Assembly (NCBI RefSeq): GCF_000004825.1
Contig: NW_008805064.1
Location: 1,612,001-1,676,000, forward strand
Origin: Heterostelium album PN500
Taxonomy: Eukaryota; Evosea; Eumycetozoa; Acytosteliales; Acytosteliaceae
Length of the DNA stretch: 64,000 bases
Direction: 5' to 3'
Below, piece by piece: positions 1 through 64,000 of this stretch (position 1 is its first letter; each line of letters starts with the position of its first letter). Made by a program: the position numbers and the translations under genes. The notes beneath the pieces are model-generated. The model had not been told where the DNA came from. It did not search any database and saw only the letters and a program-made list of their open reading frames with translations.

Positions 1-1110
1 TAGCAACTACAGAAACCGTCGTCGTATGCCAAGTCACCTCCGACCATGGCGAACAGCGGCTCGGTTTCGGCGGCATGCTTGGAGAGGTCGTTTCCGACTT
101 CGGAGACAGCCATGTCACCACCAGTAATATAAGTGACAGCGGTGCTACTGTCGCCTGGCGCAGTTCTAAACTTACGCTCCTCAAACAAATAAATATTTCC
201 ATTAGCTTCGTAACCGACGGAAACATAATAGGTGGTACCTGGTATCAATCCAAGCAAGTCGGCCCAGTGGACATAACGATCCTCTTCGACGATGTTGTCC
301 ATCTTGAAAAATGTGGAATTGATAGTATTTGCATATGGATTGATAAAATCTGCAACTGGGATGGTCTTTGAACTCAAACTTGAGCCATGTGAAACGGTAT
401 CCAACAAAGCAAACGATCTAACTGGTAAGTCGTTACTCTGATAGTTGACAATCATCGATACTCTCAAATCCTGTGGAACTGTCAAAATAAAATTACAAAC
501 TTTTCCACTTGGACAACTAACACCATCAATTTGTCTTGAAATTTGTGATGTTACTCTCTGTTGAAAAAAAAAAAAAATTAGATATATAGAATTCTTATTC
601 TTATTATTATGAATACTATAAATATTTTATACTTACAAATGGATATAATGCAACACATAAATTAAAAGTGAAAACACACATAATAAAAGCGACAGCAGTA
701 AATCCAATAACTGCAAGTGTAATCCAATACCATTTGAGAGCCTTAATTCCAGCGTAGACCGATGTGATGTAACGGAAAATGAATCCACTGTGCTCTGGTT
801 TACGATAGGTTGGCACTTGTTTCATGATGGTGAAGAAACCGGTCAACCAGAGGAATGTCATGAGGATGGCTCCACCGTACCAAGGAATTCCATTGAAACC
901 AACGGAAACCCAAATAAACAGTGGACAGGCCATCCAGAAGCAGAGGAACGTCCAATAGAAAGCGTGTCTCACACAGTCTTTCTTTGGATAACTCTCTTTT
1001 TTGAAATGAACATATCCACAAATAAATGTAATAATACAGGCAATGAGTGTCAGCAGTAAGATACAAGCTTCACAAATCAAATAATAGGTTGTGTGATATG
1101 ACAAACCCAT
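1..1110 (-). CDS. Membrane-anchored purple acid phosphatase-like metallophosphoesterase (5' part)
   Basis: Exons 1110-637 and 557-1, joined in phase 0 across a GTAAGT donor; the gene runs off the left edge, so about 343 residues are visible. Residues 1-158 hold four hydrophobic segments (about 10-34, 50-72, 77-96, 128-155), so the enzyme is membrane-tethered. Exon 2 gives a beta-rich stretch like the Fn3-type N-domain of purple acid phosphatases. It then shows TGGDMAVSEVGND and GGDLAYDDG, which match metal-binding motifs I and II (GD..., GDxxY). The family uses a dinuclear metal centre to hydrolyse phosphate esters. Motifs III-V lie outside the window, so catalytic competence is not shown. 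A four-helix N-terminus is unusual for this family, most of which carry a signal peptide or GPI anchor. Confidence 0.75.
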
Positions 1111-2407
1111 TATTTTTTATTTTTTTTGTTTTTTAATTATTTGTTATCTGTTCTCTTTTTTTAAGTTTTTTTAGTTTTTCACACACAACAATCGATTGTT
1201 GATCAATTTGTAGTTTTCTTGATGACGACGTGTGTGGAGCGAGCGAGTTGTTGCTTTTAAAAGAAAGTGTGAAGGCTGATCTTATTAATAGAAGAATAAG
1301 TATTGTATGAATTTAGAAGGAAGCAGAGTTTGCCAGGTGGTCAAATGTGTGATTTTTCTATTTTTAAATAAAAAAATATTGTTTTTTCAATTGATGATTT
1401 TAACAAAAAGGTAATGTTACAAATTATATTATATATTTTAAGTAAAAAGTAAAAATGAATGATGTTTTTTCCCTCATGTTGTTTTTATAAAAACAATTTA
1501 TAAAATTGAAAAAAAATTTAAAATTTGCAACTTAAACTGTTCAGGATAGAATTGACCATAAGGAATGAAAGAATTTATCCCTTCATCTAAAACAAAAAAA
1601 GACAAACATAAATATCAATGCAACACACTTTCATTAAAATCTCAATCTGATTTTTGAATCTCATAAAAAAAAATATTTGTAAATATCGGGCGCAGTCTGA
1701 TTGGCTACCGATGAATTTTTAAAAAAAAGATCTTTTTTGTTTTGTTTGTGGATTGTGGTAAAAAAACTTAACACAACTACACAACACAATGCAATGACAA
1801 ACAAACAAACAATTTTATAACAACAAAACAATTGGTAAAATTGCTTATTATTAAGTTAATTAATTCGACATGTATGAAAGAGATAGTATTTTTATTCAGT
1901 TACTATTTATTTGTTAACTATAAAAATGTTGACCTTACATTGAAAGATTAGTGAAAACTTATTTTTATTCTTTTATTCATTTATTCTAAGAGTGATGATT
2001 GTTTGATAAACAACAACAACAAGATAGAGTACAGTACTCATAAACATTCTTTTTGTAGTTATATAACTGTCAAAAATAAATACTTATTGATTATGAATGC
2101 AAACTTAAACTTTAACAAAACAGAATAAATAGAATATTAAATTTATTCTTTAATGTAAAAATCATAAATGGCGCCAATATTTTTGTAAAGTTAATCTTTA
2201 ACTAAAATAAAAGAAAAGAATAAACATTAATTATTTAATATTATACTTTTATACTTATACTCATATCATACATATATTAATAATATTAAAGTAAGAAATA
2301 TATATTTTTTAAATTTTTTTAGTTTTATTATTTTTTTGTTTTTGTTTTTTAGTTTTTAGTTTAAATAAATGTTATTATTATTATTACTATTATTGTTATT
2401 GTTGATG
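1111..2407. other. Intergenic, no gene seen
   Basis: A+T-rich DNA between the divergent start of the phosphatase and the 3' end of the Rab gene. Only homopolymer runs and short tandem motifs such as ATT triplets near 2370-2400 are visible. The interval should contain the phosphatase promoter near 1111-1300. Confidence 0.6.
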
Positions 2408-3145
2408 TTAGCACTGACATTTCTTTGTTGGTTCTCCTTGTTGACTTGGCACTTTGTCGGTCAGTTTAAAACCTTGCTCCTCTGGAGCCTTCTTTACTGA
2501 TTCCATGTGATTCTTTAAAATTTTGGTGACTAAATCTGTGAGAGCCTCTGTGATACCGGTTCCGTCTTTGGCCGAGGTCTTGAAACAATTCAGGAATCCA
2601 TTCTGCTCGCAGAATTCTTCGATGTCGTCGGGGATTGTTGTCTGTGGTAAATCGCTCTTGTTTGCTAGTAGTACAGTGGGTAGTGCATCCTTTGAGAAGC
2701 AGTCGTCGATATCGTCTTTCCACTCCTTGGCGCCGTGGAACGTTGCTACTCGCGTGGCGTCAAACACCACCAACGCTCCGTCGGCATTCTGAAAATATAC
2801 TCTTGTCATGTGTCCGAAACGCTCTTGACCTGCAATATCCCACAGCTGTAAAATCACTTTAATATTCATCACTTCCATTTCTTTTGTATGAAAATCTACA
2901 CCAATCTATTGAAAATAATAACAACAACAAAAGGTTAGATATATTGTATATATATTTGTATTTATAGATTTGAAAAACACTCTCTCTCAATCTTTGAACT
3001 GACATACAGTTGGTTTATATTTAGATTGAAATTCATCGTGACAGAATCTCTGAATGATCGAAGTCTTGCCACACGCCAATTTGCCAACGACCAATATCTT
3101 TAGACTGATATCATCATATTCATCCGATGTTTGTTGATCTGACAT
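2408..3145 (-). CDS. Rab32-family small GTPase
   Basis: Exons 3145-3008 and 2905-2408 in phase 0 give 211 residues. The P-loop GKLACGKT is at 21-28. Switch II reads [17 protein letters not shown] from about residue 68; the IAG (not TAG) is the signature of the Rab32/Rab38/RabLO group. NKSD (128-131) and TSAK (156-159) bind guanine. The C-terminus is a CxC prenylation motif (CQC), so the protein should be doubly geranylgeranylated and membrane-bound. Known Rab32 proteins act on lysosome-related or contractile-vacuole-type compartments and mitochondria. That role here is inference from family. D. discoideum has several Rab32 paralogues and I cannot say which this matches. Confidence 0.93.
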
Positions 3146-4418
3146 CTTTTAAAGTATACTATCTAATATTATTTTATTTAGAAATACTACAATTCTATTC
3201 TTGGAGAATGGGTTATATTATTATTATAATACTATATACACAAATAATAAATAAAACTTGATTCTAATCTAAAGACATTAATGTAAAAGAGTTAGTTTGG
3301 TTTTATATTTATAAATAAATAATCTTTAGTTTTGAAAAAATTAATGCACAAAAATATTAAACTTTGCAAACATAAAAATTTTGAATCAATAGGATGCATT
3401 GATTCATATAAAATATCTTTTAAATCAATGAGAAATGAAAGTTTTCACTTACGTTTAAACGAATCTTGATCTTTCAATAATTTCTTTATTTCTTTTCAAT
3501 ACCGAGCTATGAATTATTATTATTAATGTTATAAAATAAATAAATAATTAATTATTACTTTTAAAATATATAAATAAAGAGTTATTACTTTTAAAATAGC
3601 GGCGAATTAAATAAATAAATAATTAAATAAATAAAATTTAAATATAGTGTTGATGTGATGTTGATGTTGATGTTGTGTTTGTTGTATGTATTTTCACTAC
3701 TATTATTATTGTTGTTGTTTTGTTGTTGAGATGTTGTTTCTCTCTCTTTTGCAAAACTTTACTTTAAATTTTTCTTTTTTTAAAAAAAGTGATTTGTACT
3801 CTGATGATTGTAAATGTTGTAAAAATAACACAACACTGTCTCAAACCTTCTTTATATATACATATAAATTATTATAATGTTTTGTTTAATAAATACAAAC
3901 TGATGTTTCGCCAATTTTCATAAACCACACCACACTCAAAGAGAAAATTCAATATAATTTTCACAAAAAAATGTGATTTTTTTTTTTCCACCAACAGAAA
4001 ATCATCAATCGAAAAAAGTAATCTTGATGTTATTACTGGTCAGAAAACCATGTAATGCAAATGTGATATAATTTAATTACTTTACAATGCATACACCAGA
4101 TTAATAATTTTGTCCTTATTGAAAGAAAATAATATAGAGTTTTGTTTGTGAATGTTTGGTTTACCAGCCAGACAAATATAAAAAAAAACATAAATACTTC
4201 GTATTTGATATTCATTAAGTTACTTGATCAACACTATGTTATTATGTTTCAATGATATTCATGTTTTTATTGTTTAAAAGAATAAATAAAATCAATTCAG
4301 TTTTATTTTTTGTTTTTTCAGAATGTGTTGTGTTGAACATCCAATGAGCAACACACTTTACTTTGTACATTAGTATTATTTCTATTAGTTAGAAGTTGTT
4401 GGTTGTTTGGCTTTGGTG
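3146..4418. other. Intergenic, no gene seen
   Basis: Extremely A+T-rich DNA upstream of the Rab gene and downstream of ORC4. It contains TAAATAAA-type tandem runs near 3535-3640 and a GATGTT repeat near 3650-3680. Short open frames here (for example 3686-3877 and 4033-4215) are Phe/Leu/Lys-rich translations of low-complexity sequence and I do not call them. Confidence 0.6.
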
Positions 4419-6218
4419 TTATTGTAACCATGAGCAAATATAGTTCTTTAGTGAGTTTGGACAATCTGATCTAGATTTAACCACTGTTTCACACTCTTGG
4501 AAATCGATAAGTGTTAGACGGAACTGAATGAACTCACCAAAGTTGGTACCTTCTTGTTTGATCAGTCGGTATTTCAATAGAGTTTGAATTCCAGCGAGAC
4601 ACGATAGCTTTCCCAAGGATTCCGATATCCTGTAGATCGAATTTGACAGTTGTCGATACTCGAGTTCGTAGAGCTGCAAGAACGATATGGTGGATGGATA
4701 TTCCTTTCGTTTCTTTGAGATCGACAAGATACAAGCGAGAATCGTAAACTCCAACACAGTAAGAGACATCAGAGTATCGTGTAACCAAGTTCTCTTACTC
4801 TGTTTGATACTCTCCAATATCATTGGCTTTGTTAAAAATCTACTATCATTATCTATATTATATAAACTTTGAATCTATTAGAATCAAAATTGGATTGGAA
4901 GTTAGTTAGTAATATAGCAAGTATATAATGTGTTACTAATAATTACTATTAATTTAAAAAGATTTGGAAAACTTTGATTTATATCGAAATAATCATTAAG
5001 ATTCTCTATCAATTCTTGATCTTCAAACAGTTCATTGATTTTTACATTCCATTCTTTCGAATAGTCGGTAGTTTCCGGTATCGTTACAATACTTTTAAAT
5101 ACACACATCATTTGCTCAACTATAAATTTAAATATAAATAAACAAACAAACATTTAGTTAGTTATTGATAGCTTTGAGTTGACTTGATTATATTTTGCTA
5201 TATTTTTGCTATATAGCAATAGTTACATGATAGTTGTGGTACTTTGACTCTACTCTGTGAGAAACGAGACTTTAAACGTTTCTCCAGGCTGTTTTGTATC
5301 TCTTGTTGCGATGTGATTGCCACCAGTGTGAGAGAAACCGTTTTGTCGTGTGACAGATCGAGCAGGTTGTAGAGTAGGTTCTGCTTCTTCTGCTGACGAC
5401 TCACCATCAGTTCAAAGTCGTCCATCACGACGATGAGTGGTTTCGAATGGTTTGGTATCGCGGAGAATCGTTGATTCACTGTGTCCTCACCACGCTTCGA
5501 ACCCAGCGCTATTTTGATGCACTCTGTCATCTCGGGTGTGGTCAGTCGGTTGACAGCGGTGCTCGGTGCGCCGCCACTCAATCCCAGCGCTTGCTGTATC
5601 GGCTTGGCGAGATCGAGTGCCCTGATGATCTCTTTCAGTGCCAACACGTCCTTGGCGTGTATCATACCCTTTAGCCAAACCAAAGTGTGACTGCCATCCT
5701 CCAGCATACTCAGACACCGTTTGACCAGTGTTGTCTTACCACTCGAACTGGCACCAGTCACCAGAACGATATTACTCTTTTTCTCCTGAACTGAATCATT
5801 CAATATATTATTTAAATATCTATTAATTTTATAATTTAAAAGTTAAGTACACAATATCGATTAATTTAAATTGAGATTATAAATAGATAATGTTATTGAC
5901 AATGAAGATATATTATGTATGGTCGGTTTTTTGTCAACTTAACTTTAATTGTAAAATGACTTGACCTGACTGTTGGTGTTTGAATAAACAATGTATATAT
6001 ATATATTAAAGTAGTGGTTGTATTTGTATTTGTGTTTTGTTTGTTTGCTTGTGTCTGTTGTTTGTTGTAGATATACTGTCGAATAGGTGGTAGTAGTAGT
6101 TTTTAACTTACGTAATAGATTCATCGAATCCAATTAAATTTTGTGGAACAGAATGAAAAGAAGTACGTTCTGTTATACATTCAAGGCAATTTAAAATATC
6201 ATTGTCAAGATCTATCAT
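4419..6218 (-). CDS. orc4: Origin recognition complex subunit 4
   Basis: Four exons keep one frame: 6218-6112, 5819-5227, 5119-4937 and 4852-4419, giving 438 residues, close to human ORC4 (436). Exon 1 supplies the N-terminus (NLIGFDESIT). Exon 2 has Walker A GASSSGKT at about 58-65 and Walker B VVMDDFEL at about 166-173, then LLYNLLDLSH and KRLKSRFSQ, the AAA+ sensor and arginine-bearing region typical of ORC4. Exons 3-4 encode the winged-helix half. ORC4 works with ORC1-6 to load MCM helicase at origins and supplies an arginine finger to ORC1. The GTAACT and GTAACA donors of introns 2 and 3 are slightly non-consensus but are the ones that keep frame. Confidence 0.92.
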
Positions 6219-7454
6219 TTACGATATATATATATATTGTCTATCAGCAAATCAATTTCAAATTCTGCAGAACACACAAACCACCCAAACTCACCAAATA
6301 ATTAGTAATTTTTTTAAAAAAACAAATTTTTTTTTTATTTAACAAATAGATATTAGACAGATAGATAACTAGACTATCTATCTATTGATATATCATATAA
6401 TAATATATATATATAAAAAGTTATAATAATATGAAAATTAATTTCTTTTTTCATTAAAATATTGTTTTGATAGTTTAAAGAACTTGTTAAGAACAATATA
6501 AAAAAGGTTGATTCAAATCAAAATTAGGAGATACTTTGAAAATTGTAAAGAAAGTAATACAATTAAATTATCTTTAAGACACCCGTATTACAAAAAATAT
6601 AAAAAATAAAAAATGAATTATTAAACTTGAACTAACTGGGGGTTTCAAAAATGAAAAAAAAAAAAAAACACACTTATCATCAATCTTCAAAAAATTATAT
6701 TTTTTGTTGGTATTTAATTTTAAAAACAAACATTGTCGATTATAAAATCGGAGAATTTTTGCAACCAACTTTATTTTCTTTTTTGTAACTATATTTAAAT
6801 TTTAGTTTTACTTTTATAACTTTAATCTATCTATATTTTATTTTATTTTATTTTATTTATTCTAATTTATTAGATCAGCAATAACAGTAACAAACAATAA
6901 TAACTCTACTCTTACTATTTTAAAGTAAACATTTTTTTATATCATAATATTAGAAATTCGAATAGAAAAATTAGATTAAGATAATATAGATAATAATCAA
7001 TTAAAGTGATTCATCACTTTTATTATTAATATTGTAGTTTGTTTTCTATCTCACATCATCATCATCATCATCAATCACATTTATTATTATTATATAATTG
7101 TTATTATTTTTTTTTGTTTGAATAGCTATCAAATCAAAAAATCAGTTAAACAAGAAGTGTGTTCTGTGCGTGTGGTTGTGTAATTCAAATTTGAATTTTT
7201 GCAAACCAACAAACATTTTTTTTTTTTTTTTAATTTCAAAAAGTTTCATTTTATTTTTTTTATTTTTTCATTTTCAAAAAATATATTTTTTTTTATTTTA
7301 TTGTTTTTTGTTTGTTCACTCTTTGTTTTGTGTTTAGGTAATAATCAATCAGTCCCGATTTTTTGATTATCACTAAAACTCAAGATCACCAGATTAGCAA
7401 ACGGAAAACTCTTAGATCACAAATAAGCACACAAAAATAGATTTACAACGTATT
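6219..7454. other. Divergent intergenic/promoter region between ORC4 and SIN3
   Basis: This interval separates two divergent genes, so both promoters lie here. It holds TA-dinucleotide tracts, a TTTTA tandem run (about 6829-6860), an ATC triplet run (about 7049-7072) and several oligo(T) runs at 7217-7290, typical of dictyostelid promoters. No coding signal is visible. Confidence 0.5.
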
Positions 7455-10400
7455 ATGAAGAGGTCACGCGATGAAGAAACCTCTGATCAACCACCATCGC
7501 CAGTAAACACCAACACCACCAGCAACAGCAGCAGCAACAGCAGCAACACCAACACAAGTTCGCCTACATCGATCGCTCAGCTGACGTCGCCAACTCCACC
7601 GACAGCCAATGCCTCGCCACCCGGCGGAATGAGTGGTACCACGCTGCCCAAGATGACATCGATGTTCACACTGCCCACCCCGACCTCGCCAACCAACGCG
7701 TCCGATCGCGACAAAGAGAGGGAGAGGGAGAGGGAGAGAGAGCGTGATCGTGATCGCGAACGCGACAGAATGGAGCGAGAACGTGACCGTGGCGGTGTCG
7801 GCAGCGGAATGGATCGTATCGAACGCGAGCGACTACCGTCGCCATTCTCGCCGGTTTCGGACCGCGACAACGAAATGAAATTCGTCTCGGCCGCCAAGCG
7901 TATATCGCCAAAGCTCGAAGACGACGGATTGCCACCCATCGGATCACATGGCTTTGGTTCGATGCAGACTCACCATCATTTCAGTCCACCTACACACTCA
8001 CCGTCGTCGCCACCACACCAAACCACACTGCCACCGATTCACTCTGAACTCGGCAACATGTCGCGCCAGTCACAGCCACACATTCACCATCCGGGATCGA
8101 TCCATCAGTATCACAACTACGTGTTGTCGCCACCGACTCACATGCACCAAACTTCGCCAACCGGTGGCAGCAACCTCGCCAGTATCAACAATCTCACCAA
8201 CCCGACTCCCTCTGTAAAGCAACAACAACAAACTCCTCAATCCTCACAACAACAACAACAACAACAAACACCCATTCGTTCAGGCTATGGTTTGCCATCG
8301 ATACCATCACCATCTCAACAACAACAATCTACACAACAGCAACAAGCACAACAGCAGCAACAACAACAAGCAGCAGCACAACAACAGCAAGCAGCAGCTC
8401 AGCAACAAGCAGCGGCTCAAGCAGCGGCACAACAACAACAAGCAGCAGCTCAACAGCAAACGGCTCAATCAACACAACAACAACCACTCAGACAAGCTCA
8501 GTTTGATAATGCATTCCAATTTTTGGAACAAGTTAAGCTACAATTCTCTAAACAACCAAAGATTTACAATCAATTCCTTGATATTATGAAAGATTTAAAG
8601 GCACACAAGTATGTTTTTTTTTTTTTTAAAATTTAAAAAAGATTGAATTTATTTTCTAACACATTATTTTTTTTTTTAATTTAGTATTGATACACCAGGT
8701 GTTATTCAGAGAGTTACAGAGTTATTTAAGGGTCATCGTCATTTAATTTTGGGTTTCAATACGTTCTTGCCACCTGGATATAGAATTGAGATGGCAGATG
8801 ATGATAGACCACCTTCATTCTCTGTTCCATCACCAACTCAACAGCAAATCAATCAACAACACGGTTACCCTGCACCACAGAATCAACAACAACAACACTT
8901 ATTGCAACAACAACAACAAGCGCAGCAACAACAGTTACAACAAGCGCAGCAACAACAATTACAACAGCAACAGTTGCAGCAACAACAACAGCAACAGCAA
9001 CAACAGCAGTTCCTCTTGAGACAACAACAACAAGCGCAGCAGCAACAGTTACAACAGCAACAAGCGCAGCAACAACAGCAACAACAACAGGTGGCAGCAG
9101 CAAGTCAAGCACGTGAACAACGCAAGCAAAACGATTTGGATCATGCCAGAAAATATGTAAAGAAAATTAAGGATCGTTTCGAATCGCAACCAATGGTTTA
9201 CAAGCAGTTTTTGAATGTACTCCAAAAGTACCAGCATGGTGATCATCAGATTCGTGAGGTCTACGATCAAGTCTCAGAGTTGTTCAAGTCGCACTCCGAC
9301 TTGTTGGCAGAGTTTGTGCAATTCTTGCCAGACAATACCCAGCAAAATCAGCAACCACTCGGTGGTCAACCATCGCCACTTCAAGTGCAAACTCCACAGT
9401 CTCAACAACAGATGATGCAGCAGCAGCAAAACATGGCGATGGGTGGACAACCAACTACCACCCAACCAATGATTGTTCAATCGTCACGTCCTCCCAAGCA
9501 ACAGAATCGTCAGCAACGACAACAACAGCAACAAATGCAGCAACAAGGCTACCCTCCAGGCAAGCCAGTGCCACCACAGCCACAGCAGTTGCCACCTCAA
9601 CAGCAGCGTATGTCATTGCCAGAGCAACAGCAGATGGAGCCAATGTCGGTCCTCGGCGACAAGTACGACAAGAGCGGAGTGATGATGCAGCATCCAGAGA
9701 TGAAGATTCCAGTGCCCAGTCCAAGCGGTGTCAACATGTCGCCACTCGACAAGGAGAAAGACAAGCGTAACAAGCGTCGCAAGCCAGAGTCTGACTACGA
9801 GCGTGGCGTTGGCCAAGATGCTTCCAATGAGGAAGTTGAATTCTTCCTAAAGGTGCGTACAGGTGTCGCCAGCAACAAACTCTACAACGAGTTCCTAAAG
9901 TGTATCAATCTGTTCAGTCAGGACATCATCACAAAGACAGAGTTGGTATTGCTAGCCAAAGACATCTTGATACCAAGACAAACTGCATTGTTCGAATGGT
10001 TCAAACAGTTTATCGGAGTTGATGAGCAGTCACTCGAGCAACTAGAACGACAAGAGTATGCACTCTCGCCATCCATCGCACAACCAGACACTGATTTTAC
10101 AACCTGTAAAAGATTAGGTCCATCCTATAGAGCATTACCAAAGAATGTAAGTTATTGCAATTGCAAACAGTTATCTATCAAATTGGAAATAGTTCTAATT
10201 CTTTTTTTTATTTTTTTTATAAAGTATCCAATTCCAAAATGTACAGGTAGAACAGAGTTGAGTGCATCGGTGTTGAACGATGTTTGGGTATCTTTCCCAA
10301 CTGGTTCCGAAGACTATGGTTTCAAGAGTCAAAGAAAGAATCAGTTTGAGGAGATTCTCTATAAGTGTGAGGATGAGAGATTCGAGTTGGACTTGGTGAT

Positions 10401-12216
10401 CGAGTTGAATGCTTCTACTATCAGGGTATTGGATCCACTCTATAAGTCGCTGATCGATCTCAATGAGTCGGAGAGACAACACTTTAGATTGCCAACTCTC
10501 AATGTTCTTCATCATAGATCCATAGAGCGTTTGTATGGCAATAGAGGTGTCGAGATGGTTACCCTGATGTACCAGAATCCACTGGCTGCCCTCCCGATCA
10601 TTATTAAACGACTGAAGCAAAAGGACCAGGAATGGACCAAAGCGAAGCGCGAGTGGAACAAAGTCTGGAAGGAGACGACCGAGAAGAATCACTATCGTTC
10701 ACTCGACTACCAGAGCACCTACTTTAAGCAATCCGAGAAGAAAGCACTCACTCCCAAGGTTTTGCTGGCAGAGATCCGTCAAAAGTACACAGAAAAGATC
10801 AAGGAGACCGACGAGCTGATAAGCAAGCGTCGCTCCAAGACACCGGTTTCCAAGCCACCACCCTACCACTTGCTCTACTCGATGCCCGACTACAAGGTGT
10901 GTTCCGACATCTCCAGTCTCATTTGTTTCGCAGCGGAAAAGATTGTTCAAAACAAACAGGATCTCGAGAAGATTGAAAACTTTTTGAATTTCTTTTTACT
11001 TTCATTCTTTTATTTGAAAGAAGATCAACAAAAGCCAACCACCTCTTCAAATTCAAAACCAACAACAACATCAACAACAACAACTACAACTACTCATGAA
11101 GAAAAGTTGAAAGAATCAAATGGTAGCAGTAGCAGTGACGATAAGAAAGAAGATGTGGAGATGAAGGATGTCAATAGCAATAATAACAATATTGATGCCA
11201 ATGGCAATGTACCATTCAAGGTTATTCAACCAAAATCAGTCTCTGACAAAGAGAAGAGAGTGTTCTTTGGAAACAATACTTTCTATATATTTTTGAGAAT
11301 CTACCAGATTCTGTATGAACGTCTTTTCAAGTCGTTGGAGTTGGCCGATGCAGCCAAGAAGGCACACTGGACATCGAAACCAAATGTCACCAGATTCTTT
11401 AGAAACATCAACCAGAACGGTGACCAGAACAACGAATCGATGGACGCCAGCGAAGATGTCAGCGCCTCTGAATCAGAGTTGAGCGAACAAGAGCGATACA
11501 ACCGATTCCTCAAGTGTCTAATGGATCTGATAGCCAACAACATCGATCAATCCACCTACGAAGATAGTTGCCGTTCGTACTTGGGTGTCAACTCATACAT
11601 TGTCTTTACACTGGACAAACTTATCAATCAGCTCACCCGACAACTACAAGCGCTGCTCTCCAGTGAGAACTGCTTGAAGTTGTTGTATCTCTTCACACTG
11701 GAGGTGAAACAACCAAACGGTTGGACAGATACACTCTATCAATCCAAGGTGATCGAAGTACTCAAGGACGACCGTATCTTCCTCTTTGAGTTCGAGACCA
11801 AGAACCCGGTAGGTGGATTCACCATTCAACTGCTCGACCCAACCTCACCGGCAATGCTCAAGAACGCAGAGAATGCCATTGCCGAGTCTGAAAAGATGAT
11901 GGCCAACGCCGAATCAGACTTGGAGCGCGCCAAGCAGTATGTCAACGACTTTAGTCAGTTGGATTCCAACATTGATCCACGCGTCCACAAGGTGTTCCTC
12001 ATGCGTAACATTCCAAAGAAGACCATCGAAGAAGCAATGCAAGAGACAATCAACGAAACCGGCTTGGAATGCCGTGTTTGTACACAAACTTTCCGTCTCT
12101 TCTACGTCGAGGATACCGAAGACTTTTTCTATCGTAAGGGTTCATTAGATGCCGCATCAAAATATCGTGGTAAAAAATTAGATTTGGACAAGATTAGAAA
12201 TTCGAATAAACAATAA
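7455..12216 (+). CDS. sin3: SIN3 histone deacetylase corepressor scaffold
   Basis: Exons 7455-8608, 8685-10146 and 10225-12216 give 1535 residues. PAH1 spans the first intron (from QFDNAFQFLEQVKLQF, about 347-415). PAH2 begins at LDHARKYVKKIKDRF (about 536-600), and PAH3 covers about 767-835. The HDAC-interaction domain starts at CKRLGPSYRALPKN and continues YPIPKCTGRTELSASVLND across intron 2, through about 950. The Sin3 C-terminal region follows (NNTFYIFLRIYQILYERLF). The protein nucleates Rpd3/HDAC1-type deacetylase complexes in the nucleus. N-terminal linkers are made of Q tracts and an R/E/D-alternating stretch (DKERERERERERDRD). Intron 2 (78 bp) is a multiple of three without a stop, so a gene finder may read through it. 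Confidence 0.95.
10147..10224 (+). other. Stop-free 78-bp intron inside the SIN3 HDAC-interaction domain
   Basis: The donor GTAAGT follows PKN and the acceptor ATAAAG precedes YPIPKC. Removing it restores the conserved SYRALPK-Y-PKCTGRT run of SIN3 proteins. The intron encodes 26 hydrophobic residues without a stop, so retention would insert a peptide rather than truncate the protein. Confidence 0.85.
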
Positions 12217-12913
12217 AAAAAATAAAATAAAATAAAATTTACAATATAAAATAAAATCATATAATTCATCAAAAAATATTTAGATCTTATCTAAATATTG
12301 CCAGCTCATATCTCTCTTGGTAAAATTATGCCACAATAATTATTGTCGACTATCACCAACATTATTGAATATTCTATCCTTCTACAATATAAATATTAAG
12401 TGAAATTTACTTGATCTTTCATGAAAAATGTTACCATTATTTCAGTTTATCTATTATAATGAAGCTTTAAAAAAAATACGCAATGATGATTTTTAAAATA
12501 GACAAGATTATTTACGAGAATAATGTTTTTCCACAGAACAGAATTGATTCTGACGGTTCAAATTTGAAAAGTGAAAATGAAAACTAAATAATCCATTACA
12601 CCATAACTGGTTCTACAATCTTTGCAAGCATAGACAAACCTATTTTAAAAATTGAAAAAAAAAAATTGCTTGATTTGATAAAAATAATTTTTTTAACCCT
12701 CCTTCCTTTCCAGAACATGACTTCAGAAGAAAATTAAAAAAATCGAAGATTCAATTTAATTTTTAGTAAAAACAAACAGTTTAATATAAATAGGAGACAG
12801 ATTAAATTAAAAAAAAACAACATTCATTCATTAACAAATTAAAAACAAAACAAAAACAAAAAAAAATATTAATTTTATTTATTTCTTTAATTTAAAAATA
12901 ATATAATTAAAAC
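12217..12913. other. Intergenic, no gene seen
   Basis: A+T-rich spacer between SIN3 and the glutathione transferase gene. It holds AATAAA-type tracts right after the SIN3 stop and long A runs just before the next start codon. Confidence 0.6.
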
Positions 12914-13735
12914 ATGTCAGCAAAGTTGGAACTTTATGGTTGTGGTAGTCCAAATGTCGTCAAAGTACAATTGTTACTCAAGGAATTGAAGATTCCTTTC
13001 ACCTATCATGAAGTAGACTGGAGAAATGGTCAACAATACAAAGCAGAGTTTGTAAAGATCAATCCAAACTCCAAGTTGCCAGTCATTGTCGACCATGATG
13101 TCGAAGGTGAACCAATCAACGTATTCGAATCTGGTAACATCCTTTTGTACTTGGCCAACAAGTATGCCAAAGGTAGATTGGTACCAGATGCAGACAAAGA
13201 TATCAGAGCCTACACTGAAGTAATGAATTGGTTATTCTGGCAAATGGTAAGATATATATAAACAATAATATTTTGTATAAAAGTTTATAATCTAACATAC
13301 TATTCTTTGTTTTTTTTTTATCTTCTTTTATTTTAATAGGCAAACATTGGACCAATCTTTGGAAATTGGTATCATTTCACAAATTATGCTACTGATAAGT
13401 ACCCATATTCAATTCAACGTTTTGGTAACGAGTTGAGAAGATTGTTCCATGTCTTGGACAATACACTTAAAACCAGAAAGTTTGTTGCAGGTGATACCTA
13501 CTCTATCAGTGATATCGCTATCTACCCATGGGCTCGTATTATTGGATTCGTACCAGACTTGACTGCTCAAGAGTTCCCAAATGTCTATCAATACATTGCA
13601 CGTATCAAGGCTATCCCATCTGTTGTCGAGTGGGAGACCTTTGAGGAGGAAGAAAGAAAGAAGAAACCAATGGCTCCACCAACTGAAGAACAAAGAAAGT
13701 TCATGTTTGGTGTCGATGGTAGAGCTCAAAATTAA
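12914..13735 (+). CDS. Glutathione S-transferase, Ure2p/YfcG-like (Nu-class type)
   Basis: Exons 12914-13246 and 13340-13735 in phase 0 encode 242 residues. Residues 4-85 form the thioredoxin-like domain (KLELYGCGSPNVVKVQLLLKE, NPNSKLPVIVD with the cis-Pro, FESGNILLYLA with the glutathione-binding ES pair). Residues 93-215 form the helical domain, with WLFWQMANIGPIFGNWYHF and the N-capping SISDIAIYPWA. The WLFWQ..N.GP signature is typical of the bacterial YfcG and fungal Ure2p group, which has disulfide reductase and glutathione peroxidase-like activity. Substrate cannot be inferred. It is followed by a long gene-poor region. Confidence 0.92.
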
Positions 13736-14714
13736 ATTATTAATACTGATGTAAATAAAAAATAATGTTATCAAAAAAGAGAGATATTAGATTTTAAAAT
13801 TGTTAGATTCACAATCAATCTTTAATAGCTTAAGATTCTTCTTTATAGAAGACACTACAATCAATATCCTTGATACTATGAGCTGGTTCAAAAAACCTAC
13901 CTCATTTTTCTATCTTTATTTCTTCAATTTTGTATATGGAGTAAAAGTTGTATTTATTTCGAGATTTCTTTGTAATTCTGAACTAACATTATTTAAACTT
14001 TGGTAGTGTTAGTTTGTTGATTAAAAGTATAAGATGAGAGTTATTCATTGTATTTCTTTAAAGTAGTTATATGTGAAACTGATACTAATTCATTCGAACA
14101 CCTATGATCCTCATTCTTTTTAAATGCTTCGTATATTGTAAGTAAACTCTCATTTTTTGCCTCACAATCTACCTATCTCTTTCTTTCTTCATCATCAGTA
14201 AAGTGTTTACTCATACTTCATACATTCTAGCTCTTACAGATATTCGCCCCTATGCTTTGACTTGATGTTTTTGTATATCACATACAACTTACAGCAATGC
14301 TCCTGTTTTGCAAATTAATTCTGTAGTTGGTTGCAATGAAAAATCGAAATAAAATTTAATTAAATTTTTTATTTTTTTTTCTTTTATTGCAAAATATCAT
14401 TGTTTTTAACATATGCAAAGAGTTAATGTGTGGGTTTTTGAAAGTATTCTATTTAAAACTACAGTGACAGATATCTTTCTTTATTCAAATTAATTTATTT
14501 TTTAAATTTAGAAAATAACAAGAAGTTAAACAAGTTGAGAGGAACATGATTATTATCATATTGCAAGAATGTTCAATATTTAAACAAAAATTTGGATCAT
14601 TCCAACTTTATTTCTTTAAAGTATTAATTTAAACAATAAATAAATTTGAAAATTTTTTTATATATAGGTCCAAGTCACAGGAAAGTCTAACTTCTACCAC
14701 GACCTCTACCACCA
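13736..14714. other. Gene-poor interval with one arm of a dispersed repeat
   Basis: No convincing gene. A short plus-strand frame at 13800-14006 has no domain. The sequence 14334-14370 plus 14391-14412 recurs near 18397-18480 (see repeat entries). Confidence 0.5.
14334..14412. repeat. Dispersed repeat, copy A (two blocks)
   Basis: Block 1 (14334-14370) begins CAATGAAAAATCGAAATAAA and is the reverse complement of 18441-18480 apart from a 4-nt indel. Block 2 (14391-14412, AAAATATCATTGTTTTTAACA then T) is identical to 18397-18418 in direct orientation. One block is therefore inverted and the other direct. Confidence 0.75.
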
Positions 14715-15081
14715 TTAATCAATCAATTGGCACAATTTATAATAGAAACGTTCGCCAAAGAGTGGAGACTCGTTTCTGAACGACTCTAATGGTAGGTCAA
14801 CCAGATGAGATCCTATGCACTCGAATCTTTCGAAATTCTCATTAATTGATGGAGAGAAACCAATCTTGAAGTCACTCAACCAAGTAGTAGTATCGTCTAT
14901 AGTCCAATATTGTGGGTCTATTTTGTTTTGATCATAACATTCATAAGAGTATCAGTTATTGTCAACCTTTGTCAGTGTAAGACTTACCTTTAGTACGATA
15001 ATTAGAGTGATGACCAATTGTTTGATTAGTGGTGGTAGTGGTCGTGGTAGAAGAAAAAGAACTTTGCTGCGACTCCGACAT
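14715..15081 (-). CDS. Small SAM-like domain protein (candidate, 98 aa)
   Basis: Two exons, 15081-14988 and 14917-14715, use a GTAAGT donor and a TAG acceptor and join in phase 1 into one frame of 98 residues. The first 31 residues are S/T/Q-rich. The second exon reads QYWTIDDTTTWLSDFKIGF and then LESFRNESPLFGERFYYKL, which has the spacing of a SAM domain (W...TTWL..., central LPLESF, C-terminal helix). SAM domains mediate protein-protein or RNA contacts. I recognise no orthologue. It is too short to appear as a single long open frame, and it sits in a repeat-rich region, so it could also be a decayed family member. Confidence 0.5.
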
Positions 15082-16753
15082 TATAAATAAAAAAATTATA
15101 ATTTCAAAGATACATCAAACTGAACGGTATGTAATACTATGTATTGAATCCCAGCTATAGTTATATAATACTGACATTGTTTTCATACTTAGATCCGACA
15201 AAGAATAACTAATTCTGCTCTCCCAGCTCTCGCCGAACAATGTTGATATTCGTCACAATCAACTTCATCACACACCGAAGCTATCTTTGTCGAATCGAAA
15301 TTCTCATGTGTGGAGCACGACGAAAAAAGACCCAACTGTTCTTCCGCTCTCTGGAATCAGACTCTAGATGGAAAGTTTGAATGGGCATCTGAATCAGATA
15401 TTCATGGATATGTAAAATTGGTTTTGGTATTAGTGAAATGATTTCAAAATTCTTTTTAGGAAATATTTCATAATTTAGATCATGTTATTTTAGTTTTGTT
15501 AAAAATGGATAATATATATTAAATAGAAGTCTACCTTTAGTAGATGTTTTTATGGAAAATACCTCAGAGTCTACAATATAGGTGCTACCTCACTCAAAAT
15601 TTGGATAAAATAATTAGTATTAAAAAAATATTCATATTTTTTACACATTAAACGAGTTATAAAATAAAAAAATAAAATAATTCTTTGGATCCAAAATAAA
15701 ATAATGATAAATGATTATAGTGGGATCAACTTGGAAGAAATAATTTTTAATTTTTAATATGATTTGTGATTTTATTACACTTGTCCAGTGTAGAGATCTT
15801 GAAAATATAACTTTTTAAATTAATATCAATTTTTGTATTTATTTTGATATATTAATAACAACATACCATTGATTCTCTAAAGTTTTAAAGACAAATATTA
15901 AAATGGTTTTAGATCCAATGTTGTTAATAAAAAAAAACAAATTTTCATTTTAAAATAATCAATACACACAATTATCGAATTGAATGAAAAAATTCTCATA
16001 ATTGGTGGTTGAACAGAAGATGATTTTTATAAAATAATATAACTTGAAGAAAAAAGATATTAATAATTTCATTTTTTAACTATATTTAAAAATTGTAAAA
16101 AGGGTGGATTAATTATCTTCACATGTAGTGGCTCAATGATAAATGAGATATAATAGAATATATATTGGAGGAATTGTTATTATAATCTGATTTTAAAAAA
16201 TTCATTTAAGTGAGGGAATAATATTTAGGTTTGAATCTGATCCAATTAAAAAAAAATCTGGTTTATTAATATATTGTTTTTATAGTCATCCAAGATATTG
16301 GAAAATATTAACTCATTTTTTCGATTATCTAAATAGTCAGTTTGTAATCCAAGAGATTTTTTTGTTTTTAATATTGATAATTGGGAGTTAAAACCTAAAT
16401 AACTTGATTAAATAAAACTATTTCAAATCCGTAGATTAGATATATAAAAAAGATGATGTAAGAATAACGAATCAATTTTTATTTTATTTTTACAATTTGA
16501 AATATACAGTATATGGTTTGATACCATTTAGGATTATATTTGAAAGTTGAGGGAAAAAAAGGGGTTTCTTTTTTATATTAATCATAAAATGAATATGTTT
16601 CTGGAATTTCAATAGATATTATTCTAATTAAAATTTTGAACTGTTTTGAGGAAAAAACAAAAAACAATATAAATAGAAAATTTTATCATTCTTTTTATCA
16701 TATCAAATATTTCATTAATACTTTTTTTCTAAACTAAACACATTCTTAACAAT
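15082..16753. other. Gene-poor interval with a decayed coding fragment
   Basis: Very A+T-rich except for 15160-15420, where a 64-codon open frame without a start (plus strand, 15247-15441) contains SSALWNQTLDGKFEW, which resembles the end of a C2 domain. No intact gene is visible. Confidence 0.4.
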
Positions 16754-17074
16754 ATGGCTGGACCGTGGAACCTCTCGTTTGTATAAATAATTTTTTCTAT
16801 TAAAATTTACAAAGATAATAGACTAACAAAGAAAAAAGACCTGGACAGAGTAAAGATAAAATCCCGACGTGGGCTTGGCCTTCGTTCAACTCAAGTGCAT
16901 GTACAAAATCTTGATGGAAGACCAGGTAGAGTACGTATTCAAGCTGGAGGATCCCCTGATGAGGATAATGATCTTGCACCACACCAAGATGCAAACTTCA
17001 GTAGATCATTTGGTGGAGTGTACCTTAGAGTCACTAATATCGGCTCAACTACTCTCAAAGTTTGGACTGCATAA
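16754..17074 (+). CDS. Small beta-rich protein of unknown function (candidate, 89 aa)
   Basis: Exon 1 (16754-16780) gives MAGPWNLSF; a 51-bp intron (GT...AAAG) leads in phase 0 to exon 2 (16832-17074), ending LRVTNIGSTTLKVWTA. G+C in exon 2 is clearly above its flanks, and the alternating hydrophobic pattern suggests a beta-sandwich. No signal peptide or membrane segment is seen. I do not recognise the family. The intron is short for this genome and its acceptor is not preceded by a good pyrimidine tract, so the start is uncertain. Exon 2 is the better-supported part. It lies between two copies of a dispersed repeat. Confidence 0.45.
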
Positions 17075-17896
17075 ATCAGAGTACAATTTTCATATTTCTA
17101 AAGAAAATATCAATAAAAGGAACTAAATTCAAATCAAACTTTTTTATTGTTTATTTTTTTGTTTCTTTAAATAAAGACTAATATTTACAACTGAAAGTAT
17201 TACCAAAATAAATTAAAATTCATTTTAAGGATATGATTTTACAGTGAATTTTGGTTAAAGATTTGTTGATGAAACCAATAGATTCATAATAATGGTCACC
17301 ACTTGGGAGATTCAATATTCCACTTATCAGCCGGTTCAAAGTTTTCATGAGATATATCTAATAATTGATTTTTTAAGGACTTTTGTTCTTGATGATGACA
17401 TTTTAATTTATAAATTAGAGAAACAAAACAAAAAGATGGTGAATATATATTATTTACCCCTCTGTTGATTCAAAACACATAACAAAACCACGATCCGCAA
17501 AGAAGATTAATTCACAGTGCCTAACCGACTATTCAATACAAAACTATTTAAGATCACAAACCAATAAACAAATCTTTTACCATTTCTGCGAATACAGTTA
17601 CTAGTATCACTGTAACAAGAAAAATTTGATGGTTTGATAATAATCAAATTTTTCTTTTTTTTTTTTTTACTGTTTTTGCTTTTCCTTAATTCTACGAATT
17701 GATTGCTATTTTGATTATTATTATAATTATTTTAGACATTGTTATTTTATAGATTATTAAGTTGATGAGAATACAAATGATTGAATTGGTTAATTGAAAA
17801 TGAAGAAATGAAGAAGAGGAAATAATAGTTGGCTGACATATGATTGGTTACTGGTTAAGTTTGGATTGTAAGTTACTGATACTGGAAATGGATTCC
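17075..17896. other. Gene-poor interval
   Basis: No intact gene. There is a perfect 14-bp hairpin at 17617-17656 followed by a T run, and short minus-strand coding-like pieces near 17338-17400 that are broken by stops. Confidence 0.45.
17617..17656. repeat. 14-bp perfect hairpin before a T run
   Basis: AAGAAAAATTTGAT (17617-17630) pairs with ATCAAATTTTTCTT (17643-17656) across a 12-nt loop, and a T run of about 14 follows. It could be a transcript 3' end or a decayed element terminus. Confidence 0.6.
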
Positions 17897-17940
17897 TTTT
17901 TTTTAATATAACTAATGTGGTATACATGTTTTATTTAAAG
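17890..17940 (-). repeat. Poly(T)-ended repeat, copy 1 (retroelement 3' end?)
   Basis: An oligo(T) run is followed by ...GGTATACATGTTTTATTTAAAG. The same unit recurs at 18690-18735 (TTT...GAGGTATACATGTTTTATTAAAAG). Read on the minus strand, each copy ends in an A run, as a retrotransposed 3' end would. Confidence 0.5.
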
Positions 17941-18194
17941 AAATTGAAAAGTAGCTTATAGCTACGAGAGAGGTATTTAAAATTGGAGAAGGAGGGTTGT
18001 ACCGCTCAATTGATCGTTTGTAATTTTGATTAATATTCCACCTGTCTCCTTTCATCCTTGATTTATCCTTAAAAAGATGTATTTGATCCACGTCGTACGA
18101 TTATCCGATCCTAAAAGAATTGTTGTATGAACTTTACCATTTCTAGATTCTAACTATTAAATTTCCATCGCCACATTCCATGATTTGATGGCTT

Positions 18195-18392
18195 CTATCT
18201 ACGTTGACAAGGCGTATGATTAGCTATTAAATCATTAATGAATGTGTCTTTTCTCGATTGTTGATCGCTGCTATATCCATTAAGTACTGGTATCTGTTCA
18301 CTCTCACATACCAAAGAGCGAATACCAATGTGAATAGTATGACCTACTGATGGATACCTATCCTCTATCCCGTCTGAGGTGTAAATGATTCC
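18195..18392 (-). pseudogene. Coding-like fragment of unknown family (65 codons)
   Basis: An open stretch following a TTTTGTAG acceptor-like sequence reads GIIYTSDGIEDRYPSVGHTI and ends HTPCQRR before a stop. Its composition is coding-like and its base content is higher in G+C than the flanks. No start codon or upstream exon could be joined, so it is most likely a remnant. Confidence 0.3.
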
Positions 18393-18396
18393 CTAC

Positions 18397-18480
18397 AAAA
18401 TATCATTGTTTTTAACATACCAAAAAAAGTAAAAAGAATGAAAAATTTAATTAAATTTTATTTATTTCGATTTTTCATTG
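18397..18480. repeat. Dispersed repeat, copy B (two blocks)
   Basis: 18397-18418 matches 14391-14412 directly; 18441-18480 matches 14334-14370 as reverse complement with a 4-nt indel. The two copies bracket about 4 kb. Confidence 0.75.
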
Positions 18481-18550
18481 GTCAACTCACTTTCAACCTG
18501 GATATATTAGGAATGTAAATGCAAATGATATTTTAGAGGGTGATTGTTAT

Positions 18551-18711
18551 CATTTGCCAGCGTAGGCTCGAAAGATATCTCAGACCATAATATCGATCTC
18601 GCCAGAAGAATCAAACAATTTTACACCAATCTACATGATTCTCAGCACACTATAAGAACCACTTTTTTGTGTCGCGCAGTCACAAATCATTTTTTTTTAT
18701 AATAACTAAAG
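18551..18711 (+). pseudogene. Decayed coding fragment
   Basis: A plus-strand open stretch reads SKDISDHNIDLARRIKQFY and then RTTFLCRAVTN before a stop near the T run. It looks coding and resembles the spacing seen near retrotransposon reverse transcriptases, but there is no catalytic motif. I cannot name the family. Confidence 0.25.
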
Positions 18712-18946
18712 AGGTATACATGTTTTATTAAAAGTTGTATTAAAAGGATGGATTTACCATCAAGTTTTTTTCGTAGTCTATTTTTTTCTTTTTAGTTGGT
18801 GGTTGATTTAATTAATTAGTTGGCAGGTTGGGAAGAGAGTTAATTTCATTTACTTGATTAGTTGGCTGGAGTTGGAGTGTTGTTTATTAATTTTAGAATG
18901 TTTCTGTGGATATCGAAGTCGGATATAATAGATTGGTTGGAGAAAT
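18690..18946 (-). mobile_element. Possible 5'-truncated retroelement copy with 13-bp target-site duplication
   Basis: CAGTCACAAATCA occurs at 18677-18689 and 18947-18959. Between the two copies lies a segment whose left end is an oligo(T) run (an A tail on minus) and whose first 45 bp match the repeat at 17890-17940. This is the structure of a retrotransposed fragment. No coding domain is left. Confidence 0.4.
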
Positions 18947-18953
18947 CAGTCAC

Positions 18954-18967
18954 AAATCACAAAAAAA
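18954..18967. repeat. Target-site duplication, left copy (14 bp)
   Basis: AAATCACAAAAAAA, identical to 19409-19422. It directly abuts the poly(T) end of the SINE candidate. Confidence 0.75.
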
Positions 18968-19408
18968 TTTTTTTTTTTTTTTTTTTTTTTAAAATTATCC
19001 TTGTACTACCATTACTGATAGTCAAGGTGTAGAGCTTGATATTACCCTACAGTTCGTGTTTTTATTTATTTATTGTTGGAGCAGTTCAGCCACAGGCCGG
19101 CTGAGGTGGCCATCATTTTGAGAAAGGGATGATGTTCCCATTGATTTGGTTTGGCAGACTGAGTATTTAAGCCACTTAGAATTCTAAGCGGGTACGTGTG
19201 TAAACCACTCGGTGTTCACCTATGATAAGCCTGCTAGTTACTGTCGGTGTCAACTTCATGGGGTCCAAGATAGTATTGAATACTAGATTAGTACGTGGCG
19301 CGCTCCTTTCAAGTCGGGAAAATTTTTTGTAAAAACCCGGGATCGATCCCACGACCCAAGTCCTCTAAGGCTTACTAATGGACCAACTTGGCCAAAGAGG
19401 CTTGGGCT
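18968..19408 (-). mobile_element. tRNA-derived SINE-like retroelement (about 441 bp)
   Basis: Read on the minus strand, the element starts with a tRNA-like head. An A box, TGGCCAAGTTGG (19394-19383), fits TRGYnnAnnnGG. About 45 bp on, a B box, GGATCGATCC (19349-19340), differs by one base from GGTTCGAnnCC. That is the A-to-B spacing of a tRNA. A G+C-rich body of about 250 bp follows, with a perfect palindrome CTTAGAATTCTAAG at 19175-19188, then an AATA-type run (19058-19078) and a terminal A tail of 23 (18990-18968). Perfect 14-bp duplications flank it. It has no open frame, so it would depend on a partner LINE; the dictyostelid TRE family is the obvious candidate. The head is too degenerate to be a working tRNA. 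Confidence 0.72.
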
Positions 19409-19422
19409 AAATCACAAAAAAA
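19409..19422. repeat. Target-site duplication, right copy (14 bp)
   Basis: AAATCACAAAAAAA, identical to 18954-18967. The preceding bases differ, so the duplication is exactly 14 bp. It abuts the 5' end of the SINE candidate and lies 69 bp from the 3' end of the tRNA gene. Confidence 0.75.
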
Positions 19423-19490
19423 GTGAAAATTTTATTAATGGTGTACATGCGCGCATTACGGGTATTACGGGTATTTATAAGTAATAGATA

Positions 19491-19561
19491 CTCCCCTTCC
19501 GGGAATCGAACCCGGGGTATCAGTGTGAGAGACTAATGTGTTACCACTACACCAAAGAGGA
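19491..19561 (-). tRNA. tRNA-Glu (CTC)
   Basis: 71 nt, no intron. The acceptor stem TCCTCTT pairs with AAGGGGA (one T-G wobble). The D arm is GTGT-AGTGGTA-ACAC, and the anticodon arm is TTAGT-CTCTCAC-ACTGA with anticodon CTC. The T arm is CCGGG-TTCGATT-CCCGG, and the discriminator is G. All four stems form. It reads GAG codons. The CCA end is not encoded, as expected for a eukaryotic nuclear gene. Confidence 0.96.
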
Positions 19562-19834
19562 ATTGGATGAATTTTAAGCTTCAAAATAAATTTTTTAAAC
19601 ATACTAAAATACACTAAAACAATTATCCACAAAACCAATTATATTAGTGGTTAAAATCGCATGTGTAGAACATCCCTCCTGGTCTTTATTTGATGTTCTT
19701 TTTAATACCAGTTGCAATTCAAATCTATGTCTCAACATCTCTTTAATCATGTTTCAACTAATCTGTATTAATGTTGTAAATTTAGAAGTCTTCATCAATA
19801 TAAATACACTTTACTATACAAAACTAAACAATAT

Positions 19835-21796
19835 TTATTTATTTCTTTGTTTCTTTTTAATATGTTCAGAATGCTCCAATATCTCACTTTTAACATCTTT
19901 ACAAACGTCGTCATAATAATCATCTTCTTTCTCTTCCTCTTTTTCCTCATCTTCCTCTTCTTCTTCATTTGGTTCATGTCCATAAATATATTTGAGGAAA
20001 TATTGTATATCAGGTGTATAGACACGTGCACGTCTTCTCAAACCTTTCATTTGGAAGCCTTCTTCTCTGTGGAAATATAAGTAAAGCAAAGAGTCCAAGT
20101 CATTGTGAGCCGCTGCGTAATGCATTCCGTAGGTACACACTTCGTTTGGTGTGGTTTCATTCAAATACTTTGTCATCTCGTATGAGCCACTCTCTTCAAT
20201 GTAGCTGGTAAAACCTTTTCCCTTTTGATCGGGATACTTTGAACGGTATTTTCGCATCAGCGATACGTGATTGTAGAGAATCGTCATTCGATAGAGATTG
20301 TAAATGGAGAACTCTGGATGTCGATCAAACAGAAACTCTATTACATCCCATCCTCTGTTGATCATATCGACTGGCATTTGTCGCTTCATCTTTGGAACTG
20401 CGGTTTGATCATAGAGATACTGGAAGATCTCACGTGGATAATCACATGACTCCAAGTTCAAAGTGACCGATTTTCCATACAATCCATAGAGATAGATGAA
20501 ATGCTCGAGATCGGTAGTTCTCGAAATCATATCTTTGATTTGTGCTGCCTCCTTCTGTTCGTCGGACAACATGATATTAACGGGTCGATTGTAGTATCCA
20601 GAGTAGACAGCAAAATCATTGGTTGGCAATCCCTCTGCCCGATTGAAGCTGGCAATTCGCTCCCTTACATACTCTTGAACGTGAATTTGGACGGACCACG
20701 GCTGGAACAGTCTCACCAGTTTAGAAGAGTGTGGACGCAAATCCAAATTGTATCGTTCACATAGATATCGGAATGCACCGAGATGTCCAGTCTTTTGCAG
20801 CTCCTCCAGTATTTTAAACAGTGAATCTATTGCCAACTCCTCGTCGTAGCCAGTCTCGTCAAAGAGATATTCGAGCATCTCGACCTGACCACCAACAGCG
20901 GCATGATAGATCGCCTTGAGTCTACTGGCAGCGGTCAGTTTCAACGATTTGATGAATTCAATATCACCACTCTTGGCCATGTAATACAATGGTTTTCTAG
21001 CGAGCAGAAATCTGTAGTTTGCATTGAGGTATTTGATTACTTTGATAGCGGCCTTCTCTAGAAAGTAATCGATTTTCGGCTCCAACTCGTAGATTCCAAG
21101 AATCTTTGCCTCCAAAGCATACTTTAATAGTTCTAAACGATCGTATTTGGCAATAGACAGCAGGAAATTACCAATAAAACTATATTTTTCACTGTAATGA
21201 TCTTTTCCAAATGCATATCGAGTCCAAACAAACTTTAATAAATCCAAATTATCTGATTCAACCGCTAACCTTATTGCATATTTAAGTTTTGAATAACTCA
21301 TAAATTGATGTCTTTTAACTACAGATATAGTTTGATTTTCTTGTAATTGTTGTTGTTGTTGATGTTGTTGTTCATTATTATTATTATTCTTCTTATTCTT
21401 TCTTTTGGATGTTGTACTACTTATGAAATCAGCATATTTAGTTGATGTCGATCTCTTTCTTGTTGATGTACTGGGTGTTGAGGTAACCAAGTCCGATGGT
21501 TTCGTTTCGTTGGTTGCCAAGGGACGACCCGATATGACTGTACCCCAATCAAGACGATTGTAGAGTTCCTCTGATTTCTCGAATTGCTTATAGATCAACG
21601 AGAACACTCTGAGTTTTCCAAGCGTTTCAATAGAGGTTACCTCTTCAAGTTCACTCCAAACATATCTTCGTTTCAAAGGATACAACTGTCTATGAATTAA
21701 ATTGATATATTTACTGACTTTAACTCTAGTAACCTTATTCTTTATTATAGATAAAAACAATTGTTTTCTGACATCATCATCTTTATTGATATTCAT
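19835..21796 (-). CDS. Dictyostelid ankyrin-type repeat family protein (653 aa)
   Basis: A single exon of 653 residues. The N-terminal third holds a conserved start (VSKYINLIHRQLYPLKRRYVW) and an S/T/K/N/Q-rich linker at about 95-160. From about 165 there are degenerate ankyrin-like helical pairs, such as LAVESDNLDLLKFVWTRYAF and AAVGGQVEMLEYLFDETGYD. The C-terminus is strongly acidic (E/D run at about 605-630). This architecture, a degenerate ankyrin array without other domains, belongs to a family greatly expanded in dictyostelids with no assigned function. The protein at 58674-60497 is a second, diverged member. Repeats mediate protein binding; partner unknown. Confidence 0.8.
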   Translation of the reverse strand: MNINKDDDVRKQLFLSIIKNKVTRVKVSKYINLIHRQLYPLKRRYVWSELEEVTSIETLGKLRVFSLIYKQFEKSEELYNRLDWGTVISGRPLATNETKPSDLVTSTPSTSTRKRSTSTKYADFISSTTSKRKNKKNNNNNEQQHQQQQQLQENQTISVVKRHQFMSYSKLKYAIRLAVESDNLDLLKFVWTRYAFGKDHYSEKYSFIGNFLLSIAKYDRLELLKYALEAKILGIYELEPKIDYFLEKAAIKVIKYLNANYRFLLARKPLYYMAKSGDIEFIKSLKLTAASRLKAIYHAAVGGQVEMLEYLFDETGYDEELAIDSLFKILEELQKTGHLGAFRYLCERYNLDLRPHSSKLVRLFQPWSVQIHVQEYVRERIASFNRAEGLPTNDFAVYSGYYNRPVNIMLSDEQKEAAQIKDMISRTTDLEHFIYLYGLYGKSVTLNLESCDYPREIFQYLYDQTAVPKMKRQMPVDMINRGWDVIEFLFDRHPEFSIYNLYRMTILYNHVSLMRKYRSKYPDQKGKGFTSYIEESGSYEMTKYLNETTPNEVCTYGMHYAAAHNDLDSLLYLYFHREEGFQMKGLRRRARVYTPDIQYFLKYIYGHEPNEEEEEDEEKEEEKEDDYYDDVCKDVKSEILEHSEHIKKKQRNK

Positions 21797-24065
21797 TTTT
21801 ATTTGTAATACAGTATGAAGAAGTCTTAAAAAAAAGAAAATTAATAAATATTTACCAATTGGATTTCGAAGAAAAAAATTAAATTAAATTAAAATTAATT
21901 TTTAGCAAAAACAGTTTTTAATTTTGATCAATTTTTGTTTTTCATGTAAAAATTGATATAATTTCCACATTTAAAATCTTTAATTAATGATGATATTCCC
22001 ATCCCGTAACAAGGATCTCTTCAATTTAATTAACAAATAATGTCTGGTTTCCGGAACCCTGGAATATGAGTGCAAAAAGGAATTAAAAACAATTTCATTT
22101 TTTTGTACAATATTATTGTGTAAAAACCTAAAAAGAAATAAAATATTAAATAAGAATATTTATATCAAATATAAATATATAAATATTTTATTTTTTTCTT
22201 AAACAATGTTTGATTTTTTTAATTAGTTTAAAATCTAATTATATTCTCCAAAATCAATACAAATAGCTTTTTTTTTTTTAAGTTCTTCATAACAATAAAT
22301 TGATTTTTATTTTGATTTCAAATACATTTTTTTTTTACCATTGAAAGAGTTGTATTAATAATCTATAGATTTGAGCAGAGTCTCCCTTGTGCGTAGCTGG
22401 GAACTCTATTTTAATTACATTCAGCTTTGATGAATTCTAAAGTACAGTCATCTCTTGCTACATGGAGCGCTATGTCCGGGACTTTTGGTACACAGGTCAT
22501 AATTTTTGCTACAAAGTCCATCTTGGCGATATCTTGACCCCTTTGGTGGTTCTGTAGGTTTATACTGGGATAGGGGAATTGATTTAACCAGACTTATATT
22601 TCGGTAAATTTTAGTTTGACAAATTTTATGAAGGACCTATATCACATTTCTTTCCAAATTCTCGTTTACTTCTTCTTTTGGGATGACCTTGGTTATATAA
22701 TAAAAAAATCACATTTATATTATTTGATCCATTCAAACAGGAGTTTATATCAAATCAATGTTTAAGCATACTTTACAGTAAGGTTGGCTAAGAAATATCA
22801 CGAAATTGTTTAATGCTATCGTATATATTAATATATTAATGGTGAAGCGTATCGTGCCAAAAATTCTTTTACATTTATCGTACAACTAAAGAAAGTGATC
22901 ATTTAGGATTGTCCATCATGACAGGTCAAGTACAGAATTGCAAGAAATACAAGTTCACCCACCAAGCTGTTGGTAATCTCAAAGAAGAATTGGCTAAAGA
23001 AAATAATAACATCTATTTATGATAATTGATTTTGTACCAATTAATAAATCTTAATTGGACGTATGTACTTTAAAACTTGTTTTTCGAAAGAATAACACTA
23101 AATAGGATATCACTTAATCAATCGAAATAATTTCAATCTATTTATTTTAAATTTAGTGTAGTATTTTAAAAGAAGTTAATAGCAAAAATAAATAAAAGAC
23201 TTAACTTGGCAAATTGGATCTTTATATGTCGTGATAATTAAGATGATGTTATAATGATTACAATCAAATTCTTAGGAAAATCATTTAACCTCTACTCTAA
23301 ATACAAAAGTATTAACAACGCTATAAATATTAATATTATATTAAGGTTTATAACGCCAATCAGATTATTTTCTTGAAATCTGTAAGAATATAATTGAAGA
23401 TATCTTCTGTTGGTTTGATTGTTGTTATTGTTGTTGTTGTTGTTATAATGTCAGATCTATATTGGTTAAGATGAAATGTGTTGATGTGATTATTAAAGAA
23501 TTGAATCATTCTATATCAGTGTGATTCCAAACAAGAATAAACCTGAAAGAAACCCTTTGAAAAGATGACAACATCGACCAAAATAAAATAAAATAAAAAA
23601 TAAAAATAATTTTTGTTTGCAAAAAAATCATTTTTTTTGTTGACACTTTTGTCTTGTCGTGTTCACACTATTTTTGTATTATTAATTAATTAATTTAATT
23701 CTATTTTATTTCTTTTCATACAAATTGTATATATATTTTATTTATTTATTTATTTACTTAATATATTACTTATAAATATTTTAAATTTTAAAACATTCAA
23801 TCTTTTAATTATCAAAGGTAGGTAAATTAATTATAAATAAAAATACTATCTTTTTTGTTTTTTTTTTTTGTCTTTTTTTTATACTTATGACGACAACTTC
23901 ACACAACCACACACACACACACATTTTTAGATATTACTAATGCTATTATAGTTATAGTAATACTATATATTATAGTATTAGTAAAAAGTAAAAAAAAATT
24001 AATATTAATTTAATTTAATAATTTATTTATTTATTTTAATTATATAGTAGGTCAATTATATTCGA
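21797..24065. other. Intergenic, with short coding-like remnants
   Basis: Mostly A+T-rich. A moderately G+C-rich patch at 22370-22560 has minus-strand open frames (for example HQRGQDIAKMDFVAKIM) in conflicting frames. A 36-codon plus-strand frame starts at 22918 (MTGQVQNCKKYKFTHQ). Neither can be extended into a gene. The part nearest 24065 should hold the peroxiredoxin promoter. Confidence 0.4.
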
Positions 24066-24707
24066 ATGAATTTATATATTTTATCGATAGTGTTCTTAGT
24101 TTTAACTATTATAGCATTCAATTTATATTCAAGTAGCAGTCAACAAACAAAGAAAATGACAAAATTAAAGATTGGAGATGACGCCCCAGAGTTTAGTTCC
24201 ACCGACAAGGATGGAAACCACGTCGATCTCGCCCAATTCAAGGGTAAGATACTGGTACTCTATTTCTACCCAAAGGACAACACACCTGGTTGCACTGCAG
24301 AGGCATGTGAATTCCGTGATAAATATGAAGAGTTTGTTCAAGCTGGTGCATCAGTAAGTAAACATAATCTATTATCATCATTATTATTATTATTACTATT
24401 GCAATATTAACATTAAATGTTATGTTGTTGTTATTATTAGGTTGTCGGAGTTAGCTCAGACTCTTCTGAATCACACCAAAAGTTCACTTCCAAATATAAA
24501 TTACCATTCACTTTGATCACAGACAAGAAAAACGAGATTGCACACAAGTATGGTGTTGGAAAGGAGTTGCTATTCCTTCCAGGTCGTTCCACTTTTATCA
24601 TCGATCAAAATGGAAAGATTGCATGTGAGTACTCATCATTGTTCAAAGCAACCAACCATATCTCAGAGGCATTGAAATGTATCAATGATTTAAAGACAAA
24701 ACAATAA
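24066..24707 (+). CDS. Peroxiredoxin Q/Bcp-type, with N-terminal hydrophobic segment
   Basis: Exons 24066-24353 and 24441-24707, phase 0, give 184 residues. TPGCTAEACEF carries the peroxidatic Cys and, five residues later, the resolving Cys of the atypical two-Cys PrxQ/Bcp class. FYPKDNTPGC and the PGRSTFIID motif confirm it. The enzyme reduces hydroperoxides with thioredoxin as donor. Residues 1-22 are a strongly hydrophobic helix (LYILSIVFLVLTIIAFNLY), which would target the protein to the secretory route or anchor it. A second in-frame ATG at 24156 (residue 31, MTKLKIGDDAPEF) begins exactly where the catalytic domain does. It could produce a cytosolic form. Confidence 0.93.
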
Positions 24708-24985
24708 AAACTTATATATATACAAACAATTCAATATTTATCACACATCATTATCATCCTCACACACAAATATGAAAAACTTTTAAAATAAAAAAAAAAA
24801 GATTTTTTACAAGAAAAATCAAAAAAAAAAAGATCAAAAATGAAATGAGGCATTAAAATTAAAACAATTTAAACTTTTTGTGATATTATTATTTATTTTA
24901 GCTATAGTTTTTTTTTTGTTTAGTTTTTAAGTTGTTAGTTTTTAGTTTAATTTTAAGTAGATTTAGATAGTTAGTAAATATAGAT

Positions 24986-27820
24986 ATGATAAACATAATG
25001 GATGGTAGTAAACCACCAAATAATTGTGTAGAGTTGGATGCTTCTGTAACCTATTGTTCGAGTGAAGGTGAAGTTCATAAAGCAAACAACACACTGCTTG
25101 GTGACACCTATAGAGTTTGGCAAACTGCTGAACTCACCGACCTAGCGGTTATCGAATATCAATTCAGTGAACCAAGATATATTAAGGCGATCGATATTAC
25201 CAATGCCGGTTGTTCTTTCATCGAGGTATTAGTTGGTTATTCAACTTGGGAAACAAATGAATATCAAGTAAGTCAAAACCATTTAATCTTGGAGTGTATA
25301 TATATATATATATAAAGTTATTAACAATATTGCATCGATTTTTTTTTTTAAACAAAAGGTAATGGTACAATTAACAACATTTATGGCAGCGAGTGATAGT
25401 AAAGATAATACAAATAGATCGAGATCAATGAGATTCGAAGGATCAAAGATAACATCGATGACCGCGAATAGACGGTGGGAAAAGGTGCGGGTGATCTGCA
25501 AGCAACCGTTCATCAAGACCAATATCGGAATTGCAAGTATCAAGTTCTACGGAAAACCAGAGACTAAAGTCGAGAAAGAAGATGTGCTGGCAACCACACC
25601 AGTACCGCTGGCAGGCGAGAATTTCCCTGTGCCTCAGGGGAAACTGTCGATCTCTTCAAGCAATGTCTTAAATTCACCGGGTCAGTTGGATAGCAGTGCT
25701 ACAGATCTCGATACATCGATGACCGACATTGAAACGACACCGACAAAACTCAATAGTTCAAAGACCATTTTGGATTCCAGCAACAAAAAACTCAATCGTT
25801 CAGGAAGTTTAACATTTTCAAATTCGAAATCTAAATCGATATTGACCAATATTCTACCTGGCAAATGTATTGTCGTAAAGAAACCGTCAGAGTTGGAAGA
25901 GGAATTTAATAAAGTTGCAACAAACAAAGACGATAATCATCATCATCACAAGATGGATATAGATACACCATCATCATCATCATCGAAAAAACCAAAAGAA
26001 ACAAGTAAACCTAAACTTGTTGAACCAAAAGATGAAGATACAGAAGAGGAAGATGGACATACCGATGAGGATGACAACGTTCATACAATTGTAGTGGAGC
26101 CAAAAGAATCTAAATATATTACTCCATTTGGTCTTATATTGGTAAGTTATTTATTAATTATTAAACATTAGTAGTAGAAAGTAAAACTAATATTGTGACC
26201 TTTTCAATATCTATAATTTATAGAAAGGAGTTGTAATTGTAATAGGTGGAATTGTTAATCCTAGAAAAGGAGAGTTGAGAGTTAAAGCTTTGGAGATGGG
26301 TGCCGATTATAAGCCGGATTGGTGTAAGGGTGCAACTCATTTGATTTCACCTTATATTGGTACTCCCAAAGCGGATGCATGCGATGGGTCGATTGTTGCA
26401 CCGGAATGGATCGATGAGTGTTACAAACAAAAGACAAGACTGGCAATCAAATCATTCGCTGTAACCAAGACATTCCCAAAGCAAGATTCAAAGAACAAAC
26501 AACAACAATCAACTTCGAAATCAGTGGGTAAGAGTATTAGTACCAGCTCTGGCAAGAAGAAGAAGGGCGGAAAGAAGAAAAAGAGTAAATCAACCGATCC
26601 AAACGATCCTACCGACTCTGAAGATGAAGACGATGGATTACCAAATGAATACGATCTCAACGATGATTTCATTGATACTGGCGATGTCGATGATTCAGCC
26701 GACGACGACGACAACGATGCAGATGGTGACGACGAGAACTCGGATGACGACGACCCATGGAGTGAGAGAAGACTGAACAAGAAGCGTGAGAAGGAAGATA
26801 TCGACGATTTATTGAAGGATGGACTTGGATTTTTAAAGAGAGAGTACGGTTCGAACGATGCTATGATCAAACAACTGTCAAGCTCCACAAAGAAACCTAA
26901 GCACAAACATCACAATCGCACTGAGAGCAATGGAAAGAATCACAAGAAACAGGCAGACATTGAATATATGCCAAAAGATGAGGAGACAGTATTCGATAAC
27001 AATCTACTGTTTGATTTCGGAACACAAGAGATCTCACACGAACAAATTAAAGCAGAACTCAATAAGATTGTTAGTTTAGCACCAACGTCAGACAAATCAC
27101 CACCACCCAAGACCGAAGATTTCGATACCGATGAAGATGAAGATATTAAACCAGAGTTCTTTGCTCCTTCCAATGGAGCAAATAAATCGAAATCGAAATC
27201 AGCATTAACAACAGAAACATCAACAACAAAAACTACACCATCAACAAACAATAATGATTTGAAAGCAAAATCAACAACAACTACAACCACTACTAATAAT
27301 AATACCACTACAATTTCAACATCTCCTCCCAAAGCAAAAGAAAAGAAAGTAGATGCTGTAATTGTAAAGGGAAAAGAATGTAAGTCAAGTCAACTCCAAA
27401 TCAACTCTTTATGTCAAACTAAACATTTGCTAATCTTTATCTAAATCTTTTTATTACAGATATTATCGATCCATTACCAACATTCTTTGATGGAATCAAT
27501 TTCTATTTAAGTTTGAAAGATGAAAATATAAAGAATCAAGTAAAGAGATATATAATTGCTTATAAAGGGTATGTCTTGTTTAAATATCTTATACACATCT
27601 ATAGCAAAACAACTAATATTTCTATTTATTATTTAGTACTCTTAATATACAACCTACAGAATCAACAAAATTCATTATTACCGATAAGAATTGGGATAGA
27701 TTATTTGATATTATCAAAGCTAAATACCCAAGTGTAACATTTTTAAAGCCATCGTTTATCATGAAATCACATAACTATCAAAAGATTGTACTGACCGAAT
27801 CACATGAAATATCAAAATAA
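24986..27820 (+). CDS. xrcc1: DNA repair scaffold XRCC1
   Basis: Five exons: 24986-25267, 25359-26141, 26224-27379, 27460-27568 and 27637-27820, giving 837 residues. The N-terminal XRCC1 domain (about 1-185) shows LLGDTYRVWQTAELTD, GCSFIEVLVG and NRRWEKVRVICKQPF. BRCT1 (about 355-440) starts KGVVIVIGGIVNP and contains GADYKPDWCKGATHLI and APEWIDECY. A long acidic/basic low-complexity linker (D/E runs, KKKKGGKKKK) follows. The C-terminal 90 residues have the length and pattern of BRCT2 (FFDGINFYLS, KFIITDKNWDRLF). In animals XRCC1 assembles polymerase beta, PARP1 and ligase III at single-strand breaks. The residue 1 versus residue 5 Met start is undecided. Confidence 0.93.
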
Positions 27821-27840
27821 AAAAAAAAAGCGATAAAATT

Positions 27841-27872
27841 AAATATATAGTTTAATTTTAAACTATATATTT
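27841..27872. repeat. 14-bp hairpin in the convergent XRCC1/ELP2 spacer
   Basis: AAATATATAGTTTA (27841-27854) pairs perfectly with TAAACTATATATTT (27859-27872), with a 4-nt loop. It lies in the 111-bp gap between the two converging stop codons and could serve as a shared 3'-end element. Confidence 0.6.
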
Positions 27873-27931
27873 CTAGAAATAGAAAGTGTTTTGTTTTTTG
27901 CAATAATTAAATAATTACAAATAATTATAAT

Positions 27932-30656
27932 TTATTCATTGATTGTAATTGTGAAAATTCTTACAGAATGATCGGTACTGCAAGTTGCTACATTAAAAGA
28001 GTTGTCTGTCAATTTCTTCCATCGAATTCTACGGACATCTGAAATATGTGATAAATGAGATGGAATTGTTTCAATCAAGCTCCACTGAATTGGTGAACCG
28101 TCAGTGGTGTCTTCACCTTTCCAAATGGTAATCTTTCCTTCTTCATCACCAACCGCCAATAGATGGCACTTCTCATTTGCCAACTTTGGTGCAAACTCCA
28201 CTGTTGTGATACCGGCGGTGAATGTTGGCAGCGTCGAAGCCAATGCCCATCCTTTCTCTTTGGTGTTTGTCCAAATCTTTACCGCTTTATCTCTGGAACC
28301 GGTGGCAAAGTACTTGTCGTCGTGTGTCCACGAACATCCCCAAACGATTCTACCGTGTGACTTTGGTGCTGCTGTAACTTTAATGTATGGTTCGTTTGGA
28401 TTGTCTGTTCTCTCCCAGAGTGACCACATACGATCTCTGCTTACACCCAAAAGATACTTGTTGTCATGTGAGAATGCCAATTGCACAATGGTTAGAGTGT
28501 GACCCTTCAACACGGCAACCTCTTTCCAATTGGCGACATTCCAAATTCTAATGTTTGCTTGATCAGCTGACGATGCTCTGCAGGTGGAAGCAAGGTATTT
28601 TCCATCGTAACTACAGGCAACTGCGATAATCTCATTACCATGACCATATAGCTTTTGAATCTCTGGCCAGAGTGACGATTGTAAAAGATGTTCTTCGAAT
28701 GGTGGCTTGTCAAGCACCTCTGGATTAAAGAAGACCGGTTCCTCAAATCCACCCTCTCCCAAAGCTTCGTTGTCTTCTCCGGTCATTGTAAACTCTGCCG
28801 GTTGATCTGATTGACTCTCTGATTGTTCCGCTGAGAAGAAAGGTTTATTCGATAGACCCAACGATGGTTGATTTGCAGCCATCGGTCTTTGTTGACCGTC
28901 GTTCTCATACTTGACACGACTGATATTGGAAAGTGTATCTACAAAATTTTGTGATCCAAAGAAAACTCTGAGAATCTTCTCCTCTGCGCCGGAAACAACT
29001 GCATGATTTTTACCGAAAATAAAAGAAAAGCATTCCAAATCGTAACCGTGAATCTGTGGACGTGCAATCTCATGCCACGACTTTAATTCCTTTCCATCTT
29101 CTCCATCTCTTTTCCATTCTCCAAATAATCTTAATGTTCTATCAGTACTATAATATTATTAATTAAAAACAACACTTGTTAGATATACTATAACAACATT
29201 TTGTGCAATTAAAAAAGCTAAACAATTACCTTGAAGAAATGAAATAGTTGAAATCTGGACTCCACATTAAATCTTGGACTGGTGCGAAATGACCGCTTGG
29301 AATGATCTGTGGCTCCCAATGACCGTATTGAACGGATGGGTTCTTCCAGAGATGGAATGCACCGTTGTATCCGTGAGAGAGAATGTACTCACCGTCTGGC
29401 GAGAAAACACCACTGTACAGACCCAAAATATTACCACCCATGTCACCGACACGCACGTCGTCCATCCAGATACCAGAGTTCTTCTCTGGTCGCCAAATAA
29501 TCATGGTCTTGTCCATCGACGCGGAAATGATACACATCTCTTGGAACACCGGCTGATTGGTGTCGGCATCGAGTGCTGCCGGCATCCAATTAATAGAGTA
29601 TACCCAATCTTCGTGCCCGGACAACACCGACTCGAGCTGCACAATCATCTTGTGCTGATCGACATTGAAACGATGTCCTTTAGTGGAGAGCGAAGTCTGC
29701 TCCAGTGCCAACAGCACATCGGAAGCAGTCTTCTCCTTTGATTGCTTACCGGTTTCCTGTTCCTGTGTGGTTTGATGTCTGAATTTCCAGAGACGAATCT
29801 TGTAGTCCTGTGACGACGACGCCAGCAGCAACTCGTTGTCCTGTGGGATCGAGCAGAACGACAAACAACGCACCCAATCCTGATGACCTTGCAGTGCGAC
29901 GATCTTTCTGAATGGCACATTCGATGCCTTCTCGTAGTCGGCGGAAACACCGTCCTTGTGTTGCACAAACACATGAATCTTTGGCTCGACACCACCCAGT
30001 GCCAATACCGGTATATTCTTTGTGTTTGGCAAGAAAGAGAGTGCGCAACACTCCATCATTCTCGGTTTAAACTCTATCGATTGAATAACACTCCATTTCG
30101 CATCGGCAACACTCTCACGAATCCAAATCTTTACTGTATTATCAGCGGATGTCGAACACAACATCAAAGAATTATCTGGGAATCTAACGATCGAACATGA
30201 AGTAACACTATCGGTATGTGATTTCAATACTTCATAAATTTCATACTAACATAATAACATAATATCAATAACATAACATTATTATCAATAATATTAGTAA
30301 ATCAACGCTGAACGAATTTATATTGTATATTGTTGTTGTTATTTATTGTTGTTGTTGTATTTACTTACGATTCCTGTTGATTCATTCTTTTTCCAATGAA
30401 TAAGAGTACTGTCGGACGATGCAGATATCAATTCAGATTCCTCGGATGTACCGATGATGGATGGTATCCACTTGACATGATTGACACGATCTTTGTGACC
30501 TGGCAGTGTTGCAATGACAGTCGATTGAATAGGGCAGAGCAATGCGACAAAGTTTTGTGCACCGTACGCAACTATATTGTTTCTACCCCAATCTATACAA
30601 TCACCATTTGAATTACCACCAATACTAATATAATCTAAACTAGTTGATAACTTCAT
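27932..30656 (-). CDS. elp2: Elongator complex protein 2 (WD40)
   Basis: Exons 30656-30369, 30245-29230 and 29147-27932 join in phases 0 and 2 for 839 residues, the usual ELP2 length. It has two WD40 propellers. Exon 1 carries LPGHKDRVNHVKWIP; exon 2 carries ALQGHQDWVRCLSF, VLSGHEDWVYSINWMP and SGHFAPVQDLMWSPDFNYF; exon 3 carries LYGHGNEIIAVACSYDGKYL and SRDRMWSLWERTD. The phrase GHEDWVYSINW is characteristic of ELP2. Elongator (ELP1-6) makes the 5-carboxymethyl modification on tRNA wobble uridine, and ELP2 scaffolds it. I place the start at the first ATG, MKLSTSLDYISIGGN. It converges on XRCC1. Confidence 0.94.
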
Positions 30657-33338
30657 CTCTCTCTTCAAACCAATATATATATTATATTAATTTGTTGAAT
30701 TGCAATGTTACTAGAAACAAATGTAAGATTATCCGTTAAAAAATACAAATTTTGTATTTTTCGTTTTATTTCAGTGTGGTTGACTGCGAAAAAAAAAAGA
30801 AAAAACATTTTCTCAGTTCAGACTAATATAACATTAATGTGTGGTATTAATTTATCATCCATCTATTCATCGATTAATCATTTATCTGCAAAAATATCAG
30901 TAATTTAAAGAATCAAAATGAATTTGTTCTAAACTTTGCACCCGATTTAGTTTTATATAGCTTTGACTCATAATTTTGGACTTCAAAAAAAGACTAATAT
31001 TCATTGCTTTTGTAATCAAAAGATATTGATGAATTGACTTGTATGCAAATGATAATAATAATATTTTTGATTATAATTAGGTTAAGATGAGATAAAATTA
31101 AAGTTAAAAATAATTAATATATTAATTATCAGTTGTTCTAAATATATTTAGAACTTTAAAGAATTGAACTTCTTAGTGTTAATTCATTCGATAGATCATC
31201 ATATGATGTGTCGTTATGTCGAAATATTACAAACTTTCAATAATCTAATTATAATATACTAAATATTGATTGTGTTTAATATATCAAACTTCTTTGTGTA
31301 TGTGTGTGTTTAATTGTATATGCTTTTTATTTTGATTATAGAAGATAAAAGTGAAGGTGAAGATGAAGCACAACCTCTATAACTTTTTCAGTTACATATA
31401 TATATATAGATAGAACATAGAACTATTCAAATAGAATATAACATTATTGGCAATGATCATTATCCATATTGGTTGATTAGAATACATTCTATTTGGTGGA
31501 TCACACACACAAACACACAGATGACCAATTTTTATTTTATTTTGCAAATTGATTCAAATCTAAAACAAACCCAATAAACACAGTGTGTGTTATTAAAAAT
31601 AACTAAAACATGTGAATTACTTCATCAATTTACAACATTATGATTACATATGATCATAATGTTAAATATTAACTTATGATGATCTATTATAACCTTAACC
31701 ACTATGATAACAAACGGAGTGGTAATTTAACAATAATAACATAATTATTATTTATTAAATTAATTTAAAGAATAATAATGTTATTATTGTATTGTGTGTT
31801 TATTATTATTGCCACGCAAACTCACATCAATTAATAATTAATAAGTAATAAGATGGTTGACAATTTTTCATCTTTATTAGACATCACACCTAACAAAAAC
31901 TACAATCACCCTAAACAAGCAAAGCACAGAGTGTCAAGTATTAACTTTGTGAATATCCCCAAAAACACACCATTATGAAATCATTGTGTATCAGGTGGTG
32001 AAAAAATGTCAAAAAAATTAATTAAATTAAATTTAAAAAAAAAAAAACTAATCTGAAAATATGGTTTTTTAAGAAAAATTTACAATCATCAATTTTGGGG
32101 TTAGCAAATGAGTGGGTGTAGATCGATTTTTGACCAAAACTATTTTTAATTTTTTTAATTTTAAAACAAAAAAAAAAACTAATTAAAAATAACCCATCCA
32201 AATCAATGATACATCATTTTTACTGAGAAAGAAGAATCATCTTCTACCCTTTTTATGGAAATTTATAAAAATAAATTGGCATTATAATGTCGCACTTGTT
32301 GTGAGCTAAATTATTTTTAAATAAACCGTGTCACAACAATTGTTGCTCACTGTTAGGTGAGTTGTTGCTGTGAGGGTGTGTTGGAAAGAGTCGCGCTATT
32401 ATTATGCGTTCATTTTCAGCTGAAATGAAATAGTGTTGTATGAGTTTTTTTATTAAGTGCGCTGGCTGACTCAGTAAAACAAAACAATGAGTGACAGTGT
32501 TTATGCGCAGACTGAGCCAATCTCTCTCAAGTTCTTTTAATATATCGGTTGATGGTTGTTGTGCGGGTGTGGGGTAGGGTTTTGTTTTATTTTAAAATGT
32601 GTTTTTTCAATATATCATCACATCTCTATGATCTTTGCTTCTGAATCAAAACCATCATGATGGTGCTCGAATGGAAAAAGACAATTATGACCATTATTAC
32701 AACAATATGTAAACAATATGAAATCATAAATAAATTTTAAATCAATCATTCATTTATTAGCAGTGAGGCTCTTCCTTTACTTTAAAACGATCATATTTTT
32801 AATCGATTTCTATTTAAAACATAAAGTTTATTTTAGTTTTAGATATAAATATATAAAGAAACTTCTAATACTAATAATATTTATATATATACATATTATT
32901 TTTATAATAATAATAATAATATAACACAATCACTTTTTTTTTTTATATATAATACTCCACAAACACATTGTTTATTTTGTGTATAAGATCTATTGTTAGT
33001 TCATTTTGATCTTATAATTTGTAGTTATTCAATTTTTGATCATAATCATAATTATCTATCCATTTTTATTTTTAGTGTTAAAATTTTTGTAGTCCATATC
33101 TTTTGTTGTTTTTTTTTTTTTTTTTTTGATTACATATCTGCACGATTTGCCCATATCACCCACACATAAACACTCAAACAAATCAAATTTCTCAAAATAA
33201 TTTGAACATTACATTAAAACATCAATTGATATTAATATTCACCAAATTTGAAATTAAAATAACATCTTTTCAATAATTATTATATTTTCAGATTTATTAT
33301 TTTTAATATAGTTACTATATAAATATATTTTTAGAAAA
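30657..33338. other. Divergent intergenic/promoter region
   Basis: 2.7 kb between the divergent ELP2 and ABCG genes with no coding signal. A small hairpin, AACATTATGAT/ATCATAATGTT, sits at 31634-31663. A patch near 32270-32580 is less A+T-rich and holds repeated GTTGTTG and GAGTC-type motifs. A TTTTTAG just before the ABCG start (33329-33334) could be the acceptor of a 5'-UTR intron. Confidence 0.5.
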
Positions 33339-36300
33339 ATGGCTCCTCCAGATTCATTAACAGATGGAGTTGACATGGTTGAGATAACACCATCCGATAC
33401 ACATAAAGGAGATGTTGCACCTCCAAGAACCGGAATGTATGTTACCGCCAAGAATTTAACATCGACAGTTGGTTCTGCAAAGAAAAAGAACGAGAAAAAT
33501 ATATTAGAAGATTTAAATTTCTTTTTAAAGGTAAAAATAATTTATTTGGTTGCAAACAAAATGATAATTATACTAAAAATAGTTTAATCAATTTTCTATA
33601 CTTTTTTTATTATTATTATAAATAGCCTGGATCAATGGTATTGATGCTTGGATCACCTGGTTGTGGTAAAACATCGGTATTTAAAGCATTGGCCGCACAG
33701 ACTCATCAAGAACGTCTGTCTGGAAGTTTATTATTCAATGGAAAGCAAGCAAACGACGATACACATCACTATGATGTATCGTACGTCGTACAGGACGACC
33801 AACATATGGCACCATTTACAGTTCGTGAAACATTTAAATTCAGTGCCGATCTCCAAATGAGACCGGGTACCACTGAGGATCAGAAGAACGAGCGTGTCGA
33901 TCACATCCTCAAGACTCTCGGTCTGACTGCACAAGCCGACACCGTCGTCGGAAATGAATTCCTTCGTGGAATTTCCGGTGGACAAAAGAAGCGTGTCACC
34001 ATCGGTGTTGAAATGGTCAAGGATTCACTACTCTATTTGATGGACGAGCCAACCACCGGTCTCGACTCCTCTACCTCACTCGAGTTGATGAAGCACATCA
34101 AGGAGGTTGTAGCCACCGAGAATATCTCTTGTCTGATTGCACTACTCCAGCCAGGTGTTGAAATCACCAAACTCTTTGATTTCCTTATGATTCTCTCCGA
34201 AGGACAGATGGCCTATTTCGGTCCAATGAATTCAGCAATCTCCTATTTCGAGGGACTTGGATTCAAGTTACCAAGTCACCACAATCCAGCAGAGTTCTTC
34301 CAGGAGATCGTAGACGAGCCCGAGCTCTACTACGAAGGTGAAGGACAGCCTCCCTTAAGAGGAACCGCCGACTTTGTCAACGCCTACAAAAACTCTGAAA
34401 TCTACAAACAAGTCGTTCACGACTTGGAAACCAATCAAGTCGATCCAATCTATTTCAAAGACAGCTCAGATTTGCCACGTTATCCAACTTCACTTTATTA
34501 TCAAATTCATCTCACCTCGCTTCGTGCTTTCAAAATGCTCATTTCCAATCCAGTCGTTGTTCGTGTGCGTATCATCAAATCCATTATTATGGGTCTCATT
34601 CTTGGTTCTCTTTATTATCAGCTCGGTTCCTCGCAGACCGACGGTAACAACAGATCTGGTCTAATTTTCTTTGCTCTTCTCTTTGTCATTTTCGGTGGTT
34701 TCGGTGCCATTACAGTGCTGTTTGAACAGAGGGCGGTGTTTTACGTGCAGAAAGATGGTAAATACTATCGAACTTTTGCATTCTTCCTTTCGCTGATCTT
34801 CTCAGAGCTGCCCATCTCAACGCTGGAAACTGTGATTTTCTCCACACTTGTCTACTGGATGTGTGGACTACAAGGAAACGCTGGAAAATTCATTTACTTC
34901 CTCCTGATGGTGTTGGCATCGGATCTCTCGTCACAGTCCTACTTTAAGATGGTGTCAGCATTCTCTGCGAATGCCACAATCGCTTCCGTCATTGCTCCAG
35001 CCATTTTGGCGCCGATGATATTGTTTGCCGGATTCATGATTGCTCGTCCATCGATTCCAAACTGGTGGATCTGGCTCTACTGGATCTCACCAATTCACTA
35101 TTCATTCGAAGGTTTGATGACCAATGAACATTATGGTCGTCACTATGGATGCTCCGACAGTGAAATGGTTCCACCCGCTTTTATTGCCAATGCTTCGTTC
35201 AACGGTCACCAAGTGTGTCCGTTCACCGACGGTAGTCAATTCATTGAACGTCTCGGTATGCAAGACAACAATTGGTTCAAATGGGTCGATCTTGCCATCG
35301 TTTTTGGATTTGCCATTATCTGGAGTTGCATGATGTACTACTTCTTGCGTGTCGTTCACTACGATTCGCGTGCTGCCAACGCTGAAGCTGACCGTCGTAA
35401 CTCGAAGCGTGCCAAGAAGACTGCTGCCGCCGGTAAGGAGCACAAGATCAGTGTCAAGAGCAACAAAGACGCCAAGATCAAGAAGGAAATTCCAATCGGA
35501 TGTTACATGCAATGGAAGAATCTTACCTATGAAGTCGACATCCGTAAAGATGGAAAGAAACAACGTCTCAGACTCTTAGATGGTATCAATGGTTACGTTA
35601 AACCAGGAATGTTACTTGCTTTAATGGGTCCATCAGGTGGTATGTATAAATAATAATTATTAAAAAAAATTTCGAGATTTCTCATACTAATTTTTTATTT
35701 CTAGCTGGAAAATCAACATTACTAGATGTTTTAGCAGATCGTAAGACCGGTGGTCATACTAAAGGTGAAATTTTAATTAATGGTGCTGCAAGAACCAAGT
35801 TCTTTACTCGTACTTCTGCTTATGTAGAACAACTCGATGTTTTGCCACCAACTCAAACCGTTCGTGAAGCTATCCAGTTCTCTGCCAAGACACGTCTTCC
35901 AAGCTCAATGCCAATGGAAGAAAAGATGGCATTCGTCGAGAATATTTTGGAGACTTTGTCATTGTTGAAGATTGCCAACAAGATGATTGGACATGGTGAG
36001 CAAGGTTTGTCACTCTCACAACGTAAGCGTGTCAATATCGGTATTGAACTTGCTTCCGATCCACAATTGCTCTTCCTCGACGAGCCAACCTCTGGTCTTG
36101 ACTCTAGTGCTGCGCTCAAGGTAATGAATCTCATCAAGAAGATCGCCATGTCTGGTCGTTCCATCATCTGTACAATCCATCAGCCATCGACTTCCATCTT
36201 CAAGCAATTCGACCATTTGCTGTTGTTGAAGAAGGGTGGTGAGACTGTATATTTCGGTCCAACTGGTGAGCGTAGTTCCATTGTTTTGGATTACTTTGGA

Positions 36301-37407
36301 TCGCATGGATTACAATGTGATCCATTGATGAATCCAGCTGATTTCATTCTCGATGTCACCGAAGATGAAATCCAAGTAGAGTTGAATGGTTCGCCACATA
36401 TTTTCAAGCCGGTCGACGACTTTAAGGAGTCGCAACTCAACAACAATCTCTTGGCTGCTATCGATGCAGGTGTAATGCCAGCCGGTACACCAGTAGCCGA
36501 ATTCCACGGAAAATACTCTTCAACCATTGGAACACAATTCCACGTTTTGTTCCGTCGTGCATGGCTTGCTCAGGTGCGTCGTGTCGACAATATTCGTACT
36601 CGTCTCTCTCGTTCTCTGATTCTCGGTGTCATCTTTGGTACATTGTATCTCCAGATGGACAAAGATCAAGCCGGTATCTACAATCGTGTATCACTACTTT
36701 TCTTCTCGCTCGTCTTTGGTGGTATGTCCGGTATGAGTTCCATTCCAATCGTCAGTATGGAGCGTGGTGTCTTCTACCGTGAACAATCCGCCGGAATGTA
36801 TCGTATCTGGATTTGGTTGTTGACCTTCATCATCACCGATCTTCCATGGGTATTCCTCTCTGCCATTCTCTACACCATCCCAGTGTACTTTATCTCTGGA
36901 TTGGCTCTTGGCTCATCCGGTGCTCCATTCTTCTACCACGCATTCATCTCGTGTACAACCTACCTCAATTTCGCGTTGGTTGCAATGTTGTTCGCCATGA
37001 TTTTGCCAACCGACGAGATTGCTCATGCAATGGGTGGAGTACTCCTCTCGATCACTGCGTTGTTTGCAGGTTTCATGATTCCACCAGGTTCCATTCCCAA
37101 GGGATGGATCTGGATGTACCATATCAATTTCGTTAAGTACCCATTGGAAATCTTCTTGGTCAATGAATTCGAACATCTCAAATTCAATTGTCCGGGTAAC
37201 GAAGGTGCAGTTCCAGTTCCAATTGGTCCAAATCCAACCGATTTCAAATTCTTCTGTCCATTGACTGAAGGTACCTTATTGTTGGATCAATACAAGATGA
37301 AGTCTGACAACCTCTATTTGAATATGACTGTAATCTTTTCATTCTCAATCTTCTTTACATTCCTCTGTTATCTTGCATTGAAATTAATTAGACATCAAGT
37401 TAAATAA
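33339..37407 (+). CDS. Full-length ABC transporter, ABCG/PDR type
   Basis: Exons 33339-33530, 33626-35639 and 35705-37407 give 1302 residues in the order NBD1-TMD1-NBD2-TMD2. NBD1 has Walker A GSPGCGKT (about 74-81), signature [13 protein letters not shown] (about 179) and [13 protein letters not shown]2 has GPSGAGKS (about 732, split by intron 2), signature [12 protein letters not shown] and [10 protein letters not shown]. Each membrane domain shows about six helices and a large loop before the last one. Full-size ABCG proteins in dictyostelids export lipids or xenobiotics. The substrate cannot be read from sequence. The N-terminus is short compared with fungal PDR proteins. Both Walker A motifs keep Lys, unlike yeast Pdr5. 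Confidence 0.95.
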
Positions 37408-38355
37408 ATAAAATATTATATAAATTTATTATTTATTATTAAAAAATATAGATTAGTTTTTTTTTTTCAAGACTCATAAAAATAAAAAAAAGGATAGCAA
37501 TAAACAAACATTTCTTTGTGATCTTGAATTTAGAAGTATTATAGATATTTTCTTATTATGAATAATCCTTGGAAACTATCAAGATATTTTTTATATGATG
37601 TAATGATATATCCATGGAAATCATTAAATTAAAGTGATTCTATTTTCTTTCTATCTTGATCGGAATTATATTACCTGGTAGAAGTGTCAAGTTTTCAGAT
37701 TTAACAATGATAGCTTAAATTAGTGGGGTGTGCTTAATCAATCGGACCTGGTAAAGTTAAAATCAGAAATCTACGATTCTACTTTGTAAAGTATCAAAAT
37801 TAATTAAACTAAAGTTGTTTATTATGTTAAAAATAGTTAATTTAAAGCCTGGTTAATAAAATAATAGTGAGATGATATAAATATTATAGGGATCACTTTA
37901 AAACTAAAGAATAAAAGATCACCAAATATTTGTTTTTACATTTTTGAATGAAATTTATAGTAGTCGTGCAAAAAAAACTCCCAGGGTTCTTGAGTTTTTA
38001 AAAAAAAAAATATCTAAAATTCAAATTTAAATTTTGTAAGATTGTCGATATTTGGAAAAATTATAAAAAGGAGGGGAAAAATGTCATTTTTTTCAACCGA
38101 ATCAGTTTTAGCAAATAAGCATTAAAAATAATAATATTAATAATAATTATTTTTAAAGATATCTATTAAATTAATATAACAAATATTTGAATATTTTTGA
38201 AACTTTTTATTATTAACTTCAACAAAAAAAACATTCACTCTAAATTAAATATTAATAATAATAAAAAATAACTTTTTTTCCTGTACATAAATAATTGGAA
38301 TACTTATAAAATAAATAATAATAATATAATATTAAATAATAATAATAATATAATA
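37408..38355. other. Intergenic, no gene seen
   Basis: A+T-rich spacer between the transporter and vacuolin. AAT-triplet runs lie at 38280-38355 immediately before the vacuolin start. Confidence 0.6.
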
Positions 38356-40308
38356 ATGGATCATATTGATATTAATGATAAAAAGTTATCAAGGGGTGAA
38401 TCAAGTTCATCTCAAGTATCGATGAAACGTTTTGGTGGTACTGAAGCATCGACCTATTCTTCGGATCACGACCACGAGCATTTTAGTCACGACCTCAAAG
38501 TACAACAGATTGTCATTCGTTCAGACTTTGCCGATGCGTCTGCCGAGCAACAAGCGAAAATCATCTTGGAACGTTTCAACGAAGGTATCAAGAATTCTGC
38601 ATTCACCGACAATCCATTGCTAGGTCGTGCACTTGATAGAGTTGATATTTCGTAAGTTTCAAATTAACAATGGTCATTAATTAATTAAATATATCTTATT
38701 AATAATATTATTATCAATCTGCTTCTCTTAGTTATTTTGTATTGGGACATCGTAATCAAATTGCTGAGCTTTTCGATCCACGTGGTGAACGTTTCAGTAC
38801 GGTTTACTCTGCCGATCCAACCGTTAACATTAAGTATATCGGACCAATCTTAAAGACTGCCAAATACTATGGTGCCTACGGTAAGCATGTACTCCAAGTC
38901 CCACCAGGTCACTACGCCAAGGCATTCACCAAGAACAGACCAGTTCTCTACGGTGAAGGTCCACATGTAATCATCGATCCAACGTTCCAATTCGACGAGA
39001 GTGCATTCGAGAATCAAAACGAACCATACATCTCTCACTCCACCATCAATATTCTCAGAGTTCCATCCGGTAAATTAGCTAAAGTTTGGATTGGAACTCA
39101 ACCATATATTTTCGAATCAAGAAGAGAACCGTAAGTAAATCAATCACTAGGGCTGAACTGAACTTGAATATGAATACTAACTAATTTGTTAATTATATAT
39201 ATTTAGATATGTTGTTGTCGATGCACAATTTAAATTGGTACAAAAGGATTCAAAGAATTCAAAGAGTGATAAATCATCGATGTTCTATGATGCCACCGAA
39301 CCGTATATCTGTCATGGTTCAATTAAGCGTTTGATTCCTCATACCGGTGAGGTTGCTGTTACCTATAACAATGGTATTTTGACTATCATTCCAACTCCAA
39401 AGGACGGCAAACCAGTGATTATCGATTCACCTACTCATAATTTCGAGGGATTCATCTCGACTGCCCTCCAAACCTGTTTGTTCCCAAGTAAGGAGACCAA
39501 GCAAGCCGCTTACAACGACAATAAACACGCCAGTTCCGACGAGATCAATCTCAAGATCTTCCAGACACGTGATTCTCTCAGAGTCGGTGTTGTCTTGGTG
39601 GTCGCATTCAAGATTGTCGATCCGGAACTCGCCATTACCAAGCTCGGCAAAGAGGGAATCATCAACCACATTGAGAACGTGTCGTTCGCCGACATGGGTA
39701 AAGCCATCCAATTGTCGACACTCCAAGAGGTGATGTACTTCACCCAGACCAAGCCAGGTCAACAAACCGATGACCAAGCAATCCAGACCATTCAAGATCG
39801 TGTTAAATCTCATCTCGCTAGAGACTTGGGTGAATACGGTATCGAGTTGGCACGTCTACAAATCGAAACAATGAAAGTTCTAGACTCGGAGATTGCCAAG
39901 AAATTGGCTGGCCAATCGGTAACATCCGCTGAATTCACTACCAAACAAGCTAGTTTGGCAAAGGAATACGACATCAAGACAACTGAGGCACGTCTCAAGG
40001 CAGAGACTGACAACATCGCGCTTGCTCAACGTGGTCAGGCACTGATTGCCGAAGCTCAGGCCAAGCTCGCCTCTGCACAGAAGGAAGCGGAAGCACTCCT
40101 TGTCAAAGCGGACGCCGAACGAAAGGTATCGGAACTCAGTGGTGAACTCTACCTAAAGTATCCGGCACTCTTTGAGTTGGAGATGGCCAAGATCAAAGCA
40201 CAAGCCATGAAGAATGCCACTATCTACATTACACCAGCCGATGTCGGAAACTTTATGAATTCGCCACTTCTTTATTTCAACCAAATGCAACAACAACAAA
40301 AGAAATAA
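38356..40308 (+). CDS. Vacuolin (SPFH/prohibitin-domain endosomal protein)
   Basis: Exons 38356-38651, 38732-39130 and 39207-40308 (phases 2 and 2) give 598 residues. The middle contains repeated beta modules with the PY-I motif ([32 protein letters not shown]). An SPFH/band-7 domain follows ([39 protein letters not shown]), then a long Ala/Glu/Lys-rich helix (about 445-560). This order and length match the vacuolins of Dictyostelium, flotillin-like coats of late, post-lysosomal endosomes. No transmembrane segment is visible, in keeping with peripheral attachment by oligomerisation. Whether it is the A or B paralogue cannot be decided. Confidence 0.85.
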
Positions 40309-41091
40309 TAAGTTGGTATCAATCAATCAATATAAATGTATAGCATCAAATATAGTTCGATTCGGACTGATCGATTGATTTATTCATTAATAGAGTTTAA
40401 TTCAATCAAACTCAATCCAAATCAATTTGGACCAACTAAAATAGATAATTTAAAGGTGGTTCTCAAACAAAACAAAACAACAATAATCGAATCAAATAAA
40501 ATTCTTAATTTTTTAATGTAATTTCCAAGAGATTGATTTGTTTTTATCTTTTAATTCCTTTTTGTTTATCGTTTATTCATTCAATTACAATCTTTTCTTA
40601 ATTAATCAAAAGTTATCAGTTCCAAATTTGATATGATGAAAAAAATGTAAAATCTATATCTTATGATAATATTCTAAAGAAGTCATATTTTTCGAGTTGT
40701 TTTAAATCCATTTTCAACAAAACCTAATATTGATCCAAGGTAAAACCTACTTCGTACGAGGAAATGAATAACTAGATTTACTAATATTTTTAGCCAAAGA
40801 CAGCCTTAAAATGAAGACAATTTTATATCGTACCGACTCTCAATAGCGTGGTAACATCAGTACTAATACCTCCATCGATTAACATTGGTATCGATGGAGC
40901 AACTCAGAATCACAAATAAAAATATTGCCTTCAACTTCACTAAATACCTCAGATATAGTCCACATAAAATATTAAAAACATTTTTAACCATTTACTGTTA
41001 TAAAATTTATAAGATGTCAAAAGTGACACACCATGTTGTTTTTTTAATTAATGTTTGTAAATTTTTATAGGTTGTTGGAGAGAAAGAAAGA
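40309..41091. other. Intergenic, no gene seen
   Basis: A+T-rich spacer. A plus-strand frame at 40885-41070 ends just before the USP start. It lacks conserved features, so I leave it uncalled. Confidence 0.5.
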
Positions 41092-44000
41092 ATGGATACT
41101 ATAATTAATGGTATTATAATATCAAGCTATGAAGATTCAGTTAAAGAGAGATTGATTACAACTGTATTGTCAAAGATAACAATTGCAACTGACTTGAAAT
41201 CATTGGTTATCAGCTTGATAGATAATAATATATTGCAATATGATAATGATTTAAATAAATGTAGATGGTCACTATTCATTGTTAATCATTGCTTAAACAA
41301 CAGTAATAATAATAATAATAGCAATAGTAATAGTAATAATGAAATTATAAATCATTTATATATGGATATGGAGAGATTTGAATTGTTCTTTGCATTGATA
41401 CTATCGGATCATCAAACTATTACGACATACCTATTGGAACAAATAACTATTCTACTGAGACATGTGATGCTATCATCGTATCATACATCAGATAATCAAT
41501 TCAATTTAGATATACTAAAGAGTTATCTACAAACTGTATTCATAACATTTGAATCGAAATTATCTTTATCTATATTAGTAAGAATATAATTAGTTAGTTA
41601 GTTAGTTATAAACAAACAAACCAACAAACAAACAAAGTTAAACTTTAACAACACTAACAAACTTCAATATATTGACTATTTTAAGATAAACATTGCAACA
41701 ATTATAAATTACATTGTAAATAATAATATATCAACTATCAATTCGATGCTTTTGTTTTAGTGAAGAATACTTTTTGAATGTATATTTAGATTGGCTGCCA
41801 AAGTTGTCGGTGGAAAGAGTACAGCTCGAGTCGGAATACAATACGCAGTTGGAATGTTTGGTGGAGCTGCTGCTTAGCATATGGAATGATGGACATCAGT
41901 ATATAGAGAGATCGCTGCTGGCTATGTTGAGCTGCTTGACCGAACAAGCCAGAGATGCAACCGGTGCATCGACACAATCGATCGTTGTGTCGTCGTCGCT
42001 CGCCGACATTCTCAATCACTCGCCGGTTGATCTGATAGTGCTGTACGTGCCGCTGCTGATTGAGAACAAGAGCATCTCTGACCAGCATCTCTATCTTATC
42101 ATTCGGTCGTTGATAACACTGCCGGTGACACCTACCAACTCTGCTTGGATACTGGAGACACTGAACACCATGAAAACGGTAAAGAAGAACCGACTGCTCG
42201 TATCGCTCACCATCGAATGTTCACCGATCCTCTTGAAACAGATGTTTCAAGGTCCGCTACTGCTCGAGAGTGCCTACGACGTCATGGAGAACATGCTTCT
42301 CGGCTACCAACACTCACCAGATGCGTTTCACCAGATAACTTCATTGCTTCCTGCCATTATCGAATTCATTCTATTACTAATTGAAAAGAAGAAGAAATTG
42401 GTATTACAACATCAGCAACAACAACAGCAGCAGCAGCAGCAAGTTTTTAATGTTACACCTCCTCAAAGTAGTAGTAAGATTATAAACTTTAAAGTTCATA
42501 AGGTTGTGAAGGATTTGACTGCTATGAATGATAGGAAACAATTGTTATTGTATGCAGTGAAGAATTGTAATGATAGCTATTCAAATTGGTGGTTGTTGAT
42601 GGAGAGTCATGATAGGCTACAATCACTGTTGACAAGAGTTACAAAGATGTCTTGGATTCTTATGAATCATTACTCTGGCTATCCAGAGCTGTACTCACCG
42701 TTGACCGATAGACTACAACGGTTGGGACAGCCATACAACCAGCCACCAAAAGAATTCGAATGCAAAATGATACTGAAAACCAACGAGTGGAAAGGAATGC
42801 AATCGATGCACTACGAGAATACCAAACTAGGTAGAACATTGAGTGATCGATCCGGTCTCTACAATCTTGGAAACACTTGTTTTATGAATTCATTCTTACA
42901 ATCCTTATATATGACAATACCAGTATGTATATATATTAATTAACTAGATAATTAACTTTACTTTACTTACACAATACTATATTATCATATGTTTTTATTT
43001 TCTATTGAAGTTTAGAGATTACTTTCTAAGTGAAATGGATTCACCTAATTTGACACAGGAATCAATTGATTTGGTTATGAAAAGAGGAAACATGGTTAAA
43101 CAACTTCAATTGCTGTTTGGATATCTCAGGTATTCAGTTAGATCGGCATTCTCACCTTCGAAATTCCTCTCGACTCTTTCATTTGAATATCAAACGGGTG
43201 AACAACACGATACTTATGAATTTGGAAAGTATCTTCTCGACTCACTAGATTCAATGCTAAAGTTTGAAATGAAATCAAATCACTATCTACAACAAAAACA
43301 TAATATATCAACAACAACAACAACACAACAACCTGAATCAAAAGGAGAATCAACAACAAGTACAACTACAATTGCAACTACATCAACAACTGCAAATGCA
43401 ACAACTATTAATAACAATACAACTACAGTTGTAACGGATATGTTTGGTGGAAAGATTGAACAATCCATTAAATGTTTGAAATGTAATAATGAATCGATAT
43501 CAAAGGAAGAGTTGTTTGAGTTGTCATTGGCATTTCCACCGGAACAACAACAACAGAATCAAACGACCATCAATGATTGCGTAGAGTTGGACCAATTGAT
43601 TCGATATTTCTTCTCAGTTGAACTACTCAATGCCAACAACCGTTATCATTGCTCAAAGTGTGAGTCACTCCAAGATGCAGAGAGGAAACTTCAGATATCC
43701 GGATCACCACCCAAACACCTAATACTTTCACTCAAGAGATTTGCCTATAACATACAATCGAAATCAATCTCTAAAATTTTCACAATCGTAAGTTTAGTTT
43801 TTCCAGTAGTAACAATGATAAATACTAACTTTGAAAACTTACAACTAATTAATTAGGTTGACTATCCAGAAACATTACATATTCCCTCGGATTATGTTAA
43901 TTTAGCAACAAATACAAACGCAAATACAAATGACAATACTCAACAAAAACAACAACAACAAGAATTTAAATATCAATTATATGCAATAATATTTCATTCG

Positions 44001-44438
44001 GGTACAAGTGTGAATTACGGTCATTATTTTACCTATGCAAAACCGAGTCTTTCTAGTGAAGATGATTGGTGTTTGCTTAATGACAGTAATGTACAGTTGA
44101 TTGATTTGAAATCAATTAAAGATGTTCCAAAGAAATTCCAGAAAGATACACCTTATATTTTGTTTTATAGATTAGCCGAAGCAACGAAAAACAACAGCAA
44201 TAACAACAATGAAAATATGAACTTTGAAAAACCAACAGTTACCCCCGCAGACATACAAGAAACAACTCAGCAACAAACCGAGACACAAACAACAACAACC
44301 AACATACCAAAACCATTGCATGATGAAGAGATGAATGTTGCACCATGGATTGCAAGTGAGGTGAAAAGAGATAATAAGAGTTTATCTGAATCATCATCTT
44401 CAACTAAAGCAACATCAGTCTTGGAATCAATAAAATAA
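41092..44438 (+). CDS. Ubiquitin carboxyl-terminal hydrolase, USP35/USP38-like
   Basis: Exons from 41092, then 41761-42922, 43011-43787 and 43857-44438. The start MDTIINGIIISSYEDS parallels the USP38 N-terminus, and a helical-repeat region precedes the catalytic core. The Cys box is GLYNLGNTCFMNSFLQSLY. The UBP zinc pairs are CLKCNN and CSKC, the His box is NYGHYFTYAK, and the end is FQKDTPYILFYR. The family removes ubiquitin chains. The first junction is a problem: the obvious GTAAGA donor at 41578 is phase 0, but the frame after the acceptor (41760) needs phase 2. A weaker GTATCA donor at 41479 would fit. Otherwise there is a frameshift or sequence error. A low-complexity T/N/Q insert lies after exon 3's first third. 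Confidence 0.85.
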
Positions 44439-46481
44439 CAAAGCTATTAAATTTGACACAACCAAAATACTTTGTTTAAAGAGCAAAAAAAAAAAGAAAA
44501 AGAAAAAGAAACACATTAAAATAATTAAATGATGTGATTGATTTTTTTTTGATTGATTGATTTGCTGCTGTGATTTAATTGATTTAGCAGGTGTCATACC
44601 AAAACAAAAATGCTGACCAGCATTTTATTTAAATATAAAAATGCTGATCAACACAAATTATTCACTTCACACCTTTTTTAAAAGGAAAAAAAAAATGATT
44701 GATTTTGTTTGTTCATTGAAAATAGAAAGTAAACAAAAAAAAAGTAAAAAAAAAAACAAATCTAATTATAAATATCACATCATATGTGAGGTGTGTGGTT
44801 TTTTGAAAAATATCTTTTTTGGTTCAAAAAAAAAAATTGAATAAAATCCAAAATTTTATTTGAATTATTTTTAAAACCCATTTATTTCAGGATTAATTTT
44901 TTATTTTTTGTAGATGTGCCCTGCAAAAATGTGAAAAAATGATGTCAATATTTTTTATTTTATATTTTTCACAAAAAAAATCATAGAACTCATTTGTTTT
45001 AGGTGGTAAAGGGTGGGGTGACCAACATTTGAAAAATATATTTTTATTGTTTATCAAAAAAAAAAAAGAGCACTTTCATTGGTGTTGTGTGTGTTGATTA
45101 CCTCCAGACCTTTCATAAACATAAAAATCGTGTTTTTCTATCAAGATAAAAGTAAAATTAACAATTCTCTTCTTTTTTCTGTAATAAAAATAATAAATAA
45201 ATAAAATAAAATAAAATAAAATACAAATAATAAAATATTAAATAATATTAAAGTAATAAAATACAAACATCAGACAATCAATCAATCAATCAATAAATCA
45301 ATCCATCTGATCTACATTACACCTCCACTTCCAAACTCCAAATCCAATTTAGTAATAACATTTTTGTTGTTGTGTTTGTTTTAAAATACAAATATATCAA
45401 GTATATATCAAAACAAATATAGATTAATAATAATCATAAATACTTATCATATGATAACAAAACAAAACTAAATTTAATACACACACACACACACACACAA
45501 CATAACACATCATATGATTAATACATCATCAATCAAATAAACTCACACACACACATTTTTATTTTATTTTGGTGAACTAAATTATTAAATCAATCATCCA
45601 AAAACATTTAAATTTGTTACAAATTTGAAAGATACAGATTAAAACAAATTAGATAGATATTATATGTTTTGTAGGTAATCACTACCAACAAAAGCGATCG
45701 TTTCGGCAATCAATTTGAAACTACTAGTTTATCAAATTTTGTGCACACGGCAGATCTTGTATGATTTAAAATATGCGCAAATAGTTGATTGTTATTATTA
45801 TCATTATTATTATTAAAATATTTGATATCAATCAATCTATAATTATCAAGTATTATTCAAAAACACAATCAATATTGTCAACAATAATTATTATAGGTTT
45901 ATTAAGTTGTTAAAGTTTAATAGTTGTTGTTATTTATGATCAAACAAACTGTAATATTTAAAAAAAAAAAAAAAATCAAAACAAAACAAATAAATAAACA
46001 ATCAATCAAATAAATCACAATCACAATCAGATCAGGTACACATTTTAAAACAGTTTCTAAATTATAAAAAATAACATCATTAAAATTTATTTATAAATAT
46101 CGTCCATCCTTGTTTTATCTATCAAAAAAAAAAAGTGTGTTTTGCAAACCAACAGTTCTACGCTTTTTTTGTGATTTTTTTCAATTAAAAAAACAAAAAA
46201 ACTGTTTCATTTCATTGTTGTCACAGTATAAAAATTTAAAATAAATCAAAAAACTCACCAACAAGTAAAAGCCTGTCAGACTCTAAAACAAAAAAAAAAA
46301 AAAACACAACATTTTTAAAAATTTATTTTTATTTTTCACACATCATACATTTTTATTCGTTTTTTCCAGAGTAGTAGAAAGTAACTAACTAATAAATAAC
46401 TAAATTGTTATTATTGTTTAGATCGATAAATAGAATTAAATTAGAATTAGAATTAGAATTAGAATATAGATATATAGGAAA
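44439..46481. other. Intergenic, no gene seen
   Basis: 2 kb of A+T-rich DNA with a CA-dinucleotide tract (about 45481-45498), AATC tandem units (45275-45305) and TTAGAA hexamer repeats (46441-46465) near the next start. The frame at 44641-44844 is a Lys/Phe-rich translation of homopolymers. Confidence 0.6.
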
Positions 46482-49400
46482 ATGTTTTTCAAAAATAAAA
46501 AGAAAGAAGAGCAGCCACCAGTGGCCTCTCCAAATACAAACCGATCACCTCCAACCAATCCACAGCCATCAAGTGGAATTCGTATTGGATCGGTCTCTGC
46601 AAGTGCATCAGCAGAGCAATTAGATCAAATTAATGTATGTAATCATTAGACAAAAGAAAAAAAAAAAAGGAACAAGTCTATAGAACTTTATTCTAATTCA
46701 AAATTCACCATTTCGAAAATTAATTGTAATTACAGGCAAATAAACAAAAGATACCATCACTCTTTAGATTGCTGGCAGAGCACAAGTTATCAGAGCGTGA
46801 TATATGGGAAGGTGAACCACAGTTATTCTCAATTTTATATCAATTTAAAGATCAACTTGGAAAGAGTACGTATAAATTTCTATTCTCTGTTTTCATTAAA
46901 CAAAAAATCTATTGTTGCAAATTTTTGTTGATTTTTTTCAATCAACGGAATTGGAAATGGATTGGATTTTTATTTTTTTCATCGATGATTAGGACCTAGA
47001 TATTTTTTTTTTAGGGGCTATACAACCACACTATGAAAAAAAAAAAAAAAAAAGAATCTTTTTTCATTTCAATTTGTTTTTTTATATTCCGTTGTGTTTG
47101 GCATATAATCTCCAACTGTGGTGATAACAATTTAGATATTAAATTTTAAACTAGTTTTTTGTTAAATTGTTTGTTTGTTTATTTTAGTTTTTTTTTTTAT
47201 AAATAAAGTTTCATCATTTTGTTCCGATTTGGTAATTTTAATGTAATTCTAATATGAAAATTTTAAATTATTATTTTTAGCTGAATCACCACCAAACATT
47301 ATAACATTCCATATGCCAACGATAGCAGAATTTGGCGACACAAAGAAGAAATCATACAAGATCAATAAGAAATTCACAGTATCTCAAACCATTGCTTTGA
47401 TATGTAAGAAACAACAGATTCCAGATCCAAAGAGATTCTGGATTGGTTCACTACAAGGATTTATTATGAGTGACAATGAACCACTGAGCACCTATGGTCT
47501 TGGTAGTCTTTTTGAATCATGGGAGTTAAGATTAATATATAAACAAGATATCTTATCAAAATCACCTTTAAAGAGTAAGTTTATAATTATAATTATATAA
47601 TTAGTAATCAATTGGCAAATTATTAATATGTTTATTTCTTTCTTTCTTTCGCAAAAAAAACAGATGAACCACTTGAATCATTAGGAACTGAATTTATTGT
47701 TGTATTTGAATTACCACCATTGGAAGAATTCAATGGATTAAAGAAACATGTTGTTAAAGTTGATTCCAATCAAACCATTAAAAGTGTAAGTCTAGAATGA
47801 ATCGAAATATATTCATTTCTTTTTCTTTTTCTAATTATATTATTATTATTTTCTAGGCAATTGGAAATATTTGTAAGAAATATAAGGTAGAAGGATCAGA
47901 AAGATTTTCGGTTATGACAATCGATGAGAATCCATTGGTAGAGTTTGTATTGTTCAGTGGCGCGTGTTTCAAGCACTACGGTCTTGGTTACAAATTTAAA
48001 AAGTGGGATTTGAAGATTGTTTTCACCGATTTGATTGCACCATACGTACATCGTCACACTGTGATTCCAATGCACGGTTGGGCACAGGTTTCTCCAGGAC
48101 AATTGGATCCTTTCACAGCACGTGCCATTATAAACGATCTCGAGGAGAAATGCTCAGAGTTCCAATCGGAGATTCGTCGTCTCACCAAAGACGTCGAGGG
48201 TGGAAATGAGTTGGCACAGGAGCAAGCCGCTGAAATCGAGCGTCTACGCGAGGAGATCGCACGTTTGCAACGTGTCATGCAAGAGGAGCGTGAAGCCACT
48301 CTTGCCCAAAACGAAGACTACGAAGCGCGAATCACCGCTGCCAACGCCGAAATTGAGACTATGGCCGGACAGCTCCGTTCGATGAAGGCGCGACTCGACG
48401 ACACTGGCGCACAACTCAGCACCGCCAAGATTTCCAACGACGATCTAACTTCCACTTTACACCTGTGTCAAGCTGACAAGTCAAAGTTGGAGAACTACGT
48501 CGAGGAGCTGAATGCTTCGATTGCCGACTACCAACAGAGATTGGAGCGTCAACGTGTCCAGTCGGTCGACACTGAGAATCACCTCACCCAAATGATCGCT
48601 ACATTGGAGCGTGAGAAATTAGCGATCAAAGAGGATGCACGTGCTTCACTCGAGCGTTTCACCACTGAGAAGGTCTCCAGTGAGGAAGCTGCCAAGCACT
48701 TGCACGCCAGTCAAGCTATGCTCGTCACCCAATTGCAAGACGACTTGGTAACGTCACAGCGTGAACGTGAAATGATGGCACTCCAAGTTCAGAAAGCAAC
48801 ACTCGAACGTCAGGAAGCAGTCCAGCTGGCAGAACGCGCCGAAAAGAAAGCCGAAGAGATGTCCAAGACTGCCAAACATGTCGAGCGTCAATTCGGTGAC
48901 TTGGAGCGTGAGCGTGACGTTCTTCGTCAGCAAGTCCAAATCAAGTTGGACGAGATTGCCGATCTCAACAAGGATTTGGAGTGGTCCAGAGAGACTATGG
49001 CAGATATGGAGCGTCGTCTCACCAGTATGTCGGGAGAAGCCAAAATGTACAAAGATATCAAAGATAAGGAATCCGCCCGTTTCAAACAATCGTCACAAGA
49101 AGAAACCAAAACCAAGAACGACCTCGACGCCGAGCGCAAGCGTAACATCGACGCCACCGCCAAATTCAACAAGAAGATCCACGAGTTGCAAACCGCACAG
49201 AAACACCAAGAAGCTGCCTACCAAAACGCCGAATCCGCATTCAAGAAGCGTGAGAATGAGCTGCGTTCACAAGCCGAAGACTACCGTGCCAAATACGAAG
49301 AGTTGCGCCAACAAGTCCAAGCCGGATCCGTCAAGGATGGAGCATCGATTCCATCGCTGCCAGCAACCGGTAGTGGTTCTTTCATCAAGAGCAATGGTAC

Positions 49401-49728
49401 ACCAAAGGAATTGGCAAGTTCGCCAGTTCTCATTGGTGGCGCAGGAAGCAGCGCTACAACCTCACCAGACTCATCTTCACAACCAAAAGTCAATGGATTG
49501 TTACCATCCACTGCAACACTCATAATTGGTGGTCGTGGAAAGAGAAATTCACCGTCACAAGAGGAATTGGCCGCTGCCAAAGAACATCTGAAAACTATTC
49601 CTGCACCTGCACCAACCAAGGAAATTGCTGTAGTTGCCGACAATCTTTACAATTCACTGCAAACTCGTTTCGTCAATGTCAACATGGAGGCTGAAGAATT
49701 GAATCTATCAGAATCAGATACAGAATAG
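46482..49728 (+). CDS. Coiled-coil protein with two ubiquitin-like/RA-type domains
   Basis: Five exons: 46482-46634, 46736-46865, 47281-47574, 47664-47785 and 47857-49728, giving 856 residues. After a short basic start (MFFKNKKKEEQ) come two beta-grasp-like modules. The first covers about 100-190 (SYKINKKFTVSQTIALICKK, WELRLIYKQ). The second covers about 215-290 (HVVKVDSNQTIKSAIGNICK, WDLKIVFTD). Residues about 320-720 form an uninterrupted coiled coil rich in E/K/R/Q, and the tail is S/P/T-rich. I do not recognise a named orthologue. The architecture suggests a cytoskeletal or GTPase-linked scaffold that dimerises through the coil, but that is inference. Intron 2 is long (415 bp) for this genome. 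Confidence 0.8.
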
Positions 49729-51334
49729 ATAGATAAATATGATAAGAATATGAAAAAAAAGAAGTAACAAGTTTACTTTTTTTTTAAACAAAAAAAAACA
49801 ATCAACAATCCAAGAATTGAAAATAAACAACTTTAATATAAAAGTTGGTATATGTAAAATTAAATAAATAAAAAAACCAAGAAACTTTTAAATCATTCAG
49901 TTTGATTGAACATTAAAACAATTTCAATGAAATTAATTTTTTATTAGAACTTCTGTAAAATTACTAAAAAAGTAGATTCTTTAATAGGTTCTATACTTCA
50001 ATTGGAAATTGATTTATATTTATTTATAACCATCTAAAAATATCAATAATTTAATCATCATACCTTTTTAGGAATAATTACTTTAGTTTGTTTATAAATA
50101 AATTTATTTTTTTTGCATACTACCTTTTTAAATCATTAAACCAATTTTTATTATCACAATGTAATAATTTAATTTACAATTGATAATTTAATTTTAAAAT
50201 TAAATATATTAGTCTTGTGTATGAACATGTTTGTGTTATTTTCATTCTATCTTTCTTTCCAATTAAAAAAGGAATTTTGTTACCCTATCCTTAAGTTAAA
50301 TCGTTGATCATTGATACATACAGTGTTCACACTAACTCAATTTTTCACCACCTTCAAAAATACTTTTTTGGTTGTTTGTTTTTTTTTTTCAAACACCCGC
50401 CAACACATCATTATCAATTTACCCTCAAGTGTGTATTTGTGCGAGAGTGAGTGAGTGTGTGTAAACAATCCAATGCAACAAAAACAAACAATAACAATAG
50501 GAACAGTAATAGCTATTAAATAATTACTCTTGTTACGATATAGGCACTGTAGTTGAACTGTCACTTCCACTTTGTGATAAATGGTCATATGGGTGAATTT
50601 AGTGTTTGATTTTAATTTATATTTATTATATATTTCCTATATACTTTTATACCAATATCAGTCACTGTGATCACTAACTCACCATTTTTGATGATTAAAA
50701 TAAATTGAACATTCATTTCAATTCATATTTATCAAATTTGTTATAAAATAGAAATAGAATGGAAATATAGATTATAAATTACAAAGTAACTTTATATTAT
50801 CCAATTACTATAGTAAATCATCAATCATCAGAAATTAATCAAACAACAAAATAAAAATAAAATAAAAAAGTAAGTTGCTGTCAATCAAACACCATTCAAT
50901 CAAAATATTATTATAATATATCTCTTACAAATGTTGTTTGGTTACCAATGAACAAATATTTGTAAGCGAGTCATTGACCAACTATCATATTAAGTTTTCG
51001 ATCTGTGTAATAACTTTGATGTACAGTAATATTGTTGTAGAATGACAATCATGAACTCATGTGATATTCATTTGTCATTGTTACTTCTCTCACCTCTATG
51101 ATTAACAAAATTATAAACAACAATGATTGTTAGCAATATTAATATTAAAATGTTATCTTGATTTTGTTGCTTGTTTGTTTGTCTGTTTGTTTGTTTGAAA
51201 TAAATCTAATCAAAATCAAAAGGTCAAACATCCACGAAATTCAATCAACCATAAAAAAAACATAACATCCAACTAACCAACCAAACAAACAAACAACCAA
51301 CCAATTTATGCAATCTAAACAATCTGATAATCAA

Positions 51335-51365
<31 letters not shown>

Positions 51366-53140
51366 GATTTTATGATTGATCAATCATAGTCAGTGTAATC
51401 AATCAATCCACAACCAACAAACAAAAATCAAACAACAATACTATACTCTACACTTCCAAAATCTGGCCAAACCACAGGTAATAACAATTGCAATCTGTGG
51501 CAGTAAGTTCACAACACCTCACCTTTCAAACACTTGAAAAAATTAAAAAAAAAAATAAACTAAATTAGATCTTACTGAATGATCTCTATTCTCTATTTGC
51601 CATCCACAATTCCCACAAAACTTCAAAAAATAAATAAAATAAAAAGACTTTCTATCGATAGATAAAATAATCTGTTCAACAACAACTCTTCTCAAAACTA
51701 GTTTATCAAATAATTCTATCTACTATTTACTTAATTTAATCTCTAAAAAAAATATTTTTTAATAAAATAAATATCAAAATATCAAAATCTCAAAGTTAAT
51801 CAAGATTTAATTTAAGAATTCTTTTAAAGTAAAGTAAATCAATGAATTGATTGATACTATCAAACAATAAATAATAAGTTCACACAAAATTAGTATCTTA
51901 AAAATAAAAAAACACAACAACCAAACGCAAAAAAAAAGAAATAAAAAGATATTTTTTATCTTATAGTTTTAGAGATTTTAATATCTTTTTTTTAATTTTA
52001 TTTTTTTTTTTTTCAATTTTTTTTGTGTTGGAGTGGCAGTGTGTATTGTGTTTTTGTGTTATGTGGTTGTGTCTGTTGGTTACTTAGTTGATATGATTCA
52101 TATCAACATAGAATAAATAAAATAATCACACACTTACACACACATATCTCATTCATTCAAATATTAATAATTAAATAAATAAACAATCAAAAAACCTCTA
52201 CAATCATACACACCCTTTTAAAACAAAAAATAAATAAGAATAATAGCAAAAAAAAAAAGCAAAAGCAAAAGCAAAGGAAATCAAAAATAAAAAAAATTCA
52301 TTTTTTCAAATCAAAGTGTTGTTGGAGTCACACATCTCTTCTCTTTTCCCCTTTTTTCTTTATTTTTTTTATTTTTTTTTATTTTTTTTTTAAATTGTTT
52401 TTTGTGTTTGTTTGTTGGTTTTGTTTATTTTTATTATTTTAAATATATTATATTATATTATATAATGTTTTTGTTGTTGTTAAATGAATGACAACAATAA
52501 TAGCATAACAATAGCAAATATACATCATCAGCAGTAGCACTAGCACTAGCAATAACAACAACAGCAATTACAATAATATTATAATATAACCAACCAAAAG
52601 TAACAAATTAATTAACTAACATTCATAATATTTTTAAAAAACAATAACATTTAATTAACTTGACAGTAACACAAACACTCACATTGATAATCATTACAAA
52701 GTTAATTTTGATAAAAATACACGGAACAATAATTGATAAGTAAGAATTGTAATGTTGATATATGTTTTATTTGAATATCAAAATTATTTATATATTTTTA
52801 TATTGGCATTAGCCAGTGCACTTTGTTGTTTTTTTTTTAATATCAATCAATTATCGTGCTAGCAAAGAAATATTAATGATTTAATTTTTAAATTAAAAAA
52901 AATAGAATTAGATTAGGTTAAATTGTTTGCAAAATTAAGATTTTGCTAAAAAAAGATAAAGATAAGATTATTAGAGTTCAGGTTGTCAGTTTTCATCTTT
53001 AGCTATTATATTTAGCTTATAGAAGTTAACTATTAGGTTTTTGCTACTGGTGAAGTTAGTTATAGTTATAGATCTTACCTACCTACCTACCTACAATAAT
53101 ATATATTACATAGATAGCTTATATTATATACAGTTGAAAA
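49729..53140. other. Long intergenic/promoter region
   Basis: 3.4 kb without a coding signal upstream of the RGS-kinase gene. It contains a T run of 29 (51337-51365), CAAAC/AACCA tandem units (51265-51302), AAAGC units (52255-52277) and TACC units (53077-53092). The length is compatible with a complex developmental promoter. Confidence 0.6.
51337..51365. repeat. Poly(T) run of 29
   Basis: Longest pure homopolymer in the window; no tRNA-like head or duplicated target sequence was found beside it. Confidence 0.9.
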
Positions 53141-56100
53141 ATGAATGTAATAGAGGAAGAAGATGAAGATTATTATAAATCCATTATGATATCTAAATCA
53201 ACAAAAGATGAAAATAGTAGTAGTAGTGGTAGTAAAGATAAAATAACAAAAACAGATATATTGTCGTTGCTAGATTCAATAGAGACTTTTTCAACATCAG
53301 CACCGACACCACCAACAAATACTACTTCTATTGTATCGACGTCGACGACACTTAACAATAGTAACAATAGTAACAATAGCAACAACAACAACAACAACAA
53401 CAATATAAATAGTAGTAACAAAAAGTTGATAGTTCCAACACTACCATTGAGTACTCTAAATAAGACCGATCATATCATGTTAAGCAATAGCAATAGTAAC
53501 AATAGCAATAGCAGTCCAAATAACAATAACAATAACAATAGTACTGGCAACAGTAAAAGCAATCCTACATCGACAACATCAACAATAACTGCATCATCTT
53601 CAACAACATCACCAGCTATCAATGGTTTAACATCGACTACTATTTTATCGTCTTTGTCTTTGGATCTATCTCAATTGGAAACACTGAAAAACAACAGTAA
53701 TGTCAATGGAAATATAAGTGGTCATAATAGTAATAATAATAGTAATAGAAGTAATCATAGTAGTAGTAGTATATCACCTAAAACAATAAGCAACAATCAT
53801 CACCATCATAATAGTAGTACTGCTTCTCCTAAACAAAGTAGTAGTAATAACTCACCTAAATCATCGAGAACCTCACCTAAATCACTGTCACCTAAATCAC
53901 CAAAATCATCGTCGTCGTCGTCGTCAAATAATAATTTATCATCATCAACTTCATCTTTATCGTCAATGTCATCTATATCATCTTTATCATCGACTTCCAC
54001 CTCTTCAAATAATCTTGCGGCATCATCAACATCAACTACGACAACGACAACCTCATTAAAGTCCTCTAAAAAACCAAATCTCTATGTAAACACAAGCTTT
54101 ACGAATCACGCTGTCGTAGAGCCATATCCACTGTCGTCAAGCGAATTGTCACCACCAGCATCATCATCATCATCATCGTCCGGTGGCGGAAGTAGTCGTG
54201 GCAGCTCAAAAGGAGCCATCAGTAACGCCAACAAGTCGAAAACACTCAATGAGAAGACACTACGCGAGCTCAAGCGAACCAGCAGTAGGTCCAACATATT
54301 CAAACCGGAAACACCTACCTCTGACCGAAGTGGCAGTGTCAACTACGGAAAGATCTCGCCACAGATCTCTCCGAATGGCGCGTCTAAATCGCCGTCTCTT
54401 GCCGGCGGTATTGGCGGCGGTGGACTCATCAACCACAAGAAATACGACGACATGGTTGCACGCGAACCCACCTTCTTCTTGAGCACACCGTCGATCGGCT
54501 CCAATCGTCTGAGAAAGTCGGATCCGACCATCATGAAATCCGACCTCGGACTGCCCAACCTCAATTTCGAGAATCCCTACACTTCGCCGGCATCGAGTCG
54601 CCACAATCGAAGCGCGTCGATCAAGCAGTCGTCGGGTCACGCCACCATCTCCAATCCACAGCAGCTGACGACGCAACTGCGAAGCAGCGAGAAGCTCTCC
54701 AAGTTTTTCGGTACTACGACGGTGCCCATCGAGAACCAGCCCGCCATCAAGGTGCCAAAGTTCCTCGATCCATCGCAACAGTTTGATGATAGCGACGATG
54801 ACTCGTCGGACGACGATAGCGAAGGCAATCAAAGTCACCAGTCTTTCAATGACGATGCCACTACATCCGAGTCGGCTGGCGGCGGTGACTTTACACCACG
54901 ATCGATCTCACCCACGACATCTCCAACTTCCACACCCTCATCACCGTTGTTTGCACCACAATTCCCTGGCACTATTTGGGTATCTGGCGAGTCTCCAGCA
55001 CGACGTCTACGCGTCAGATCGGCAACCACATCGAGCTATCAAGACTCACTGTCATCACGACTGTTCTCACCACAAATTACACCTAGCATACTGGCGCCAC
55101 CACTTACCGACAGATCCAGTCGCGATTCATCACTCTCTGATAGAGAGAACAGCAGATCTTCAAAGGACAGTTCATTCGGATCCTCTTACAACACTGGAAG
55201 TGTGACACACAGAGACTACAGTGGCGGCAGCAGCAGCGGCAACAACAGCAACTCGTACAACAATGGAAAGAACAAAAAGCTGCTGATTGCAAAGTTTCTC
55301 TCGAAATCAAACAGCTCCACCAACGTACCGAGTATCACCAGTTTGAACAGCGCCACTTCTACTCCTCTCAATAGTAGTAGTCCCGGTGGAATTGGTGGTG
55401 CCAGCGGTGGTGTCCACAAGTACAGCTTCGAATCCAACTATATCCTGCCGGCGTCTAGCAAGGAGTCACTGACAGCACTCATGAAAGACAAGATTGGATT
55501 CGAACTGTTTAAAGCGTTCTGTGAGCGTGAGCACTCACTCTCGAATCTCTTGTTCCTAGAGGAAGTGGAACTGTTCCAACTGGGTACATCAAACGATTCA
55601 TCTGTCATAATAGATGAATCCAATAAAATCATTTCTCGATTCTTACAGCCAGCTGCTGATGAGGAATTAGCAGTCGATTCTGGTGAAGTAAATCAGATTC
55701 AAACATGTATAAAGCAATATCAACAACAACATCATAATAATAATAATCATAATAGTCAAACCAATAGTAATACTACTAATGGTAATACAACACCCGATGG
55801 AACAACAACAACAACAACCTTTGTTCCACCCTCACCAACATCACCTTTGGGTTTTATCTGTTTGGAGCAACCTTTGCAACGACAGTTAGACCGGTCTCTC
55901 TTTGATAAAGTATATCGTATGATCAAAGAAGACGTTTCTTTGGATTCGTTCAAGCGATTCTGTCATATGTACCAACCAACCATCTCCAATTCCGGACCTG
56001 TCCAAACACCAACGATGACATCGGCAGCACTCGCCGTACCCATTTCAAGTAATAGCTGGAGTGGTATCGGTACATCGCCAATGCATTCGCCATCCTCTAC

Positions 56101-58212
56101 ACCATCACCTTCATCATCACCACCTTTTGACATATCATCATCATCACATCCAATACCCTTTCCAAACAACTCACCGGCATCACCACGTCTCCCACTATCA
56201 CCGCAAACTCCACACTCGCCACACTCTAGTGTTTCACCATTTGGTGACCACAGCAGTGCCAGTCGTCCAAATGCACTTCCAAATCTCTCTGGTCATCACA
56301 ACAGTAGTAGCAGTAGTAGTAGTGGCAGCAGCAGTAAAGATCAACCGACAAATCATCACCATAGTCACCTTACTGGAGTGACATCACCTCCTCTCTCACC
56401 AAGAATTTCAATGATTAAACCACATTTCCTCAAGGAAACAAGAGCATCTTCACTATCGTCAGCATCTTCTCCTCTGTCGATGTCAACCGGTGTCGATGAA
56501 AGCATAGTCCTCAAACAACAATTCACCGCCACAAACAATAACAACAACAATAACATCAACAACAATAATAACAATAACAATAACAACAACCACAACCACA
56601 ATAATGAAGATGTTCCATATGGTTTGGCATTTGGTTACAAACGTGGTAGCTGCAAAGCACCTTGTGATTGTGTAGCTTATAAACCCGAGGGTGATAATGG
56701 TGGTGCCTGTCTTAACTGTGGACACTATCCAGCGATGCACGCAAATCTTGGCATGATCGGCAACACGACACCACCTGCTAACGGAATTTCCAACGATATC
56801 TTTGGCAGTGGAGCAGCAACTGCCGACAGTGATTCCAAGAACAAAACAGACTCTATTGTCTATCTCCAAAAGATCATTTCCGGAAATCTATCGAATTCAA
56901 CATCAATCGAAAACAGCCCAACAGGAGATTCACTACTACAGAACAACAGCAATAACAATAATAATAATAATAATAATAACAACAACCATTCTTTTGATAT
57001 CGATATGGAATCGCTGAATAACAATAACAACAATACCGGTGGTGATCAAGAAAACCTCAACAACCATCATGAGAATAGCAACAATGAACCAGTTGAGCAA
57101 CCAGAGTCACCCGTTTCCAATCCGCAAACAGCCAACTATCTACAGGACTTGGATCGTAAATTCCTTACCAATTTCAATAATTGGACGATCGATGGTGATG
57201 AGATTGTATTCTCCAATAAACTCGGTGAAGGTACATCGGCAAAGGTGTACATGGCCACCTGGAGAAATCAAGAGGTTGCCGTCAAGATCTTGAAGAGCAC
57301 ACCAGAGCATCAAAAACTCTTGGACTTTTTGAAGGAGCTCGAGATTATGAGTTCTCTGCGTTCGCCACACGTTGTCTATTTCTACGGTATGGTCGTCCAA
57401 CCAAAGATCTGTATGATCATGGAGTACTGTTCCAATCAGACCCTCTACAATCTGATGCACACCACCATGGATTTCACGTGGGACTGGGTATTGAAGTTTG
57501 CCATTGAGATGGTCAAAGGTGTCAAGTGTCTGCACAACTGGAAGCCTGTCATTGTCCACCGTGACTTGAAGTCACTGAACTTACTGGTATCCGATAACTG
57601 GACCATCAAAGTAGCCGACTTTGGTCTGAGTAGATTCGCCACTGGCAAATCACAGTCTTCATTAAGAAAAACACGTGGTACCTACGCTTATTGTGCACCG
57701 GAAGTATATATGGGAGAGTTCACTGAAAAAGGAGATATCTTTTCAATTGCAATTATTTTGGTATGTATTAATATAATTACATTATTTTTAATATCCCATT
57801 AACTAATTAAATTATTAACAAAATCAATTGAACAGTGGGAATTGGTTGTTAGATGTATGAAAGCAAAATATGAGAGACCTTACTCTGAATTTAAACATAT
57901 TCAATATGATTTCCAAATTCTAATTCAAACGTCCAAACATAATTTAAGACCTACCATTCCAGCAAACTGTCCAGAAGGCATTGTAAATTTAATCAATGCA
58001 TGTTGGGATTTCGATCCAGAGGTAATTATTATTGAACAAACTTTTATTCTTTAATTTATTTATATACTAATTAATTAATATTTATATCTCAATCAAATTA
58101 GAAACGTCCTGCTTGTCCAGAGATATTGGAAACACTTCAGAATCTAGAACGTACTTATCAGGACAACAAAAAGAAATGGGATAAAGTTAGAGAGAAATTA
58201 AAGAGAACCTAA
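53141..58212 (+). CDS. rckA: RGS-domain tyrosine-kinase-like protein kinase (RckA-like)
   Basis: Exons 53141-57760, 57836-58021 and 58102-58212 give 1638 residues. Residues 1-760 are S/N/T/P-rich. The RGS domain (about 770-945) starts SLTALMKDKIGFELFKAFCE and ends LFDKVYRMIKEDVSLDSFKR, interrupted by an N/T-rich insert. A Cys/His cluster sits at 1171-1200. The kinase domain (about 1350-1620) has the Gly loop GEGTSAKVY, VAVKIL, HRDLKSLN, ADFGLSR and APEVY, so it should be active and of the TKL class. D. discoideum RckA, which has the same order of domains, dampens G-protein signalling in aggregation. It is longer than I remember for that protein (about 1125), mainly through low-complexity DNA. 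Confidence 0.9.
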
Positions 58213-58673
58213 AGCTATATAACTTTTTATCAATTTTCGAGATAGTAGATCATCGTGATTATCAATGTTTTAGGCTAATCATCATGCTAAAACAATGTAC
58301 ATTGAGAGTAAATAAATTATATATATTTATATTTGTAATATGACTCAGATTTAATTATAAGCATCATTTGTTTTCAAATATTTATTTTGCGATCGCACAC
58401 AATCAATTTAATCTTTTGGCTTGTTGTTTCATTAATATTGAAGTCATGGCAAACCCTTAATTCTTTGGGAACAATTGTTCACTCTTTGGAATTTATTTTA
58501 TTTCTTTGAACTGAACAAAGTGAAAATCAGTCCTTGGTTCCAAAAAAAATCTTCTGATATTTTGATAAAAAATTTTTTTATTCTATTACTTTGAAATCAT
58601 CATTTGGGCATTTAAGTCAAAGTTTTGACAAAGAACAAGTGTAGATTAAATTTAGTTTCTATTACAAAACAAA
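58213..58673. other. Intergenic, no gene seen
   Basis: A+T-rich spacer between the RGS-kinase and the ankyrin-type gene. It includes a short imperfect inverted motif around 58262-58300 that could mark the kinase transcript end. Confidence 0.5.
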
Positions 58674-60497
58674 ATGAACAAAGAAACATTATTGTTGGTT
58701 CTAAATAATGTTGTTTTACAAAAAAATATATTCAGACAAGTTAAAGAGATAAATCAATTTGAAACAGGTTCTAGTTTCAGTTGGAGAATCTTTCGAAGAA
58801 ATCCACGTTTATTGACCAATTACAAGTATTTCGATCTTCTCAAGAGATTCTTTGAGGAGAGTAAGGATTTCCTTGTTCGTAATTCAGATGGCGAGACACT
58901 TCTTCAATATGATTCGATATTCATTAATCTTGCCAAGATTGGAAGATTGGAAGATCTAAAGTACCTATGGGAGTTGTTCGACATCAACAATAGAAGAATA
59001 GCTAAGCATATCAGTAAGCACTATGAGTTTTCATCGTTTCAAGAGATCTTTAGAAATGCAGTTGAAAACAATCATATGGAAGTGGTAAAGTTTCTGATGG
59101 ATCCAGCTATCAAGTTCCCATGGAGTTATGAATCTGCACTAGTCATATCACCGAAATCCAAGAGTTTAGAGATGGTTCAATATCTATCCAAGTTGTTCGA
59201 CCAGCACAACCGAGATTTCAAAAAAGTACCAAAGGTATATGATGAAGCAGCCAAAGTCGGAAGAGTGGACATCATTGAATGGTTAATTCAAAACAGACCT
59301 CAAGACAGAGAAGGAAACAATATGTACGATGGTGCAATCAGCAACAAGCATATACATGTCGTTCAATTTCTATTGGGTGCTGGATCAAAGTACGACAACA
59401 CTTCTGGAAATCTTCATGGTTTTGCAGCAAATGTTGGACAATTTGAAATGCTCAAGCTCTTTCACCAGAAAGTAAGTTACAACAGATATTTCTCTGTCCA
59501 AGTTGCAATTACAGGTGCAGTTAGATGTAACAATCTTGAAATGTTGATCTGGATTTCAAAGAATTACGATTCAAAACAGCTTGTTTACCCCTTAAATTTA
59601 ATTGAAATAGCGGTGGAAAACAATAATTTAGAAATGGTCAAATGGTTAACAGAGAATACCCCAGCAATGACAACTCACAAAGCAATGGATTCAGCTGCAT
59701 CCAATAACAATCTTGAAATCGTTAAATACCTACACACCAATCGAAGTGAAGGATGTTCAAGTGTTGCATTCGATTTCTCAATTGGTAAAGGTAATATGGA
59801 TGTTTTCAATTGGCTTGTCGAGAATCGTACTGAACAACCACAATGCACTTTCAGAGCGATGGATGTGGCAGCAGAGGGTGGCCATTTGGAACAAATTAAA
59901 TGGTTACATGAGAATCGCAGTGAAGGATGTTCAACCGATGCTATGGACAGGTCCGCTCGATTCGGTCATTTGGCGGTCTTGAAATGGCTGCATGAGAATC
60001 GCACTGAAGGATGTTCATCTAGGATCCTTGATTATACTGATGATTTCGGAATAGCCAAATGGATCTGTGAGAATAGAACAGAGGAATTCTCTGCCTCGGA
60101 CCTCATCCTTAACTTGCTTGGCCAACCTGGAAGTTTTGAAGCAATCAAATGGATCTGTGAAAACACCGATGTCGAGTGTCCGGAAAACACAGTTGAACAA
60201 GCACTGGCCAACGATGACATGGAGGTTGCTGAATGGATGATTATCAACAGAAGTGAATTCAATAATGGTGAATGGAGAATCGATAGTGACAGTATTCTTA
60301 AGTTGATTGAATACGATCAATGCAAAGCAATTGCTTATATTCTGGAGCATAACCTTCATGAGGCCACCAAAGATGAACTCAACGAATTCCAATCAAAGGT
60401 TAAAGATGAATATCCAGAATCTCTCGAATTACTCAAGATATTCAGCGATCATAAGACAAAAAGTGTGTTATCTAAAATAAAATCCATTTTCTTCTGA
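58674..60497 (+). CDS. Dictyostelid ankyrin-type repeat family protein (607 aa)
   Basis: A single exon of 607 residues. It shares the plan of the protein at 19835-21796: a conserved N-terminal helix region (MNKETLLLVLNNVVLQKNIF, then LLTNYKYFDLLKRFFEESK) followed by about twelve degenerate ankyrin-like units. Units between residues 340 and 460 are unusually alike, each ending in a phrase such as WLHENRSEGCSTDAMD or WLHENRTEGCSSRILD, which points to recent tandem duplication. There is no signal peptide, F-box or kinase domain. Function is unknown; such arrays usually bind proteins. The gene lies directly upstream of the Fanzor-like fragment. Confidence 0.82.
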   Translation: MNKETLLLVLNNVVLQKNIFRQVKEINQFETGSSFSWRIFRRNPRLLTNYKYFDLLKRFFEESKDFLVRNSDGETLLQYDSIFINLAKIGRLEDLKYLWELFDINNRRIAKHISKHYEFSSFQEIFRNAVENNHMEVVKFLMDPAIKFPWSYESALVISPKSKSLEMVQYLSKLFDQHNRDFKKVPKVYDEAAKVGRVDIIEWLIQNRPQDREGNNMYDGAISNKHIHVVQFLLGAGSKYDNTSGNLHGFAANVGQFEMLKLFHQKVSYNRYFSVQVAITGAVRCNNLEMLIWISKNYDSKQLVYPLNLIEIAVENNNLEMVKWLTENTPAMTTHKAMDSAASNNNLEIVKYLHTNRSEGCSSVAFDFSIGKGNMDVFNWLVENRTEQPQCTFRAMDVAAEGGHLEQIKWLHENRSEGCSTDAMDRSARFGHLAVLKWLHENRTEGCSSRILDYTDDFGIAKWICENRTEEFSASDLILNLLGQPGSFEAIKWICENTDVECPENTVEQALANDDMEVAEWMIINRSEFNNGEWRIDSDSILKLIEYDQCKAIAYILEHNLHEATKDELNEFQSKVKDEYPESLELLKIFSDHKTKSVLSKIKSIFF

Positions 60498-60688
60498 TCA
60501 GGCAGAACATTCAATAAAATTAAAATATGTTAAATTTTTTTGAGTCACAAATGTGGGTGCAAATTCTGTGCTTTTCTTTTTTAAAAAAAATTTAACTAAG
60601 TGAAAAACTTTTTTTTAATAATTTTTTATTATTTTTTTTATTTATTGTTTGTTAAAATATGAAATATGAATATTCCAATAATCAACAT

Positions 60689-60727
60689 CTATCTGAAAAT
60701 GAGATCAAAACGGACATTTTCAGATAG
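60689..60727. repeat. 13-bp perfect hairpin abutting the inverted-repeat arm
   Basis: CTATCTGAAAATG (60689-60701) pairs with CATTTTCAGATAG (60715-60727), with a 13-nt loop. The hairpin ends exactly one base before the left arm of the 53-bp inverted repeat begins. Confidence 0.85.
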
Positions 60728-61557
60728 ATTCCAATGCACTCGTACAATTCGTTTCACAAGATTTTGTAACTGGCACCAAGTATGTTTCAAAATCTTTTTT
60801 GATAGAGAATGAGAATTACAAGTTTCTACGAAAACCTTATCAAGATGATTATCTGGCATTTCTCGATGAACATGGTTTGGGAAAGAACAGACTTGGAAGT
60901 TTGAATAGAGACTGGTTCAACCAGATTGTCAACCAAATAGTACGAGACCACATGAAGAATCAATGCAGTTTGAATCTGTTGAATATCGAAAGGATAAGTC
61001 AACACATTATGGAGCTGAATGGTTTTGGTCAGATCGTATCATTCATCAAGAAGTACCTTCTTGCAAAGCCAGAGGAAACAGTAGACTCGGCCTTGAGAGG
61101 GCCTTCTATTTTAATATCGTTACGACAACATGACGCCACAATCACCAAAGAATCGTTCGACCGATACAAATGTTTCAAAAAAGATTTCTTGGTGCCAGTT
61201 ACAAAATCTTGTGAAACGAATTGTACGAGTGCATTGGAATTCATTCAATCTATTCTGAATCATCCAACTATTATTTGTATGTATACTTTAATTTTATTTA
61301 AAATTTTATTTATTATTTTTATTTATTTTCTAATTTATAAAATTTTATAGATCACTTTAGTGCAATATCAAAGAGTACTTCAAAAGATGGAGGAGAAGAA
61401 AGAGAAAAAATGGAAAAGGCCACTCTGTCGCTGCTGTGGTCACTTCTACCACTGGGATAAGAACGCTGCTAGAAACATCTTACTTCTTGGGTTACTCAGT
61501 GTTCGATATCAATTCCGACCAGTCGTGTTCCAATACATCAAATTTATTAACAAATAG
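60703..61557 (+). CDS. Short reading frame with TnpB/Fanzor-like C-terminus (fragment or exapted gene)
   Basis: The frame is open from 60703 to 61276. A GTATGT donor and a CTTTAG acceptor (61359-61360) join it in phase 1 to 61361-61557. The C-terminus reads CRCCGHFYHWDKNAARNIL, matching the last zinc knuckle and RuvC-III motif (CxxCGxxxxxDxNAARNIL) of TnpB and eukaryotic Fanzor nucleases. The earlier RuvC-I and RuvC-II acidic motifs are not visible, so it cannot be a complete nuclease. No ATG opens the frame; the first in-frame one is 60952. A frame from an ATG at 60659 stops within the hairpin. It is therefore a decayed Fanzor or a reduced, reused remnant. The helical middle (GLGKNRLGSLNRDWFNQIV) is unrecognised. 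Confidence 0.5.
60728..60780. repeat. 53-bp inverted repeat, left arm
   Basis: A perfect reverse complement of 61188-61240. Starts ATTCCAATGCACTCG and ends GGCACCAAG. In the frame of the Fanzor-like reading frame it translates as DSNALVQFVSQDFVTGTK. Confidence 0.95.
61188..61240. repeat. 53-bp inverted repeat, right arm
   Basis: A perfect reverse complement of 60728-60780, 407 bp away. In the same reading frame it encodes LVPVTKSCETNCTSALE. Matching AATCTTTTTT blocks lie just inside both arms, displaced by about 10 nt. Confidence 0.95.
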
Positions 61558-62524
61558 AATTTTACATTCTAACAACATGTAAGTTAATTATTTTTTTTTT
61601 AGAAAAAAATTTTGACCTAACCTTCAATTAAATTTTTTTTTCACATTTTTTGCAATAATTTCTCTCTCATTCAAAAAATAGTTTCATGTGCAAAGGGTTT
61701 AAAAAAGTTTTTTTTATCTTTTTAAAGATATACCCAATCTGATAGTTTCAATCATATTGATACGTGTAATCAATAATCTGGATAATGACACCACGATGAA
61801 TGATCAAAAGGTGACCTGATAGCTATTTTAACGATCAACATCTCCGTTACAGCTATAAGACACAAGCTCATGTATATTTGATACCGTGAATATAGATAAT
61901 GTTGACACCAATCATTAGCTATGTCCTTGGAGGAGTTGCAACGAGTTGCTATATCGATTAAGGTACAACATCGGCGAGCTTGTTGCTTAATAGTTAGACA
62001 GCTACACTAATTCTGCAATAAAGAGAGTACGTTGAAATCATTGTCACTACCACCATACAGTTCAATATTCTTTTTATTTATATTCTAATATATTTAGAAA
62101 ATATCTAAAATAAATATTTTGAAATGTTATATTATAATAGAATATTGTAACAGATTTAAAGTACAATCAATAGGTAATATTAATTCAACTTAATATTACC
62201 AGTCTGAGATCTTTGAATAAAATATCCAAATCATGATTAAATTCGATTTTTTTTTATTTTATTTTTCTAAAAACAGCTCATTGTAATGTTGTCATTTTTT
62301 ATTAATAGATTAAACACTACATATATATTTCTATATCTGATTCAGTATTATATTATTTGATTATTTAATATTGTATTATTATTATTTAATTATTTATATA
62401 TTTGTATAAAATATTAAAAGTAGTTTTTTAAGTTAGAAAAGATAAGATAAATAATACAATTGTATAGATAGAATATAGTTAGTTATTTAGTTAGTTAGAT
62501 AGTAAGTTAGATAGTTAGATAAAG
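61558..62524. other. Intergenic with a less A+T-rich, non-coding patch
   Basis: No gene. The stretch 61730-62040 is visibly richer in G+C than other spacers here, yet stops interrupt all frames on both strands. It could hold a non-coding RNA or decayed element DNA. TTAG-type tandem units precede the VPS13 start (62475-62522). Confidence 0.45.
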
Positions 62525-64000
62525 ATGGTATCTACTTTAGCTGCTTCACTTTTGAGTAAATACTTGGGTGACTATCTAGATGACCTTACCAAAGATAATA
62601 TCAAATTGAGTTTACTCTCTGGTGAGGCTGTCATCAATGATGTCAAGATAAAGCAAACCGCTCTACAGACACTATTCCCAAGTATCGTTGTTAAACAAGC
62701 TGTCGTTAGAAAACTATCATTATATATACCTTGGAATCAAGTAAGTGTTAGTTAACCTACAACAACAATATATAATTAATTAATTATTAACATATTCATA
62801 ATAATTACAAATCTAGATTAAGAATAAACCAGCAATCATTAAATTAGAAGGTATCTATGTATTGGCGGAACCATGCAATGACTTTGATGAGCAGTACTAT
62901 CGAAAGAAATTTCAAGATGAAAAACAACAAAAGTTAGCACTTCAAGAGTTAATTAGATCGAAATTCTCTGAATCAAATAATAATAATAATAATAATAGAT
63001 CAACTAGTAGTAATAATAATGTAGATAATAATAATAATAATAATAATAGTAATGATAATAATAGTAATTCATTTAGTAGTAGATTGTTAGCAACTGTTGT
63101 AGATAATCTACAATTGTATATAGATTCTGTACATATTAGATTTGAAGATAAATTAGAGAATGTAAGTTAATACTAAAGTGATTACATAATACAATGGTGT
63201 AAAACTAATAGTTATTTACTTTTGGTAGAGTTCATTTGCAGTCGGTATCACTATGAATAGGTTGGTGGCGGAATCGACAGATGACCAGTGGCGACCGTCG
63301 TTCTTGAAGAACGAATCATCGATCATTCACAAAATCATCAATCTAAGTGATCTTTCCATCTATTGGAATTCAAATTCACCAAAGTTAAACTATAGTAATC
63401 TCAATGATTTAACAGAGCAGTTAAAGTCAATGATTGATCAACCTAATAACCAACAACAACAAACTAAACAGCAACAACAATATATATTACCAAAGTTAAG
63501 TTCATGTTTAAAAGCAATAGTTAATAAGAATTGGACATTAGGAAACAACAATAATAGTAGTAGTAGTAAAAGTGGAGATAAACAACCTAGAGTAACGGTT
63601 ACTCTCGATTTAGATGATACAAAGATAAGTTTATCGGATCAACAGTATCTGGATATAACAAATATTGTGGAGAGTTTCTCGATGTTTAAGAGATCGATTG
63701 AGTTTAGATCGCAACGTCCGACGTCAACGGTGAAAGATCAACCGAGAAAGTGGTGGACATTCGCAATCAACTCGGTGGTTGGCAAGATACACGAGAGACG
63801 CTATCGCAACAGTTGGAACTACCTCTTTGAATTCCTGCGTGACAAGAAAGAGTATATCAAGTTGTTCAAACGATTGAAACGCAATACAATACACCCAACA
63901 GAGAAGACGAGAATCGACGCACTCGAATGGAAGCTATCCTACGAACACATTCAACTGTTTAGAAATCTATCATATAAAATGATGGAGAAAGAAGATAGAA
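62525..64000 (+). CDS. VPS13-family bridge-like lipid transfer protein (N-terminal part)
   Basis: Exons 62525-62740, 62817-63161 and 63229 onward, all joined in phase 0; the gene continues past the window end, with 444 residues visible. The chorein domain opens with LAASLLSKYLGDYLDDLTKD, VIKNDV-like VINDVKIKQTALQTLFPS and LSLYIPWNQIKNKPAIIKLEG. LQLYIDSVHIRFEDKLENSS follows, all typical of VPS13 starts. These proteins form long hydrophobic grooves that move lipids between organelles at contact sites. An N/S tract of about 45 residues interrupts the chorein region. Dictyostelids have several VPS13 paralogues, and the lettered type cannot be told from this part. Confidence 0.93.

Follow-up and report, generated by a model that had tools for sequence, protein, structure and literature searches.

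The window analysed here, a 64,000-nucleotide stretch of the Heterostelium album PN500 genome, contains a full-length member of a SINE family, and one that was inserted recently. By every testable feature the family is a SINE, and what sets it apart is its placement, which is targeted to tRNA genes. Several things can be read directly from the genome: the copies with their ends and duplications, a head resembling a tRNA, where and in which direction the copies lie with respect to tRNA genes, and a tail common to the SINE and a LINE family (family C below). We consider it quite probable that this tRNA-headed SINE is mobilised in trans by that LINE, which is of the TRE3 type, and that it has inherited its tRNA-gene targeting from it.

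The body of the window copy (Table 1) is 100% identical to a copy elsewhere in the genome (G000:C6:311534-311974). The 23-nt A tail and the identical 14-nt flanks described in an earlier, sequence-only reading of the window were read directly from the sequence, and the G+C-rich, non-coding body that it proposed was confirmed: G+C content is 43.8% in the SINE body versus 33.6% in the window, and the longest closed ATG ORF overlapping the element is 44 aa long (ORFs were listed from 30 aa). The same reading did not include three points, namely the tRNA gene as target, the tail common with a TRE3-like LINE and the tRNA-Glu/TRE setting. Pieces of TRE families A and B are stacked at 17649-18950 of the window, behind the tRNA-Glu gene and past the SINE. 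With a tRNA gene on one side and TRE pieces on the other, the SINE thus landed between a tRNA gene and element types that are themselves targeted to tRNA genes.

Table 1. Features of the SINE copy and its surroundings, in window positions.
Feature	Position	Strand	Remark
SINE copy	19408-18968	minus	full length; 418-nt body 19408-18991 and 23-nt A tail 18990-18968
Target-site duplication, 5' copy, 14 nt	19409-19422		identical to 3' copy
Target-site duplication, 3' copy, 14 nt	18954-18967		identical to 5' copy
tRNA-like head, element positions 1-76	19333-19408	minus	best match tRNA-Phe(GAA) of the same genome
A box TGGCCAAGTTGG	19383-19394	minus	sole match to TRGYNNANNNGG on this element strand
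B box GGATCGATCCC	19339-19349	minus	2 mismatches, counted against the consensus GGTTCGANTCC
T5 run, element positions 74-78	19331-19335	minus	directly after head; possible Pol III terminator
Tail hairpin 1	19086-19104	minus	loop GGCCTGT as in C; pairing preserved despite changes on both sides at three pairs
Tail hairpin 2	19029-19050	minus	AATATCAA in loop as in C; pairing preserved despite changes on both sides at two pairs
Tail hairpin 3	18999-19027	minus	pairing of the lower stem preserved despite changes on both sides at two pairs; C pairs its upper stem in a different register
tRNA-Glu(CTC) gene, presumed target	19490-19562	minus	same strand as SINE, 81 nt upstream
Palindrome ATGCGCGCAT	19447-19456		33 nt past the tRNA-Glu gene end
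TRE family A copy, 5'-truncated	18690-18950	minus	adjoins SINE behind; 97% to family A locus positions 3288-3553
TRE family A fragment	17897-17940	minus	sequence match to family A
TRE family B fragment	17649-17884	minus	sequence match to family B

The sequence-only reading had suggested a genome search and had named a single-copy sequence, or copies with non-coinciding ends, as the outcomes that would speak against a tRNA-derived SINE. Our search with the element (32.9 Mb in 39 contigs) gave 54 matches that merge into at least 40 places, 40 of 56 first-look candidates having been scored. Ends coincide and duplications differ between copies, which establishes a family, and neither of the two adverse outcomes is seen in the window's genome. 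The proposed SINE was thus borne out in its dispersal, common ends, tRNA-like head, A tails and duplications. Searches with the head only (16 matches) and the tail only (40 matches) led largely to known places and to a few new short ones. We examined 43 loci, comprising L001-L030, 10 further loci of the 40 places and 3 places from the head search; L014 and L029 are presumed halves of one copy counted as two loci, giving 42 copies. The 5' end falls at element position 1-3 in ten copies (L001-L007, L016, L029 and L078), and seven full-length A-tailed copies are 94-100% identical to one another. Many of the remaining copies are 5'-truncated, as expected of target-primed reverse transcription.

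Target-site duplications were searched for automatically in 25 of the loci L001-L030; L011, L016, L021, L022 and L024 were excluded for want of an A run of at least 6 nt after the copy, and the 13 later loci (L068-L080) lie outside this test. All seven full-length A-tailed copies are flanked by duplications (14, 9, 10, 8, 6, 9 and 11 nt), whose sequences vary from copy to copy. Among copies of any length with an A run, a duplication of at least 6 nt is found in 9 of 25 and one of at least 8 nt in 8 of 25, versus 1.0% of 600 pairs at the latter length when flanks were swapped between copies. The automatic search found no duplication of 5 nt or more in 16 of the 25 A-run copies, all of them 5'-truncated except the half copy L029. 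By eye, and outside the 9 of 25, an 11-nt joint duplication of L029/L014 and an 8-nt duplication of L024 were also seen.

The L029/L014 copy is apparently split at element position 121 by ~3.5 kb of DNA (C17:462085-465620). One and the same AT-rich sequence, containing AATACTCCTAAATAT, lies within or next to several SINE copies at varied element positions (in L016 from 1745, in L078 from 1570 and in the 5' flank of L025) and is perhaps another mobile element.

The family was also placed relative to tRNA genes. With each SINE oriented 5' to 3', ARAGORN finds a same-strand tRNA gene within 1.5 kb upstream at 30 of the 43 loci (21 of 30 in L001-L030 and 9 of 13 in the later loci), and at none of the 43 loci does a tRNA gene lie downstream of the SINE. 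L080 has an opposite-strand tRNA gene farther upstream in addition to its same-strand gene; the counts exclude a call without an assigned type at L079 and include a doubtful tRNA-Phe(AAA) at L028. The gap between tRNA gene and SINE is 54-132 nt at 17 of the 30 loci (81, 95, 93, 130, 122, 128, 132, 102, 109, 108, 79, 54, 84, 55, 112, 111 and 113 nt), some of these gaps containing short remnants of other elements. At the other 13 it is 240-1277 nt, and many of these longer gaps hold fragments of TRE A, B or C or of other SINEs. At the remaining 13 of the 43 loci, no same-strand tRNA gene was counted in the 1.5 kb upstream. When seven of them were extended upstream, a same-strand tRNA gene was gained at L013, L021 and L022 (the last with a stretch of ~1.9 kb unread), only an opposite-strand gene appeared at L023, and L010, L026 and L030 had no tRNA gene within 5 kb upstream; the upstream flank of L025 stops at the contig end.

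A rough binomial estimate for 30 of 43 loci is 7e-51, on the assumption of 418 tRNA genes, which is the number of Dictyostelium discoideum (PMC5633606, PMC5911963). The D. discoideum number is described as an expansion relative to other dictyostelids (PMC5911963). Placement on one side and in one orientation is the stronger argument. In Polysphondylium pallidum, Pp_TRE3-A is reported to lie 26-138 nt and Pp_TRE3-B 57-151 nt from tRNA genes (PMC5006619 Table 1), and the SINE gaps of 54-132 nt agree with the TRE3 range. TRE3 elements are characterised by insertion ~100 bp downstream of tRNA genes and by ORF1 and ORF2, the latter with APE and RT. The SINE has the position and, being non-coding, lacks the ORFs; it is placed like TRE3, yet is no TRE3 element itself.

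A GC-rich palindrome lies ~15-35 nt past many of the tRNA gene ends sampled. Of 36 flanks, mostly from element-bearing loci, 16 contain CCGCNNGCGG and 9 contain GCGCGCAT, which makes 25 with either form. Across the genome, CCGCATGCGG occurs 63 times versus once for its reversed control, and ATGCGCGCAT 37 times versus 3. In contigs that the listing covers in full, an exact CCGCATGCGG or ATGCGCGCAT stands behind 15 of 45 listed tRNA genes. The palindrome may serve as a target element for Pol III or for TRE3. We also considered SINE heads as secondary TRE targets, many breakpoints falling at element positions ~107-165, and rejected the idea: where the left part of a SINE is present (L011, L017 and L020), that part is headless, and the distance from the insertions to the adjacent tRNA gene is roughly 90-110 nt.

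The head of the element is tRNA-like. Its local alignment with tRNA-Phe(GAA) scores 52, a value reached by none of 500 shuffles (best of 19 distinct tRNAs: mean 29 +/- 3.7, maximum 45), while 25 windows from the rest of the body score 24.5-32 against tRNAs; in global alignment, the score of the head was reached by 1 of 500 shuffles. The A box (19394-19383) and the B box (from 19349) were found where the sequence-only reading had placed them, the B box being taken here as 19349-19339. The A box pattern is kept in 7 of 9 copy heads compared by eye, L006 and L007 being the exceptions. The Rfam tRNA model does not report the head even at E = 10, which makes it a diverged relative of tRNA. At the loose threshold Rfam returned a molybdenum-riboswitch match (E = 2) and a 13-nt IRES match (E = 5.6), both of which we take as chance.

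With such a head, the SINE would be transcribed by Pol III. The T5 run after it is followed by a T4 run at element positions 87-90. In a sample of 36 tRNA genes of this genome, 22 have a run of at least 4 T within 20 nt of the gene end and 5 have at least 5 T, so the T5 and T4 runs may stop Pol III early. The T5 run is a main difficulty for a full-length Pol III RNA of the SINE.

A search for reverse transcriptases listed 40 matches, of which the best 30 were examined as loci, and revealed three TRE-like families; TRE-type LINEs are expected in a dictyostelid. In family A (L037-L042) the RT lies in an open ORF2 of 1107-1114 aa at five loci, and copies are ~99% identical to one another; family B (L048, L049) has an open ORF2 of 1133 aa at two loci. 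A and B are 51% identical and both carry APE and RT domains. Their domains, their position and their agreement with the published table point to A and B being TRE elements. Family C (L047, L056) has a broken ORF2 in both loci, and the open pieces of L047 carry APE and RT; its piece from the RT to the C-terminus is 37% identical to the ORF2 of A and of B. No unbroken C ORF2 is present among the 30 RT loci examined of the 40 listed, and only L047 and L056 of these 30 belong to C; together with the T5 run, this is a main difficulty for the reading proposed below.

Family C thus has the appearance of a third TRE3-like LINE (C3:3056141 and C2:1633197) with a broken ORF2 and many 3' ends, some of them recent. 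The published P. pallidum table has two TRE3 families (PMC5006619). All 9 C tails that lie within 3 kb of a listed tRNA gene are downstream of it and on the same strand, in a comparison of 40 C tails (of 106 candidates) with 63 tRNA genes (of 1916 candidates), and further C loci among the SINE loci show the same side and orientation behind tRNA genes. A 215-nt C tail has two other loci at 100% identity besides the query, suggesting that C is recent. By eye, C copies are inserted in SINEs at L011 and L024, and SINEs are inserted in C at L004 and L012. At the mosaic loci L011 and L024 we considered whether the SINE and C RNAs had been joined by template switching, and rejected this, as the junctions are those of C inserted into the SINE with its own duplications (13 nt with one mismatch, and 10 nt).

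The RT families of this genome agree with those reported for P. pallidum (now Heterostelium pallidum), for which the elements described include two TRE3 families that retain intact copies, NLTR-B, which bears an RNase H, and NLTR-C, which is R4-like (PMC5006619). From our own inspection of the translations, L051 appears NLTR-B-like and L052 NLTR-C-like.

Over its last ~115 nt the SINE has a three-hairpin tail in common with family C, the order in both being hairpin 1, the word ACACGAACT, hairpin 2, hairpin 3 and poly(A). Aligned with the 3' end of C, the final 128 nt of the SINE body reach a score of 49, and none of 1000 dinucleotide shuffles exceeds 31. Against A, B and L052 the same tail scores 21-22, values reached by 182, 195 and 244 of 1000 shuffles, so there is no significant similarity to the 3' ends of TRE A or B. 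The middle of the SINE (positions 91-290) has no match to the RT loci beyond shuffles, the score being reached in 49 (A), 19 (B), 104 (C), 144 (L052) and 137 (L051) of 200.

The hairpins were assessed in an alignment of 9 SINE and 6 C tails, the well-kept ones from 28 SINE and 12 C tail loci. RNAalifold recovers all three without guidance, and at 7 of the 18 pairs both sides have changed with pairing preserved. Over 17 pairs, 98.0% of 254 cells are paired, versus 82.1% in shuffled alignments and 31-47% when the structure is slid by 1-3 columns; 41 cells carry double changes versus 16.5 in shuffles, and none of 500 shuffles reaches the paired fraction, the number of double-change cells or the covariation score. 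Because these 15 tails had been chosen, the count was repeated on the full set of 40 tail rows, which also takes in degraded copies and fragments. With the same structure, 96.1% of 566 cells are paired (83.3% shuffled, 31-47% slid) and 60 cells carry double changes (17.2 shuffled; 0 of 500 shuffles), and RNAalifold by itself keeps hairpin 1 only, with three of its four pairs changed on both sides. The number of pairs changed on both sides is 7, versus 6.5 (15 rows) and 6.8 (40 rows) in shuffles, and thus not in excess; nor do further pair types exceed shuffles in either count. All seven double changes go back to a single split between two families. What the alignments establish for the shared tail structure is conserved pairing. 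Although part of hairpin 3 is missing from the copy at L012, this copy ends in an A tail and is flanked by a 9-nt duplication, which shows that a complete tail is not strictly required.

We propose that the tRNA-like head would act as an internal Pol III-type promoter and yield a SINE RNA, the 3' end of which would fold into three hairpins followed by poly(A). This tail would imitate the 3' end of the TRE3-type LINE family C, so that the reverse transcriptase and endonuclease of C could pick up the SINE RNA and insert it by target-primed reverse transcription, with the LINE proteins at tRNA genes choosing the target. Mobilisation by C and the manner of target recognition are what we infer here from the sequence comparisons. 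The closest rival would have the SINE mobilised by intact TRE A or B via poly(A) alone, the C-like tail being a relic of its origin; the targeting would be the same, A and B being TRE3-like too. ORF2 is open at the five A and two B loci, the near-identity of A copies (~99%) implies recent activity, poly(A) ends are common to A, B, C and the SINE, and the L012 copy has lost the end of hairpin 3. The SINE tail, however, keeps the loops and paired stems of C while having no significant similarity to A or B, and the 100% matches of the C tail at two other loci make C recent too. Service by A or B seems to us unlikely, if well worth keeping in mind.

Two further explanations dispense with mobilisation towards tRNA genes altogether. 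Dictyostelid genomes are gene-dense (PMC5006619), and selection might clear insertions elsewhere without any targeting by the SINE. Such clearance would not give one side, one orientation and 17 of 30 gaps at 54-132 nt, and family C has the same side and orientation, making it very improbable that selection accounts for the pattern. It is harder still to believe that this is an ordinary repeat which multiplied through recombination, or was carried along when tRNA loci underwent segmental duplication with their flanks. The nested element arrays behind tRNA genes could be read in that way, but many different kinds of tRNA gene adjoin the copies, no full-length A-tailed copy lacks a flanking duplication of its own, ends lie at fixed positions, and the flanks of the elements look different between loci by eye.

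Among known systems, Alu and other SINEs served by L1 have a Pol III-type head, poly(A), target duplications and dependence on a LINE in trans. The present family resembles them in its Pol III-type head, poly(A) and duplications and, presumably, in its LINE dependence. We know of no targeting of one gene class by L1 and Alu, and of no sequence tail shared between them. The eel pair UnaSINE1/UnaL2 is an example of the 'stringent' type, in which the tail is shared. A 3' end related to that of the partner LINE, a feature of this type that is not general to SINEs, is found here with family C.

The likeness to 'stringent' SINE/LINE pairs lies in a structured 3' end common to both partners, and in a plant case the loop is conserved while nucleotides of the stem vary (PMC3747384). 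The difference is that no tRNA-gene-targeted LINE is described among such pairs in the excerpts of that paper, and that here three hairpins are followed by poly(A). TRE3 elements (Pp_TRE3-A and Pp_TRE3-B; PMC5006619) are like the SINE in lying ~100 bp downstream of tRNA genes and in their poly(A) end; unlike it, they are LINEs with two ORFs, ~4.4-5.3 kb long when full-length (PMC5006619 Table 1), whereas the SINE has a non-coding 418-nt body with a tRNA-like head. With TRE5-A.2, a targeted dictyostelid LINE likewise serves a derivative without ORF2 in trans (PMC5633606), but that derivative is a TRE variant lacking ORF2 with no Pol III-type head, and TRE5 inserts upstream of tRNA genes.

The sequence-only reading knew of no described dictyostelid SINE, and we likewise found none in the open-licence literature, though a Repbase entry is possible. 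The survey of PMC5006619 states that it looked for repeats up to 3 kb to each side of every tRNA gene, and 'SINE' and 'non-autonomous' do not occur in its main text. SINEs are mentioned only in general terms in the excerpts of PMC5911963, and PMC5633606 mentions the non-autonomous TRE5-A.2 and does not contain 'SINE'. Nor did we find a tRNA-gene-targeted SINE in the open-licence literature, including the excerpts of PMC4640811 and PMC5911963. The family would fill a gap in the dictyostelid retroelement survey (PMC5006619). If our reading is right, a parasite of a parasite also takes over the 'safe harbour' strategy of its LINE. The SINE would then provide a natural template of 418 nt for testing how TRE3 recognises RNA and target, and its compensated three-hairpin tail would make tail recognition by a LINE directly testable in amoebae.

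We tentatively raise the possibility that TRE3 targeting itself creates SINEs, by read-through of a tRNA head, a spacer and a truncated LINE tail, and that the present family is one such locus grown. A 5'-truncated LINE inserted ~100 bp downstream of a tRNA gene in the same direction would place its own 3' tail behind a Pol III promoter, and the resulting element, on returning to tRNA genes, would seed new loci with a tail behind a promoter. In the SINE, the head is followed by a T run, as at 22 of 36 tRNA genes, and ~30 nt farther on by a GCGCGC core that resembles one of the palindrome types behind tRNA genes of this genome.

Elsewhere in the window, the ORF at 33635-35653 resembles an ABC transporter of the ABCG/PDR type (best PDB match 6.6e-120).
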